A stretch of 64,000 bases of DNA, from contig SMSO01000025.1 in NCBI GenBank assembly GCA_004764695.1, positions 4,256,862-4,320,861 of the forward strand, read 5' to 3'. How positions within the stretch are numbered: position 1 is the stretch's first letter; each line of letters begins with the position of its first letter. A program made the position numbers and the translations under genes. This stretch comes from Schizochytrium sp. TIO01. Its lineage: Eukaryota; Sar; Bigyra; Thraustochytrida; Thraustochytriidae. The notes under the pieces are model-generated. The model worked only from the letters and a program-made list of their open reading frames with translations, was not told the DNA's origin and made no database searches. Shown here in pieces: positions 1 through 64,000 of this stretch.

Positions 1-1724
<1,724 letters not shown>

Positions 1725-2612
1725 ACGACCTTATCGCGCTCTAATACAACACAACTCCAGAGATCCAGCAAACGTGTCAACCAATTCGAACATTTTTTTT
1801 TTACTTTTCTACTTTCTCTCTTCTATTTGTTATTTTGGAATTTGTTTAAGGAATGTGAAACTGCGCACTATGTGTAAAAACAAAATTGGACTTTGGACAA
1901 GTTTTTGTTTTTTGTATTCCACTAAATAAATCCCAACTTGATAGAGACTTCTAGCCTGGGCTGATTCTTGTATTAAACGGAATAAGAGTACTTCCGTCTT
2001 AAGCGAAGATACACCAAATTATTGAGGCTTGACTTAACAACTTTCAATCAATCTACTTTTAGATGGTTCTCTTCTCTTCTCATTGTGAAGATTGGTGGTG
2101 TAGCACCTCTCTTTTCCAACTATCAGATTTTGATTTTTTCAAATAACTTGTAAAATGATCATCTCCGTAGGTAGACACTCTTGGCCTGGACAGCCTAAGA
2201 CATTTATGAGATGCGCATTGCTATTTGCACCCTCACTACTACGATGCTAGTCATGACGCAATGAAAAAAAAAAAGTAAAAAAGAGAACCTTAATTAAAGA
2301 TTGAACGTTGAAGAATCATAGGTTTAATACCCCTCCCTGCAGAAATATCAGCCTTGTTCAGAAAATTATATATTCATTAAAATGGTACCACAATAAAGGC
2401 GCGCTTCAGTGTTTGTACATATTTGCCCGTAAAATAGAAATGTGGGGCCCAAATTACTTCGGGCGTCCGGAGTATGACGTCGAATAAACTCGAGATTACT
2501 TCATTTAGTAGCATAGTTAAATTTCTATATGGTAGCAGAAAGAGAGCGAGCGAATTAGCGAGTCTGCTTCTTACCTCTATGAATAACCTATTAACTGTAG
2601 TGGGTGGAATCA
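1725..2612. other. Spacer between convergent E2 and RING genes
   Basis: This AT-rich spacer should hold the 3' UTRs of both flanking genes. An A-rich run lies near 2263-2282. I see no RNA gene, repeat array or coding frame. Confidence 0.6.
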
Positions 2613-3965
2613 TCAACCTCCATTTTGGCCTTCAATGTCATGATGGGTTGTGTTGTCTGCAACTCTCAACGCGTTCCTCTCGCTGTCGTCTCTAGCGCTG
2701 ATTATGGGGAAAACCTGGCCTTTTGAAATTGATGACGAGCTCGATTCATTCTGCACATTCGCAATCGAAGCGGAGAATGCAACTTTTGATGTTTCTGTGA
2801 GACCATCTGGACGTAGGCGAGCTACCTTTGCAATGGGGGCACGACATAGAGGACAAATCTTGCTTTTCACCATCTCCTTGCAACATGTTTCACAAAAGCT
2901 TCCATGGCCACAATCTAAGAGAATGAATTCTACCCCTTCTTCTGCGCAGCAAATTAAACACTCAGCGACCGTATCTGACATCGGAGGTTGTCCAGCTGCA
3001 TATGGCACAACGGCAGTGCGCAAAGAATTTGTTGACCGTTGCAAACGGCAGAAAAGATTCTGACTTAAACGGAGGAAATATTCATCTGGATTCATGGCGA
3101 AGAACTCTAGAGATTTTGCAAGCTTGGTTTCAGCAGCCTCTGCATTTTGTTCGCGTTCCTGGCGTCGGGCAGCCATGTCAATTTCGTGCTTTGTGAGATA
3201 ATGAGAGAATAAACTGAAACCTACGGGCAGAAATACTTCCGCAACTAACAATGGAATAGCAACAGGCAGAAATGATGGCTCGGAACCATTGTTAAGGTAC
3301 TCAACGAACTTCACAAGAGCAATGCAAAAAACACTTAATCCAGCAGCTGCGCTAATGCAGGCAATTTGATATGCTTTTCGTTTGTTCGGTAGGTTTTCCA
3401 TGAAGGTCAGCTGGGTTGCGAGCAGCAGTACGAAGATGGAAAAGCCAGCTAAATTTAGCCACAGCGGAGTAAATATTACACCCCAGCTTAATTCAGACAT
3501 CCCATCAAGTTTGAAAGCAATAGGGACGGCATAAATAAAGTTTGGGTCAAATGGTGGACCAGTACGGGGCTTTTTTAAAAGAAAAAAGACAAAACTGAGC
3601 AGTGAACTTGTCCAAATTGGGGTAAATTGGGTCATATATGATGTATTGGGTGCAAGCACAAGCACTATTTTCAGCACTGCAGAGCAGATCTCGCGACAGA
3701 CTCTATTGATACGTCCCAAGGTATCGTTTCTATAGACCTTTACCCACGTTTCGAATGGTATGAAGTCAAGTAGTTTAAGTCTCCTGAGGAGCGAACGCAC
3801 TTCGACGCTCACCCTCAAAATATTACTGAGCCACAAAGGTGCAAGAACAACAGCCCAAGGTATTCTCATACTATCGTTGTAGTCAAGTTTGAGCCATAAA
3901 AGGATTGTGAAGATTATGGTATCGAGTATTTCGAGGCAGTCAATATACGGTAGATACCACGGCAT
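2613..3965 (-). CDS. Multi-spanning membrane RING-finger protein (TMEM185-like), probable E3 ubiquitin ligase
   Basis: The 450-residue product has about seven hydrophobic segments in residues 10-255, a charged linker (260-285), and a C3HC4 RING at 336-374. Its ligands are C336, C339, C352, H354, C358, C361 or C362, C371 and C374. The membrane part resembles the TMEM185/Fragile-X-F type family, including paired 'PLWL' segments. RING proteins of this layout act as E3 ligases at the endoplasmic reticulum or other endomembranes and recruit an E2 through the RING. The Ser-rich C-terminal tail lacks motifs I know. The ATG at 3965 is chosen because it sits in a GCCACC context; the frame extends three codons upstream only to a GTG. 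The neighbouring E2 converges on it from the other side. Ligase activity is inferred from the intact RING; the substrate is unknown. Confidence 0.85.
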   Translation of the reverse strand: MPWYLPYIDCLEILDTIIFTILLWLKLDYNDSMRIPWAVVLAPLWLSNILRVSVEVRSLLRRLKLLDFIPFETWVKVYRNDTLGRINRVCREICSAVLKIVLVLAPNTSYMTQFTPIWTSSLLSFVFFLLKKPRTGPPFDPNFIYAVPIAFKLDGMSELSWGVIFTPLWLNLAGFSIFVLLLATQLTFMENLPNKRKAYQIACISAAAGLSVFCIALVKFVEYLNNGSEPSFLPVAIPLLVAEVFLPVGFSLFSHYLTKHEIDMAARRQEREQNAEAAETKLAKSLEFFAMNPDEYFLRLSQNLFCRLQRSTNSLRTAVVPYAAGQPPMSDTVAECLICCAEEGVEFILLDCGHGSFCETCCKEMVKSKICPLCRAPIAKVARLRPDGLTETSKVAFSASIANVQNESSSSSISKGQVFPIISARDDSERNALRVADNTTHHDIEGQNGG

Positions 3966-6777
3966 GGTGGCCACGGACTGTTTTTAAATCCAGTTTGAGA
4001 GCGCCTAGCACTTTAAACGATGTAAAACTGTCTCAACACCCTATTAGACTTTAGTGTTTGTGTGATTGAAGTTAGATCCCCTGGTTTGAGCGTTTGCGTC
4101 TTCCCCTCTCACGACCTTGTCTCGAGATTTGATGGGCTCACAAGGCAGCAAGTCGAGCGCCCGGCGAAATCAGATATGAATGAGTGTTGCCCAAATCAGC
4201 TCTGGGCCTTATAAAGGGTTTTGCGTATGTTTAAGATCCTTTCTTGGCAACGTTCTATCAGTGATAAAATAGAAAGAAAGGATGATCAAACACGATTGTG
4301 TGCCACAAAGACACCCGCTGATCTCCTTTGCTACCGTTGAGCTAAACTACTTTATTCTTGTCAGTTTGGGACTTTATGAACGTTACAACCTGCATGTGTC
4401 AAAGTGTGCGAAATTCCATCGAGAGTTCTCATCAGCTCACCATATGGTATGGACTATGAACCAGTGGTGACTCCTTGTTCGGATGCATCATCTTCGAGTA
4501 CCCCCCTCCCTCCAATGTCTACATTTGCTTGTTAATGTCTTAGCCTAGATCGGCCTTCTCTCTTGGAGATGACTAGGACCTTGCAGCCGAGCAGATACTG
4601 CTGAACGTGGGTCGTGTTGAAGTAGGACTATTTGTATTAAAATCTCAATAATTCATGAACTCGATTACCTATTTAATATTTCAACACTGTTCCCAGGTCT
4701 ACAATTGAATAAAGCTAATATTTGCTTTATTCACAAAATACCTACCTAAGCTGAAATAGAACTTTCGGTTGTTCTGAGTCGCGTGTTGCGTATCCCCGTG
4801 CAGCCCAAATCCGGCCTCTGTCGACCCAACGGATAGCACTGAGCATTTTTTCCCTTCTTCTCAGCCTATCATATCATATGTAATTTTACTTAATTAAAAA
4901 ACAATTAAACAAAATTGAATTTTATATATAATAAGAAATTCTCCTTCTAAAGTCCCGCCACTTTCAAAATCCCCATTGCGTAGAGTGCGACTATGTGAAG
5001 GGTTGTCTTTAGTCTGCCAACGATGAATCATTTTGTTTACCCATGTATTACTCATATTGCTTCTATGCTTTTGGCAATGGATCTTTAGTTTTCACACAGC
5101 TTGGCGCTCAGCAATTATTATTGAGGGTACTGCTTGTCAGCAAACAAGGTCAAACAACTCCTTGCACACTTACCCTCATACTACCCGAGCACGAATGATC
5201 AGAACTCCAGGTGCATTGAATATAGATATGAAAGGTTGGGATTCTAAAATTACCACTACCTCAAATTAGATTTGGTTTCGTTTTGTCCCTTTCCCTTCTG
5301 TCCTGTCTGGTCTGCTTGGGCCTTTTGAAAATTTTAAAGCGATTGCGAAACCATATCAACTTAAAAAAGCAAAAGCTATGATGATGAAGGAGTCACCAGC
5401 TCTCACGCTATCTTCTTTTTCTTTTTCATAATCGTGGGCGAAATAATTTCATGCTAAATTCCATGATCTAAGCATTCATGTATTATTTGAAAAGGTACCG
5501 TATCCAAAGATTACTCCCTCACTTACATAGGTTGATTGATCAACATACGAAACGAAGTTTCACGGCGAACCTATAATTCACATTGATAATCAGTAATTAC
5601 TTGTCTGGGTCGCTACCAATTAAAGTGACACAAAATTATTAGTAAATGTTCCAGTGCACCAAACTCCCTTAAATCTCAACCAGGCGATTAATAGCCTCAC
5701 AGAAAGAAGCGCATCATCTATTCCGGCATTGCATTATAATACAATCTGACCTTGTTTTGGTGTACCATTCCCTGCACCTCCCCCCCAAGAGTAGAGGCAT
5801 TTTCCGGGCCACGTCTCTTTGGAGCCCTCTTCCACGTGCCGGCCCAACGGATCTTCACGATACGACCGCGACATCAAAAAGGGTCTATAAAACAACTAAT
5901 AAATAGTTTCCTTCGTACGTATGTATTTATACCTTTCACGGCCCTCAACAGTCGAAGACTTCGCTTCGGCTCTCGGGGTCCGCTGTAAGGCCCGTTGGAG
6001 CTCGCCAAGAGGCCAGCTGGCCAGCCCGCTCCTCCATGGTCCTGGCCAATGATTGGTGCGCTTGAAGTCAGCCTGGTCGGCTTCTGCAATGGTTATGGTA
6101 CTTGGCCATGGTACTTTGGTTGAGCTGTTTAGTGAGTTATTTATTTCTTCATTTTTCATTCATTGTACACACACATGCGCGTTCCAATCGAGCAAAAGGA
6201 ACACCGCCGAAAAGAAGAACAGTGATCTAACAAGTAGCAGCACCTGCTGACTCGTGAAGACTATTGTGAGCGCCGTCGAGCTCCAAAGGTCAGGCTTCAA
6301 GGCTCGAAGGGGTGCAGCCGTGGCGTGGAGGCCCCCTTCCCGTCACGGCTTCTGCCTGCTGCAGAGCGGGTCTCGCGAAGGCCCTCCGAGTATCCTAATT
6401 TGTTCCTCTGAGAGCACGAACTTGAGATTAATTGAGAGGCTTTTGGGTACTATAGTGACATGGTACCCAATGAAAAGTGTGTGTATGTGTGCACAGACGA
6501 GAACTTTGAAGAGACTACATTTCTTCAAGTTGGCCTCGAAATCTTCGTTCGCGTGGAGACAAGAAACTCACTCATGGGCCCTCGTCGAGGCCGCGATTGC
6601 GTCTGTAAATAACAGGATAATTAGTCGAAGCACGAGGCGTCCTCTAGTGCAGACGCGATGAACGGCTCATCTCGTGGCTTCGTCTTGCAGGGCGGCATTG
6701 GTTGAGGAGTTTCTTTTGACCCCATGCGCTGATGTGTCTTTCAATTTTTCAATTTTTAAAGGTTTCGCAACTTGTGA

Positions 6778-6857
<80 letters not shown>

Positions 6858-7741
6858 CTTCGAAGGTGAACAGATAAGGTAAAGTGAAAAGAAATATTCC
6901 ACGCAATCTTCGCTGATAGAGAGATCCTACTGGTATCTCTAGTACTATGTATGTTTAAAATGGTGGAAAATGATTAAATAGATTCATAGTCTTAGAATTA
7001 ATGCGATAAATGAAATGCTCAAAAGTAGAATGAAGAGAGACAGAAAAGAGAGAGATAAAGACAATTGAACGCGATCAACGCGGAAATCTGCGGCCCTTCA
7101 GTCCTCGTTCGTCCGCCTGCAAAGACGCCGCCGCCGCCGCCGCCGAGGCCTCGAGGGCGCTAGGCCAGCGACGGCGACGTGTTTGGTGCGTGGTAGCTGG
7201 TGGAGCGGCCCCGAGCGAGCTGCAAAGTGGCATCACGAGCAAGCGGAGTCGAGGAGCCGTTCGAAGGCTGGTTTCCACGCGTCTCATCAACGACTCACCG
7301 AAGAAACAAACTACGCTCTTGTAGACCACCTTGTGCAGCTCAGGGATTTACAGTAACGCATGCTGCCGCTGGCAAGGCTGGCTAGGTGTCTTGAATTCGT
7401 CCTGGAGAAGCACGCGTCAGCAGAACCTGACTTGGGCTGACCTGGCACTCTTCTGCACAGGGTTCACAATTAGCAACTTCGTAAACACATCGAAAGACTA
7501 GATATATATATCCCTTCAATTCACGGGTTAATTTTTTCAGTAGTGAGAAATCTGCAAAGGTGTCTCTGCAAAGGGTGCAGCTCCAGCAGTTGCTACAATT
7601 TTTTCACAAAGAATCGCAGTATCCACTGCAAAAAACGTCCGACCGACTGCGTGCAACCAATATTTGAGATCCTCGAGATTACAGTGGATTCTTTGGAATT
7701 GAAATAGATTAAAGAGGCCTTATTTTTAGGGGAAAGAAGCC
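3966..7741. other. Long spacer with microsatellite and GC-rich islands
   Basis: This holds the divergent upstream regions of the RING and TBC genes. A TATA-like stretch (CTTATAAAGG) lies near 4208. GC-richer islands at about 5930-6100, 6260-6660 and 7075-7450 interrupt AT-rich DNA. One open frame at 6254-6661 (135 codons, starting at GTG) is long for its setting, but it has no ATG near its start and no recognisable family. The (GAAA)n microsatellite is listed separately. I do not call a gene here. Confidence 0.5.
6776..6857. repeat. (GAAA)n microsatellite
   Basis: About twenty perfect tandem copies of the tetranucleotide GAAA are read directly from the sequence. It lies in non-coding DNA about 0.9 kb upstream of the TBC gene and creates spurious Lys/Glu/Arg and Phe/Leu/Ser open frames on the two strands. 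Confidence 0.98.
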
Positions 7742-9529
7742 ATGGGTGCCCATGAGGAGCCCAAAACAAGCACGAGCGAGGCAACAATAGCACCCTCGCA
7801 GAAACCAAGCCCTGTGCTCTCTCTTGGAACAGCAGTGCTAACTGCCTCGCAAGACTTAGCTGGGGGAGGCCTTGTGGTCAAATCTGATTCTAGCAGAGCT
7901 TTTCGGAGGAGTAATTTAGATGAAGAGTTGAACAATGATAAAACAGTTGTGTCAGAAACCACCATTTGTGTTCCAAATAATGGAGAGAAGGACAGTGCTG
8001 GTGTTGCGCAAGAGAGGATCACACTTGAGGGTGCCAAAGATGAAGTAGGCCATAAAGTTGAGAATCTGTGTGACAACTATGCTGCTGAAAACGATGAGGA
8101 CGAGGATGAAAACGAGAATGAAAACGAGAATGAAAACGAGGACGAGGATGAAGATATTGAGAGTGAAGCAAAGGATGCTCCTCTTTCACCTGTAGCATCA
8201 ATATTGACTACTCCAGATAATGATGTGGTGCCTGCGAAGAACACAACCACAATTTCTGGAACACCTGCGCCCAGTATTGCTAAGGTTGCAACCAGTGTTT
8301 CAGTTCCTATCGTAGTGGACAGTGAAATATCTGTGTCATCCGATCTCGACAAGGCAGCTCCTTCAAAATCATTGCCCTCACAGAGGCCTTCAACAAGGGA
8401 TTCTGAGGATGACTCTGAAGAAGACACAAGTGTGATGGCTGGGATTCTTCAGGGACATCTCGACCGCTATGGATTCGCAACCATGGACCCGAACAGACCA
8501 AACGGCACATCAGCGATTTCTATGGCACGTACTCGTCAAACATATGTATCCAAGGTGGAAACCTCACGCCAACGAAGGCAACGTGTTCGCCTTGAAAATC
8601 TTCGAGCACGCAAGTGGCTTCGTATGCTTGACAAGTGGAAGGAACAACTCACGAAGAAGAGGGCAAGGCTGGACAGGAGGGTGCGAAAAGGTGTGCCAGA
8701 TTGTTTTAGAGATAAGGCGTGGCCTCTATTGGTTGAGGAAGCTCTAAAAAAGAAAGGTGTTGCACCGCCAGGTTCAGCACGCCCCTCTGTACTTCGACTT
8801 GAAACAACACCAAGCTTTGAGGAGCTGCTTGCTCTCACCAACAGGAGTAGTGACGCAGAAATGGAAAAGATTCGGGAATGTATCTATCGAGATGTTGGAC
8901 GGACCTTCCCACGACACGTAATTTTCTTGCGTCGCGGTGGCGTTGGCCAATCTGCTTTAACAAACGTTCTCCGTGCGTATGCATCGCTTGACAAAGAGGT
9001 CGGCTACTGCCAGGGCATGGGATTCTTGGTTGGATTTCTTCTTGGTTATCTCCCTGAGCGAAAAGCCTTCGAAGTGCTTCGTGCTTTGATGTTATCAAGT
9101 CCGTGGAGTATGTGCGAACTATACAAACCAGGCATGCCGGGCTCTCAGCTCATTCTAGCTCAATTCGAGGAGCTTCTTAAGCGTTACGTTCCTGATGTCG
9201 CTAAACATCTCGATAAAGAATTGATTGTGCCAAGCATGTATGCTACACAATGGTTTATAACAGTTTTTACCTATAACTTCCCTTTCGACGTAGTCGTGCG
9301 CGTTTGGGATATCTTTCTTTTCGATGGCTGGTGTATTGTTCACCAAGTGGCTCTCGCCATTCTTAAGGTGAATCGCAAGGCCCTTTTATCGCGTAAATTC
9401 GAGCAAATTCTTGAGTACTTTCGAGACATACCACCAACCCTCGATCCTCAAGAAGTCCTCTCCGTAGCTCTTACAATACCAGTTACAGAGAAGGAAATTT
9501 CTTCTATCACAAAGACTATGCCTCGATAA
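7742..9529 (+). CDS. TBC-domain Rab GTPase-activating protein
   Basis: The 595-residue protein has a low-complexity N-terminal half (1-260), with an Asp/Glu/Asn-rich run at 117-142. A basic helix (275-315) follows, then a TBC domain from about 316 to 550. Both catalytic fingers are present: the IxxDxxR motif as I381-D384-R387 and the YxQ motif as Y422-C-Q424. Other TBC landmarks are GVPDCFRDKAW (317-327) and VVVRVWDIFLFDG (517-529). The family speeds GTP hydrolysis by Rab proteins on membranes, supplying Arg and Gln in trans. Overall layout resembles TBC1D10/EVI5-type RabGAPs. The ATG at 7742 is the first in frame and there is no intron. A Rab2 gene lies about 7.5 kb away, but nothing shows that it is the target. 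Catalytic competence is likely; substrate Rab is unknown. Confidence 0.93.
   Translation: MGAHEEPKTSTSEATIAPSQKPSPVLSLGTAVLTASQDLAGGGLVVKSDSSRAFRRSNLDEELNNDKTVVSETTICVPNNGEKDSAGVAQERITLEGAKDEVGHKVENLCDNYAAENDEDEDENENENENENEDEDEDIESEAKDAPLSPVASILTTPDNDVVPAKNTTTISGTPAPSIAKVATSVSVPIVVDSEISVSSDLDKAAPSKSLPSQRPSTRDSEDDSEEDTSVMAGILQGHLDRYGFATMDPNRPNGTSAISMARTRQTYVSKVETSRQRRQRVRLENLRARKWLRMLDKWKEQLTKKRARLDRRVRKGVPDCFRDKAWPLLVEEALKKKGVAPPGSARPSVLRLETTPSFEELLALTNRSSDAEMEKIRECIYRDVGRTFPRHVIFLRRGGVGQSALTNVLRAYASLDKEVGYCQGMGFLVGFLLGYLPERKAFEVLRALMLSSPWSMCELYKPGMPGSQLILAQFEELLKRYVPDVAKHLDKELIVPSMYATQWFITVFTYNFPFDVVVRVWDIFLFDGWCIVHQVALAILKVNRKALLSRKFEQILEYFRDIPPTLDPQEVLSVALTIPVTEKEISSITKTMPR
8089..8161 (+). 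repeat. In-frame GAN-type purine repeat encoding an acidic tract
   Basis: Alternating GAC/GAG/GAT/AAC/AAT codons form an imperfect hexanucleotide repeat. They encode the Glu/Asp/Asn-rich run at residues 117-142 of the RabGAP. Such tracts often vary in length between strains. Confidence 0.85.
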
Positions 9530-12500
9530 TTTCTCGTCGCTAATTGCACCTATTCCGCATGTTATTTCGCTATTCGGACCGCTACTGCCGCTCCTGCTCT
9601 TACCTCCGTGTTACCGGTTCTTTTTATAGAATCTTCCTCAGTCTTATTTCCCTTTGATTTTAGAATTTGTACGGCGACTGACGTTTTTCTTTGGATATAG
9701 CTCCTCTGAAATACTGGCACGTCTCTATCTGATACATCGCTCCTGTTTATTGTCGGCAACAGGTCTTTACTGCAAACCTAAATTTACTGCCTACCTGTAA
9801 ATCAACTGTCACGGTAGTTTCTTTTGTAGAAAACTTTTTTAAATAAATTTATGAATTTATCTTTTGTCCGAAGGTCAATTCACTCAACATTTCTAAAAGT
9901 TATTGCACTGAGTCGTGTTATATGGTTGAGAGCAAGAAATGGAGCGAAGCCGAATTTTTGAGGTGGCAATATGATGCTCTCTTTCTTGTGTACAACTGAT
10001 AGAAATAAAAACAAAAGTCAAACGTTGCTAATGACTGTGCCTTAGGCAAGTTATTGTTCTTTTTTAATTTGAATAAAAAGGAATAAGAATAGAAAAGAAT
10101 AGAAAAGAAAAGAAAAGAAAAGAAAAGAAGCAATCATTAGGGTTATTGCATCGAAGTAAATTATTAAAACGATCAGCTGGAGAATTCTTATCCACGCGGC
10201 AGTTGTTTTTCAACTTGAAATCGGAGACCAAATTGTCTGGCTCGCAACCCATAACTTCTACTACAAATAACGCTTATAATGAATAACAGCAAACGCATTC
10301 CTTTCTTTCTTACTCTTCCTTCTTCTCGATATAAGGGGGGCTTTGGCAACGGAAGCGGCTCTCTAACTACTACACATACGTTTGTCACAATGGTCACGAT
10401 TGACAGCGTCTAATGTCTGCCTTCACTTCTATATAGTTACATCATCCTAGCGCATATTCGAATCCTCAGTTTGGCTCATACCTACTTCAAGAAAATAATA
10501 GCTTTAAAGTCACCCAGCTACTGAGTACACAGGACGCTGACGCATAACAACTAATGCAGAAAAATGTGACCAAAACTTTCATCCACTGGAAGCCTTCATG
10601 TACCTCTTCCTCACATTATCGAATAGTATCCATGAATAGATTCCGAATCAAACTGATCCTCCCTGAAGGAATATTAGAACACCCGTCTTACTGGTTAGCT
10701 TTAGCTTCACTATAAGCACAACATGAATCTATATTACGCAAGCTGAGCTGACTCATTTACAAGGACTGTTAAATTTCGGTTCGTTAGCGTCCCTGTTACA
10801 CTGCCACAATAGATCTTTCGTACCTACTTTGCTGCTCATACACTTTCTTGCTTTCGTTTGTCTGTTTGAATGTTACGCATATTTTCCTGTAACTCCCATT
10901 TTTCATAGCGGATTTGCTTCTTGTACCATTCTGTGTTGGGGTAATAGCTACCGACAAATCACATGCACAACGCTGTGCTGTATGTCGCTGTATACCTAAT
11001 ACACTCAATTGCGCGCATCATTTAAAGATAATGAGCCCTCTGTTCCTTTTCATATCACCTCTCTCACCAACGCAAGGCAAACCTGCTGGGAGAAATCTCT
11101 AGCTACATGTTGCTTACAAAGTAATTTGCGCATCTCAGAACAGCCTGCTCTCCTATTTACGGCCTCAGTATTTTAAAGCACGAGCAATCAAATCCATGTT
11201 TTAAAAACTGATAGTGCGCCGTTGCTTCTCTTTTCACTTCTTTTCTTTGGCACCAAAGTGAGCACAGCAGGCTCTTTAAAATCGGAAAAACGAGAACAGG
11301 GTTTTGTGCTTAAAATCCACCTAAACTCGAACAAAGACCAAACTAACCACCTGGTTGTTGCAACGTTCCGTGGTCATAACAGCACAACTTTAGCACGCTT
11401 GTCAATGAGCAGCATACTCATTCAGCGCAGAGTTGGAGTTCGACACCGTTGATAACTAGTTGGAAATGTCTCTAGCCCGCGTAGGTCCAGATAGACCTCT
11501 TCATACAACGGCTCTTCCAAATCACGATCATGAAGGCCAAAAAAACAGAGTAACAGAACAATTGAGGAACAAAGACGCACTTTCCACTTTCCACGTTTCT
11601 CCTTGGTTCAACTGTTCATATCAAACACAAGCATGTACGAAGACAAGCCGCGCCTTCTCTGTCTCATCGGCACTGCAGCAGTGACAATCTCACCATTGTG
11701 CATACCACTCTTCTTCCGACTAAAACGAACACGGATTGGAACTAGTTTTTACATCTTTTTATATATAACTTGCTTCATGAAAACTAAAACAAAGAGACTG
11801 GCATTGTTCCGAGTAAATAAGAGGCACCTGTGTCTCTGTTCTACCAGGTACTACTGCAATGTATTTTGGTCTTCAACCCCCCATCCCCCCCCCCGAAATG
11901 TAGGTCTATAATCGACGTTCGTATGGCTAACAGGTGATATTAGTATATACAATTCGCTACACATGCTGCCAACTTATAACTCTGAAGCAGCATGGTGCGC
12001 CCGTTTAGTACTTTTACGGTGGACGGAACGGAAGACATTGTGTTGGTCCGCGCGCCTCTCAAAGATAAATGTGTTGTACTTTAGTAGGTAGTTTTAGTTA
12101 AGCTGGAGGCTTACCAGGAAGACTTGAGGGGTGCAAAACGGCCATAATGCGCTTCACTGGCAGGTTCGAGCATCGCTTGTTCAAGGAGTTTCCACTCTCA
12201 CAAACAAACCAGCGAGACCAAGGTCCGGCTCCTTCCGGTTTGAAATAAGGATGGGGCTGAATACCTAAATGAAACGCCTGGCGTTGAGAGTTCTGAACAA
12301 CGCAGCGAACCAGCAAAAATTTGCCATATGATGTACCGATTAGATTGTCCAGAAGCGTTGCACTTTCATATTGTGGTGTTTGCTCCCTTGATCCATGGTG
12401 CATCTTTAATGCTTAAACAGCACAAAATATAAGTCGCGTCCATAGAACTACAGCCGCAAATTGAAGGAAGAAGGCAATAGCACATCGCTCGAAAGACCAG

Positions 12501-13334
12501 TAAAGCGCGTAGGTGGCGAATAGATTGAAAAGATCTATATCAACATAAAAAGGTAGGAGAAAAGAAAATAGATTGTGTACAAATTTCAAGTATGTCACTC
12601 CTTTACATTCTTACTGAGCTCCCTAAATATTCGCAACCTTGTGTATTGAATTATCTCATCACCACTTCGGAAAAGACTATTTGAGTTTGCTTGAGGAAGA
12701 AGAAAACATATATCAAAGCTATAAGATAGCTTAAACCTGATTCATTTTTATACCACGTAGAAATTGTACCTAATGCACTACAGTGTGGATGGGGAATAAA
12801 TAAAAAAGAAAATAAAACAAAAATCAAGTTTCCAGTTCTCGACAGCTGTCTCTCCCAGAAGGCTTCCGCTGCAAATAAATGTCGGCATGGAGTCTGTTGA
12901 TATGCTAGTGTTATTTTAGCTGAAGCTATTCAATCGATTGGTACCGCGCGGCTCGTCAGTGGGTCCAAATTACTCGATAGATTTTTTAGTCGTAAAGTTT
13001 TTAAAGTTTTTAATTTTGTTTAAATTACTAAACAAAAACACTTTCTTTTCTTTCCTAGAGGCAATGATTCCGTTACAAAGTAATACTTTCAAGCTAGCTC
13101 TACAGGAGATGTGCCAATAAATTATCATGGGCCACTGTGCAAGGTTTTACGAGAGTCTCGAAACCAAAAGGAGGGACTTAAAGTAATTCTCACTAAAAAG
13201 AGAAGAAAAAGTATTAATAGAGAACATTGTATATCTGGATAGGAAAAGGAAATTCAGATCACCACGAAGAACAATACCTTTACTTCGAAAATCCTCTTAT
13301 CATAGGTTGCTATATAAGAAGATTTATTCGAAAA
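9530..13334. other. Long AT-rich spacer upstream of the receptor gene
   Basis: No gene is convincing. An (AAAAG)n microsatellite lies at 10081-10130. Overlapping plus-strand frames with internal ATGs occur at 11466-11684 (73 codons) and 11633-11911 (93 codons), and a minus-strand ATG frame at 12098-12403 encodes 101 residues. None has a recognisable domain. A run of C residues lies near 11879-11894. Confidence 0.5.
10081..10130. repeat. (AAAAG)n microsatellite
   Basis: Pentanucleotide AAAAG units, preceded by imperfect AATAGAAAAG units, are read directly. The tract is non-coding. Confidence 0.9.
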
Positions 13335-16193
13335 ATGAGTCATTATCACAGGCCCCAAGCAGCAACTCGGCTATCTTTTGCAACGAGCCTGATGTCACAG
13401 AGGCTTGGATGCCTTGTACTTTTCATCTTTGCTCATATCGTTCATGTTAGTGGAAACCCTCTTAAAGTTGGCATCTTAGCAAGCAAAGGTAAAGATGAGG
13501 CGGTTCTTCTTTGGAATAAGACATTTACGGAAGCGCTATCCAACTTGACGGGAGAAACCTTTTCTGTCTCGTATTATGGTTATCAAGAGATGCTGGAACC
13601 AATCGAAAATGGAGAACTTGATCTTGTGTTAGGAAACCCTTTCATTCAAACATGTGCAAATGCGATTGCAAGTGCTGCACCTATCGCAACTCTTCAGAAA
13701 GTTTACGATGGAGTCACTCTTTCAGAGTATGCAGGCGTTTTTCTAGCTCTTGCTTCAAATACAGAGGTCAATGTTATTGAAGATGTCAAGGATAAAGTCA
13801 TCGCTTTGGCTTCGCTAAAAAGCTTCGGAGGAGCCCAAGCTCAATTTCATGCTATGATTGACTCTGAAGCTCATCCATTTCTTTCTCCAACTCAGCTCAA
13901 AGTAACACATAGCCAGTTTAAGGTAGTTGAGGAACTTATAAACGGAACTGCAGATATTGGCTTGTTGCGTATGGACACGCTCGCATCAATGGTACGGAAG
14001 GGGCTGCTTGCTGATATCTCTGATTTTAAAATTCTGAGTCCCATTGCAGCAACAAATGATTTTCCCTATGTTCGTAGCACCGAACTTTACAACGAATGGG
14101 CACTCTTAGCCTTCCCACATGTACCCGAGGAGACCCAAGAAAAGCTAATTGAGGGATTGTTCAAACTTAATCTGAGCGCGACATCTGAGAGCTTGCAAAA
14201 AGCTGGATATTTAAAATTTTCTGCAGCCAAGTCATATTTCGATGTTGCTAATATCGAGCGCCAGCTCGGTATTCTGCACACTGATGTGACTACTAATTCA
14301 GAAACGTGCCGCATTTCCGACAATGACCTCGATACGCTGATTTGCCCTGATGGCTATGCTAAGTATGCAGATGACATTGTTGCCGAACATTGTGCTGAAT
14401 TGGCAGCAAGTAATTCAAAGTATGCTTGCCCAGATGAATATGAATGCATTTGCACGCCATGCCGAAAGTCGCTTCCAGTAGAAGTTTACCCGTTGGATTC
14501 GAGCTACTATCGTGCAGTTGTTAACAATGCAAATTTAAGTACGGAGGACTTTCTAATTAGCCTGGAAGACCCTTGTAGCCGCGTGAAGGTATGCGGTTCC
14601 TGGACCGAGGATGATGACACTTTGACGTTTTTGTTAGTAGACCATGTAGTTGAAGATCGCACGTCAGACTTTGATCCACAGTGGACCTTGCACAGCGACT
14701 CAGAGTCGATCAGTGGAAATGCAACTATGATAAGTGATGATAAAAAGTACTGGATCATTGAGATTCCAGGTCAAGATATTGCATCATTCGTGCTCGAACT
14801 TTTCGACGTTACGACTTCGCTAGATGTGTCCCCTGTTGTCATCAATGTTGATGAGAGGCTTGACACGGGCGATGTAGGCCATTTTATCAGTACAATAGTT
14901 CAGATTTTAGGCGGGGCAACCCTTGCATTGTCTGTTCTTGCAGCTCTGATTTTTCTCATATTCCGCAAGTCTCCAATAGTCAAGTCAAATCGTCTAGATG
15001 TCCTTCTCCTGCAATGTGCTGGATGCATAATGATGGGATACTCCAGCGTTCTTGTTGTTACCTTGGCAACACCTTTAGCTGAAATCCCAGAGGATAGACA
15101 TCACCTTTCTGCAACAGGAGAAACTGCTGTATGTTATCTTGAAGTTGCATTTCCTATGCTTGCATTACACTTGACAATGACAACCTTTTTCGTCAAGTCC
15201 ATTTTCCTTGTCCGTCTATACAAATACATGGCAATGAAGCGTGTCAAATTTACTTCACGGGGCCTTCTCAAAAAGCTGTTGCTCCTAAGTCTTCCAGATA
15301 TTATCATTTCTGTTGCGATGCTTGCAATTACGAGACCCCACGTGAAGAATTATTTGCAAAGATTTTGTCTTTCAAGTACGGACATCGGTGTGCGCCCTTT
15401 TATGCTTGCTTTGACAACCATAAAGATCCCACCGCTGGTTTATGCTGGGTGGGGCGCTTGGCAAACAGAGTCCTTGCCAAAACGTTTCAATAACTCGCGT
15501 TTGCAGTGGATTATTGTGACGATTGGTGTGCTTTATACTGCAATTAGCTTTTTAATTTGGGGTGCTCTAGACGAAAGTGTGACCGCTACGACAAAGAACA
15601 AAGTTGGTGTTTTTATGCTCACCGTTGCGCAATGCGTCTGTGTTCCGAATTTCATAGTTTCACCTGCATGGAGCACGCTTAAAAGCGTTCATCACCGCCG
15701 TCCTGTTCGCTCTGTACTTCGCTCTGTACTGAGCTTATCTAACTCATCAGGCCCGAGTGTTATAATCAATGGTAGTGTTTCAGGCGATGCTACTGTGGCC
15801 CCAAGCGGTTTGAATATTAAGGTGGGCGATGACGAAAAGTCAGAGTCGTTCCAAAATAAGGAAGCACAACAACTTACGATCGATCAACTCCTGGACAGGC
15901 TTGTTGAGGCAGCGCAGAAAAAAGGTAACGAGGTTGATCAGCTTAAAAAAACGCTTGAAACGGAGTCAGGCAAGCTTAATAAACTTCGTGACAAGGTTTT
16001 CACTCTTCGCCGTGAGATGGACGTGCGAAACCAGTCTTCTCTAGCCGCATTTGCGTTTAAGGGCAAACTTGTTTCCTCGTACCGTCCTCGGGGTTCGTCT
16101 GTCCTTGGTGGGAAACGCAACTCGTCGGTGGGATCCCCTGTCCATTCGCCAGGATCGGTTGGCTCAGTCGCTTCGATTGATGAAATCAAATAA
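13335..16193 (+). CDS. Class C-type 7TM receptor with a bacterial PhnD/TtrS-like ligand-binding domain
   Basis: The 952-residue protein starts at the first ATG (the frame extends upstream only to a TTG) and has a hydrophobic signal peptide at about 20-40. Residues 43-310 read as a PhnD-type periplasmic binding domain, closest in my recollection to that of tetrathionate sensor kinase TtrS. Examples are LKVGILASKG at the first strand, then ELDLVLGNP and SLKSFGGAQAQ. A Cys-rich segment follows, with C325, C337, C353, C365, C371, C373 and C376. After a linker (380-515) come seven hydrophobic helices at about 517-543, 553-577, 598-627, 646-665, 686-706, 723-743 and 757-775. C600 at the top of TM3 and C678 in the second extracellular loop match the usual class C disulfide. 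The cytosolic tail has a coiled coil at 845-897 and a Ser/Gly-rich end. It likely senses an extracellular ligand and signals through G proteins. The ligand is unknown. Confidence 0.85.
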   Translation: MSHYHRPQAATRLSFATSLMSQRLGCLVLFIFAHIVHVSGNPLKVGILASKGKDEAVLLWNKTFTEALSNLTGETFSVSYYGYQEMLEPIENGELDLVLGNPFIQTCANAIASAAPIATLQKVYDGVTLSEYAGVFLALASNTEVNVIEDVKDKVIALASLKSFGGAQAQFHAMIDSEAHPFLSPTQLKVTHSQFKVVEELINGTADIGLLRMDTLASMVRKGLLADISDFKILSPIAATNDFPYVRSTELYNEWALLAFPHVPEETQEKLIEGLFKLNLSATSESLQKAGYLKFSAAKSYFDVANIERQLGILHTDVTTNSETCRISDNDLDTLICPDGYAKYADDIVAEHCAELAASNSKYACPDEYECICTPCRKSLPVEVYPLDSSYYRAVVNNANLSTEDFLISLEDPCSRVKVCGSWTEDDDTLTFLLVDHVVEDRTSDFDPQWTLHSDSESISGNATMISDDKKYWIIEIPGQDIASFVLELFDVTTSLDVSPVVINVDERLDTGDVGHFISTIVQILGGATLALSVLAALIFLIFRKSPIVKSNRLDVLLLQCAGCIMMGYSSVLVVTLATPLAEIPEDRHHLSATGETAVCYLEVAFPMLALHLTMTTFFVKSIFLVRLYKYMAMKRVKFTSRGLLKKLLLLSLPDIIISVAMLAITRPHVKNYLQRFCLSSTDIGVRPFMLALTTIKIPPLVYAGWGAWQTESLPKRFNNSRLQWIIVTIGVLYTAISFLIWGALDESVTATTKNKVGVFMLTVAQCVCVPNFIVSPAWSTLKSVHHRRPVRSVLRSVLSLSNSSGPSVIINGSVSGDATVAPSGLNIKVGDDEKSESFQNKEAQQLTIDQLLDRLVEAAQKKGNEVDQLKKTLETESGKLNKLRDKVFTLRREMDVRNQSSLAAFAFKGKLVSSYRPRGSSVLGGKRNSSVGSPVHSPGSVGSVASIDEIK

Positions 16194-16999
16194 TATTCCT
16201 TAATTTAATTTGGGATTACGCTGATGGAATGTTATGGTAAAACAAATAAATTGGTCCTTTCGACGAATCATCAATTGTGTATTGTACCCGAGGAAAAGTT
16301 GTCACATTGAGATGCACAGATGCCCATTAAGGCTAAGAACGGACATAACTTTAGTTAGAATAAAACTACCCTTGTCATTGTATTGAAGACGAGCTTCGCC
16401 TCCAACAACCAGTCTTCTTCAATTTAAATTGTAAACTTAAAAATCATTTAACATCAACTTTGATCATGATGAAGAAGGCCTTTTCTGTTGCTAATACATC
16501 AACACAAAGTGTTTCAAGCTTCGGCTAATGGCTACAAGTTCTTTTTGATGATAAACTACGTATATGTTTCTAGAAAGCCTGGATGTATAATTGTTGTATA
16601 TAACCAGTTCGATCACTCTTAACCCTCTCTTTCAGATTACCCACGATACATTTGTGAAATATAAACAGAAATATGTTTCTCTCTACTAAATTGTGAAAGA
16701 CTGCTTGCACTTCAGTTGTGTTCAAAACTATTCTCACTACTTTTCTAAAAGCCCTTTCTACCTAATGCAACGTTAAAGTAGAGATCAAATGAAGAAGATG
16801 CAACTATGATAACAGCTCCAGCCAGCAAAATTTGGAGCAGCGTAAACTCATTTGTCTTTTGAGATGCTTGTTTAGTTGATAGATAGATAGATCGATCGAT
16901 AGATAGATTGGTTGTCTGGTTGTTTAATTGTTTAATTGTTTAATTGATTGATTGAACAAAATGAAAGACGGGCAAAAAGTGCAAAATTCTTCATCATAC
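16194..16999. other. Spacer between receptor and Rab2 3' ends
   Basis: This AT-rich convergent spacer holds the 3' UTRs of both genes. A GATA/GATC tetranucleotide run lies at about 16875-16908, followed by three TTTAATTG units and ATTG repeats at 16921-16955, close to the Rab2 stop codon. No gene is seen. Confidence 0.6.
16875..16955. repeat. GATA and TTTAATTG simple repeats
   Basis: A short GATA/GATC tetranucleotide tract is followed by three octanucleotide TTTAATTG units and ATTG units. It probably lies in the Rab2 3' UTR, 45 bases beyond the stop codon. Confidence 0.85.
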
Positions 17000-17698
<699 letters not shown>

Positions 17699-18267
17699 TC
17701 ACAAAACTAGTCCCAGCTGAAGACAAAGATCTTCTCCAAGAGCAGAATCTCAATCTAAAATAGCCAATAAACGTCTACGTACGCAGGCAAATTCGTCCCA
17801 GCCAAAATACTGAGGAGTCTGGCGTGCAGATCGATCAATAAATGCGACAATTCGATCTATAGATATTAGATAGATAAAAAATCTATCAGATACCTAGACC
17901 TTCGAGCTCTAGCTTCGCTGGCTCAGTAGCTCTCCTCCCTCCAGGTGAACTTCGGGCGAGACTCTTTCTCGCTCTGAGTAGATCGGCTATCTCTTTGGCT
18001 CGTGAGAGCTAGAGGAGCAGCACAGAGGCTCTCTGTCGCGGAGTGGAGCTGTCGAGATGGCCACGTCGGCGGGGCTCGACGCTGATGCGGGACCGGCCAA
18101 GCGGGTCGGACTCTTGCACAGTGCGAGCTCAGAACGAGTGAACAGCGGCAATAGAGCACTGCCAGAACGCGTTACGGGCTCCTGCGCCTGGGTCGCTCGC
18201 CAGGTCCACCGCGGGCTCGCGCAGATTTGTCTGTCTGTCTGTCTCTGTCTGATTCACTTCGATCGCG

Positions 18268-18316
18268 CTTTCTCTTTCTCTTTCTCTTTCTTTTTCTTTT
18301 TCTCTTTCTTTCTCTG
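18268..18316. repeat. (TTTCTC)n-type pyrimidine tract
   Basis: An imperfect hexanucleotide pyrimidine tract, read directly, in non-coding DNA upstream of Rab2. Confidence 0.9.
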
Positions 18317-18725
18317 TGCTCAATACTGTATATAGCAAACAACAACAATCATGGAAACCTAGCTACGCATACGTACCTCCTATACTCCTCTTTCTTCGAG
18401 CCCCATAAGTCACTTATAGCGCTTTACTCCACTTGCAGCGCGTCCGTTACTATAGGGTATTCCAGCACGAAGTGGACTTTAAGCGGGTTCTTCGTTAGCT
18501 CCATTTCCGCTCTCTCCACTGTTTAGAACTTTATTTCTTCAGGATAGGGCATTCGAAGGGTACGTATGCTAAGAGGAAACTTTCAATCGATCGTGGGAAA
18601 GTAAACAAACTCAAAGAAATGGTCCTCTATCATTTATACTGAGGGATCGATTGCCCTTTAGCTCCAAACAACTTTATGTGCTGATTTGTTTTATATTTGA
18701 TAATTATATTTTATTCTATTTTGCA

Positions 18726-18758
18726 AAGAAGAAGAAGAAGAAGAAGAAGAAGAAGAAT
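18726..18758. repeat. (GAA)n microsatellite
   Basis: About eleven perfect trinucleotide units in an AT-rich spacer, with no gene around them. Confidence 0.95.
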
Positions 18759-18849
18759 ATCAATAACTATCTCCATAGCACCACATAGCGAATTTAGTAG
18801 GGTGTGGAGTGTTCCTAAAAACATTCTTACTGTATCGTACCTAACGCAA

Positions 18850-18896
18850 GGCGAAAGAAGAACTTCTTCTTAGACTTTGGGTAAACTTCTTTCGCC
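18850..18896. repeat. 11-bp perfect inverted repeat
   Basis: The arms GGCGAAAGAAG and CTTCTTTCGCC are exact reverse complements separated by 25 bases. The loop itself begins with a smaller AAGAAG/CTTCTT pairing. It could form a hairpin in RNA or DNA; no function is evident. Confidence 0.85.
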
Positions 18897-19734
18897 CCAG
18901 CATTTCACCCCCTTCGCCACGCGTGGATGGCTGTGGCATGGCGCTGGGGTGTCAAACCACCTCGTTACAGTGCACGAGCGCTTTCATGCGCCCTGAACTC
19001 ATCATCTCTGGAGACGATTGGCCAAGTTTCCGCAGAGAAGGGTTGTCTATCGAAAGCAGCAAAACTCGCTAAAACCGAGGAGGGATAGACTCCTATTGTA
19101 TTCGGTAAGTACCCCTATCTCGCTGTACCAAGCAGAAAGCAAATTGCGGAGTTGGTGAACTTAGTTCAACGAGTTGGACCATCGTCGTTATTCAAGCGCG
19201 GCCTATCACACGATGTGAGGGGCATCGTGGCCTGAATGGGCAGCCTGAGAGCATCAACGCTTGCTTAGTCGGCACCAACGAGCGATGTTGTCGCACACAT
19301 CCATAACTAAACTCTGTCTACCTTGAAGCATGATTTGTTGATGAGTTTAACAATTTGTTTAGTCGTACACCATCGTAGCACTGCCTATTAGGAACATAGA
19401 GGTCAAGAAGAAATAAATAAATAATATTCTGTTCTGTTTCAATGACGAATAAATGAATGAGTAGGTGCATTCAAGATGCATTGAATGGCCAGAGTTTGCT
19501 GCCTTCGATGGGACGTTCTGCTGCAACACCTTCGATTCCTGGTCAGTGAGTGTAAGATCAGTTATAGACCAAGTCAAACTCTCTTGTATTGTTGCTGCTT
19601 CACTTCTTGTTTTATTGTTTCCATTTCTGTTTTATTTTAGTCTATTTCTTCTTCTCATTTCTTTTCATTGTCGAAGTACTTCGTAACTTCTTTTTTTAAT
19701 TAAACTTTTTTTCTTTCTCAAATCTACCTTAAAA

Positions 19735-20094
19735 GAGGCGACGGAGCTTCTGCTTTATGGGGAGGAGGTAGAGAATGTTAAGGTGGCCAGAGTGCGCCAT
19801 CGCCCTGACGCACGTGGACCTCCGTGAAGACGCGACAGTTGATGAGAAGCAAGACAAACTCACGGAGAACTCGAAACAGATGAGACAAAAGCGCCCTACT
19901 CAATCCTTAGCAACTTTCTGCAAGGTCTTGCAGGATTTCACGTGAGGTGCACGCTGGCGGCTGCAGTTTCAACAGTTTCTTTGCCTCAACCATTCTAATC
20001 TCTCATTCAATGACATCGTTGACGGTGTTAAAAAATTAAAACAAGGAAGAACTGAAGGAGGTGCATGTAGGTGAGTCATCCAAAGACTGTTAGG
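19735..20094 (+). pseudogene. Possible decayed coding fragment, family unknown
   Basis: A frame opens just after a pyrimidine-rich, acceptor-like stretch and reads about 30 residues before a stop. The next frame continues without a stop for about 42 codons and meets a TGA. It then continues in the same frame for about 40 more codons. Composition is hydrophilic and protein-like, unlike the AT-rich surroundings. The breaks suggest a dead gene, a mobile-element remnant, or exons I cannot join. I recognise no family, so confidence is low. Confidence 0.2.
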
Positions 20095-21311
20095 CAATGG
20101 GCTCGCACTTGCTCAAACTCTCTGCGTGTTCAAAAGAATTAGTACTCTGTTAGATTTTTTTCCATTTGGACATACTCTTACAATTCAGTCAGAAAACTTG
20201 CGCTGCTGCGCGGTGCTACTGGGATGATAATTGAAAATGGGTCATTCAATCTTGACACCAAGTTAGCGCAGCGGCCTTCAGCTCAATTCTATCTGCTCAA
20301 AATTAAAAGTTGCCCGTGTCTTCATATTTTGTAAATTGCATTACATTCACAAATGCCGTTCACATGCCTGCAGCTAGGACCAAGTTTCGTTTGGAGGAAA
20401 ACCTTATGCACGTCGTAAGAACCCAATTTAGATACTTAGCACTGCAGGGGAGGGGTACAATTTAGAATGGTGGTTGCAATAGCTCATGTTGATCATTTTA
20501 CGATATGTTTTTTCTTGTTTAGGTTGTTTTTTGAGGTGAGGGGAGGCTTCAAGCGCAATCGAAGATAATCGAGATCCAAGTGCTCTAGAAAGTCTCCTCT
20601 CTCAGGGTTATTGTTATAGATGTGGTAGATGAAGAGGAAGTGAGATGTTGAATAAGAAGGGAAAGAGAGAAAGTTGGGTTCTTTGATGTATTTTTGGTCC
20701 ACAATTATTCCACCACCACTGCTGCGATCACCATCGTATTCAGCAACACGAATCGTTTTTTCTTCATTATGAAAAGAAGCTTCGTTGTAGTGAAAAAGCG
20801 AACCAAGAGCTCGGATAATGTATTTCCACGTTTCCGCAATTTCGATAGTCAAGGTCCACCCAAGGAAGCAAAGGAAAATAAACCTTAAACGAGTTGTCTC
20901 AAACTTTCCGATTACCCTTCTAGCCACGCGAGGTGACAATGCAGAAGTAATGTATGCAGCAGGAGAACCATACCCACGAAGACGAAGAGAACAGCACAGT
21001 GACTCCAGCTCCAAACAGCCGTATGAATAGCATCAACCATTTGGTCTGTGGCCTAAAGAACACATAAAAGTGAGCATCTGACGATGTCGACCAGATGTTC
21101 CAATAATGTGAGTGAGTCTATTCGTCTAGCCAACGCAAGCAGGGTGGCACACACAAGCATCAGATCATATATCTAAGTATCTATATATTCGGATGAAATG
21201 CGACAATGCGAAAATAGCAGAGTACGAAAGTATGAGGAGCGGCAGACATAAAGCAGCGCTCACAATGACGGCAAGCACTATTCCCGTCAGTACCTATAAA
21301 ATAAACATTTC

Positions 21312-23187
21312 TTACTCGCGCACAAACGGCTCGATGGTCATTTCCAAGACAGTGCACGGGAACGGGATGGAGAAGTTCTGCAGAACCTCGACGTGGAGGA
21401 CACCAAAGGATCCAAGCTCAGTGAAGTTGTTGTGGCCGTGCGGCTTCCACATAATGGTCGCGCCGCGTCCAGGCAAGTACATGCGGTCCTCGTCGCGCAT
21501 GACAAGCTTGTACTCGCCAATAGACGCACCGTCAGAGATGAGGGTCTGCACAAGAGCACTATCATGGGCCTCGGGGCAGTAGTCCTTGGCTGGCACCACG
21601 GAGAGCACCTGCATGAGACGATCCACAAGGCCGTGGATGGTCTCAAAGCTGGAAGCAAGCCCTGCGTGAAGGGCAGCAACGTGGCGTTCATTGCGGCATC
21701 CAATATCCTTCTGATCCGGAGTGCGCGGGTCGCGGAGGACAACGTCGGAGACCTCAAAAAGGCGAATTCCCTCAGAGATCTTGAGCGACATGTTGTCTCC
21801 AAGAGTCTTGATAAGTCCCGGGAGCAGCGATGTGCGGACACACTGAAACTCAACCGTCTTGGGGTTGGCAAGCGTCACCGCAAGGTTTCCAGGGTCCTCG
21901 TGGTTGAGGAACTTAAAGTTCTCGTCAAGAGAACAGAGTCCGAGAGTCATACCCTCCATGTATCCCTGGCGACTGATCTCGAAGCGCAAAAGGTCGCTCA
22001 GAAGGTTCACGGGAAGCTCCTTGCCGGGTCTGTGCGACACGGGCACAGTCTTGACAATGTTGTTGTATCCATACGCAATTGCGATATCCTCCGCGATATC
22101 CACCTCATGAAGAATATCACTGCGGGTCACAGGCACCGTAACTGTGAGCACAGTCTCGTCATCATTAAGAGTCGCAGGTCCGAGCTGCATACGTTCTACA
22201 AGAGCCTGCATTTCCTGAGCAGGGACTTCTGCACCAATGGTGCTCTGTACCCTCTGCACGAGAGCATCAGCGGGTCTTGTAGAGAGGTCAGGGCAAGTCA
22301 TTTCCGACACAGGTTCCGTGCATCCTCCAGGAAGAACAGGCTCCTCGTAAACAACATCAACAGTCTCCACACTCTCGGGATCATCACAGTAGCGGGCAAA
22401 CATGGCCACGATCGTGTTGAGCACAATCTTGGCCTTGGTCATATCCGTTGCCGTGCACTCAATGAACATGTTCCTGGTGTCCTTGGAGATCTTGGACTTG
22501 GAACCGTTGATGATAGGCGGCAACGAGAGGACCTCACGGTTGCTGTCGTAGATCACAGGGTACACAGGCGAATCGTAGATGATGTCAGTGTAGGGCTTGA
22601 GGTGCTTGCGCTCGGGGTTGACGCGGAAGTCGTCGAGGATCTCACGGGCGTTCATGGCCTGTGACTCAAAGAGGTGCACGAAGTTAATGTCCTCGGGAGC
22701 AAGTGCCTCGTACGAGAACGGGCCTGAGATGGAGTCGAGGTCGTGGGTGCCGATGGCCACAAGCGTGCGGCGACGGCAAAGGTTCCTGTGCAGCTGGTCC
22801 TGAAGGTCAAGGCAGCTCTGGTAGGATTCCTGAGTGAGGTTGAGGCCACGGAGAACGGCACAGACCACAAAAGGCCTGATCTGCTTCGTGGATGGTTTGA
22901 CGGTCACACGGGTCGCGGCGGCATCGGCGGGAGCCACAGTGCGGAAGACAGGTGCCTTCTCCTCAGACTTGAAAACGCGGAGAGCACGGGCAAGACCTTC
23001 AAGACAGAGGAGGTCGTAGCGGTTGGCGGGGAATATCAATCTTGTAGATGACAGTGCCGTCGTCCTCTTCCTCCACGTCATCGAGCTCGATGCCAAAGTC
23101 AAAGCAAAGCTGATCGAAGGCCTCCTCGGAGTACTCGCGGCCCAACTCGCGAAAGAGAGAGGCGCGGTTCACGCTCACGACGGGCAT
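21312..23187 (-). CDS. FARSB: Phenylalanyl-tRNA synthetase beta subunit (cytosolic type), with a 1-nt frameshift
   Basis: The sequence encodes the eukaryotic/archaeal-type beta subunit, about 624 residues if the frame break is bridged, near the family's usual 590-610. The N-terminus MPVVSVNRASLFRELGR and the block GTHDLDSISGPF are typical, as are PVIYDSN, IAIAYGYNNI and the C-terminal class II-like fold. The beta subunit pairs with alpha as an (alpha-beta)2 enzyme that charges tRNA-Phe in the cytosol. After codon 53 (IDIP) the conserved continuation ANRYDLLCLEG lies in another frame. The break falls in a run of four G (C on the coding strand) at 23028-23031, and removing one base restores the frame. 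Everything else is intact, so a sequencing or assembly error is most likely. The start is the ATG at 23187. Confidence 0.92.
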
Positions 23188-24605
23188 CTTTGAAAGTCAC
23201 ACACGTAGGCAATCACGAGACAGCTATACCGGTTCTAGGGCCTCGTCCTCCGCTTTCTTGCGACCGCAAGCGAACAGGAAATGGACGAACGAACGTCGCC
23301 GCAAAAGGAGATTCGAGTTTGCTTTCTGTCAACCTATTTATTCTCTACTTTACGCGCCTCCGTTTCTCTATTGGCTAACCCTACACTTCACTTGCGCCTC
23401 CATTCTCTACTGTGCAATACTTCATTTACCATACACTACTTTCACACTCATTCATTCTCAACTCAACAAAATCAAGATCATCATCATATTCTGTAAATCA
23501 TTCATTCACGAGGCACCTGTTCCAATGCCACCCCCATATTGCCGCCATTTGTTCTTTCACCGTTCTTTTACTGCTATCTTGCAATTGATGGATGCTATGC
23601 TACCGTCCTCTCCTACCTATTATTCTATAGGCAGAGCCTGCGCGAGGATATCCTGTGTTTGAGATATTCCATGATATCCTGCGATAGAGATTGCATTGCA
23701 AATGTTCTGGTCTTTGCTGCAGCCAGCTTTTCAGAGGCTCTTGGGCTGGCAAAGAAGCGTGGCAAAGAGGAGCGAAGAGGACGAAGATGCGGGAGAAGGG
23801 CGGCTTTGGGTCAAGATAAAGGTCACAAGGATTGGGGAAGGATTGAATGAAGAGGAACCGAGGAAAGACACGGGAAGGCGCTTGGAATGTGCAGGGAATG
23901 GATGATGTGCAGGAAAGGCGGAATTCCGGGAAAGGGGGGACAATAAGGAGGAGTTCCGAGAAGTTTTTTTCTGCTAATTTCTACTCATCGTTCAGGGACA
24001 TATTATATATATATATATATATATATATTATCAGGAAGGAATAATTAATTAGAATTTGAGATGAAGGACTCTGGCGGCAATGGAGAGCTTTAGGATGGTG
24101 GTTGGCGAATGGGGGAATGCGTAGTGATTGTCACAATGGTTTATAATATAGATGAAGGTTTATTTATGTATGGGTGAAAGGAATAGAAAATCAATTTATC
24201 GTGATAATTACGGATAGAGTGTAGCGATTCTTTGTAAGGCCGCTTTGCAATACCTGGCAGATTGAAAGATGACAAGGAGGGGAGCAAACAGCGAGACGAC
24301 GTTATGGAGAAGGCTGCTGAGATGACTGGGACTGAAAAGTTAACTGTGCATTTCTAGACTCAACCACAATCCTAATACATATCCCTATTTTCTAAATATT
24401 TTGCCTAACGCATCTGACATCGTCAGGCTTCTACCAGCTAGTTCCCAGAACTTGCCCAATCTAGTCTACTGATTTAAATGGGACTGTACCAATTAGAAAA
24501 AAGAAAAAGAAAAAAGGTCCGGAAATGGGCTAAAATGGTTCCTGCTAAAGATTAAATCTAACATACATGTTCATTTATTTTATGTGCGTATATATAAGGC
24601 ATTCA
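23188..24605. other. Spacer upstream of PheRS beta
   Basis: The left part is pyrimidine-rich, the right part AT-rich. A (TA)n microsatellite lies at 24001-24030. Plus-strand open frames at 23258-23905 overlap one another in several phases and show no domain. No gene is called. Confidence 0.6.
24001..24030. repeat. (TA)n microsatellite
   Basis: About thirteen alternating TA units, non-coding, read directly. Confidence 0.95.
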
Positions 24606-25994
24606 TCAAAGGTCATCCCAGTCAAGCTGCTGTAGCCACTTTCCGGGTCTGTTCTTTGGCTTATTTCTGTTAATAACAGTAGCTGGTGGGGTCCAGGGTA
24701 TTGCAGTACCAGGTGGTGCCTGGGGTGGCCGTACAGCAGTCTCGAAAGGGATGCTGGCATCAACTTGGTTTGGTCTTAATTTTTCAGCCCTTTTACGATG
24801 CAAATGCACTTCTTCTTTGTCGTCTTCATCTTCATCACTGCTATGATAACTGAATGTATCCATATCACCCCCCTGGATACGAACTTGAGCAAGTCTTTTT
24901 GCACGACGGGATCTCTCACCCCATAGATCTTCGCAAAGAACTTGGACAGGGTCTTTTACTGTCTCACTTGCGTCATCAATTCCGTCGCTTTCATCCTCTC
25001 CCTCATCAATTGTCTGCAAAGCGGTCTCATCATTCTCAACTCTTGAATCATTGTCACTCTCATCGTCATCACTAGAATTGCCATGGTTTTCCTCTGAATC
25101 ACTATTGTCTTGTTCTCTCGGTCTTACGTTATCACCTCTTATTCTATAAAGTTCAGCTTTAGAGGAAGAGGATGATGATAGGTCTGGGTTTCGGTTCCGA
25201 AGTGACCACGGTTTTATAGGTAAAATTGGAAGATTTATATCATCCTCATCCAGTATTTCATTTTCCTGATTAACATTAGTATGGCTGTCTTTCGCGCCAT
25301 CACCAACATGTGCATCATCAGTTTCATTAACAGGGCGAAGCGGGGGAATAAGCCGCGGAGAATCGCATAAAACCCTATTGTGATAGCTTTTGTTCTGTGA
25401 AGCAACATTGAGAAGCTCGTCTGGTTTTGAAATGGTCTCCATCTCAAGCTCAAATGCGTTATCAAAGTTTTCAAATGTCCTCAAAGCTGTCAGTGGCGAT
25501 GCTGTACCAATACTCCCTTCGTATGGCTCTCGATGATTGATCGCTAGCGCGGACTTGTCCAATATTTCTCGATCATGGACTATTGCTGATTTATTATCAC
25601 CTTGCTCCAAAGCAGTTTGTAGTATGTTGATTTCTTCGAAGGCAGCTTGACGATCTCGAAGCACTTTGCGCAGCTTCCGATGAGCGCGATCCAAACGGCC
25701 CTCGGCGCGGGCAGCCCGAGCTGATTCCTTTTTTGCAATGGCCTCCGCCTGCTCTCTATGTAGCTCTTCTATGGCTTGCTTATTTTCAGCATCTGCCAGC
25801 TGTGTGGCTGCGAGATGAAGAGACTCTGAGAGATCCTGCACATCTTGCTCAAGATCCGCATTCCTCTGCATCAATTCATCAATCTCCTTTTGCATCCCAG
25901 TACGAATAGCCTCGCTTTCCTCGAGTCTCTCAAGAAGCTCTTCGGCGGCTGCGAGGGCCTCCTCTTCAGCTGGACTCGCCTCTTGATGTGCCAT
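24606..25994 (-). CDS. Coiled-coil protein with acidic disordered region, unknown function
   Basis: I do not recognise this 462-residue protein. Residues 1-135 are a strong coiled coil rich in Glu, Ala, Leu and Arg (for example RNADLEQDVQDLSESLHLAA). The middle is Ser/Asn-rich and probably disordered. An Asp/Glu/Ser-rich stretch spans about 285-345, and a basic patch RSRRAKRLAQVR follows. The C-terminus, PGKWLQQLDWDDL, is aromatic/acidic and could be a binding motif. No membrane segment or enzyme motif is visible. The ATG at 25994 is preferred; the frame continues five codons upstream only to TTG. The long intact frame, sharp composition and position make it a real gene. A scaffold or cytoskeletal adaptor role would be a guess from the coiled coil alone. 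Confidence 0.8.
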   Translation of the reverse strand: MAHQEASPAEEEALAAAEELLERLEESEAIRTGMQKEIDELMQRNADLEQDVQDLSESLHLAATQLADAENKQAIEELHREQAEAIAKKESARAARAEGRLDRAHRKLRKVLRDRQAAFEEINILQTALEQGDNKSAIVHDREILDKSALAINHREPYEGSIGTASPLTALRTFENFDNAFELEMETISKPDELLNVASQNKSYHNRVLCDSPRLIPPLRPVNETDDAHVGDGAKDSHTNVNQENEILDEDDINLPILPIKPWSLRNRNPDLSSSSSSKAELYRIRGDNVRPREQDNSDSEENHGNSSDDDESDNDSRVENDETALQTIDEGEDESDGIDDASETVKDPVQVLCEDLWGERSRRAKRLAQVRIQGGDMDTFSYHSSDEDEDDKEEVHLHRKRAEKLRPNQVDASIPFETAVRPPQAPPGTAIPWTPPATVINRNKPKNRPGKWLQQLDWDDL

Positions 25995-26675
25995 GGTTGC
26001 ATGCAACAACTTGAAATCGCCTCTTGGTTTTGTATTTTCCTTCCACCAAGCGGTTTTGGCAAGTCACCTTCTCTTCTAGTCCCAGTGGTCTATTGTCCCA
26101 ATCTGACCATTACCCTGCCGCCTCAATCGCCCTGTGCCACTTGCTGCATTCGGGTCTCGAGTCCCAGACATTCATTATTCTCGATGGCCTGGGCTAGGGT
26201 ACTGTTTGACCGTTACGATGCTCCACTAAAGAGTGTGTACTGCAAGAGACACTAAATATGGTTATCTCTGACTCCGAGACGATCTCCCGTTTTCTCTCAA
26301 ACTCTCTCTTGCCAATTACCCGAAAGATTCCAGAACGAATGCTAATGAAGATTCTCAGCATAATCCCTCCTCGTGGTAGGCCTCGTTTGCCTCTATCCAG
26401 TCGATCACTACTGCTTGATTTCAGGGTCGAAGTGGTGTAAAACTGGGTAGTCGGTCCTTTTCATCTACAGTGTGTATTCAAGATTTATAAGTAAACAAGC
26501 AATGATCATAGTTCACTGAAGGAAACCACAAAGTCCTTAAGGCGGTCATTTCTTCCCCTGGGCGAAACCGCTTGGTCTGCACGCGTGCATTCATGGCATG
26601 TCTTTTGTAGCAGTTGGCCAGCCCTTTATCCCCGTCTTTCGCATCACGGTATAGTGTTTGTGAACTGGGCTGATC

Positions 26676-26786
26676 GATCGATTGATTCATTGATTGATTG
26701 ATTCATTCATTGATTGATTCATTGATTGATTCATTTCATTTCATTTCATTTCATTTCATTTCATTTCATTTCATTTCATTTCATTT
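26676..26786. repeat. ATTG/ATTC tetranucleotides followed by (ATTTC)n
   Basis: Mixed ATTG and ATTC units pass into about eleven units of the pentanucleotide ATTTC. It is non-coding on both strands apart from spurious frames. Confidence 0.95.
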
Positions 26787-26910
26787 GCTACAATTTTCGA
26801 TCAGCACTTCTAGTAACCACCCTGACTCCTATGGTTATGACTATGAGGCACTCCACCTCTTGTATGAATAACCGCCCTTCTGCACTCCAAGCCGCTTCTG
26901 CAGCAGATGA

Positions 26911-27368
26911 GGTGCCTCGGACAACTCGAGGAGCTCGGAGAGGGACCTGAGAGCGTCCATACGTACTCTTGAGGCCTCCGTACCTCAGCCGAGCAGGTTG
27001 GAGCAGGCCTGTCTGTCTTCAGAAGCGCGTCTTGCTTTGAGGTTTCTCCGGCAGGAAGACGATTTTTATTTCTGGAGCCCAGCCTTCGGATTTTCGAACT
27101 TTGCGCGGAGTCTTGTAGGAGATGGAGTCGAGGACCTTTGGGAGACTAATGTATGTGATGATATGGTGAAAGGGATAGTTAGAGGTGGGTAACTAATACC
27201 AGAAATAGCCGCCGATCTTGAAGCCTATCGACAGTCGTCGAGACAAGAAATTGCAGCAAACTGCGAAGTACCGACTCTAGAGGCGCCGAGCTCGCCAGCG
27301 CAAGACAGCTCACGCACGGAAACTACGGGGGGAGACTTACAGGGCTGTCGAGAAGCTCAATTTTGACT
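26911..27368 (+). pseudogene. Coding-like reading frame with one internal stop, family unknown
   Basis: One phase stays open for 93 codons, hits TAA at 27190-27192, and then remains open in the same phase for 58 codons to a TGA. The composition looks like globular protein, with aromatic and acidic residues (for example FYFWSPAFGFSNFARSL) and purine-first codons. There is no early ATG. It may be an exon or exons of an unmodelled gene, the remnant of a dead gene, or chance in a GC-rich island. I recognise no family. Confidence 0.25.
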
Positions 27369-27558
27369 CGCAGCCGCTAGCGCAGGCGTCGTCCAGCTGC
27401 GGAACCCGAGGTGCTCTTGCTCATTTGCTCATCTGCCTAATTCTGCACGAGGAGAAAGGAACAACTACATAGAAATAGAGAGCAACCAAGCATCTGCGCG
27501 ACGATAGTGACCAGGTTGGTCGTCAAGTTCGCGACTTTGCTGTAGCTCTTTCTTGAAA

Positions 27559-29466
27559 ATGAAGCGCGCGCTTACGTCAGAGATCATGATGGCTTTCAGC
27601 CCTTCACCTTTAGGCCGTCGTCCGTCCGGAACCCGGCCTGCGTCTCCTGCTTCTACAGTCTACAACTCACCTATCCAGAACGAGAAGCGACGCCGTGTGG
27701 TGTCTTATGATGGTCAAACTCAAGCAATTGATTCTCTTCTCTCTGGGACGGCCCCCACGAACGCCCCTGCTGTGTCCTGGGACTCTAAGGAGTTCTTCTC
27801 CATGCTCCGGGTGCCTGAAGCGAACCAAGCCAAGATCCAGCGCCACGTCGAGGCCCTTCGCGACAAACTTGCAATGAGTGGTATGACGCATGCAGAGCGC
27901 CGTCGCGTTGCTCAATCCGCTGTCAAAGCCATTTGGGCCATGACATCTACGATGGACAAGATCAAATCTCGCGAGAAGCAACCTGAAAAGGCAAACACTG
28001 CGCAGGCTGAGGTTGACCTCCAGGACGCCTCTTTGAAGCCAATGCAGTCTATCTCTCTGCACTCCAAGGTTTGCAAGGATTGCATTCAGGCTCTCACTAG
28101 TGTCCATGAGTGCCGCGAAGCCATTGCTGGCATGGTTCGGGACTGTGAAAACGAAGTGAACCTTCTCAAGGGCGATGCTGACAGGCTCATTGTTGTTGCC
28201 CGCGCCGAAGAAAAGGACCGTGAAAGCGCCCTTAATGACGCTGGCGAAGCACTTACTCGTCATGATTCCCGCATTGTTGAATTCATTAAGAAGACTAATC
28301 GCAACAGGCAAATCAACACCAGTAACTCGATCACGCTCTGCCTTGATGCAGTGCTTGATCCCACTCCTGAACTGGCACCAGTTCTTACTGAGCGCCGCAA
28401 GCTGCGGCAAGCCCTGAGTCAGGCAACTTCGTGCAGACAACACTCACAGAAGAGCGTCCGTGTCTATGAGCATCTCGTTAATGTGATTCTTACTGCTCGT
28501 GCATCTTTAATGGACGAAATTCGCAGTGCGCTGGAAGCCGCTGCAGCACATCGTAGCCATGTCTCGCGCGTGAGCATGCAGACCATTCTAAAGCAGATCC
28601 CATCATTGGCAAAAAGTCTCTCAGATTTTATCACTTTTCAGCACGAGCGAAACGAAGCTGCTGCTCGCAGTATGGTGAAAAAGCGCGAGGAGCTTGCAGA
28701 CCACCTTCGCTTGTATGGTGACGAGGCCCCCTCGGAACTCAAGGAGATCAAGCGCCGCATTGCAGAGTTTGAGGGTATCAAGGCTCGCTCCTCGGATAAC
28801 TTGAAGAAGATCGCTGAAGATCAGAAGCAGCTTTGGCTCCTTGGCCTTGCTCGGGCTCCGCAGGCCCCTCAGAAGTCGGATTCTGGTGATGAGCCTGCTC
28901 AGGAATCAGGTCCTCGCCAAGCGGTACTTCCTAGCTCAGTTATCATTCGCTTGCAACGCTGTCTTTTGGAGCTTGAAGAGACCCTTCGCAGCCAACAAGG
29001 TGTTGAAGACATTCTTAGCGCAGTGCGGGAGATCCTTGCTCAGTCCTATGAGTTCTGCCCGCGCCATGGCCCTGCTGCAGTAATTGAGGTGGATCAGAGT
29101 CCAGAAAAGATCGCACCCACAGAATCTGCTGCACCTGAGGCTACCCCGAGAACCAGGGGAGTCGCCATGGTGCATGTTCCCCATCAAGGTGGAACGCAGT
29201 ACCGTGGCGGTTCTGTGCCGCCTCTGTATCTTGAGAACATCCCTGACAGCCCGATGGCAGACATTCAGTCTCAAGACGTCTCGGCATCAACTTTCGAATT
29301 TGATACTGTGTCTCAGCAGACGAACTTTACGTCCCTGATGGCACAGTCCCAGTCTGAAGAGGCAAGAAGCTCCTTCCTTGATCAGGTTACCGTGGCAGCT
29401 GGTTTTGCTGATGAAGATGATGAGGAGCTGGAAGACTCGAGCAAGGGTGGATGTATCCTGCAGTAA
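27559..29466 (+). CDS. Coiled-coil protein with C-terminal CaaX box, unknown function
   Basis: This 635-residue protein matches no family I know. Residues 1-45 are basic and Ser/Pro-rich, with a KRRR cluster near 40. Residues 75-400 are alpha-helical with coiled-coil character, and the stretch to about 445 contains ELKEIKRRIAEFEGIKARSS. Residues 450-620 are partly disordered, with an acidic end. The last four residues are CILQ, a CaaX prenylation box; Gln at the final place favours farnesylation. The sequence before it is Ser/Lys/Gly, leaving the cysteine exposed. The product is therefore likely membrane-attached, as nuclear lamins and some signalling adaptors are. I draw no homology from that. 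The ATG at 27559 is used; the frame begins two codons earlier at TTG. Codon usage is even and the frame has no break. Confidence 0.85.
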   Translation: MKRALTSEIMMAFSPSPLGRRPSGTRPASPASTVYNSPIQNEKRRRVVSYDGQTQAIDSLLSGTAPTNAPAVSWDSKEFFSMLRVPEANQAKIQRHVEALRDKLAMSGMTHAERRRVAQSAVKAIWAMTSTMDKIKSREKQPEKANTAQAEVDLQDASLKPMQSISLHSKVCKDCIQALTSVHECREAIAGMVRDCENEVNLLKGDADRLIVVARAEEKDRESALNDAGEALTRHDSRIVEFIKKTNRNRQINTSNSITLCLDAVLDPTPELAPVLTERRKLRQALSQATSCRQHSQKSVRVYEHLVNVILTARASLMDEIRSALEAAAAHRSHVSRVSMQTILKQIPSLAKSLSDFITFQHERNEAAARSMVKKREELADHLRLYGDEAPSELKEIKRRIAEFEGIKARSSDNLKKIAEDQKQLWLLGLARAPQAPQKSDSGDEPAQESGPRQAVLPSSVIIRLQRCLLELEETLRSQQGVEDILSAVREILAQSYEFCPRHGPAAVIEVDQSPEKIAPTESAAPEATPRTRGVAMVHVPHQGGTQYRGGSVPPLYLENIPDSPMADIQSQDVSASTFEFDTVSQQTNFTSLMAQSQSEEARSSFLDQVTVAAGFADEDDEELEDSSKGGCILQ

Positions 29467-29960
29467 TTCGTAATATGAACCATGATTTGATGAGATGTTT
29501 ATGTGTTTCTATGCTTTGTTAAATTTCTTGCAAGCACCGTTGAAATGAGAAGATGTTGCTGCTATCTTTATGTAGTGTAGTTGAAAGGGTTCAGAAATGG
29601 ACTCTATATTAAAAAAGGTACTTGTTGCAAGCACGTGGCACCTGTTAGTGCCGATTTCAACGTCTTAATTACTGTGGAAAATTACACCTACTTGGATGCA
29701 AATGAGAACTGGCCAACACCTTATAAATATATTCAGATTTCCTCCTCATAACAGTCGAATTTGTCTTGCATACAGATGGGAATCCTAGACCATATTTTGA
29801 CACTTTGTGCGAAGACAGGAATCCATTCCAACACCTGTAGGCATTGATAGGGCTACTCTTGACATGTGGTCCGTTTTCATAGCTTCTGATTGACGATCTG
29901 CATCACTTTTATGAGTAAGTAAATGGAGACCAAACGCAGGATCCGTAAAGATATAGGGAT

Positions 29961-30077
29961 GTTCAAACTTGAACATTCGAATGTAGAGAGAATAGGAACT
30001 AGGTACCTAGTTTCTCAGCTCTCAAGCGAAGATTCCTTATGTCGGAATCTCAATTTTCTCTATCGTAGCAGATAGAG
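29961..30077. repeat. Cluster of five short inverted repeats
   Basis: Five dyads follow one another: GTTCAA/TTGAAC (29961-29974) and the perfect palindrome ACATTCGAATGT (29973-29984). The 16-bp palindrome AACTAGGTACCTAGTT is at 29997-30012. AGATTCC/GGAATCT spans 30030-30050 and CTCTATC/GATAGAG spans 30058-30077. All arms were checked base by base. Function is unknown; structured RNA or protein-binding sites are possible. Confidence 0.85.
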
Positions 30078-33000
30078 GTTTCTAGGACTGTGCATCCTGG
30101 GCGAAATTGCCACGAGCAGCACTAGAGAAGAATCACGCCTCTATTGTTACATGAAGTTACAGCCATTTGCCACTAAGACTTCACAATGCCTGCCCTCACT
30201 AACAAAAGCAACTCCTATCAAAGGGTTTTACTTTGGTTCTAAATACATCATATCATTAATTCTTTTGAAGTTTAGTTTTTAAGGTAAAAATATTAAAAAT
30301 TAAAATAAAAGGTTTTAAATTTTTATTTTTTTTTTTAATTAAAAAAGAGAAGCATCATTTATAGCTTTAATAATGATAATAATAATAAAATATCAAGAGA
30401 TAGAGAAGGCGGTAATGTTGTAACTATGATCAAATTCTGGTATTGAGAGCTCATTGTAACCATGCACTATTCCATGCACAGAATCCAATCTCACTGGTAC
30501 TGTCTATAGGTGAGTAGGTGCCTAGCGTTGTAGAACTATGTTGCAACCTTGAAATGAAAAGCTGCAACATCGAAGGTAGAATGATCCGAAGTTGAAGGGT
30601 CGAGTGCTACAACTCGAAATGTAGCATGTAGTAGCTCTGCTGCTGCCGCAAGCTAGCATGTACCTAAGTAAGTAGGCAGGTAGGTACCTAGTACTAGATT
30701 CGAGATCAATTGGAGCTCGATAGTCCCAGTCGCAATTGCGTGTTCGGAAGCGCGGCGCGTGGCAATCGAGCGAAACTCCACAGCCAACCACTGACGGCCA
30801 CTATAAGTACTGATCTATTCATAGTTGTCAGCGAGTTTTAATAAACTCAAGGAAAAGGATAGGCATCGCCTTCATTGAGCTTGCTTTCTTGGTATCTTTC
30901 CCTCCTTCAGGTTCGGTACCTACAACTAGCGAGTATCAGGCTGAGGCTCGTTCCTCTGTGGATCTCCGAGTTCTACGCTTTGTCCACGAAAGCCTTCCGA
31001 ACATTGCAGTCGACTTTAAGACTCGAAGTTGTTCAAGTTTAAGTTGGAGCCCAACTTCAGAAACTCGAGAGTCAGAAGCTAATTCTCAGAACAGAACTTG
31101 GAGATATCGAGGCTACAAGGGGCCTACAGAGCAACCATCCTGCGAGTCGCAGACTAGGTGGGACCCTCACTGCAATCTGCAGTGCTGCACGCTGCAGTGT
31201 AGCCGTAGCCTCAGCAACGACTTTCGAGGAGCGAGGCTTCGCCAAGTAATCAAACACTGACTTCGGTTGGCCAGTTTAACTGATCTGGTCTGGTCTGAGC
31301 AGTCAGCAGATGCAGACTGATGTTGCCCACCCCAGAACTCAGGCTGTAGTGCTCATCCACGATCCTTGCCGCAGTCTGCAGCACCCTGATATCTAGCGTC
31401 TTTCAGCTCGTGAGCCCGTCGGTGCAGTTGCGATGGCACCTAGCAGTTGCCTGCCCGAGCCAGAGCGACTTGAAGAGGGTTTCATTTTCGAGTAAGTAAA
31501 CCTTGCGTCCTCGGCAAGCCGTCCTGGGCCGGGTCGAAGATCAATCCGCCTCTCGGAGTCTGCAGCACTCCAAATGATTGGCCAGGCAGCTCGACTTGAA
31601 AGCCCTCAAGAAACAACTAGCTAGAGGTCGGGCAAGTTTTCAAGTTCAAGCTGGCCTGCCGGGCAAGAAGGTACTTCGAGTCTCGCTCACTTCAACCTGG
31701 AGTGGCTCGGAAAATGGGCATCAGAGATAACTTTGGAGCAGAAAGACCTGCCTACCTACTGCTCCCTTCGAGTGTGGGTTCTGCGCAAACTGCTTCTGAA
31801 TAAGTTCGCCATGGAAGCCCTCGTTCGACTTGAGCAGCCTGAGCTCGATCGTGGACTGTTGGCACGATTGACTTGACAAGCACATGGATTGCACAAAGAT
31901 ATTATTGTTTACTAGCACACTCATTCACTCACTCACTCTCGCTCGCAAATCTGTCACGGTACAACTGCTACGTACTACTTGAAGAACTCAACACGTCTTG
32001 AGTTGGCTCGGTCTTTGGCGATCCGTGGTGGCGGTGGTTTTGAGCAAAAGCATGCAAACTTGAACTCGAACATAAAAACTTTGATTAGTCCCTAGATCAT
32101 CTTTTCGGCAGGCACGTGCTGTGACACAAGCACATGCAAGACAAGACGAGTAGTTAGAAAATGATAGATTATTTCTGTTTCGTGAAAGCGAACTTGCTCT
32201 CCGCAGGCCGCCGCAAAGGCCCAGACTCGTGGAAGAAAGGAGGCGTGGGGTAGTGGTGACCCTGCTCCCGGGCCCGAAGGCGGACTTGAGCTTGTCAAAG
32301 TTCGAATCCTTCACGTTTCCTTCTCATCGGAATTTCTTCCGCAACGCACGTGCCAAAAGGAAGAAACAGCTCTTTTCATAATTCTTTATTCTATTCACTT
32401 TACACCTACTCAAAAAAAAATATTTATATGATTATATTGAAAACTTGACTTTGGAAGGACTTTTGCTCTCTCACTCTAACTTCATCCATAGCATCGCAGT
32501 GAGCGCAAGAACAAGCAAATGTAAAGGAGCTGAAGTGAGGCAATTGACAGCCATTCGGGGGCAGCTTCCAATATCCGTCTTTGCAAAAGAAAGTTTGGAC
32601 GAATCTATTCAATTGCTGTAAGTTACAGGTAGGTAGGCAGGCACCTGCACCTCTTGATGTCGCGTATGGAGTCCTTGACGGACAAGCGTCTCCAAGCAGC
32701 CGGCTTTCGCCAGCGAGCAGCCACGAGCTGTATCCGGCGTCCATCGCCCTCGTGGAGATCGCTGCCACGACTCTGGAGTCTTCTCAAGGAATGGCCGTCC
32801 ACATTGGCTGCAACCACCACCACCCTGGCAAAACAACCTTCAAGTTGTTGAAAGTCTGCGCCATCAGGCACTCAATTAATCGATCAATCGATCAAACCGG
32901 CTCAGCGCGACATCGAAACTGAGGTTCGTCGTCAACTTGTTCAAGTTGCGTGCAGCCTGAAGTCGAACCTCACATCGAAGTGAATTGATTATCCTCGCTG

Positions 33001-33199
33001 AGCAATCGTCAATCGCTCGCTCTTGAGCGGGCAGCGCTTGCGTTCTCTTCAGAAGTCACGATGGCCACGGATGGAGGCGACCGCCATCGACTTCGCCAAT
33101 GATTCTGTGCACGCACGAAGTTGTTGTGGTGGTGGTCTTGGTGAAAGACGGCTCTGCGTGCACCAGAAGAGACCGGTGCGGGGCCAAGGTGGGCGGGCG

Positions 33200-33241
33200 A
33201 GCGAGTGAGTGATTGGGTGAGTGAGTGAGTGAGTGATTGAG
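33200..33241. repeat. (GAGT)n tetranucleotide tract
   Basis: Imperfect GAGT/GAGC/GATT units in a GC-rich spacer. It forces Ser-Leu-Thr-His type open frames on the opposite strand. Confidence 0.9.
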
Positions 33242-33673
33242 CACGTGGGCCACGAGGAAGTTGAAGCACCGCGCGTCCAACTTGAAGGCGACGGTGGTGG
33301 AAACTCGGAAGACCAGCTGGAGCTCGGTTCACGGACACAAGTTACTTGCTAAGCAGCGATGCTGTAAGAAGTCGAGCAGAGCTCGAGGTCCGTCCACACG
33401 GAGGAGGTGCTGTGCGGTGCTGGTGCGGACAAAGTCGAGGCCGGCTGGCCGTGCAGAGGAAGGGCTTGGAGCCCGAGGGCTTTGGCAGACTCGAAGTCGG
33501 TGAGGGCTGATTCGATTCGGGGCGTTTTGGGGCCAATGTCGAGAGCCACGCTGACTTGAGGTTTGCAGGAAGGACAGCACAACTTGTTGGCGATCGATCC
33601 TCACGCTCTCTACGACGAAACAAACTGTGGAAGAATCTCCATCGCCGTGCACTACGTGCTCGAAGCTCCAGAG

Positions 33674-33708
33674 TCAGTCAGTCAGTCAGTCAGTCAGTCA
33701 GTCAGTCC
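33674..33708. repeat. (GTCA)n tetranucleotide tract
   Basis: About eight perfect GTCA units, non-coding. Confidence 0.95.
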
Positions 33709-33822
33709 CCAACCGCTGCTGCCGCTACCGCGTCCTCCAGGTCTTCAGCGAGCCCAGACTTTGCGAACCTTGAAGCCTCAATTCTCGTTGAATTCCGAGG
33801 CGAGAATTAGTAGGATTTTCCA

Positions 33823-33850
33823 CTTTCACGTGAAAACGTTCACGTGAAAG
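33823..33850. promoter_or_regulatory. Paired TTCACGTGAA sites (E-box/G-box dyad)
   Basis: Two copies of the perfect palindrome TTCACGTGAA lie four bases apart. Together they form a larger inverted repeat with 12-base arms (CTTTCACGTGAA and its complement). Each contains CACGTG, the core bound by bHLH and some bZIP factors in eukaryotes. The site lies about 640 bases upstream of the 34.5-kb gene. Binding is inferred from the motif only. Confidence 0.45.
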
Positions 33851-33907
33851 GAACGGCACTTGCAAACAACTTTTTTTAATCTTTCAATTAATTCTATTTG
33901 CTTAAAC

Positions 33908-33950
33908 AATTAAAATAAAATAAAATAAAATAAATAAATAGATAAATAAC
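33908..33950. repeat. (AAAAT)n / (AAAT)n tract
   Basis: Penta- and tetranucleotide A/T units in non-coding DNA. Confidence 0.85.
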
Positions 33951-34489
33951 AAAAACTAACTCTGAAGAACACTCGGATAGAAAGGAAGAAAGCACTTGCA
34001 GGAAGATTATTTTTAATTATTTTTTAAAAAGGGTGTGCGAGTTTAGTCTATGTGAGGATAATGGGCCGCTACAGGAGGCACTTGTGAGGTGACTCTGGAG
34101 GAAAAGTCGCGAGGCCAACACTTGAAGAACTTGGGCTGCCTGGACAGATGCTCTGCACTCACTCGTGCACATCAGGTTTGCAACTGCTCTGCCAGCTATT
34201 TTGGAGGAACTTGGCACCTTCTGAGCACGCCGTAGCTGCTCGCTCAGGCAGAATATGGGGCCTAGTCGACGAGGCCTGGCTCTTCCTTCTGGCAGGCCCT
34301 TTTCTTCGTTCGGACCTAGGGTATTAAAGGTCTTTTTCTGCCCGCGCTTCGCGCACACGTTTTTAATGCACTTTAAATCATTATATACCGCGCAGCTCGC
34401 TCCGCGACAATGCGCATACTACACCCTCAGGCTGAGCCCACTTAGTTTCCCCGAAACCCCGCAGCGCTGCACCGTATGCGGGTAACTTG

Positions 34490-35324
34490 ATGGTAGAGAA
34501 CGAAGCGGAACAATATCGGGAGATCATGAGTATTTTCCGAAAAGCCGAGAGCGAAAAGGCACGTGCGTACGACAGCAGAACTCTTTCACTGATTGACAAA
34601 GAATCACTCTGAAGCCGCCTGCTTGCTTGATCGCTTACCTAGAAAGGCAGGAAAGGCTAAAAGATCGAGACAAGCTTGCCTCTTAGACCTGGTCGTTTTG
34701 AAATCTTCACCAGTACCTACTAGACGGGAAGGCCTTGGCTCTCTCTGCTGAGCCAGCTAGATAAAAATCTTTTACAAACGTGCTTGCTATCTTTATAAGG
34801 GCGTACCTTCTTCTCTTCTTCGCCTGATACAAATATAAGAGCGGAGGGCAACAAATCCGATTGACCACAGGGTTGGCCTGAGCAAGTTTGCAATTCCTGA
34901 ACGTAGACTTGGACGAAAGGAAAAGGAGAAGCTTGAAATGGCACCTTCAATCATGAAACTTACATCTCGTTCGGTGGAGATCGATGAGGCCCTGTCGAGG
35001 AATCAAAACATCGGGGCGTCCGCTCACCAGATCTACACGCCTCACGAAAAGGACGAAGAGCTGAGACTGCCCGGGCTCGAGAAAGGATCGCCTTCTTCGA
35101 TGCGGAAACTGAAGCGTGGGCCCTTTCGCAAGCGCCGTGGAACTCCTGTACCAGTAGATCTGAGTGAACTGAGAAGCCAACTTAACACCAGACCTGCAGC
35201 TCCGATGCGCCGCGCTGGCCCCAAAGCTCTAAACCTCCCTTCTGTCATGGAAAATGATAACTTTGTATCCCAACAACTTGTTGAGTCTGACGGATATACT
35301 GACGACGAAGACGAGTCTCTCTAA
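34490..35324 (+). CDS. Small protein with basic middle and acidic tail; probable two-exon gene
   Basis: The secure part is 34938-35324, an ATG frame of 128 residues with a basic centre (RKLKRGPFRKRRG) and an acidic end (SDGYTDDEDESL). Its phase stays open upstream to a TAA near 34836, with protein-like composition but no ATG. A short ATG frame (MVENEAEQYREIMSIFRK...) begins at 34490, about 105 bases after a TATATA box. Joining exon 1 (34490-34562, donor GTGCGT) to exon 2 (34840-35324, acceptor TATAAG) keeps phase and gives 185 residues. Another phase-compatible choice is donor 34567 with acceptor at about 34870. I know no homologue. A nuclear or nucleic-acid-associated role would be a guess from the charge pattern. 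The intron is inferred, not proven. Confidence 0.5.
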
Positions 35325-36630
35325 TAAGCAAAGCAGCTTGTTACTCAAGCGTTTTTCCAAACTATTTCCGAGCTACAACGGAACTCAGAAATCAAAGTAA
35401 CATTTGCACGCCCGTTAACCATGCACCAAAAATAACGCACAACAAACACATGTACAGTCTGCCGTGCCTCTCACCGACTATATTATATTCTTTCTGGCAA
35501 TGGCCTTCATCTAAACCTACGCCTCGTTACTCTCCACACGTCTGTCGTTTGGATTTTGTCGCTATTTCCTCACAATTCTATCCGTCAACAAACTAACTGC
35601 GCCTTGCCTTTGTCGTGTCACAATGACTCTGGCCTTTATAAAGGGCTGCAAGTATATGTAGATAGATGACAAACTCTTGGTATGGCAAAAGTATATCTCC
35701 TTCCCTACTCTAAACCCATCTCAAAGGAAAAAACAAAACAAAAAAACAAGCAAGTCATCTTGTTTATCACGCTGCCGCACTACACGTCCGTGAACAGACC
35801 TCTATAGCCCCCCTGTGTGTTGCGCACTTTGAAAACAAGATGTGCACCTTTAAACGTGAACTATAAACCCTCAAAACCTTGTAAGTATGAAGTAAAAGAA
35901 CAAAGTTACATATTCAAATATGAATAATCTTTCTCCAAATCTCTAATCAATTGTTTAGAGACTTTGAGTGATTAAATGCGTTGTTTTGGAATTGTATCAT
36001 GAAGAAAACATCTTCAATGGTCAGATCTCTTTGCCAACAAACTTTTGCGTTAGTTGAGAACTTTGCAAAAACAAACAAACTTAATGTTAACTATTGCATA
36101 TATTTCAATGAAACCAGAGAATTGACAACGTTAGCAAGTCTTCTGTGTACGCTCTATGAAAGAAACATATTACGTAAGCCACCAGATCATAATTAATTAT
36201 CTCCAAGTAAGACACAAAATATGGAGCAAAAAGACTAGACGATATCTGCTATTATTTGAGTATGCATGGCTGATTCACTTTAAATAATGGTAAAATCACA
36301 TTTGCTTGACTATCTCGTTTGACGTTTTAATTAAGGGCCTCTTGTGTAGGTTCTATGGGAGGAAACTGCTCTGTAAATCAAATAATCAATTTAAAAGTGA
36401 TCAAGGAAGAAACAAACATGAAGTCACTGCACCGAAAAGACTACCAGATGAAATGTACCTATTTGATTGTGGGTGGGCCTTTTCTTTCGTAAAAAAGTGA
36501 GGCAATTCTTGCTGAAATAACTCAGTATAAAAGCGATCATCTTGGCACCAAGGGTTCAACTAAACATTGGTACCTAATTTGGTATACGAAACTATGCTGC
36601 AGAAAATTGTGTAATAATTTATCAATTAAT
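35325..36630. other. AT-rich convergent spacer
   Basis: This holds the 3' ends of the small protein gene and leuB. A palindromic TATA-like string, CCTTTATAAAGG, lies near 35633. An ATG frame of 65 codons at 35999-36196 is long for such AT-rich DNA, but it has no recognisable family. No RNA gene is seen. Confidence 0.5.
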
Positions 36631-38323
36631 TCACGAGCGCTCAGCGTACAAGGCCTCGACGGCGTCGGCAATGCGGTTGCCCATCTCGGCAGTGCCAATG
36701 GCCCGGGAGGCATCCTCGCCATGGCTGAGGAGGTCACGAGTGCGGGAGCCGCCGTTAAGAACAAAGTCGACAGCGGAGTCAACAAGAGCAGCTTCCTCGT
36801 GCATTTCAAAGGAGTAACGGAGCATCATGGAGCCAGAGAGAATCTGGGCGATCGGGTTGGCCACGTCAAGGCCCTCAAGGTCCGGAGCACTGCCGCCAGC
36901 AGGCTCAAACATGTGAAGGGAGCCACTGCTGAGACTGGCAGAGGGCATGAGACCGAGGGTACCCGGGAGTACGCTGGCAGCGTCACTGAGGATGTCACCA
37001 AAGAGGTTGGCGGTCACCACAACGTCAAACTCACTCGGATTGACAATGAGCTTCATGGCAGCGTTATCGATGTACATGAACTCCGTCTCAACGTCAGGGT
37101 ACTCCGGCTTCATCTCGTTGGCGATGCGGCGCCAGAGACGGCTGCAGTCAAGAACGTTGGCCTTGTCCACCACAGTGACCTTCTTGTTGCGCTGCATAGC
37201 GGTCTCAAAGGCAAACTTGAGCGGGAGGCGAATCTGGTCAGCAGTGTAGTGCATCATGTCGAAAGCCTCATCGCCCTCGGTGCGGTGCTCACCAAAGTAC
37301 ACGTCACCAAGGAGTTCACGGATAATAACCATATCAATCTGGCCACGCTCGATGATCTCAGGCTTGAGCGGGCAGAGGCTGGCAAGGTTAGCGTAGATCT
37401 TGGCCGGGCGGATGTTTACACCGAAGCCGAAGTCCTTACGAAGACCGAGGATGGCGTTCTTCTCAGCATCCTTCCACTTGGGCTCGTTGGCGTGCGCGAC
37501 AGGGCCGCCAACAGAGCCAAAGAGAACGGCGTCGGAGGTCTGGCAGATCTTGCGGGTCTCCTCAGGGAAGTGGCTTTGGTGGTCGTCCCAGGCAGCGCCA
37601 CCAATCAAGCCCTCCTTAAACTCGAACTCGTGGCCAAAGCAGCTGCCAACACGTTGCTGCATTCACACCAAAAGGAAATACAAATTTGGTGAAGCCCAGG
37701 TTCGTCCGAGACAAGAGAATATCACCATTGTTATTCGCCGTCGCCGCGAGTTCCACGACACAATATATCAGAATCATCAGTCCCCATTAGTGTTAGTCGA
37801 CAAATGTCCCAATTCTCATTACTTGTTGCTTCTCCCAATGCTTCACCCTTTTCCTGCTGCTCTCCCTACCGGTTCTGGCGGTAATCGTTGAGAAATGGCT
37901 GAGCTATTCGCAAATTAGCTTCAGAGAACTAAATCTTGGGCACCATCTGTATCCACCAAGAGCAATTCTCGCATCTGGCACAAAGTCAACCACAACAGAA
38001 CATAGCTACAAAAACCATGTCATCCTTTTCACCAATCAAAGGGTAATAGGGAACGTCGATCCCTACACCCTCACGAACACCTCTATTCGTCTTCTCTCCC
38101 TCAGCACTACCCATCGAGTGCAGAGTTTCGCACGTCTCGACTCGACGAAAAGTATCGCTTTCCAGACACAAAAGAGAATAGAAGGCGCAGTACATTCAAT
38201 CCAAGTTTCTCATGTTTTGCATGGCAAGCTTCATGCAGTGTTACTTACCAGGACCTTCTTCGCCTCGCGGCACACCTCAGGGCCAATGCCGTCACCGGGG
38301 AGCAGAGCAATCGTGCGCTTCAT
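36631..38323 (-). CDS. leuB: 3-isopropylmalate dehydrogenase, two exons
   Basis: The enzyme oxidises and decarboxylates 3-isopropylmalate to 2-oxoisocaproate with NAD+, the third step of leucine synthesis. Exon 1 (38249-38323) encodes the 25 residues [20 protein letters not shown]...KKVL and ends at a GTAAGT donor. Exon 2 (36631-37656) follows an acceptor CAG after a pyrimidine stretch and continues [11 protein letters not shown]. The 592-nt intron is in phase 0. The joined protein is 366 residues, the normal length. Family landmarks are [17 protein letters not shown], the signature [20 protein letters not shown], and [14 protein letters not shown] near the C-terminus. The intron is the best-supported one in the window. 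Eukaryotic versions may be plastid, mitochondrial or cytosolic. No obvious targeting peptide is present, so cytosolic is likely here. Confidence 0.95.
37657..38248 (-). other. Intron of the leuB gene
   Basis: On the minus strand it opens GTAAGT directly after the codon for Leu25 and ends in TGCAG before Gln26. The two sides fit the conserved dehydrogenase sequence exactly. An in-frame ATG formed at the acceptor makes exon 2 look like a separate shorter gene. Confidence 0.9.
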
Positions 38324-39096
38324 GGTCTCTCTCGAGTCTTGTCTTGAGTTTTCTCGCAGCCACAATCGATACTGATCTGTTGCCTCGACCGCACATCAAG
38401 AAATCATCAACCCATGACACTGCTACCGCCTCTATAGGCACTCCTACCACATCCTCTGCTTTTTCTTGTCTCTGCTCAATTATGGAAAACTTTGGACTCC
38501 GCAATTTACATCTCAAATAAAATATGAAATGGAATGTAATGTAATCTAATGTAAAGTAATGAAGCCTAACATTTGATTGCCTATAAATAATAAATGTAAA
38601 TGTAGTCTCTTTTCTTTTCTGTGATCTTCTCCATTTCCAAATGAAACACATCCCGGTTCAACTAGGCACGAACGTCACTTGCCGCCCACCCAGCAGGAGC
38701 GCCACAATACCCTAGGAAGCCAACATCCGAGAGTCCCTTTCCCAGTCTGCTCAACGCATTAGGTTTCTCTAACTCTGCAGACTCATGGCTTTCTTTGGTA
38801 TCAACCATTTCACAATCCAATCTGTTTCCTGTGTTGATTGGAAAAAGGCTCTCTGTACAACTAGGGGCGCACCCAGGTGAGCACAACGGTACGTTATGTG
38901 AAACGAACATGAAACCGATGGGTCAGGCGAGTTCCCTGCACCATCAACGGAGCTCAACGGCAAGCTATGGAAATAGGCAGAAATGTGGATTTGGAATTGA
39001 GGCAGCCAATAAACGCGAACGAGACTTGGGCAGAACGTGACAAGTTTTAGCTGTGAGAGGAGAAAAGCAGCTTTACATAAAGGGTGTCAAGAGAAG
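38324..39096. other. Divergent spacer between leuB and the tetraspanin-like gene
   Basis: This should contain both promoters. An AATGTAATGTAA-like repeat occurs near 38527-38560. I see no other feature and no exon carrying an extra membrane helix for the gene on the right. Confidence 0.55.
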
Positions 39097-40109
39097 ATGG
39101 ACCCGGGTCTGAAGGTATGGCACACGGATGCGTGGAAAACGTCAGATGTCGCAAGCTCCTTGGCGCTAGCGATTCTTGTGGCGTTTCTATGTGGAGCGGT
39201 GACAACGTGCACACAGCCCAAAGGTACAGCCGCGTGGAAACATTCGTTTTGTAAACTTATTCTTGCGTCAGCAGTGGCAATCGAGTTTTACTTTGTTGGA
39301 CTTGTTGCTCTGCATTTGCCATCGTCTCACAAACCCATCCTCTCAAAATGTGCAGCAAGCATAAAAGGGGGCAAGTTGACAGAGTCCTTGCGCGACTGTA
39401 CAGAAGGCCAGGGCCCAATATGCACGAAGGGTCGTCCTTGTACGCCATGCGACTCGCCGATTTCGTGGACAACATTTGATAGCTTACTGTGGCAGAATGA
39501 CTGCAAGGTCTGCACGCGTACAGATCCTGGACTTTGTAGGCTTTATGACGCTCTCGCCCCGTTTGCAGCAAATCGAACAGAATGGTGCCTTGAATCAGAT
39601 GGGACTGTTGCCCCGTGTGCTCGATGCTGCTTGGACCTCTCTTGGACGAACTCTTCAGGTACCGTTCAATACTTTTCTAGTATCGAGGAGTTTACGGAGA
39701 ATGATTGCTCATTTGCTCGGGATACCACCTGGCTTTTGGAGAACGAAAATTTAATAGAGTGCGCAGATGACGATTTTCCATTGGCAACTCGATTCGGCTG
39801 TTGCCCTGCTGATGCGTTTGAACCAGATTCCACGCCGCTTGCGTCAGAGGAATTTGCACTTGGCGACGGCTCCTATCTACCCTCGTGCGCCAAGACAGGT
39901 CCCAAACATGCAGGTTGGCATTACTGTGCTCACAAAACATCTGAGCTTGTACTCCAAAACTCAAGCTCAATTTCGGTGCCAGCTGGCTGCCCTCTAATGT
40001 CAAATGGGAAATTAACTGGGGAGCTTTATTGCAGAGCTCCAACTTTGAAGGCCTCAGCAAGGTGATAATTTGGTTGAGTGCAGTCATAACGTTCTTTATA
40101 GCCTTATGA
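39097..40109 (+). CDS. Cys-rich tetraspanin-like membrane protein; last helix needs an intron or frame change
   Basis: The uninterrupted frame from the ATG at 39097 runs to 40065 (322 residues). It has hydrophobic helices at 19-38 and 52-74, then a Cys-rich loop with RCC and GCC doublets and several N-glycosylation motifs (NRT, NSS). The downstream phase encodes a final helix, KVIIWLSAVITFFIAL, then TGA at 40107-40109. A 59-nt intron (39976-40034, GTGCCA...TTGCAG) joins them in phase and gives about 317 residues; a one-base sequence error is an alternative. Short loop between two helices, large Cys-rich loop, final helix: this is the order of tetraspanin TM2-TM3-LEL-TM4, with TM1 not found. 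No close family is recognised. It is likely at the cell surface or on endomembranes. Confidence 0.6.
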
Positions 40110-41016
40110 ATGGATCTATTACATTCTGATTCTGAAAATTGGCAGTCAAGAACACTATCGCTGTGAGCGACCCAAAGTGTACATTATTGTTCTGAGACGT
40201 TTAGTTATCTTGGTGCGCCAAGAAGGAAAGCTGAAAGCGAGTTGTGCGACATTATATTAGAAACCACCTATCCAGCTTGCAAAGATTAGCATATCTCCAT
40301 TCGAGAGGAAGTCCGTGTGCCCTGCCCTTTTAGATTAGTTTTGGCAGTCAGCGATGTCTTAGTCACCGAAAGTAAAATCTCTGGCGACCCTCAGAAAAGA
40401 AACCTACAACGCATGAAGAGCCCTTTTAAGTCCCCTCTGTAAACTGGTATGATCTTTCGTTATTCCATTCTTGCATGGCTCTACGCGAAGAAGGCATGTA
40501 ACATTCCCTAATTGATGAACATTAAATTTTTTACAAGACTTGTAGATTCCATTTAGTTGTCTTCTTCGTGCAGGAAGAGATCCAAGAACCATCCATGGGG
40601 AGACTACTCACGAGCTCAACCAGAAAGACGCAGGGGATGCATTAATCGTTTCCGCAATCCTTTCTTTCGCTAATAATACTACCTGGCGAGATCTGTTCAA
40701 GATGGCGATGAGACCCCAAGATTCATACTTTAAATGAAGACTATGTATGAGTAAGAATATCCTAGGTAATGGTATTACATTCTAGCAGTAGTACACAAAA
40801 AGAAATAAGAAAAGGTTGCTCTGGTAAAGCTACTCTCAGGTAGCAGTGAGCTTTTGCTTAAACTACTACTTCCCAAGGTCTGAGTGCCAAGTTTCGAAGC
40901 CTCGAAATCTTAACAGCGCCAGTCTTCAAAACCTCTTCAGACTTGCGTCGTGCGTCCAAGTAATATCAAAAAAGTCATAGCTAGAAAGAGGAGATTCCCT
41001 TGACTCAGATAGGACC
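40110..41016. other. Spacer upstream of the HAD phosphatase gene
   Basis: I see no gene or repeat in this stretch. It carries the 3' UTR of the upstream gene and the promoter of the next. Confidence 0.6.
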
Positions 41017-42147
41017 ATGCTGTCAACGTTAGCTTGCGGCGCGAAGCAAAGCTCGTGTGCTAGAAATGTGTTGAAACAACAACGGGCTAATCTTTGGCTT
41101 GGACCTCTGCAGAATGGTGTACGTGGAGCAAGACTCGGTCTTGACAACAGTGTCGATTCTCGTAGCAGGCTTGCTACTCAGCAAAGCGCAACTCTTTGCC
41201 AGGAACGAACTACTTGCAACTTGAGCTTTGCAGATATGGACTTTAGTCGCCAGCTTCTTTCCCGGAAAAAGGCATTCGTAGTAGATTGTGATGGTGTTCT
41301 ATACCATGACTCTACACTCCTTCCCGGTGCTCGCGCATTTGTTGACTTCTTGCAAAAAACTGATAAAAAGTATCTTTTCCTGACCAACTCCAGCGACAAG
41401 AGCGCTTCTCGGCTTGTAGAGAAGTTCGCAAAGTTAGGACTTCGAACCAGTGAGGAAAATTTCTATACCAGTGCAATGTCGACGGCAACATTTCTGAAGC
41501 GTCAAAAGCGTGGTGGCCGCGCTTATGTAATTGGAGAAGAATGCCTTAAGAACGAGCTTCGGCGCGAGGGAATTCTAGTCATCGATAAAGAGGCCGCAGA
41601 GATGAGTACTCCTGACTTTTTGGTCGTCGGTGAGAGTGCTTCAAATGAGCTTTACAACTTTAGCACTGTTGAATTTGCTGTAAAGATTGTCCGTCGTGGG
41701 GCGCGTTTGATCGGTACGAACGAGGACATTTACGATCGTATTGGAGACGAGAAACAACCCGGAACAGGAGCTTTGATCCTTCCTATATCAACAGTCTCTG
41801 GTGTCAAGCCATACTTTGTTGGCAAGCCAAACCCTCTCATGGTTCGGAGTGCTTTGGATCGGCTTAATGTATCTCGAGACGATGCGGTTGTCGTTGGCGA
41901 TCGTATGAACACCGATATTCGTGCAGGCGTGGAAGCAAGTGTTGACACCGTTCTTGTCCTCAGTGGCGTTACAACTCCAGAAGACGTTATAACCTTTTCT
42001 TATCGCCCCAGCTGCATTCTCACTGGTGTAGGTGACATTGCTGCTATCATTGCGGAGCATTCTGCTACAACAAAGATTCTTCAAGCTGCCGAAGAGGATA
42101 GTGTTGTTGATTATGATGTTGATGAAAATGAAAATGAAAAACTTTGA
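41017..42147 (+). CDS. HAD-superfamily phosphatase, phosphoglycolate/glycerol-3-phosphate phosphatase type
   Basis: The 376-residue protein has the HAD IIA layout. The nucleophile motif is at D90-C-D92-G, then TNSS at 123-126 and the conserved Lys in VGKPNP (K270). The metal-binding acidic motif is GDRMNTD at 294-300. The cap domain between motifs II and III is of the C2 type, as in PGP/PDXP and yeast Pho13. These enzymes remove phosphate from small damage or waste metabolites such as 2-phosphoglycolate, using Mg2+. Residues 1-74 precede the usual start. They are rich in Arg, Ala, Ser and Gln with few acids, so they may form a mitochondrial presequence. An internal ATG at Met74 would give the standard-length cytosolic form. 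The C-terminus is a short Asp/Asn/Glu tail. The exact substrate cannot be read from sequence. Confidence 0.9.
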   Translation: MLSTLACGAKQSSCARNVLKQQRANLWLGPLQNGVRGARLGLDNSVDSRSRLATQQSATLCQERTTCNLSFADMDFSRQLLSRKKAFVVDCDGVLYHDSTLLPGARAFVDFLQKTDKKYLFLTNSSDKSASRLVEKFAKLGLRTSEENFYTSAMSTATFLKRQKRGGRAYVIGEECLKNELRREGILVIDKEAAEMSTPDFLVVGESASNELYNFSTVEFAVKIVRRGARLIGTNEDIYDRIGDEKQPGTGALILPISTVSGVKPYFVGKPNPLMVRSALDRLNVSRDDAVVVGDRMNTDIRAGVEASVDTVLVLSGVTTPEDVITFSYRPSCILTGVGDIAAIIAEHSATTKILQAAEEDSVVDYDVDENENEKL

Positions 42148-42853
42148 TTCATTTTTCTAAAATCTTGAAGTATTAAAAAGTAGTTCCTATAAAGCAAATA
42201 TATAAATATATACATCTTTTTGCCTATGCATTGGTGCTTAACCTCTTGTCTGTCTCTAGCACTCCATTTATCTGTCAAGAACTCAAAATTACCCACGGTG
42301 CTTCATTTCGACATGCTTAAAAGAACTGGAACAAATCTACAATTAGTTTCTACGCATTGGGCTTTACCGATGGCTGCTAGTAGATCAAGCATATGTGAAT
42401 GAAACAGATATTGAAGAAAAATTCAAGCACAACGTCTTTTGCTGGTGCTGCTTTCGTAATTGTGTTTTCTGAACAAGACTAGTATAGGAGTAATATGGAT
42501 TGGTTCATTGGGCCAGACACAAAAGTATTAGAATCATTGCAATTCGTATCCAAAGGAAAATTCTTATAGTTGAGTAAGGGGGTCTTCTATCAAATGTGCA
42601 TTAATGCCCATCCTAGTTCTTGGATTGTTGAAATCTAGACTTAATATTAACCGCGTAAGGTGAACATCAAGAACTAGGTAGTTTTCAGTAGTGAGAAGTT
42701 CACCAGTATGTATATTTCATGAGTCACACACAATTAGTTAGTTTCGCAGGTGCATAGCAGCTGTTCACAAGTGCAAACGAAGCGGTGGAAACTAATTACA
42801 AATGGATGCTGGGATTGTCAGCTCCATCTTCCTTGTGTTGTTTTAACTTTGTA
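42148..42853. other. Convergent spacer between HAD and MORN-adenylate kinase genes
   Basis: This AT-rich stretch holds both 3' UTRs. I see nothing else. Confidence 0.6.
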
Positions 42854-44119
42854 TTAATCAGTGGCCTCAGCGGCTGCATCTTTCTCCTTCTTGGAGGCTG
42901 CTTCTGCATCATCACGTGCCTGTTTGAGAGCAGCTTCAACCTCAGTCCAAACATCCTCCTTGGCTTGGAGGCCATCAATCTCAACCATGACAGGCTCATA
43001 GTAAGTGACAATGTTCCCAATGTTGTCATGGAATGCCTCGAGGCGCACCTTGACCTTCTCCTCGGTATCATCAGCGCGCTGGACCACGCGATCTTCGATC
43101 TCCTCTGGAGGAGGATTAAATTCAACGTGATAGCTGTTACCAGTTTCAGGGTCGATGCGACGTCCAGTAACGCGCGCCACCAAAGCATCATCTGGAACGT
43201 TTAGCATCAAGAAGAGATCTACAGATACACCGAGATCTGCGAGGGCCTCTGCCTGTGCGGCTGTACGCGGGAAGCCATCAAGTAGAAATCCGTGCTCACG
43301 GACATCGTCTTGATCCAACCGCTCGCGCACCGCTTGGATCACCAAGTCGTCTGAGACAAGGCCACCACTCTCCATTACACTCTTGACCTGTTGTCCGAGA
43401 GGAGAATTTGAAGCTACAGCAGCGCGGAGCATATCACCTGTAGAGAGGTGCGTAAGGCCAAAAGTCTCGCGAATCATCTCACATTGGGTTCCCTTGCCAG
43501 AGGCTGGGGCTCCGGAGATAATCACCCCAAGAGGCTTGAGCTTAACAGGACCATCGCCATTGTCTTCCTCTGCATCCTCCTCCTGAACGAGCTTAGCAAA
43601 ACTTCTGGCTGAACTAACTGAGAAGCGCTTGGAAAGGCGACTATGGAGCTTCTTGAGAACCGTGCGTGTAGAGAGTCGACGGGAGCCGTGCTCCCAAACA
43701 GCTTCAACAACAGCGCCCTTATCCCAGGTGCCAGTAAGCTTTGCCCCCGAAGCGTAGGTGTACACGCCCTCGCCTTGACGCATGTTGTGCTCGTAGTGTC
43801 CCTTAAAGACGTCGCCATTAACATAGAGCTCGGTGCCTTCGCCATGTTTCTGGCCAGACTCCCACTCGCCTACATAGCGATCGCCATTTGGGTACACGTA
43901 GGTGCCTTGTCCTGATTTGCCCCCATCTACATATGTGCCTTCATAGGACGCACCGCTAGCCCACGTGTAAATACCATCCTTTTTGTTCAGGTCTTCCCCA
44001 AACTCGCCTTCGAATTGGTCACCATTCTCAAACTGAACCAATGCCTTGCCTGCACGGGAGATCTTGGTGCCCTTTTCCTGATCACCATCAAGGTAAATCA
44101 CGCTCACCACAAGAGCCAT
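42854..44119 (-). CDS. MORN-repeat/adenylate kinase fusion protein
   Basis: The 421-residue protein begins with about five MORN repeats (residues 25-135; for example YVYPNGDRYVGEWESGQKHGEG). A basic linker (147-175) and an acidic linker follow. A full adenylate kinase domain occupies about 197-402. Its P-loop is GAPASGKGT (203-211), the NMP-binding part includes STGDMLRAAV, and LLDGFPRT is at 279-286. The lid, GRRIDPETGNSYHVEFNPPP, is the long non-zinc form found in AK2-type enzymes. It should interconvert ATP+AMP and 2 ADP. MORN repeats bind lipids or scaffold proteins and are common in protist cytoskeletons and flagella. So the fusion may place nucleotide balance at a membrane or axoneme (inference). 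The ATG at 44119 is used; upstream there is only TTG. Confidence 0.93.
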   Translation of the reverse strand: MALVVSVIYLDGDQEKGTKISRAGKALVQFENGDQFEGEFGEDLNKKDGIYTWASGASYEGTYVDGGKSGQGTYVYPNGDRYVGEWESGQKHGEGTELYVNGDVFKGHYEHNMRQGEGVYTYASGAKLTGTWDKGAVVEAVWEHGSRRLSTRTVLKKLHSRLSKRFSVSSARSFAKLVQEEDAEEDNGDGPVKLKPLGVIISGAPASGKGTQCEMIRETFGLTHLSTGDMLRAAVASNSPLGQQVKSVMESGGLVSDDLVIQAVRERLDQDDVREHGFLLDGFPRTAAQAEALADLGVSVDLFLMLNVPDDALVARVTGRRIDPETGNSYHVEFNPPPEEIEDRVVQRADDTEEKVKVRLEAFHDNIGNIVTYYEPVMVEIDGLQAKEDVWTEVEAALKQARDDAEAASKKEKDAAAEATD

Positions 44120-44465
44120 TATGCTTCGTTTTGATTGCAAGTATTAGTGCTTGTTGTCGAAGGCGATTCGAGCTGCACGTGCTGTGGAGCCCACTGGGAA
44201 CGCTCTGCCACAAACAGTGAACTTGTTCTCGGCACAGCCAGCTAGCTTGCTTTTCTTCGTACTGCAGCTGTGAGTTTTACTAGGCAGGCAGGCCTTTGCA
44301 GTGGAGTGCCAGCGCCCGCTACTGTTCTCTGCTCTGAGTCTGCTCTTTAGTTTCGTCTTTGCTGCAGAGCTGTTTCTTGTGTCTGGTGCTCACTTTCTCT
44401 ATCTCTCTCTACTACCTGCCTCTGGAAGAAAGTATTCACGAATGAACCGCAAGTAAGTTCAACGC

Positions 44466-44495
44466 AGGTACCTAAGTAGGTACCTAGGTAACTAG
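44466..44495. repeat. Repeated AGGTACCTA palindromic block
   Basis: AGGTACCTA occurs twice (44466-44474 and 44478-44486), followed by a partial copy, AGGTAACTAG. Related strings recur at 29997-30012, 30514-30526, 30657-30696 and 32627-32648. Confidence 0.8.
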
Positions 44496-44946
44496 TGTGC
44501 TCGGTAACAGCTTCGATACTGCTTCTAGCAGTACTTCTTTCGAAGTTTGTGCGTCACCTTGGCGGCTCGCAGCGTAATGCCCAAAGTTCTCCTCTGGAGC
44601 TTCAGGCAGGTGACTTCCTTTCTGTCAGCTTCCAAGCCCTGGCCAAAATGTGTTGCTCTCCAAGATGCCTTCCATGGCATACCTGTGCCTTCGATGGCCC
44701 AAACTCCTGCCGTCACGTGAGCGAGCCTGAGCGCCGCTGAGAATAACCTCGACTTCGAAGCAGCCCGCACGTGAAAAAAAGGTGTGCGCAAATCCACCTT
44801 AAACCCGCTACGCTTTATTGGTAATTCATTGCTAGCAGCCTGAGGGCCCTCAGGGCCTTTCCACCTTAACTGAGTCCAGATAAGACTTGGCTAGAACTTG
44901 GGTAAGAACGCGGCTCCCGAGAAACTAACTAAAAGCAACGAAGAAA

Positions 44947-45117
44947 ATGATTCCGGGAACTTCTAAGATCACTGATTTACAATGCGCCACGATTGAAACC
45001 ACCACGCAAGGTCTGCATGTGCTGCAGCTTGAAGAAGGTCAAGAGCAATGCCACGAAATGTTAATGAAATGTGGGCTCGGGCCACGTGCGTCCTGGACAG
45101 CGGGAGTGTGTGAGTGA
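44947..45117 (+). CDS. Possible small protein, 56 residues
   Basis: An ATG frame starting MIPGTSKITDLQC and ending in TGA has a protein-like composition with four cysteines, but no recognised domain, no sign of splice sites and no supporting context. It could equally be chance. Confidence 0.2.
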   Translation: MIPGTSKITDLQCATIETTTQGLHVLQLEEGQEQCHEMLMKCGLGPRASWTAGVCE

Positions 45118-45970
45118 GATTCCGCAGCAGAATTAGAAGTCAAGGTCAACGTCGAACGAAATGGTTGAGGTGATGGTGTGCGAAACCGTAGCTCACTGGT
45201 ATCTTTGATTGCAATTTAGAGATACTTGCTCGAGCAAAGCAAAGTAAAGCAAGGCATTGTAAGGAGTGCGTGTCACGCGTGCAATTTTAGAATTAAGCAG
45301 TGCTACGTCGAGCTAAGGCATTGCATGCCAAAATGCAATTAGTAGGCTCCTCAACTGGTGATTTTATCATAATCAACTCGGGATAGTGTTGAGCTCCTCC
45401 CGATTAGTAACGCAGCCTTGTGGGATGCGGCCGCGTACTGAATCTTCCTGAAGGCCGACGTGCTCAGCGTAGTTGCTCAAGTATGTTGTAAGATGCACTT
45501 ATAAAGCTAGTACCTTGCCACAGCCAAAAATCAAGGCTACAACAGAATTGGAAGGAAGATGGCAAATCATAACAAAACAATTCAAAGACAGCAGACAATG
45601 ACTTTCTAATATTTCTGTTTTATTGGGGAGAATATTTGATGAGGTGGTAGGGTATTTATATCGCAAAAAAGTGAACGAATATCATCGAGACTATACTACC
45701 TACTAGTACACCAACTCTTAAACCGACCCAGTTGATACGAGATGATTCGAATTTGGAGTATAGTACTGGACAGAGATGAAAACGCCATAATACCCAGCAG
45801 AGGTATAAGTTTAGGCCTGTCCACACGCGGAGAAGCGACCGGAAAAGATTTAAGAATGCTCATTTTGGTTTGTTGTACTAGTAAAGGTAGCAGCAACAAA
45901 AGCACCACAAACCTCACCGATTGAGAACCATGTGGTAATCTTTTAATTGGTGGCAATCAGTGTAGTAGAT

Positions 45971-48214
45971 CTAGGCACTGAAGTCACCATCAAAACTCTT
46001 GAAGCCAGCAAGTTTGAAGAGGAAAAAGTACTCAGATTCTGGGAGTTGGTGACACCAGTTCCAAGCAGAAGTAAGGCGACCATCAATGCAGGATCCCGCT
46101 TCAAAAAAGTTGTCTGCGCCGGATCCATCAAAAGCACGCTTGAAAAAATCTTGCAAAATCGTCTTGATGGCGTCCTCCACGGAGCCAAAGCGAGCCTCCA
46201 CGAGTTCCTCTAGTGCAGGGTCTTCTGGAAGCTTGTTTGCAATGTACTTAAGACAGCTCACCAGAGCATTGAGGATTCGAGGTACCTGATTATACTTATC
46301 AATAAACAGGAGTGCATTTGGGACATTCGTGTCACCAAGATGAATCACGCTTGAACCTACCCAACCTTCTACAGTATGACCAAGACGCTGCTGGACAGCG
46401 TATAGAATACCATGCATAGCCTTGGAGGTGCGTGGTGCTGGCTGAAGACGGTTTATTCCTTGACCAGTGTTACGAAGCTTGTACGGGGAGTCAGGATCCA
46501 GCAAGTCTCCCTCGGCTAAGCTCCACAAACGGAACATATCATGCACGATCTCTCGCCACAACGTGAGAGACTGCAAGACGTAGTAGTACTGACGCTCGTG
46601 CGTGTGAGTAAGACGCGAACCAGACTCGCCTCCATAGATAGCAAGAGACCACTTAGACTCAGCGACCTCTTTCGAGCCAAAGTGTTTTTTGAGCAGTGTG
46701 ATAATGTAATCGATAGGCTTACAATTGCTGTTCAAGTACGAGGTATTATCTCCGATACTGTACAGGCAACGCTTGATCTCATCTTCCGAAATTTCTGTGT
46801 TTGCGTTTCGCTTGGAATATTTGCGGGCAATCAGGTCAATAGCATGCTCCTTGAGTTTGATTTCGCGCTGAATCTGCTGCCTACTCTTGCCGTCCGGAAG
46901 AATCTCCATGGTTGCGGTAGAGATATACTCGTCTCGCAGCACAGCAAGTGCCTTTTTGGACTTTAGCAATGAGTAAACAGTTTGCATAGGTGCTACCAAG
47001 TCAAACTCAAGAAAATCGCGTACCTCCGGGATCATGGAGTCTTGAAGTAGGTAAATCATCTTGCCGTAAGTTCCACGCATTTTTTCCGGATTCATGACCT
47101 TGTATCTGCGCCCAACCTCAAAAACACGGGTAAAGGTTGCCTTGTACTTGGAAAAAGCACGGTCCTCCACTAGCTGCTGTGCGAGGTCATATTTGTAAGA
47201 TGTCGCGATGCCTACCAGCGTCGCCCCGACGCACTTCATCAGCGAGTGCAGCCTCTTGGTCTCCGTCTTGAACTCTCGACCATCCACAACATTCGCGTAA
47301 TCGCTTGACCTCATGATCGCATGCACCAGCCTCAGTCTTGTCCGCTCTTTATATTCCAATCTCAGCGGCACATACCTTGATCTATCTTCGTACCATGCTC
47401 CAATCTGCTCCTTTGCTTCTTCCGAGAGTGAATCTTCAGGGTCTGATACTAAACCCAGCGTGGACATAATCCCTCTACCCGAACTTTGCCCACCCATGGC
47501 TTTCCGTGCATCAGCCCTCTGGTCGTCGAGTAGCGCCTGGATCTCGTCTACAGTTAAGTACCTCTCATCCTTGTGCTGATCATCAAGCATGGCTGACTCT
47601 TTACCCTCCTGTTGCCGCTGGACCTTCTCTGCTACCATTTTCGCACTTGCTTCATAGGCCCGGAGTTCTTCATCGCCTTCGACGAATCTGTCAGAGGCAG
47701 TAGCAGCATCAGCACCAGCATCAACAGCAGCACTAGCGCTTGCGTCTCCAGAACTCATATCGATGTCCATCTCACGTTCTACACTCATAGTATCGTTATC
47801 TTTCTCTGTGTGGACTTCGTTGTAAACCTCTTCTCTTTGATCCATTTTGCTTTGGTTAGATTCGTTGCAGCCGTTGTTGGAGGCACTCGAGTTGGTCTGC
47901 TCACCAAGACTTTCCCGTTTCTGCGAACCTATTTCCGTGCTTTTGCCACTTGCTGAGGTCTCTTTCAATTCCTGGTTTGTATCCTCTGGTTTGATTTTCT
48001 TCGATATTGATGCTTGTGTTGTGATTGTCGCTGTTGCAGTCGTTGACAAAGCTGCTGCCGAGGCTGAAGCGCCCTGGGAGCAGGATGCCGCTACTTTGGG
48101 TGCTTCTGCTCCAGGCTCTGTTGCTTGCTGGTTGGCGTCGGCGCGGCGTCTGGAAGTTGCGTCTTCGTCCCCCTCCAAGCGGTGCGCCTTCGCCCAGTCG
48201 TCGCCCTCCTGCAT
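45971..48214 (-). CDS. UPF0652 / DUF2009 family protein
   Basis: The C-terminal part, about residues 270-747, matches the DUF2009 (UPF0652) family of plants and protists as I remember it. The landmarks are YVLQSLTLWREIVHDMFRLW, LRNTGQGINRLQPAP, WVGSSVIHLGDTNVPNAL and FIDKYNQVPRIL. The family's biochemical role is not established to my knowledge. The first 270 residues are low-complexity (Ser, Ala, Glu, Asp) and probably disordered. The frame is open 17 codons upstream of the first ATG, to a GTG at 48265 right after a stop, and that stretch is Ala/Arg-rich. I use the ATG at 48214, giving 747 residues. An unseen upstream exon remains possible. There are no membrane segments or known catalytic motifs. 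Confidence 0.88.
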   Translation of the reverse strand: MQEGDDWAKAHRLEGDEDATSRRRADANQQATEPGAEAPKVAASCSQGASASAAALSTTATATITTQASISKKIKPEDTNQELKETSASGKSTEIGSQKRESLGEQTNSSASNNGCNESNQSKMDQREEVYNEVHTEKDNDTMSVEREMDIDMSSGDASASAAVDAGADAATASDRFVEGDEELRAYEASAKMVAEKVQRQQEGKESAMLDDQHKDERYLTVDEIQALLDDQRADARKAMGGQSSGRGIMSTLGLVSDPEDSLSEEAKEQIGAWYEDRSRYVPLRLEYKERTRLRLVHAIMRSSDYANVVDGREFKTETKRLHSLMKCVGATLVGIATSYKYDLAQQLVEDRAFSKYKATFTRVFEVGRRYKVMNPEKMRGTYGKMIYLLQDSMIPEVRDFLEFDLVAPMQTVYSLLKSKKALAVLRDEYISTATMEILPDGKSRQQIQREIKLKEHAIDLIARKYSKRNANTEISEDEIKRCLYSIGDNTSYLNSNCKPIDYIITLLKKHFGSKEVAESKWSLAIYGGESGSRLTHTHERQYYYVLQSLTLWREIVHDMFRLWSLAEGDLLDPDSPYKLRNTGQGINRLQPAPRTSKAMHGILYAVQQRLGHTVEGWVGSSVIHLGDTNVPNALLFIDKYNQVPRILNALVSCLKYIANKLPEDPALEELVEARFGSVEDAIKTILQDFFKRAFDGSGADNFFEAGSCIDGRLTSAWNWCHQLPESEYFFLFKLAGFKSFDGDFSA

Positions 48215-49637
48215 CCGCAACCGTGCCGAGCGGGCTGCGGCAGCGGCGAAGTCGCGATGCGGCACTGGTGTTCACTCAATAATTCATTCATCTTCCCTTT
48301 TCTCCATTCACGCACCTCTCCTACTATAGACTATTCCGTATAGCCCACTGTACTCGGCACCGAATGTTCCATAGTAAATCGTATACTCTACTGTACGACG
48401 AAGGCTGCGGTGCCTACATAAGATATATGGTAGCCCTGTCTACTGTGAATGATGAGACGAAGGCGCAGCTTATTCTTGTATCAAAACCTCAAGCGCAAAA
48501 AGGGCTGGCAGGAGGTAGAAGCCAGATAGTGGATACAGTAGGAGTCAATTGCTGTTTGGACGCCTCGCTTTCTCTGGCAAAGGTTCTCTTTTCTTCGAAC
48601 ACTTAAGTTCTCTGTAATCTCTGGGCAACTCAAGTCTGTTTTAGGAATGATTGAGGAAGCAGGTTTGTCATTCAGGATGTATTCATGGATTGTCAAGATG
48701 GAGCCACTTGCGGAGCTAGGTGCTGTGCGGGCAAAAGGCATCTTCGACGAGCTCGATCGATCGCTGGTTGAAGGAGAATAAGTTGAGAAAGAGGAGAATG
48801 ATTTTTTTTAAATGAGAAAGACAATAACGGTATAAGGTAACGAAGTTCTCGAGAAGCTGCAAAATCATGGGCTTGAAAGCTGAAGAGATGAGGGCAGGAC
48901 GCAAACGTAAAATAGTGAGCAACGAATTAAAGAAGTATTGAGAATATGCAATTCGGAAAGATTTAGTTTGGAAGATGTAGAATGGAGCCGAAGTTGAAAT
49001 TCGTGCGAGGTTGCGACCTAGTTGAGGCGTAATTTGGAGAAGGAGCACAACGAAGAGATTGCAGTGTATGAATAGATCACTTGAGATTGCAGTGATAATA
49101 TAGGGCTTATGAATTGCCTTAAAGCGCGTCTATGCAGGGAAGTGCGACCACAAACTTTCACTATCCCTAATTCATTTGATGGAGCCAAGCGAACAACTGT
49201 TAAGGGTGTGCTTCAAGCGAGGAATTTCAAAAGATTCTGCGTAGCCTGGACCTAAAAACTTGTTATAAGGTTCACGGGCTGTAGTCCTCGGGTATGTCTC
49301 AGTAATTTATGCACACGAAGCTTGGCGATTGTTTTGTTCATAAACAACATGTCGCAGATAGAGGTTTAGAACAGAAATGACAACATTTGCAACATCATAG
49401 AAATAAAAGTATCAAGATACTTAAGCTGGAAATGTAGAAGTGACAAAGGGCGTTCATCTAATTGTAAATCGTGCAGGTATAGTACGCAAGTTCACTCTAC
49501 CTATTCAAGCTAGATATTAGAAGAGCAAAATGCTGAGTGAGGTGAAATGTACCATCTCAAATCTTACAGAATAAATAAGAAACTTTCATCTTTGTATCTT
49601 GCATCGCTGTGCAGTTCTTGAAGAAGCAAGCTAATGT

Positions 49638-49683
49638 AATAAAAGTCTAATTGTCTGCGTAATAAAAGTCTAATTGTCTGCGT
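49638..49683. repeat. Perfect 23-bp tandem duplication
   Basis: Two identical adjacent 23-base units, each beginning TAATAAAAGTC and ending in TGTCTGCG. This points to a recent local duplication in non-coding DNA. Confidence 0.95.
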
Positions 49684-52154
49684 ACAGGCTTTAAACTCAG
49701 ATACCCATGATTAAAGTAAGAAAAGACATCGGTTAGACTTGAGGTCAATTGGAGCAAACCTCGACTTTTCCATGTTGAGGATATTTTCATCTTTCTGAAA
49801 CCAGGCTCTTTATGGTATCTTTGGCTTAGAAAAGCAATATATTCGTGAGCCTAGATGGTTTTCAGTATTTTTTCAGCTTCGTAGATTCTTCGACATCTTT
49901 ATGACGCAAGCTTAAGAAAAGGAAGTATTCTGTGAGAAAAACCAGCACCACGATACTCCTTCGCATTCAACATCTTGCAAAAAGGAAAAAAAGAAAAAAA
50001 GAATAACAGGATCGCCGATCCAGCTCCGATCTCCCTTCCTTAAATATGCTGAATAGTCGCTCATCATCCTGAGGGTAGCATTTCACTTTCCGTTGTTGCC
50101 TCGCACCACGCAAACTTGGTGGTGAGTAGATATTTTCACTCCTATGGTCAGTTTGTGATGCATTCCTGCATCCCCTTCAAGCCATTGCCGTCTGCAAAAT
50201 CGTCCTCGCCAGCACCCGCACAACTTCTCTGAGCCCTAATAAATTCGCACACCACACTGTACAAGAAACAAGCAAACACGCTAGCTGGCCTAAGGTTAAA
50301 TGTCGCTTTCCTTTTTGGACTTCCATAGTTCATACAAACCCTGTAGTGTAGGAAGACCGCTGCCTTCTGAAGAGAGCATCCCCTTACTCCTCATGAGCAT
50401 AATGTTGTTTGCCTGTTATTCAAGCATCGCCATCTGATGCCAGCTCATAGCGATGAGCTGGTCCTCGTCGTCATAAGTTGAAGGAGGTCAGGCAAAGCGA
50501 GCTTGCCGCCGAATTGGAGAACAGCCATCTCTCTTCGTACGAGCATTCTAAATCAACCAGCACCGACCTCTGAACAACTCGTCATGAACATAATTCCAAG
50601 TGCTTGCGCCAGAAACTGAAAGGACTTGAAGCGCGAATTAATTGCCCCATCGCTAGCAAGTGCCACGGGTAGGTAGGTGGTATCTATGTAATTGCTCAAC
50701 TTATAAGGGTGGCCACGCGCGTGCCTTTGTTACGTTGCGCCACCCAGCTGACCACCCTCCGCCTCCGCGCCAAAAACCTTCTTCGCTGCTTGCCACGAAG
50801 CCTCCGGGCCGCCTCCACAACGTTTCGGGAGACCGACTGCTGACCACGGCGATGTATTCATCCTCATGCTGGCATCATCGCCACGCATGCGTCTTGAAGC
50901 TTCTTCAAGTCCTGGCAGAGCGAAGTTGAGTCGGACCTTCGTTGCTGTTGTAATTTCTGTCCTTTACAGCCGAAAAACAGTGAACTTTTTATTCATTTAT
51001 TTAATTATTTAATCAATTAATTAAAAAGGTATTTAAAACAGAATAGTTAATTAAAAACCATTCTCATTCTATTTCTAAGTTTCATAGTAGTTTCAAGATT
51101 CAGGGTAAACTACCGCTCGCTACCTGATCATGCTCAAGCGAGCTCGGAGCTTTCTGGCGCCTCTCATCCATACTGGCGTTTCAGGATTTACATAGGAGCT
51201 TCCCCTTGATCAAAGATAAAATGCTCGGTATCGCAGCTTCAAATTATTCGACTTTCCGGTTTTCTCAATCTTTTTATAGAACGAAAAAGGGAAGGAAGGT
51301 TAATTTATATACCTACTCGCTATTTATTTATTTTATTTTAAAAATTAAAATTAAAATTAAAAATTAAAACAAAAGGTGTTCAAAAAAGGGAGAGAAAGAA
51401 AGCGCCCTGAAAAGAGCGATCAATGAAAACCTGTAGCAGGGATGGCCCGGAATGGATGCGGTGATGCGTGGGCATAGGCAAACAGTCATACGCTCTTGGT
51501 GGGAACCGTGTTTGTATCTAAGTCCGTCTGCCTGCATGTGTTATGCCGCTTCCTTCTCCTCTCGGGTACCGCTTGCATCGGTGTGTTTTCGTTGCTTGCG
51601 CCCGTGCGTTCGTTTCGAGGTCTTAGCACTTTCCTTTCCTTTTCTCCCTTTACAAAAAGAAAAGAAAAAAAGAAACACACGACAATAATGTTTTTTTTGT
51701 TTTGTTTTTTTTTTTTCAACAGAAACAACATAAAAGAGAACTCACAGAAACTCTGCAAATAAATTGCCTTTGAAGAGGAATGAGCTCGAAATAAACGATT
51801 TGCTCATGAAAACAACTAATCGATCTTCGATAAAATTCAAGGAGGCTTCAACTTCGCTGGATTGAAGATACATGTAGACTGCCCAGCCGACCAGCCACAT
51901 AAACAAGCAAGAGCCCAAGCAATACAGCAATCACAGAGCTGCCAGCACTGCGTATTTCGCGATCAGCCTCTCGAGTGATGGAAGTTGAACTTGGCTCCCT
52001 TCTAAGAATTCAATCGATTCTTCATTTCCTGCAGAACTGACTGACATCCTTCACCGACAGCGCTGCAGATCGCGACCTCAGCATCCATCTCCAGCCTCGA
52101 CGCCAGCGTCAGCAGGGGGGCAAGGCCATTCGCGAGGCGATTGTTGGATTGCGG

Positions 52155-52210
52155 ACAAATTGCAGCAGAATTGCAGCAGAAATTGCAGAATTGCAGAACT
52201 GCAGAATTGA
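52155..52210. repeat. Degenerate GCAGAATT-type tandem repeat
   Basis: Units of ATTGCAGCAGA and ATTGCAGA alternate about six times. The stretch is open on both strands, which explains Cys/Gln/Asn-rich spurious frames. Confidence 0.8.
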
Positions 52211-52559
52211 TTGTCCATTGTGCATTTGCTCTCACGCTTGGAGTGCCTGATCGGGGTGGACTGTTTCTTGGCATTAGGAACGGCTGTTGCAAAGACAAAC
52301 TCGACGCAGAGCACGTGGGTGCGACAGTCAGTGTAAGCACGCACGCGGCAGGTGGAGGGAGGCACAGACTGTTAGCCTGGCGGCGGGCGGCGAGGCGAGG
52401 AGCGACATCGAGGCGCCTCCACAGAGGTAAGAGGCACCTGCTGCAGCAAGTTCTTCTCACCGTCATTGGATTCATCAGAGCAAAAGGGAACCCCCTTCTT
52501 GGTGCTTTGGAGCGCTGTCCATAATCGTCTCCGTGAAGCAGAGACCTCATTCGGCTAGC

Positions 52560-52600
52560 CACCATACAGACATACAGACATACAGACATACAGACATACA
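52560..52600. repeat. (CATACAGA)n octanucleotide tract
   Basis: About five perfect octanucleotide units. The opposite strand reads as a Met/Tyr/Val/Cys run and is not a true coding start. Confidence 0.95.
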
Positions 52601-52689
52601 TCTTACAGGGTATTGGAGGTGAGTTGTTCTGCCGGATAGATTTGGGGATTTAGGAAGGGAACTCGTGAGTCTGCCGGATTACAAAGTCA

Positions 52690-53106
52690 TTGCGGCAAAG
52701 GACGAACGACACTGCGAGTGCTTTCTTTGCAGAGGAGGAGACCTTGTGCGGCACAGCAGGACGTCGAAGCTTGGTACGAGGAGTCTGAAAGTGAAGTCTG
52801 CTTGCTGGGCCTCTTCCGACTAGAAACGTGAGACAAAGGGAAAGTGCTCTTAGAGAGGCGGGAGGTTAGTCTTGTCCCGGAGACGAAATACATTGCGAGC
52901 GCGCCGACTTGCTCCGATTCGGGGCAGCACACAACTCGCAAGGTCTTCACCATCTTGCACAACCTTAGAAACCAAGTCAAGACGCTTGCTAGTGACCAAA
53001 GGGACGCTCTGTGTGAGAAAGGGACTCCAAGGGCCATAGGGGAAGGCCCCGTTCGCCCGTTCGTGACCAAACCCAGCAGCGAAGGCTTCGCGTGCTTCGC
53101 ATGCTG
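52690..53106 (+). pseudogene. Coding-like frame with an internal TGA, family unknown
   Basis: From about 52690 one phase reads about 46 codons, including QQDVEAWYEESESEVCLLG, to a TGA at 52829-52831. It continues in the same phase for about 90 more codons, including RKVFTILHNLRNQVKTLASD, to the next TGA. No ATG is well placed. The antisense phase at 52687-53070 is also open, so the coding strand is uncertain. It may be a decayed gene or mobile-element remnant. Confidence 0.22.
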
Positions 53107-53308
53107 AGAGTTTTGGACGGTTGACTCCTCGCCTGAGCTCGTGCCACCGAATTTTCATTGCCAAAACGCAAATACACTAAAACCCCGTGTACCTTTCTTC
53201 ATATTCATTAAGACGCTCTGTACATTGCTGTCCAAGGAACGACGCCTTGAGCAAGCATATAAGGGTTGGAAAACAAAACATATTTCTTAACACGAAAGAG
53301 GATAGCGG

Positions 53309-55108
53309 ATGGAAATACAAGATAGCGCGCAGACGGCGCCTGAGGAGGCTGCAGAAGATGAAACGCTAACAAAAGAGTCCAAGATTGGCTCAAGTACTGG
53401 GGCAAGTTCATCGAAATCTGATACAGTCGCAGGGTTCCCCCCATCACCGCCATCTCATCAAAAACGTGCTCCACGCTCCGTGGTGCAACATCTTCATATT
53501 TTGGTTGATGAAGACGATGACGATGACGGGGAAACGGGCGCCAGCAGTCTGGTCCACGGAAAAGACAATGGGATGAGTGACTTAAGTAGCGGAACTTTCG
53601 ACGAGGCAAACACCAGTATCCATCTGGCCTCTCTATCAGAAGAGGCAAAATCACCTGGACCAATGTCCTTTGATCGACAGATTCAGGACTTGGAATCTTA
53701 CTTTCGCGAGCTTGTAGCTCAGGAGAGTATTGACAACACTGATCATTCTCAGGACCCAAGCTTTCACGGAAAACACCGCCTTGTTCACTTCCACAGCCAA
53801 GACCGTCTCATGGTATTTACCCCAGCGCAAACTCCGAGGTCAAGGGGAAAGTCAATGCTTGATGGAGTCATGCGAAGAATGCGACGTGCATCAAAATCAT
53901 CTCCCTCACTTCCGGAGCCCTCGCCATTTGCGCTAAGTGGGCGAGACCGCACCATGTCAAGCCCAGAATCTCCGTTTCAGTCGCGTAAAACGATAACGCG
54001 AACCCAATCAAGTCCGCGGAACAAGCGACATGGTCAAGTGAAAGCAAGCCAAAGCACATCCCAGCTTCCGACACCCTCAGCTCTGCCTCCAACTCCTCCT
54101 GCAAACAATACCAAGGCCAATGCACGTGCAGATGCTCGCGCAGGCCAGGAATCTCCCCAACGTAACACATTGCCAAATATGCATTCACAAAAGAAACATC
54201 AACATCACCAAACACCCCGGTCTGCCCGATCAACCAACAGAGGCATGCCAACAAGCCCGCTCTCGCGTCTTCGCTCATCCTTTTTCTCAAGGTCACCTAG
54301 CAAAGATAGTCTAATGTCTGCTCAAAACAGCAGTCCGCGTAGCCAACCAGTCTCCGTAGACCGACATGATTGGTGGCGCAAGAACTCGAGTCTCGCAATT
54401 GATCTTCTTACGCAATCTCCCTCTTGTATCATTGGGATGCTTACAAACGAAGAGTTCTCATTGACACAACGAAAGCAGCTCGTTCAAGAAGTCCAATCGT
54501 TGTGTCTTTATAATGTAGATAGTGATACACGTCAACAGCTCTTGCTAATGAACCTTGCTGATGAGCTTTTACGCCATGAGTTTCGTAAAGCCGCGGACAG
54601 TTCGGAGGGAGGCCAAACAGAACTTCGCAGCAGTAGTAGCGGCGCTGCGCTGTTCCTCTCAGCGTATGTGCGACGGACAGAGTGCGAAAGAGCAGCCAAT
54701 GATATTATCGATACAGCTCTGGACCCTGCTCTCGATAAAAATGGCCCGTCATCGGATCCCGCGATTCTCGCAGGACGAATTCTTCGAAAAATGAAACCCG
54801 AAGCATTCCCTGTTGGAGTTCGCTTACTGTGTCGGCAAATAAACGCCCTTGCTCAAGACGAGGAAGAACAACAACGTCGTGTGAGCGGCTTTTTGGTCCT
54901 CAAATACATTAACCCAATTCTGGTTGCGGGGCCTAGAGGAGTTCACTCCCAGCGTCAGCTCATCGAAGCGGCTCGATTTTTGCAGCATTTAGCGAATCAC
55001 GCCTCGTCCCCAAGGGCTATCACAAAGTCTGCAGATCTTGACGAGTTTTTGGCCTCAAATCGCACTGCTATGCGCTCTTTGCTCGCGTCATTTCACGGGT
55101 CCAACTGA
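53309..55108 (+). CDS. RasGAP-domain protein with long disordered N-terminus
   Basis: The 599-residue protein has a Ser/Pro/Arg-rich disordered region (1-350) with many SP and TP sites and an Asp run at 67-73. From about 355 to 595 it reads as a RasGAP-related domain. The clearest hallmark is FLVLKYINPILVAGP at 528-542, matching the FLxLRFINPA block; an upstream helix, VGVRLLCRQINAL, fits too. RasGAPs speed GTP hydrolysis by Ras-type GTPases. The usual arginine-finger context (FLR/FRxN) is not visible; the matching place may be LFLSAYVRRTECERA (448-462). It may therefore be a weak or non-catalytic binder, as IQGAPs are. The start is the first ATG, with no intron. The target GTPase is unknown. 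Confidence 0.75.
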   Translation: MEIQDSAQTAPEEAAEDETLTKESKIGSSTGASSSKSDTVAGFPPSPPSHQKRAPRSVVQHLHILVDEDDDDDGETGASSLVHGKDNGMSDLSSGTFDEANTSIHLASLSEEAKSPGPMSFDRQIQDLESYFRELVAQESIDNTDHSQDPSFHGKHRLVHFHSQDRLMVFTPAQTPRSRGKSMLDGVMRRMRRASKSSPSLPEPSPFALSGRDRTMSSPESPFQSRKTITRTQSSPRNKRHGQVKASQSTSQLPTPSALPPTPPANNTKANARADARAGQESPQRNTLPNMHSQKKHQHHQTPRSARSTNRGMPTSPLSRLRSSFFSRSPSKDSLMSAQNSSPRSQPVSVDRHDWWRKNSSLAIDLLTQSPSCIIGMLTNEEFSLTQRKQLVQEVQSLCLYNVDSDTRQQLLLMNLADELLRHEFRKAADSSEGGQTELRSSSSGAALFLSAYVRRTECERAANDIIDTALDPALDKNGPSSDPAILAGRILRKMKPEAFPVGVRLLCRQINALAQDEEEQQRRVSGFLVLKYINPILVAGPRGVHSQRQLIEAARFLQHLANHASSPRAITKSADLDEFLASNRTAMRSLLASFHGSN

Positions 55109-56491
55109 TAAACCAGAAAATATACCTTTCTGATGTACTATAAATCAAGGTCAACTTGATTCATTTTCAAGCCAAGCAAATCTGACCCTCTCTTCTCATA
55201 GTCAAGGTTGTTTGCCCCAATCTTCGCATTCATTGTGACGTGTACATACAAGTGTCTTATACAGCAGCAGGAGCAGCCGCAGCCGTTGCATTGCCAACAT
55301 GTCTTTTTCCCGTTGCTTGACACAACGTGCTTTTCATTTCCTTTTTGCACCGTATCTGTTTATTCTCAGTATCATTTCCTATTTTGAACACCATTTTACA
55401 TTTTCACAGAGATCTCCTGAATGTATTCCTCAGAAAATTACCGAGAGTTGGCCTCATATGGCCTCATATAACCTCTCTTCTTTCATGTGATACTTAGCGT
55501 AAAGATCCGCATAGTCTCTAGTGCAATTGCGCGAAATGCAAATACGAAATGTTACTTTGTCTTAAGGTGATACAAAGTATGTCACCCTCAAGCTGAGAGG
55601 TCATCAATGACCTTCTCGTGGCTCTCAGAAAAACAACTTACTGATTTGTTGCGACTGCCTTTAATTGCGTGAGCCTCGGATCGAGATCAGAGTCGACCAT
55701 TTTACTCTTGTGATATGCTTAGATCAGCCTCAAATTCACATTCGGGAGTTAAATGTGGCAACGACATCATCGTTAAATCCTTGGCGTCTGATTCTTCAGT
55801 AATGAGAAACCCAAACGAACCGCAATCTCTTTCTCCTTTTCCTTTTCCTTTTCTTTTTTTCCTTTAACTTTAAAAACTTTTCCTTTTTCTATGAGTGGTT
55901 TGCCGAAGAAAACTAGTTGCAAATACACTCCATTTCACCATTTCATATGTATCCATCAGCTAGTTTTCCAACCTAAACGACTTTGAAGAGACCAAGCAAT
56001 CTCTACCGCTGCATGCAGTTTCTACGACTAGCTCATGCGTTACTTTTATTCGCCAAGCACGAAGCGAAGCTATTATATTCACTCCTCATTTTAGCAACCA
56101 CCTCACCTTTATACTCCTCTTCTCTTATCATAGTGCCCCCTCCCCATATAAAAGCTGCAGGAGGAGCACATCTACAGCTTTGCTATGGTCCTCTAGGGTC
56201 ATATGAGGGGGGGGTTATCGATTACAAGACTCGTGTGCCACGCGGGAATGAGTGATCATCGAGGACAGCGCAGGCCTCCAGTAGGTTATAAGGGTGCAAA
56301 TAGGTTATAGATATTTAGCTGTGTGTAATGTTGAAAATAGCCTATTGTCGAGGGAAGCGGCAAGTGGAGTTTAATTGGAGAGAATGAGTGAATGAAATGA
56401 GTTGTTGAATGCCATTGTAAATGAATCAATCAGTCACTTGATCGATTGATCGCTTGAAACCGAAGCGGGTCAATTGAGTCGCATTGCGACG
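55109..56491. other. Spacer between two plus-strand genes
   Basis: This spacer contains a T/C-rich tract (about 55835-55890), a CCCCATATAAAA string near 56150 and a G run near 56206-56214. No gene or RNA is seen. Confidence 0.6.
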
Positions 56492-57730
56492 ATGAGGCCT
56501 CGTGAGCTCTTCGTGAGCACTGCCCATGGTCTGGAGCGTTTGACAAAGCGTGAGCTAGAGCTTATTCCGTTTGGCACCTTGCCTCAGCCTGCAACTTCCC
56601 CTGCGGGCGTGAACTACTTGGGCCATGATCAAGCCATCTTCAGGACGAACCTGTGGCTACGAACGGGCTCGGCGTTGCTCGTTCGTGTGGGACGTGGAAA
56701 GGCTGAGTTTGAGAAAGAACTGGTGACTAATTTGAGGAAACTAGACTGGGGAGCGTACTTGCAGCCGGACGACACCAAGATCAAGGTTCGGGCCACCTCG
56801 CGCAAGTCCAAGCTCATCAACACGAGCCTTATCCACGACGCGGTTTTGACATCGCTCAATAGGTATCACAATGAAAGCTCTGAGAACGAGCAGGAGATTC
56901 ACATTGCCTTCAATAATGACCATTATGTGGTGTCAATAAACAGTAGCGGTGACAACTTGCACAAGCGCCACTACCGCCAGGACGTCGCCACGCCTATGCC
57001 TCTGCGCGAGTTTGTCGCAGCAGCCATGCACCTGAGCACATGGGCTGCGGACAGGGCAGACGCTAGAGACCCACCGTTAGCTACGATCATGGACCCGTTT
57101 TGTGGCTCTGGAACTGTGGCCATTGAAGCAGCACTTCTCATGTCTGGCTGTGCCCCAGGACTAGTGCGGATACAGAACCATCCAAGTCGCGCGTTCCCAT
57201 TTGTGGATTGGCCTTCATTTGACCAAACCAAATTCCAAAACATCGTTGAAGAAGCAGAGTCGCTTCGCATTGAAACCCCGCCCACTGGCGAGCCGGTGAT
57301 TTTCGGCTTTGATGCGAGCCGACCTGCAGTGGAGATTGCAAGGAAGTGTGCCGCACATGCTGGCGTTCAGGCCTGGTGCCAGTTCGAGCAAAACGATATT
57401 CTCACGCAGGGCCTTCCTGAGGTGAAGGCAATGCCTAACCATGCCAAATGCGTAAGTACTAACCCCCCGTATGGACCCCGTTTTAAAGAAAGCATCCCCC
57501 CACTCTACGCCAAGTTCGGTTCAGAGATGAAAAAGAAGTATGCCGGATGGCAGTTAGCTCTTTATGTCCCGTCAGACAAGTGGTCACGTCAGAATGTCTC
57601 ATTAATCTCGCCACACGCGTACCACAAAAATACAACTCAACAGCTGATTATGGGTAATCGCAAAATGCGCATCCTTGACATTCACGAATTTGAAGGAAAA
57701 TCCACTAATAATGATGAAAAACAAACATAA
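56492..57730 (+). CDS. THUMP/RlmL-like RNA methyltransferase
   Basis: The 412-residue protein begins with the RlmL/YcbY-like N-terminal region (ELFVSTAHGLERLTKREL) and a THUMP-like part to about residue 155. The conserved LHKRHYR at 156-162 follows. The class I methyltransferase domain has DPFCGSGT at 201-208, FDAS for the ribose-binding acid at 273-276, and NPPYG at 324-328. NPPY marks enzymes that methylate an amino group, here probably N2 of guanine in rRNA or tRNA, using S-adenosylmethionine. The bacterial enzyme RlmL makes m2G2445 in 23S rRNA; eukaryotic relatives are less well defined. The ATG at 56492 is used because the frame starts six codons earlier only at TTG. The exact RNA target and compartment are unknown; no clear organellar presequence is seen. 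Confidence 0.9.
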   Translation: MRPRELFVSTAHGLERLTKRELELIPFGTLPQPATSPAGVNYLGHDQAIFRTNLWLRTGSALLVRVGRGKAEFEKELVTNLRKLDWGAYLQPDDTKIKVRATSRKSKLINTSLIHDAVLTSLNRYHNESSENEQEIHIAFNNDHYVVSINSSGDNLHKRHYRQDVATPMPLREFVAAAMHLSTWAADRADARDPPLATIMDPFCGSGTVAIEAALLMSGCAPGLVRIQNHPSRAFPFVDWPSFDQTKFQNIVEEAESLRIETPPTGEPVIFGFDASRPAVEIARKCAAHAGVQAWCQFEQNDILTQGLPEVKAMPNHAKCVSTNPPYGPRFKESIPPLYAKFGSEMKKKYAGWQLALYVPSDKWSRQNVSLISPHAYHKNTTQQLIMGNRKMRILDIHEFEGKSTNNDEKQT

Positions 57731-58342
57731 ATTTTAGTTCTTGTCCTTTAGTTTCTTCCTTTGTTTATGCAAGTTCATTAATTAAGTATTTGAAGAATGA
57801 TATGGCTATAATGGTACACATTTTTTCCAAATGCAGTTTTAACTTCTCTTAAATAGAAAAGGATCAAAATTAGACTGTGGAGAGGAAACTATCTTTTGAT
57901 AAATCTGCTAAGAAGTGGTGTATTGTCTGCAAGGATATTCCAGTAGTGTCTTGAAAGAATCCTCTATTTAATATTTTATTTTTCAATTTTTAACATTTCA
58001 CTGCTGAGCGACTAATTGATTGCACTGATCAAGTATTGAATCAGTCGTGACAGATGCTTGAGCTGCTTTCTATTTGATATTATTGTTCCTTCAACGGCAA
58101 CTACCCATAATTGACACTTTCCCATATTCAACATTGTTCAGTACTTTGAAAACGCTCTACAAATTGTTGAGACTTGCAACTTTGAATTTGTCCGGAGCAT
58201 AACTACCAAGCCTCAACAAATACAGGTGCACTTTAGATCGTCGTTCATGCTGGCATTCTTTCAATCAATTGTTGTTTCGAATCACCAGTTTCAAGTGACA
58301 GCTTTTTTTTTTAGTCTCTGCTAATATAAAATTATTTAGTTC
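57731..58342. other. Convergent AT-rich spacer
   Basis: Two 3' UTRs meet here. I see no repeat or gene. Confidence 0.65.
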
Positions 58343-61300
58343 TTAGGTTTTCTTTTCATTTTCGAGCAAAATCACGTTGGCAAGGTTTGGATAGTCTTCA
58401 AAAAGGGTTGCCGGAAAAGCGACAAGAAGAAATTGTATATCTTGCATTTTCCGATTGACCTGAACATAGCGCTTGAACACAAAGAATGACCCAATTATTA
58501 GAAGTACCCAGTATACGCATAGTATATATCTGCCTCGATAGATTTGAGTCTCAACGAGATCCTCAAAATATTCTCGGAAGTATGTCATCGATTGCTCCAA
58601 TGCCTCAGCCATTACCTGGATTGAAATTTGCGACTCGGCAAGTGTGACAAGCGGTTGATCCATACCGCCAGAAAGTGAGATGAATTGTTCCATCAATGTT
58701 GCACTTGATTCTGTATTGTTTTCCAAGATTGCAGAAAAGGATAGGTTTGCCATCTCCTTGAAAAGCGACATTCCTCGTTGAAGACCAGTATCCATAGCTT
58801 CACTCATTGAGTTGTCTGGATATAATGTGCATGTCTCAAGACATGCAGATTCAAATAAAAGACTATACTGATTTGGGAAGGTTGACTGATCTTGCACTGC
58901 TTGAATACCTTCCGTCTCGTTTCCGTAGGTTAAAGTATAATCCAAGTGGGTAACATCCTTGAATGCAGAAGCTGCATATTCCCATTTTTCTGTGTCCTTC
59001 TCATACCATGCACTCCATGAGGCCTCAACATCTTCAAACAAACCATCTTCCATATAGAACATTGTCAAATGGGTCTTAGCCCATCTCTCACCTGCTGCAT
59101 TCACCATCTTTCCAAGTGAGAGACGCTCCGACAGCGAAGCATCCTCTACATAAAATGCAATCACAACATAAAGTAGAGTGACCAGGAAGGGAGCACTTTG
59201 GAGTGTTACGAGGGATACTACTGTAAACTGGAGCTTCCGACGCTCGTGTACCTCTCTCTTCTTGCGCTTGCTCACTCGAGCTTGATGGGCTGGTACAACC
59301 CGAACTTCACGCTTCGGTGAAAATGTTACTCTCGAGCCACGTTTATGCGAAGGTTCCGAGTCCTCGAGAAATGACTTATCTGAACCTTGACGCCCAAACT
59401 TGTCTCGGTTGCTTTGCTTCATTATTTCAATCTCCTCTGCCACCGACCGTTCGGCAATGCTCTGTGCGCCTGGAGGAATTGGCTGGTCATCATGACTCTC
59501 TTCGCCATCATCAAAATCATAATCGAATTCCTCCCTAAGGCGCTCTCTCACAGTGGTGCAACGTTCTTGTGCTTCTGTGAAGACCCGCTTCAAGCTTCGA
59601 CGTGGCACCTTAAACAAGGTTTTACAGCTTGTCTCGTATGACACATACGCCTCGCGGATTGTTGGAACTGTTACAAAGATTGTAAAGAGCAAAAATGCAG
59701 TACCTGTAGCAATGACGTTAGACCACTCATAATCACGAATAGATTCCAGCTCTGATGCAGCAATATTAGCATAGTAGCCACTGGCGAGATTAGAGCCCTC
59801 AAAAGTCTCCACGGCAGCATTATTTAAAACATATTGACACGCACTGTCACATGTATATGAGCTAAAATCGTCGTCTATACTTTCGAGAATTGCATATACA
59901 CTCGTAATGACTTGATGCACTGCCAACCATAAACTAGTGTATGAGAAACCAGTCCGTGCGTCCTCAAAAACTTTGATTGTAGGCTCAGAATTGAGTTCTG
60001 TCAATTGCTCGTAGCCATCATTTACGCTAGATTCTGTCACGGAGAGATGCAGTGCCAAAAGCTCTGTGGAATCATTCCGTAGATACTCTAAGAATGCACT
60101 AGCACTTGACTCTGAAATGTTATATTTTATGCCATGATTCAGGCCGTTCACCATGACAGCAAGGTCGATTAAGTAATAGCTACGTTTCACTGAGTTGCTG
60201 ACCTGGGTGATTGCTTCTTTCCCGTTCGCGTATGCGCTTTTGCGCAAAAACCACTCCATCACCGTTAAGGCAAAGCAAATACTTGCTGCTAAAATTGTTA
60301 AACGTCTGTACTGATGCACTTGCTTTCCTTTTCTTGCCATACCTCTTTGGACTCGCTCATAAACTGAGCGCTTGCGCCCGACCGTGGAATTCATCTCTGA
60401 AGATCCTAATGAGTGAGTTTCGTCTTCATGGTCATGCTCTTCGTCCAATGCCAAGGCATCAGCAAAATCATCCATCGAAGGGCGCTTTCCTTTTGAAATC
60501 TGAGTTTGAGGCCCACTTCGAACGAGTTGGGGCTGTCCCTCTGCTCCGACACTCCTATAGGATAGCGGGGCAACAGCAGCTTCGCCTGAAACATTGCTAT
60601 TGGCCTCTAAATAGCGTTTTCTCCCGAGAGTGCCGAACCGAGGTAGCTTGCGTGAGGCTGACCGAAAAGAGGTTTGCAAGTTTCCAACATTTCGATGCGG
60701 AATCAGGATACTCTCAGCTTCATCTTCAATATCGTAATCTTGAGATAACTCATCACTGTCTTTCGAGGGTTGTTTCTTTGTATCGTTTTTGGTACTTGCG
60801 TTGTCAAGACTTGCATTGGCAACACTGTCAGCGTCATTGAATGATCGACCTTGAGAGATATCATCAATCTCATCCTCAGCGGGTGTTCGAAGCTCATTAT
60901 GAACTTGAGTTAAAACTTTGCCAGTTGCATAATTGCTGTCTCCAGTTCTGGGAGAGTTATCAACTACGATTGGCGGAGCTGGGCTCTTTTCGTCATCGCT
61001 GGGCGCGGCTTCAATCGGCGATAAAGCTTGGTTTTGCTGGCGGATATTTTCGAGAAGACTGAATTTACGTGGCAAAGCATCCGTGCTGTATGCAACCGAA
61101 GAATCATCTCCAGGAGGCGCGAGCGCGAGTTCCATGTCGATCGTAAAAAGAGCGATGTCAATTTTCATCTCTGGTTTGTCCTTGTAAGCTGGCACCTCTT
61201 TATGAATGATCTTGGACTCAACCGTATAGTTTATTCCGTTGATCTTCATCGTACCTTCGCTGTCAGACGAAACAAGGTGCTTGAAGCTAGCTTTCTCAGT

Positions 61301-63526
61301 ATCGCCGTTCTCCATATACATTTTTAAGCTACCCATGTGCTCGTGTCGGTCCGGAACGGGGACTTGAAATACTTTGGTATAAGCTCCCTTCGACGCGAAA
61401 AGTATATTCAAAGTATTTCTGTCGATACAGAAGAAGTCCTGCTTTTCTACTCGTTTACGGAACAACTGTCCATGAAAAACGACCTCGCCAGATTGTTGAT
61501 CAATCTCAGATGTCACTTCTAGATGCGTTGCAATTGCGTAACCTGCAGAGTGCAGAGACCATACCTCTATCCGTCTCTGAAGAAATTCAGTAGTCATATT
61601 TAAGTGCCGAGCCAAAAATGCATCATGCATTCGATCATATGGGTAAGGAACGATTTTATTGATCGATTGACCAACCAGTTCATCAACGTTATTGTAACCA
61701 AGCATCTTACATAAGTTAGAACTCACCGCACGAATAATGCCGAGACTAGCTTCTTCACCACTGAGTGTCATTGTACCGTGAATGGTATTCTTTACATTGG
61801 TAATCCCAATGCCATCAGCACGATCAGCTTCTTCTTCAAGGGCAATAGCCTGGTCCATAAGTGCACCAGCCATAAATTTGTCGTTAATGACGAATTCAAG
61901 GTACATACTATACAAACGGAAAACAATGGGGGAGTCATTTGTAATCCTCATGAGCTGTTCAAGATGAAAATTTGCATTGTCAGATGCCCGACGGAGTTTA
62001 TGAGCTAGACGCAACAAACTCTCCCGATTGTGCGAACCCGACTTCAAGTGGCGGAGTACAGATACAATGTTGTCCATTGCCTGCAAGACTGTTTGCTGAG
62101 CCTGATTGATATGATTATCGAAGGCCATGAAATTGATGGCGCCGCCCCCTTCCACGCCTGTGTTTCTTGCTGTTTCTTGGTCAAGCTGATGCTTGAAAAT
62201 AACAAAGCGCTCATCAAAATGAAGATCAAGGCTTTTGCATTTTTGCATATATCTTTCAGAACGCAATGTGTCATTCCCGCACTCACGCAGAACAGTAGCT
62301 ACTTGAATTGCGATATAGGCACTCTTTGGAAAGTGAGTCTCGACGAGTGCAAGATATGCACCACGGCTCTTTTCCCAAGGAGTATGAGGTAACGGGTGAT
62401 GCAATCGCACGATCAGTTCACCAATCATGGGTGAGTCGACGACCGAAAGCTGTATGTGCTTTAATCTGCGAATACGCATCTCGATGAGCGAATCACACAC
62501 AAAGAAACATAGAGGGGCACCGACAGCAAATGCCATGAAGGCACCAAACCGCTCTTGGTCGTCTGTATAAGCCAACATTTCAATGACGAGACATAACGTC
62601 GAGAAAAAAAATGTTCCATAAACCGCCATCGAAATTTTGTTCAATGTCATGTGGTAGAACGGAAGATAATAATGGTAACCCACGGCCAGTAATAAAGCAC
62701 TCAAGACAATTTGTACAGCTAGAATTATGGGGTTGTCAGACCCGATCGCAACAAAAGTGAAACTCATTAAACCTCTGAGAGCAAGGGAAAGTGCGTGAAG
62801 CCGTCCATGGACTTTAGCCCCAAGGTCGCCACTTGCAGGGTTACGTTCAATTATGACCAGTACAGCCATGCCTGAAATTGTCATGAAAATAATGATTAGA
62901 ACGGCAACTACCGTGCTTAGAATTATGTGAATTGTTGCGCCGCATGTAATGCTTTCACTCAGCTTTGTTGTGCATTGAAAAATCTGCAAGAGGGAATCCA
63001 ATGCTGGTACGTAGAGAACTGTTGTCAAAAGATCCAATGCTATTCTTAAAGGACCAAGCAGCCAGAGTTGCTTTACACCTTCTGTAGCGAATGCATACCC
63101 TACGTATCCTACAACACCGAACGTGCAGGTTACGAATGCGAAGCTTCCCATGAACATGGTCAAAGTGAAGCTTGAGGTTGTTGATGAAATGAAGGAAAGG
63201 TTGCTTGCCTCTAAAATTGGAACAAACTTTTCTTCGACCCAGTCTGACCATGGGAATCCTGCTGATGTATTGAATGTGAAAGATAAGAGCTGGAGAAGGT
63301 TCATAAACTCAATACCCAGAGTAAACCAAATCGATGTTTTGTTTTGCCCTTTTTGCAAGAGGCTAAGGACACCAAGCAGTCCAAATTGAAACTTGCCCAA
63401 CAGTGAACCATATTTGCGAACGTTGCTAATTTCTCCACCAAAGTCGGTCTTCGCTTGGTCTAAGCCGAGGGCTTCATTCAGATATTTGCGCGGGTGAGAT
63501 TTATCAATCATCCTCGAACCTTTCAT
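58343..63526 (-). CDS. Giant multi-spanning membrane protein with PAS domain (TmcB/TmcC-like)
   Basis: This 1,727-residue protein starts at the ATG at 63526. Residues 45-345 contain about eight hydrophobic helices. Residues 380-570 are helical and resemble the TmcB/TmcC TPR-like region of ciliate and oomycete proteins. A PAS-like domain lies at about 583-690 (NLCKMLGYNNVDELVGQSI). A long acidic/Ser-rich segment follows (about 800-1060). The second half has four more well-separated hydrophobic helices. Two extracytoplasmic loops of about 140-200 residues lie between them (one with NISESSASAF, the other with YTLTYGNETEG). No ion-channel filter, kinase or cyclase motif is visible. The family is usually regarded as sensory, with PAS reading a cofactor or ligand. 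What it senses and what it controls are unknown. The long single exon is intact. Confidence 0.85.
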   Translation of the reverse strand: MKGSRMIDKSHPRKYLNEALGLDQAKTDFGGEISNVRKYGSLLGKFQFGLLGVLSLLQKGQNKTSIWFTLGIEFMNLLQLLSFTFNTSAGFPWSDWVEEKFVPILEASNLSFISSTTSSFTLTMFMGSFAFVTCTFGVVGYVGYAFATEGVKQLWLLGPLRIALDLLTTVLYVPALDSLLQIFQCTTKLSESITCGATIHIILSTVVAVLIIIFMTISGMAVLVIIERNPASGDLGAKVHGRLHALSLALRGLMSFTFVAIGSDNPIILAVQIVLSALLLAVGYHYYLPFYHMTLNKISMAVYGTFFFSTLCLVIEMLAYTDDQERFGAFMAFAVGAPLCFFVCDSLIEMRIRRLKHIQLSVVDSPMIGELIVRLHHPLPHTPWEKSRGAYLALVETHFPKSAYIAIQVATVLRECGNDTLRSERYMQKCKSLDLHFDERFVIFKHQLDQETARNTGVEGGGAINFMAFDNHINQAQQTVLQAMDNIVSVLRHLKSGSHNRESLLRLAHKLRRASDNANFHLEQLMRITNDSPIVFRLYSMYLEFVINDKFMAGALMDQAIALEEEADRADGIGITNVKNTIHGTMTLSGEEASLGIIRAVSSNLCKMLGYNNVDELVGQSINKIVPYPYDRMHDAFLARHLNMTTEFLQRRIEVWSLHSAGYAIATHLEVTSEIDQQSGEVVFHGQLFRKRVEKQDFFCIDRNTLNILFASKGAYTKVFQVPVPDRHEHMGSLKMYMENGDTEKASFKHLVSSDSEGTMKINGINYTVESKIIHKEVPAYKDKPEMKIDIALFTIDMELALAPPGDDSSVAYSTDALPRKFSLLENIRQQNQALSPIEAAPSDDEKSPAPPIVVDNSPRTGDSNYATGKVLTQVHNELRTPAEDEIDDISQGRSFNDADSVANASLDNASTKNDTKKQPSKDSDELSQDYDIEDEAESILIPHRNVGNLQTSFRSASRKLPRFGTLGRKRYLEANSNVSGEAAVAPLSYRSVGAEGQPQLVRSGPQTQISKGKRPSMDDFADALALDEEHDHEDETHSLGSSEMNSTVGRKRSVYERVQRGMARKGKQVHQYRRLTILAASICFALTVMEWFLRKSAYANGKEAITQVSNSVKRSYYLIDLAVMVNGLNHGIKYNISESSASAFLEYLRNDSTELLALHLSVTESSVNDGYEQLTELNSEPTIKVFEDARTGFSYTSLWLAVHQVITSVYAILESIDDDFSSYTCDSACQYVLNNAAVETFEGSNLASGYYANIAASELESIRDYEWSNVIATGTAFLLFTIFVTVPTIREAYVSYETSCKTLFKVPRRSLKRVFTEAQERCTTVRERLREEFDYDFDDGEESHDDQPIPPGAQSIAERSVAEEIEIMKQSNRDKFGRQGSDKSFLEDSEPSHKRGSRVTFSPKREVRVVPAHQARVSKRKKREVHERRKLQFTVVSLVTLQSAPFLVTLLYVVIAFYVEDASLSERLSLGKMVNAAGERWAKTHLTMFYMEDGLFEDVEASWSAWYEKDTEKWEYAASAFKDVTHLDYTLTYGNETEGIQAVQDQSTFPNQYSLLFESACLETCTLYPDNSMSEAMDTGLQRGMSLFKEMANLSFSAILENNTESSATLMEQFISLSGGMDQPLVTLAESQISIQVMAEALEQSMTYFREYFEDLVETQIYRGRYILCVYWVLLIIGSFFVFKRYVQVNRKMQDIQFLLVAFPATLFEDYPNLANVILLENEKKT

Positions 63527-64000
63527 TAATTGCTTCGTGGAAGGCTCAACCTAAACAGCTGCCCGCTCCAGAGCAGCAGCGGCAGCAGCAGTAGCTGCAG
63601 CACCCTTGCCGCAGCGTTTGTGCTTTGCTAATAAACACACGTGGTCCCCGTTGATACTGTTCCGTTAGTCACTACTATCGCTTTCCAAGGTGGGAGTACG
63701 AGCAGTCAGACGCTCGAAGTAACAGCTTACAAGCCTCGCTACTGTTCTACCCAAAGGCCTGAAAGAGCAACCACCACGCTTATCTACGCGCGAATGGATG
63801 GCACAAACTAGCCTGGGCAAGCCTAGGTGAATTAGGCAAGCTCTTGATTTGCCTTTCTGCACAGGATTCTAGCCTCAAAGCAGCACGAGGTATCTATCCT
63901 CTGCACTTGCTCAACGATGTCAATTCTCAATCGCCAAATTTTGGCAAGACAAGACAAGACAAGACAATACCTGACTGAATGCCAGTGCTTGTCTAGGCAC
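63527..64000. other. Upstream region of the PAS protein gene
   Basis: A CAG-rich run lies at about 63571-63602. An (AAGAC)n tract lies at about 63945-63968. No gene is seen before the window end. Confidence 0.6.
63945..63968. repeat. (AAGAC)n pentanucleotide tract
   Basis: About four AAGAC units in non-coding DNA near the right edge. Confidence 0.85.

Follow-up and report, generated by a model that had tools for sequence, protein, structure and literature searches.

The ANF-type flytrap is not universal among the fungal class C G-protein-coupled receptors (GPCRs) described in the literature (PMC3251606, PMC5168858). Receptors carrying OpuAC, LysR_substrate, PBP_like_2, SBP_bac_1 and BMP domains were reported in fungi (Krishnan 2012, PMC3251606), the last of these sharing a Pfam clan with ANF according to that report, and almost half of the receptors described from gut fungi bear a type II domain like those of the binding proteins for sugar uptake (Seppala 2016, PMC5168858). 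Diatom receptors are reported to carry PBP1 and Cache domains (PMC3727952), and PhnD-like domains are described on the sensors TtrS and ThsS (PMC5408782, PMC11293645). The stretch of DNA analysed here, 64,000 nucleotides long and hereafter called the window, brings these themes together: analysis confirmed the reading of an earlier note that a PhnD-family domain is joined to a class C GPCR core, an arrangement that is real and unusual (Table 1).

The receptor is encoded by one uninterrupted frame running from ATG to stop. The listing of open reading frames gives it 988 residues by starting at an upstream TTG, and Met20 is a plausible alternative start that, judged by eye, would yield a more usual signal peptide. 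Because the five alternative frames across the gene contain 32 to 69 stops each, the openness of the 952-residue frame is not due to chance. An assembly or gene-model error fusing two genes could be suspected from base composition, the third-position GC of the N-terminal part (0.357) lying below that of the core (0.400) and just below the lowest value among 13 other frames of the window (0.374); against this stand the 952 codons in a single frame and the fact that most other class C genes of the genome are likewise long single frames, and such an artefact is very improbable. The earlier note had also claimed the single frame, a Cys-rich segment and a cytosolic coiled coil, all of which were borne out, the Cys-rich segment by its seven Cys residues and the coiled coil by a helix at residues 849-910 of the structural model and a heptad score over residues 846-905 that was equalled by 15 of 10,000 shuffles. 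Its signal peptide is retained as probable, the hydrophobic stretch being present and the call being made from hydropathy. The model of the full-length receptor (mean pLDDT 56.7) further contains the strand-rich spacer and the core helices, and a genome-wide search at E 0.1 with residues 311-515 found nothing besides the receptor itself. The window gave no Rfam or tRNA match, and matches in a sigma-70 scan stayed at chance level.

Table 1. Features of the receptor gene, in positions of the window.
Feature	Position	Strand	Evidence
Whole open frame, 952 aa; alternative start Met20 (13392)	13335..16193	+	Frame and stop counts
N-terminal hydrophobic stretch, residues ~15-43, probable signal peptide	13377..13463	+	Hydropathy only
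PhnD-family (PF12974) binding domain, residues 46-299	13470..14231	+	Pfam, NCBIfam, AlphaFold2, Foldseek
FGG, residues 164-166, aligned with the STS that binds phosphite in Te_PtxB	13824..13832	+	5jvb alignment
Arg212 and Asp214 (RMD, residues 212-214)	13968..13976	+	Alignment A5
Tyr245 and STELYNEW motif, residues 245-255	14067..14099	+	Alignment
Cys-rich segment, residues 325-376, 7 Cys	14307..14462	+	Residue count
Strand-rich spacer, residues 382-478	14478..14768	+	Low-confidence model
Class C core, seven helices, residues ~512-780, including C600 and C678	14868..15674	+	Pfam, hydropathy, model, alignment
Tail coiled coil, residues 849-910	15879..16064	+	Model and heptad score

Membership of the N-terminal domain in the PhnD family is established by a PF12974 match well over the curated cut-off (E 9.9e-23; 81.2 bits against 27), the only such match in the whole genome. 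AlphaFold2, run on residues 43-315 with an alignment of 51 rows, returned a type II fold at pLDDT 90.1 and pTM 0.84, and a Foldseek search with this prediction placed PtxB first (E 4.6e-16), followed by PhnD, ArrX and HtxB; the highest TM-scores among the 50 Foldseek rows listed were 0.74/0.76, to a partly open HtxB. No TtrS structure was among the PDB-profile and Foldseek matches listed, and searching PDB sequences with the full-length receptor gave a single match at E 0.4. The NCBIfam models ranked TtrS first (E 6.6e-12), ahead of a general phosphate/phosphite/phosphonate binding family (1.5e-5) and PhnD (5.8e-4), all three scoring below their own cut-offs. The TtrS equivalog NF040750 reached 44.7 bits through the domain only, its cut-off of 750 bits being set across the whole kinase, and nine bacterial relatives tested against it likewise scored below 750 bits.

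Bacterial relatives of the domain are widespread and distant. Matches were found in 25 plasmid records at 22-26% identity; in the six of these loci that were examined, the matching gene in each case carries an HATPase match and in five a response regulator follows (L050 being the exception), while L047 and L049 adjoin DsrO and NrfD-like genes. In three phyla, 39 of 398, 12 of 292 and 63 of 297 genomes contain matches. A scan of genome contigs with the window domain alone yielded 20 stretches, none a relative, and a scan of viral contigs only one partial match of 64 codons. Long bacterial matches do not exceed 33% identity, with one 65-residue match at 38%, and no donor of the domain can be named. 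For phylogenetic analysis, 134 of 144 bacterial hits covering at least 170 profile positions were kept and thinned to 95, which with 12 transporter rows and the window gave 108; five long or doubtful rows (L155, L133, L150, L134, L051) were removed, and 60 of the remaining 103 entered a careful tree. In this tree 48 rows including the window are split from the 12 transporter-side rows with support of 99/95, and the window lies within an inner group of 42 rows (96/92), without a supported position inside that group and without a close relative, on a branch of length 2.4.

The residues of the domain point in the same direction. The FGG, Arg212 and STxLYxxW of the TtrS-like branch are all present in the window domain, and the STxLY motif occurs in 72 of 103 rows overall, in none of 11 transporter rows, and in 31 of the 40 loci listed from the three-phyla genome searches with the window domain. 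The motif is over-represented in the 80 bacterial loci behind alignment A5 because ST[PVM]LYPDW was itself a selection pattern; those 80 are the best 80 of 123, chosen by two patterns, and 50 of them make up A5. The domain resembles TtrS-like sensors more than transporters, a kinship that the sequences suggest, not beyond doubt. The rival reading, that the domain derives from a binding protein standing alone (part of a transporter, or an ArrX-type sensor partner) and that its likeness to sensors reflects shared ancestry or long-branch attraction, draws on an approximately unbiased (AU) test in which a grouping of the window and the 12 transporter-side rows was not rejected (p 0.13), and on the best solved-structure matches, which are transporter proteins, no TtrS structure being among the matches listed. 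In addition, of the seven relatives that score best, five (L188-L192) stand alone in frames of 295-336 residues, and among the 11 sampled loci with Asp at position 214 and Tyr or Phe at 245 (the Asp class, to which the window belongs) an HATPase match is found in two and in none of the other nine; for these reasons a stand-alone protein may have been the source. Weighing against it are the supported split from the transporter rows, the TtrS model standing well ahead of PhnD, and the STxLY motif being kept, and we judge this source rather unlikely. Of the TtrS kinship proposed in the earlier note, then, the first rank among NCBIfam models stands, the tree placement favours it, and the AU test leaves the transporter side in play. 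L188, the sole one of the five stand-alone frames tested, has TtrS as its first NCBIfam match, and 75 of the 134 bacterial rows carry an HATPase match in the same frame, some loci being incomplete at their ends. As a side observation, six proteobacterial loci of the Asp/Tyr class (L061, L062, L063, L065, L066 and L068) encode PhnD-domain frames of ~421-445 residues with no kinase match in the locus, and the two that were scanned (L061 and L063) have no Pfam domain besides PhnD. The best-scoring bacterial relative of the window domain, L187, is a kinase combining PAS parts with a PhnD domain, before which lies an ABC_sub_bind match just below cut-off.

The earlier note had guessed a small anion such as a sulfur oxyanion, phosphonate or phosphite as ligand, a proposal that has precedent in TtrS, which responds to tetrathionate, and in the PhnD kin reported to bind phosphite and phosphonates (PMC5408782, PMC11293645, PMC5700983). 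Phosphite binding by Te_PtxB is attributed to an STS motif, a His and a capping Tyr in the residue list of PMC5700983. In a profile alignment to this protein (5jvb), FGG 164-166 of the window domain falls on Ser130-Thr131-Ser132, Gln194 on His160 and Phe243 on the capping Tyr208, so that the phosphite/phosphonate signature is replaced throughout; an alignment to 5o2j offsets the FGG stretch by one. Tyr83, at the place of Te_PtxB Tyr55, is kept and speaks for a phosphite-type ligand. In the 50 bacterial rows of A5 the FGG positions hold F in 44, G in 44 and G in 50, and the His160 place is Met in 17, Gln in 16 and His in nine. Arg at position 212 occurs in 49 of the 50. The window domain keeps FGG, Arg212, Ser248, Leu251, Tyr252 and Trp255 of the bacterial rows, and departs from their common residues at Pro253 (Asn) and Trp295 (Phe).

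Positions 214 and 245 co-vary among the relatives. Both are Cys in 23 of the 50 rows and a single Cys is seen in none, while Asp/Tyr, as in the window, occurs in seven and Asp/Phe in one; in the larger set of 134 rows, Cys/Cys is seen in 50 and a lone Cys, at 245, in L196. Asp214, Tyr245 and Gln194 of the window recur together in 10 rows, the top Asp-class rows being Asp/Phe/His. Among 85 sampled loci, TtrB-like genes were detected in the flanks of 16 of 50 Cys-pair loci, none of 11 of the Asp class, none of 22 of the Gly class and one of two others, and TtrC-like genes in 16 of the 50 Cys-pair loci and nowhere else, counts in which flank lengths differ and one hit is a self-match, the queries having been taken from L070. 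Of the 17 loci in this sample that have a TtrB-like gene nearby, 16 accordingly carry the Cys pair; the window lacks it, having Asp214 and Tyr245. Cys/Cys at these positions could serve as a signature of tetrathionate-type sensors (bacterial loci L046-L196). Mean bit scores against the window domain were 78.3 for the Asp, 61.5 for the Gly and 50.2 for the Cys class in the plasmid and genome-contig set, and 89.8 for Asp, 73.7 for Gly and 71.6 for others in the three-phyla set, whose top row, L187, has Asp/Leu. Holding the window with nine Cys-pair rows of the tree was rejected by the AU test (p 0.0007). The Cys pair is a putative tetrathionate marker by gene neighbourhood and has no bearing on thiosulfate. 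Since the residues linked to these ligands are changed and the Cys pair is absent, the earlier guess is not supported as regards tetrathionate, phosphite or phosphonate: tetrathionate and phosphite are unlikely ligands in their known binding modes, and a receptor for tetrathionate, thiosulfate, phosphite or phosphonate is decidedly unlikely overall. An anion of some kind would nonetheless be a likely ligand, as the kept Arg212 suggests.

The membrane part of the protein matches PF00003 (7tm_3) at residues 518-752 over the curated cut-off (E 1.5e-14; 54.7 bits against 33.5), and helix 7 lies outside the best-matching stretch, as the profile is covered at 7-223 of 251. No ANF match was found in the receptor by Pfam; a flytrap may have been replaced, as the earlier note proposed, and the horizontal transfer that it suggested is likewise conjectural. 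The seven helices of the earlier note are upheld for the most part: hydropathy above 1.5 marks six, and helix 5 (~686-710) appears just as two short helices in the low-confidence model. Its class C disulfide pair is well founded: among the other class C proteins of the genome, all 35 aligned rows have Cys at the place of C600 and 34 have it at that of C678 (35 of the 36 other matches were aligned, L009, which is split over frames, being omitted). Lys621, conserved in 34 of the 35, is kept. At position 720 the window receptor has Asn against Glu in 33 of 35 rows, and at 778 Ala against Lys in 27 and Arg in seven; we take these positions to be the Glu before helix 6 and the Pro-Lys in helix 7, class C motifs. 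In class C receptors of animals, both motifs are important for signalling. The LPKRFNN loop resembles a class C loop motif, and the pattern tried for it is weak evidence because it was found in only one of the 35 other rows in addition to the window. In a class C tree the core has a branch of length 3.26 and no resolved placement. A recent domain swap between paralogues was rejected as a candidate, the core being at most 19% identical to others over 264 tree columns; BLAST pieces against other class C proteins show 19-58% identity over 17-284 residues, and the three with E <0.001 against the whole protein 23-28%.

Coupling of the receptor may, from these residues, be altered. It could bind ligand without the usual G-protein signalling, as a decoy, a heterodimer partner or a protein signalling through its coiled-coil tail, a reading to which Asn720 and Ala778, the long branch of the seven-helix part and the tail coiled coil all lend weight. 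The conserved Cys pair and Lys621 and the score of the core above the 7tm_3 cut-off argue the other way, and we hold it to be fairly unlikely. The genome supplies 13 G-alpha matches over cut-off, one of them with in-frame stops, and we infer that the window receptor would couple to a G protein.

The genome searched comprises 64.06 Mb in 37 contigs. It encodes a PfaA-type polyunsaturated fatty-acid synthase that, with its in-frame neighbours, scores 1157.4 bits against a cut-off of 1010.1, and the preceding frame on the same contig (C4) contributes a further 925.7 bits; in 14 control genomes PfaA matches were found in 11, none over the cut-off. A eukaryote with a PfaA-type synthase points to the thraustochytrids. 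The genome thus looks thraustochytrid and the host is probably a protist, in line with the original proposal and with the thraustochytrid genome paper (PMC6050695), which reports the class C domain IPR017978 to be enriched in this group. At least 37 7tm_3 matches, the window's included, are present. The N-terminal parts of the other 36 match ANF in 10, OpuAC in five, PBP_like_2 in two, Peripla_BP_6 alone in one, Cache in four (L014 below cut-off) and an MCP-like PDC in one, and 13 have no binding or sensing domain over cut-off, L035 and L036 having weak Peripla_BP_6 or OpuAC matches below it. A profile of the sensor alignment gave probabilities below 1% with the N-terminal parts of each of 16 other class C proteins, a comparison that is insensitive, as known type II domains among the 16 were also missed. 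The five OpuAC receptors (L027, L029, L030, L031 and L033) lie within 836-888 kb of contig C7 and form one clade (100/100), a local expansion. In L023, L010, L014, L038 and L040, class C cores are combined with matches to Cache or an MCP-like PDC domain (L014 below cut-off); bacterial chemoreceptors commonly carry this sensing fold. Elsewhere in the window, inspection by eye found a frame joining MORN-type repeats to adenylate kinase (42854-44119, minus strand) and one 1727-residue frame with many hydrophobic stretches (58343-63526, minus strand).

The explanation we favour, with confidence somewhat above even, is a receptor at the cell surface of a thraustochytrid-like protist. Its outer part would be a type II binding domain with two lobes, belonging within the PhnD family to the TtrS-like branch, and the bacterial members of that branch that were sampled are mostly, not always, attached to histidine kinases. 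The domain, presumably of bacterial origin, would bind a small anion, probably an oxyanion, between its lobes and close on it, this ligand being other than tetrathionate, phosphite or phosphonate in their known binding modes. Closure would be relayed through the Cys-rich and strand-rich spacer to the class C seven-helix core, which would hand the signal on to a G-alpha protein of the cell; the tail coiled coil may serve for dimerisation. A bolder reading, which we hold to be less likely than not, has the sensing domain taken over by a eukaryote from a bacterial two-component sensor and not from a transporter; its output would have been switched from a histidine kinase to a G-protein-linked seven-helix core, and the resulting GPCR would respond to an inorganic or small oxyanion that no known GPCR senses. 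If so, class C cores would accept two-component-type sensing domains, which would favour a plug-in picture of these receptors. As a eukaryotic receptor for an inorganic anion, the window receptor is a concrete candidate, and the residue classes among its bacterial relatives allow the question of ligand to be put directly to a single soluble domain.

Set beside known systems, the receptor appears to belong to a kind already known, and its PhnD-domain variant appears new. A pairing of PF12974 with PF00003 (7tm_3 with Phosphonate-bd) was not found in the literature by domain name or accession, subscription journals falling mostly outside this scope, and among the matches listed in broader searches no title or abstract start describes such a receptor. 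The string 'phosph' does not occur in the main text of PMC3251606, nor 'phosphonate' in PMC5168858 or in the main texts of PMC12716839, PMC12842992 and PMC3727952. Of the novelty first claimed, therefore, the PhnD variant survives, whereas other bacterial type II domains on class C cores are published and occur in the same genome. TtrS-type sensor histidine kinases (TtrS, ThsS) probably share the domain branch and have the domain in the same extracellular, N-terminal position, but have a histidine kinase output, show 18-26% identity to the window in A5 and, in the Cys-pair class, differ at 214/245. PtxB, PhnD, HtxB and ArrX share the fold (Foldseek E down to 4.6e-16); unlike the window domain they are stand-alone, and the window has other residues in place of the phosphite-binding STS, His and capping Tyr. 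The BMP-bearing Grl receptors reported from Dictyostelium (PMC10445921) likewise join a bacterial-type binding domain to a protist class C core, the BMP domain being of a different fold type from the PhnD domain. The reported fungal class C receptors are similar in design, a bacterial type II binding domain preceding the seven-helix core; their hosts are fungi, whereas that of the window receptor looks stramenopile.
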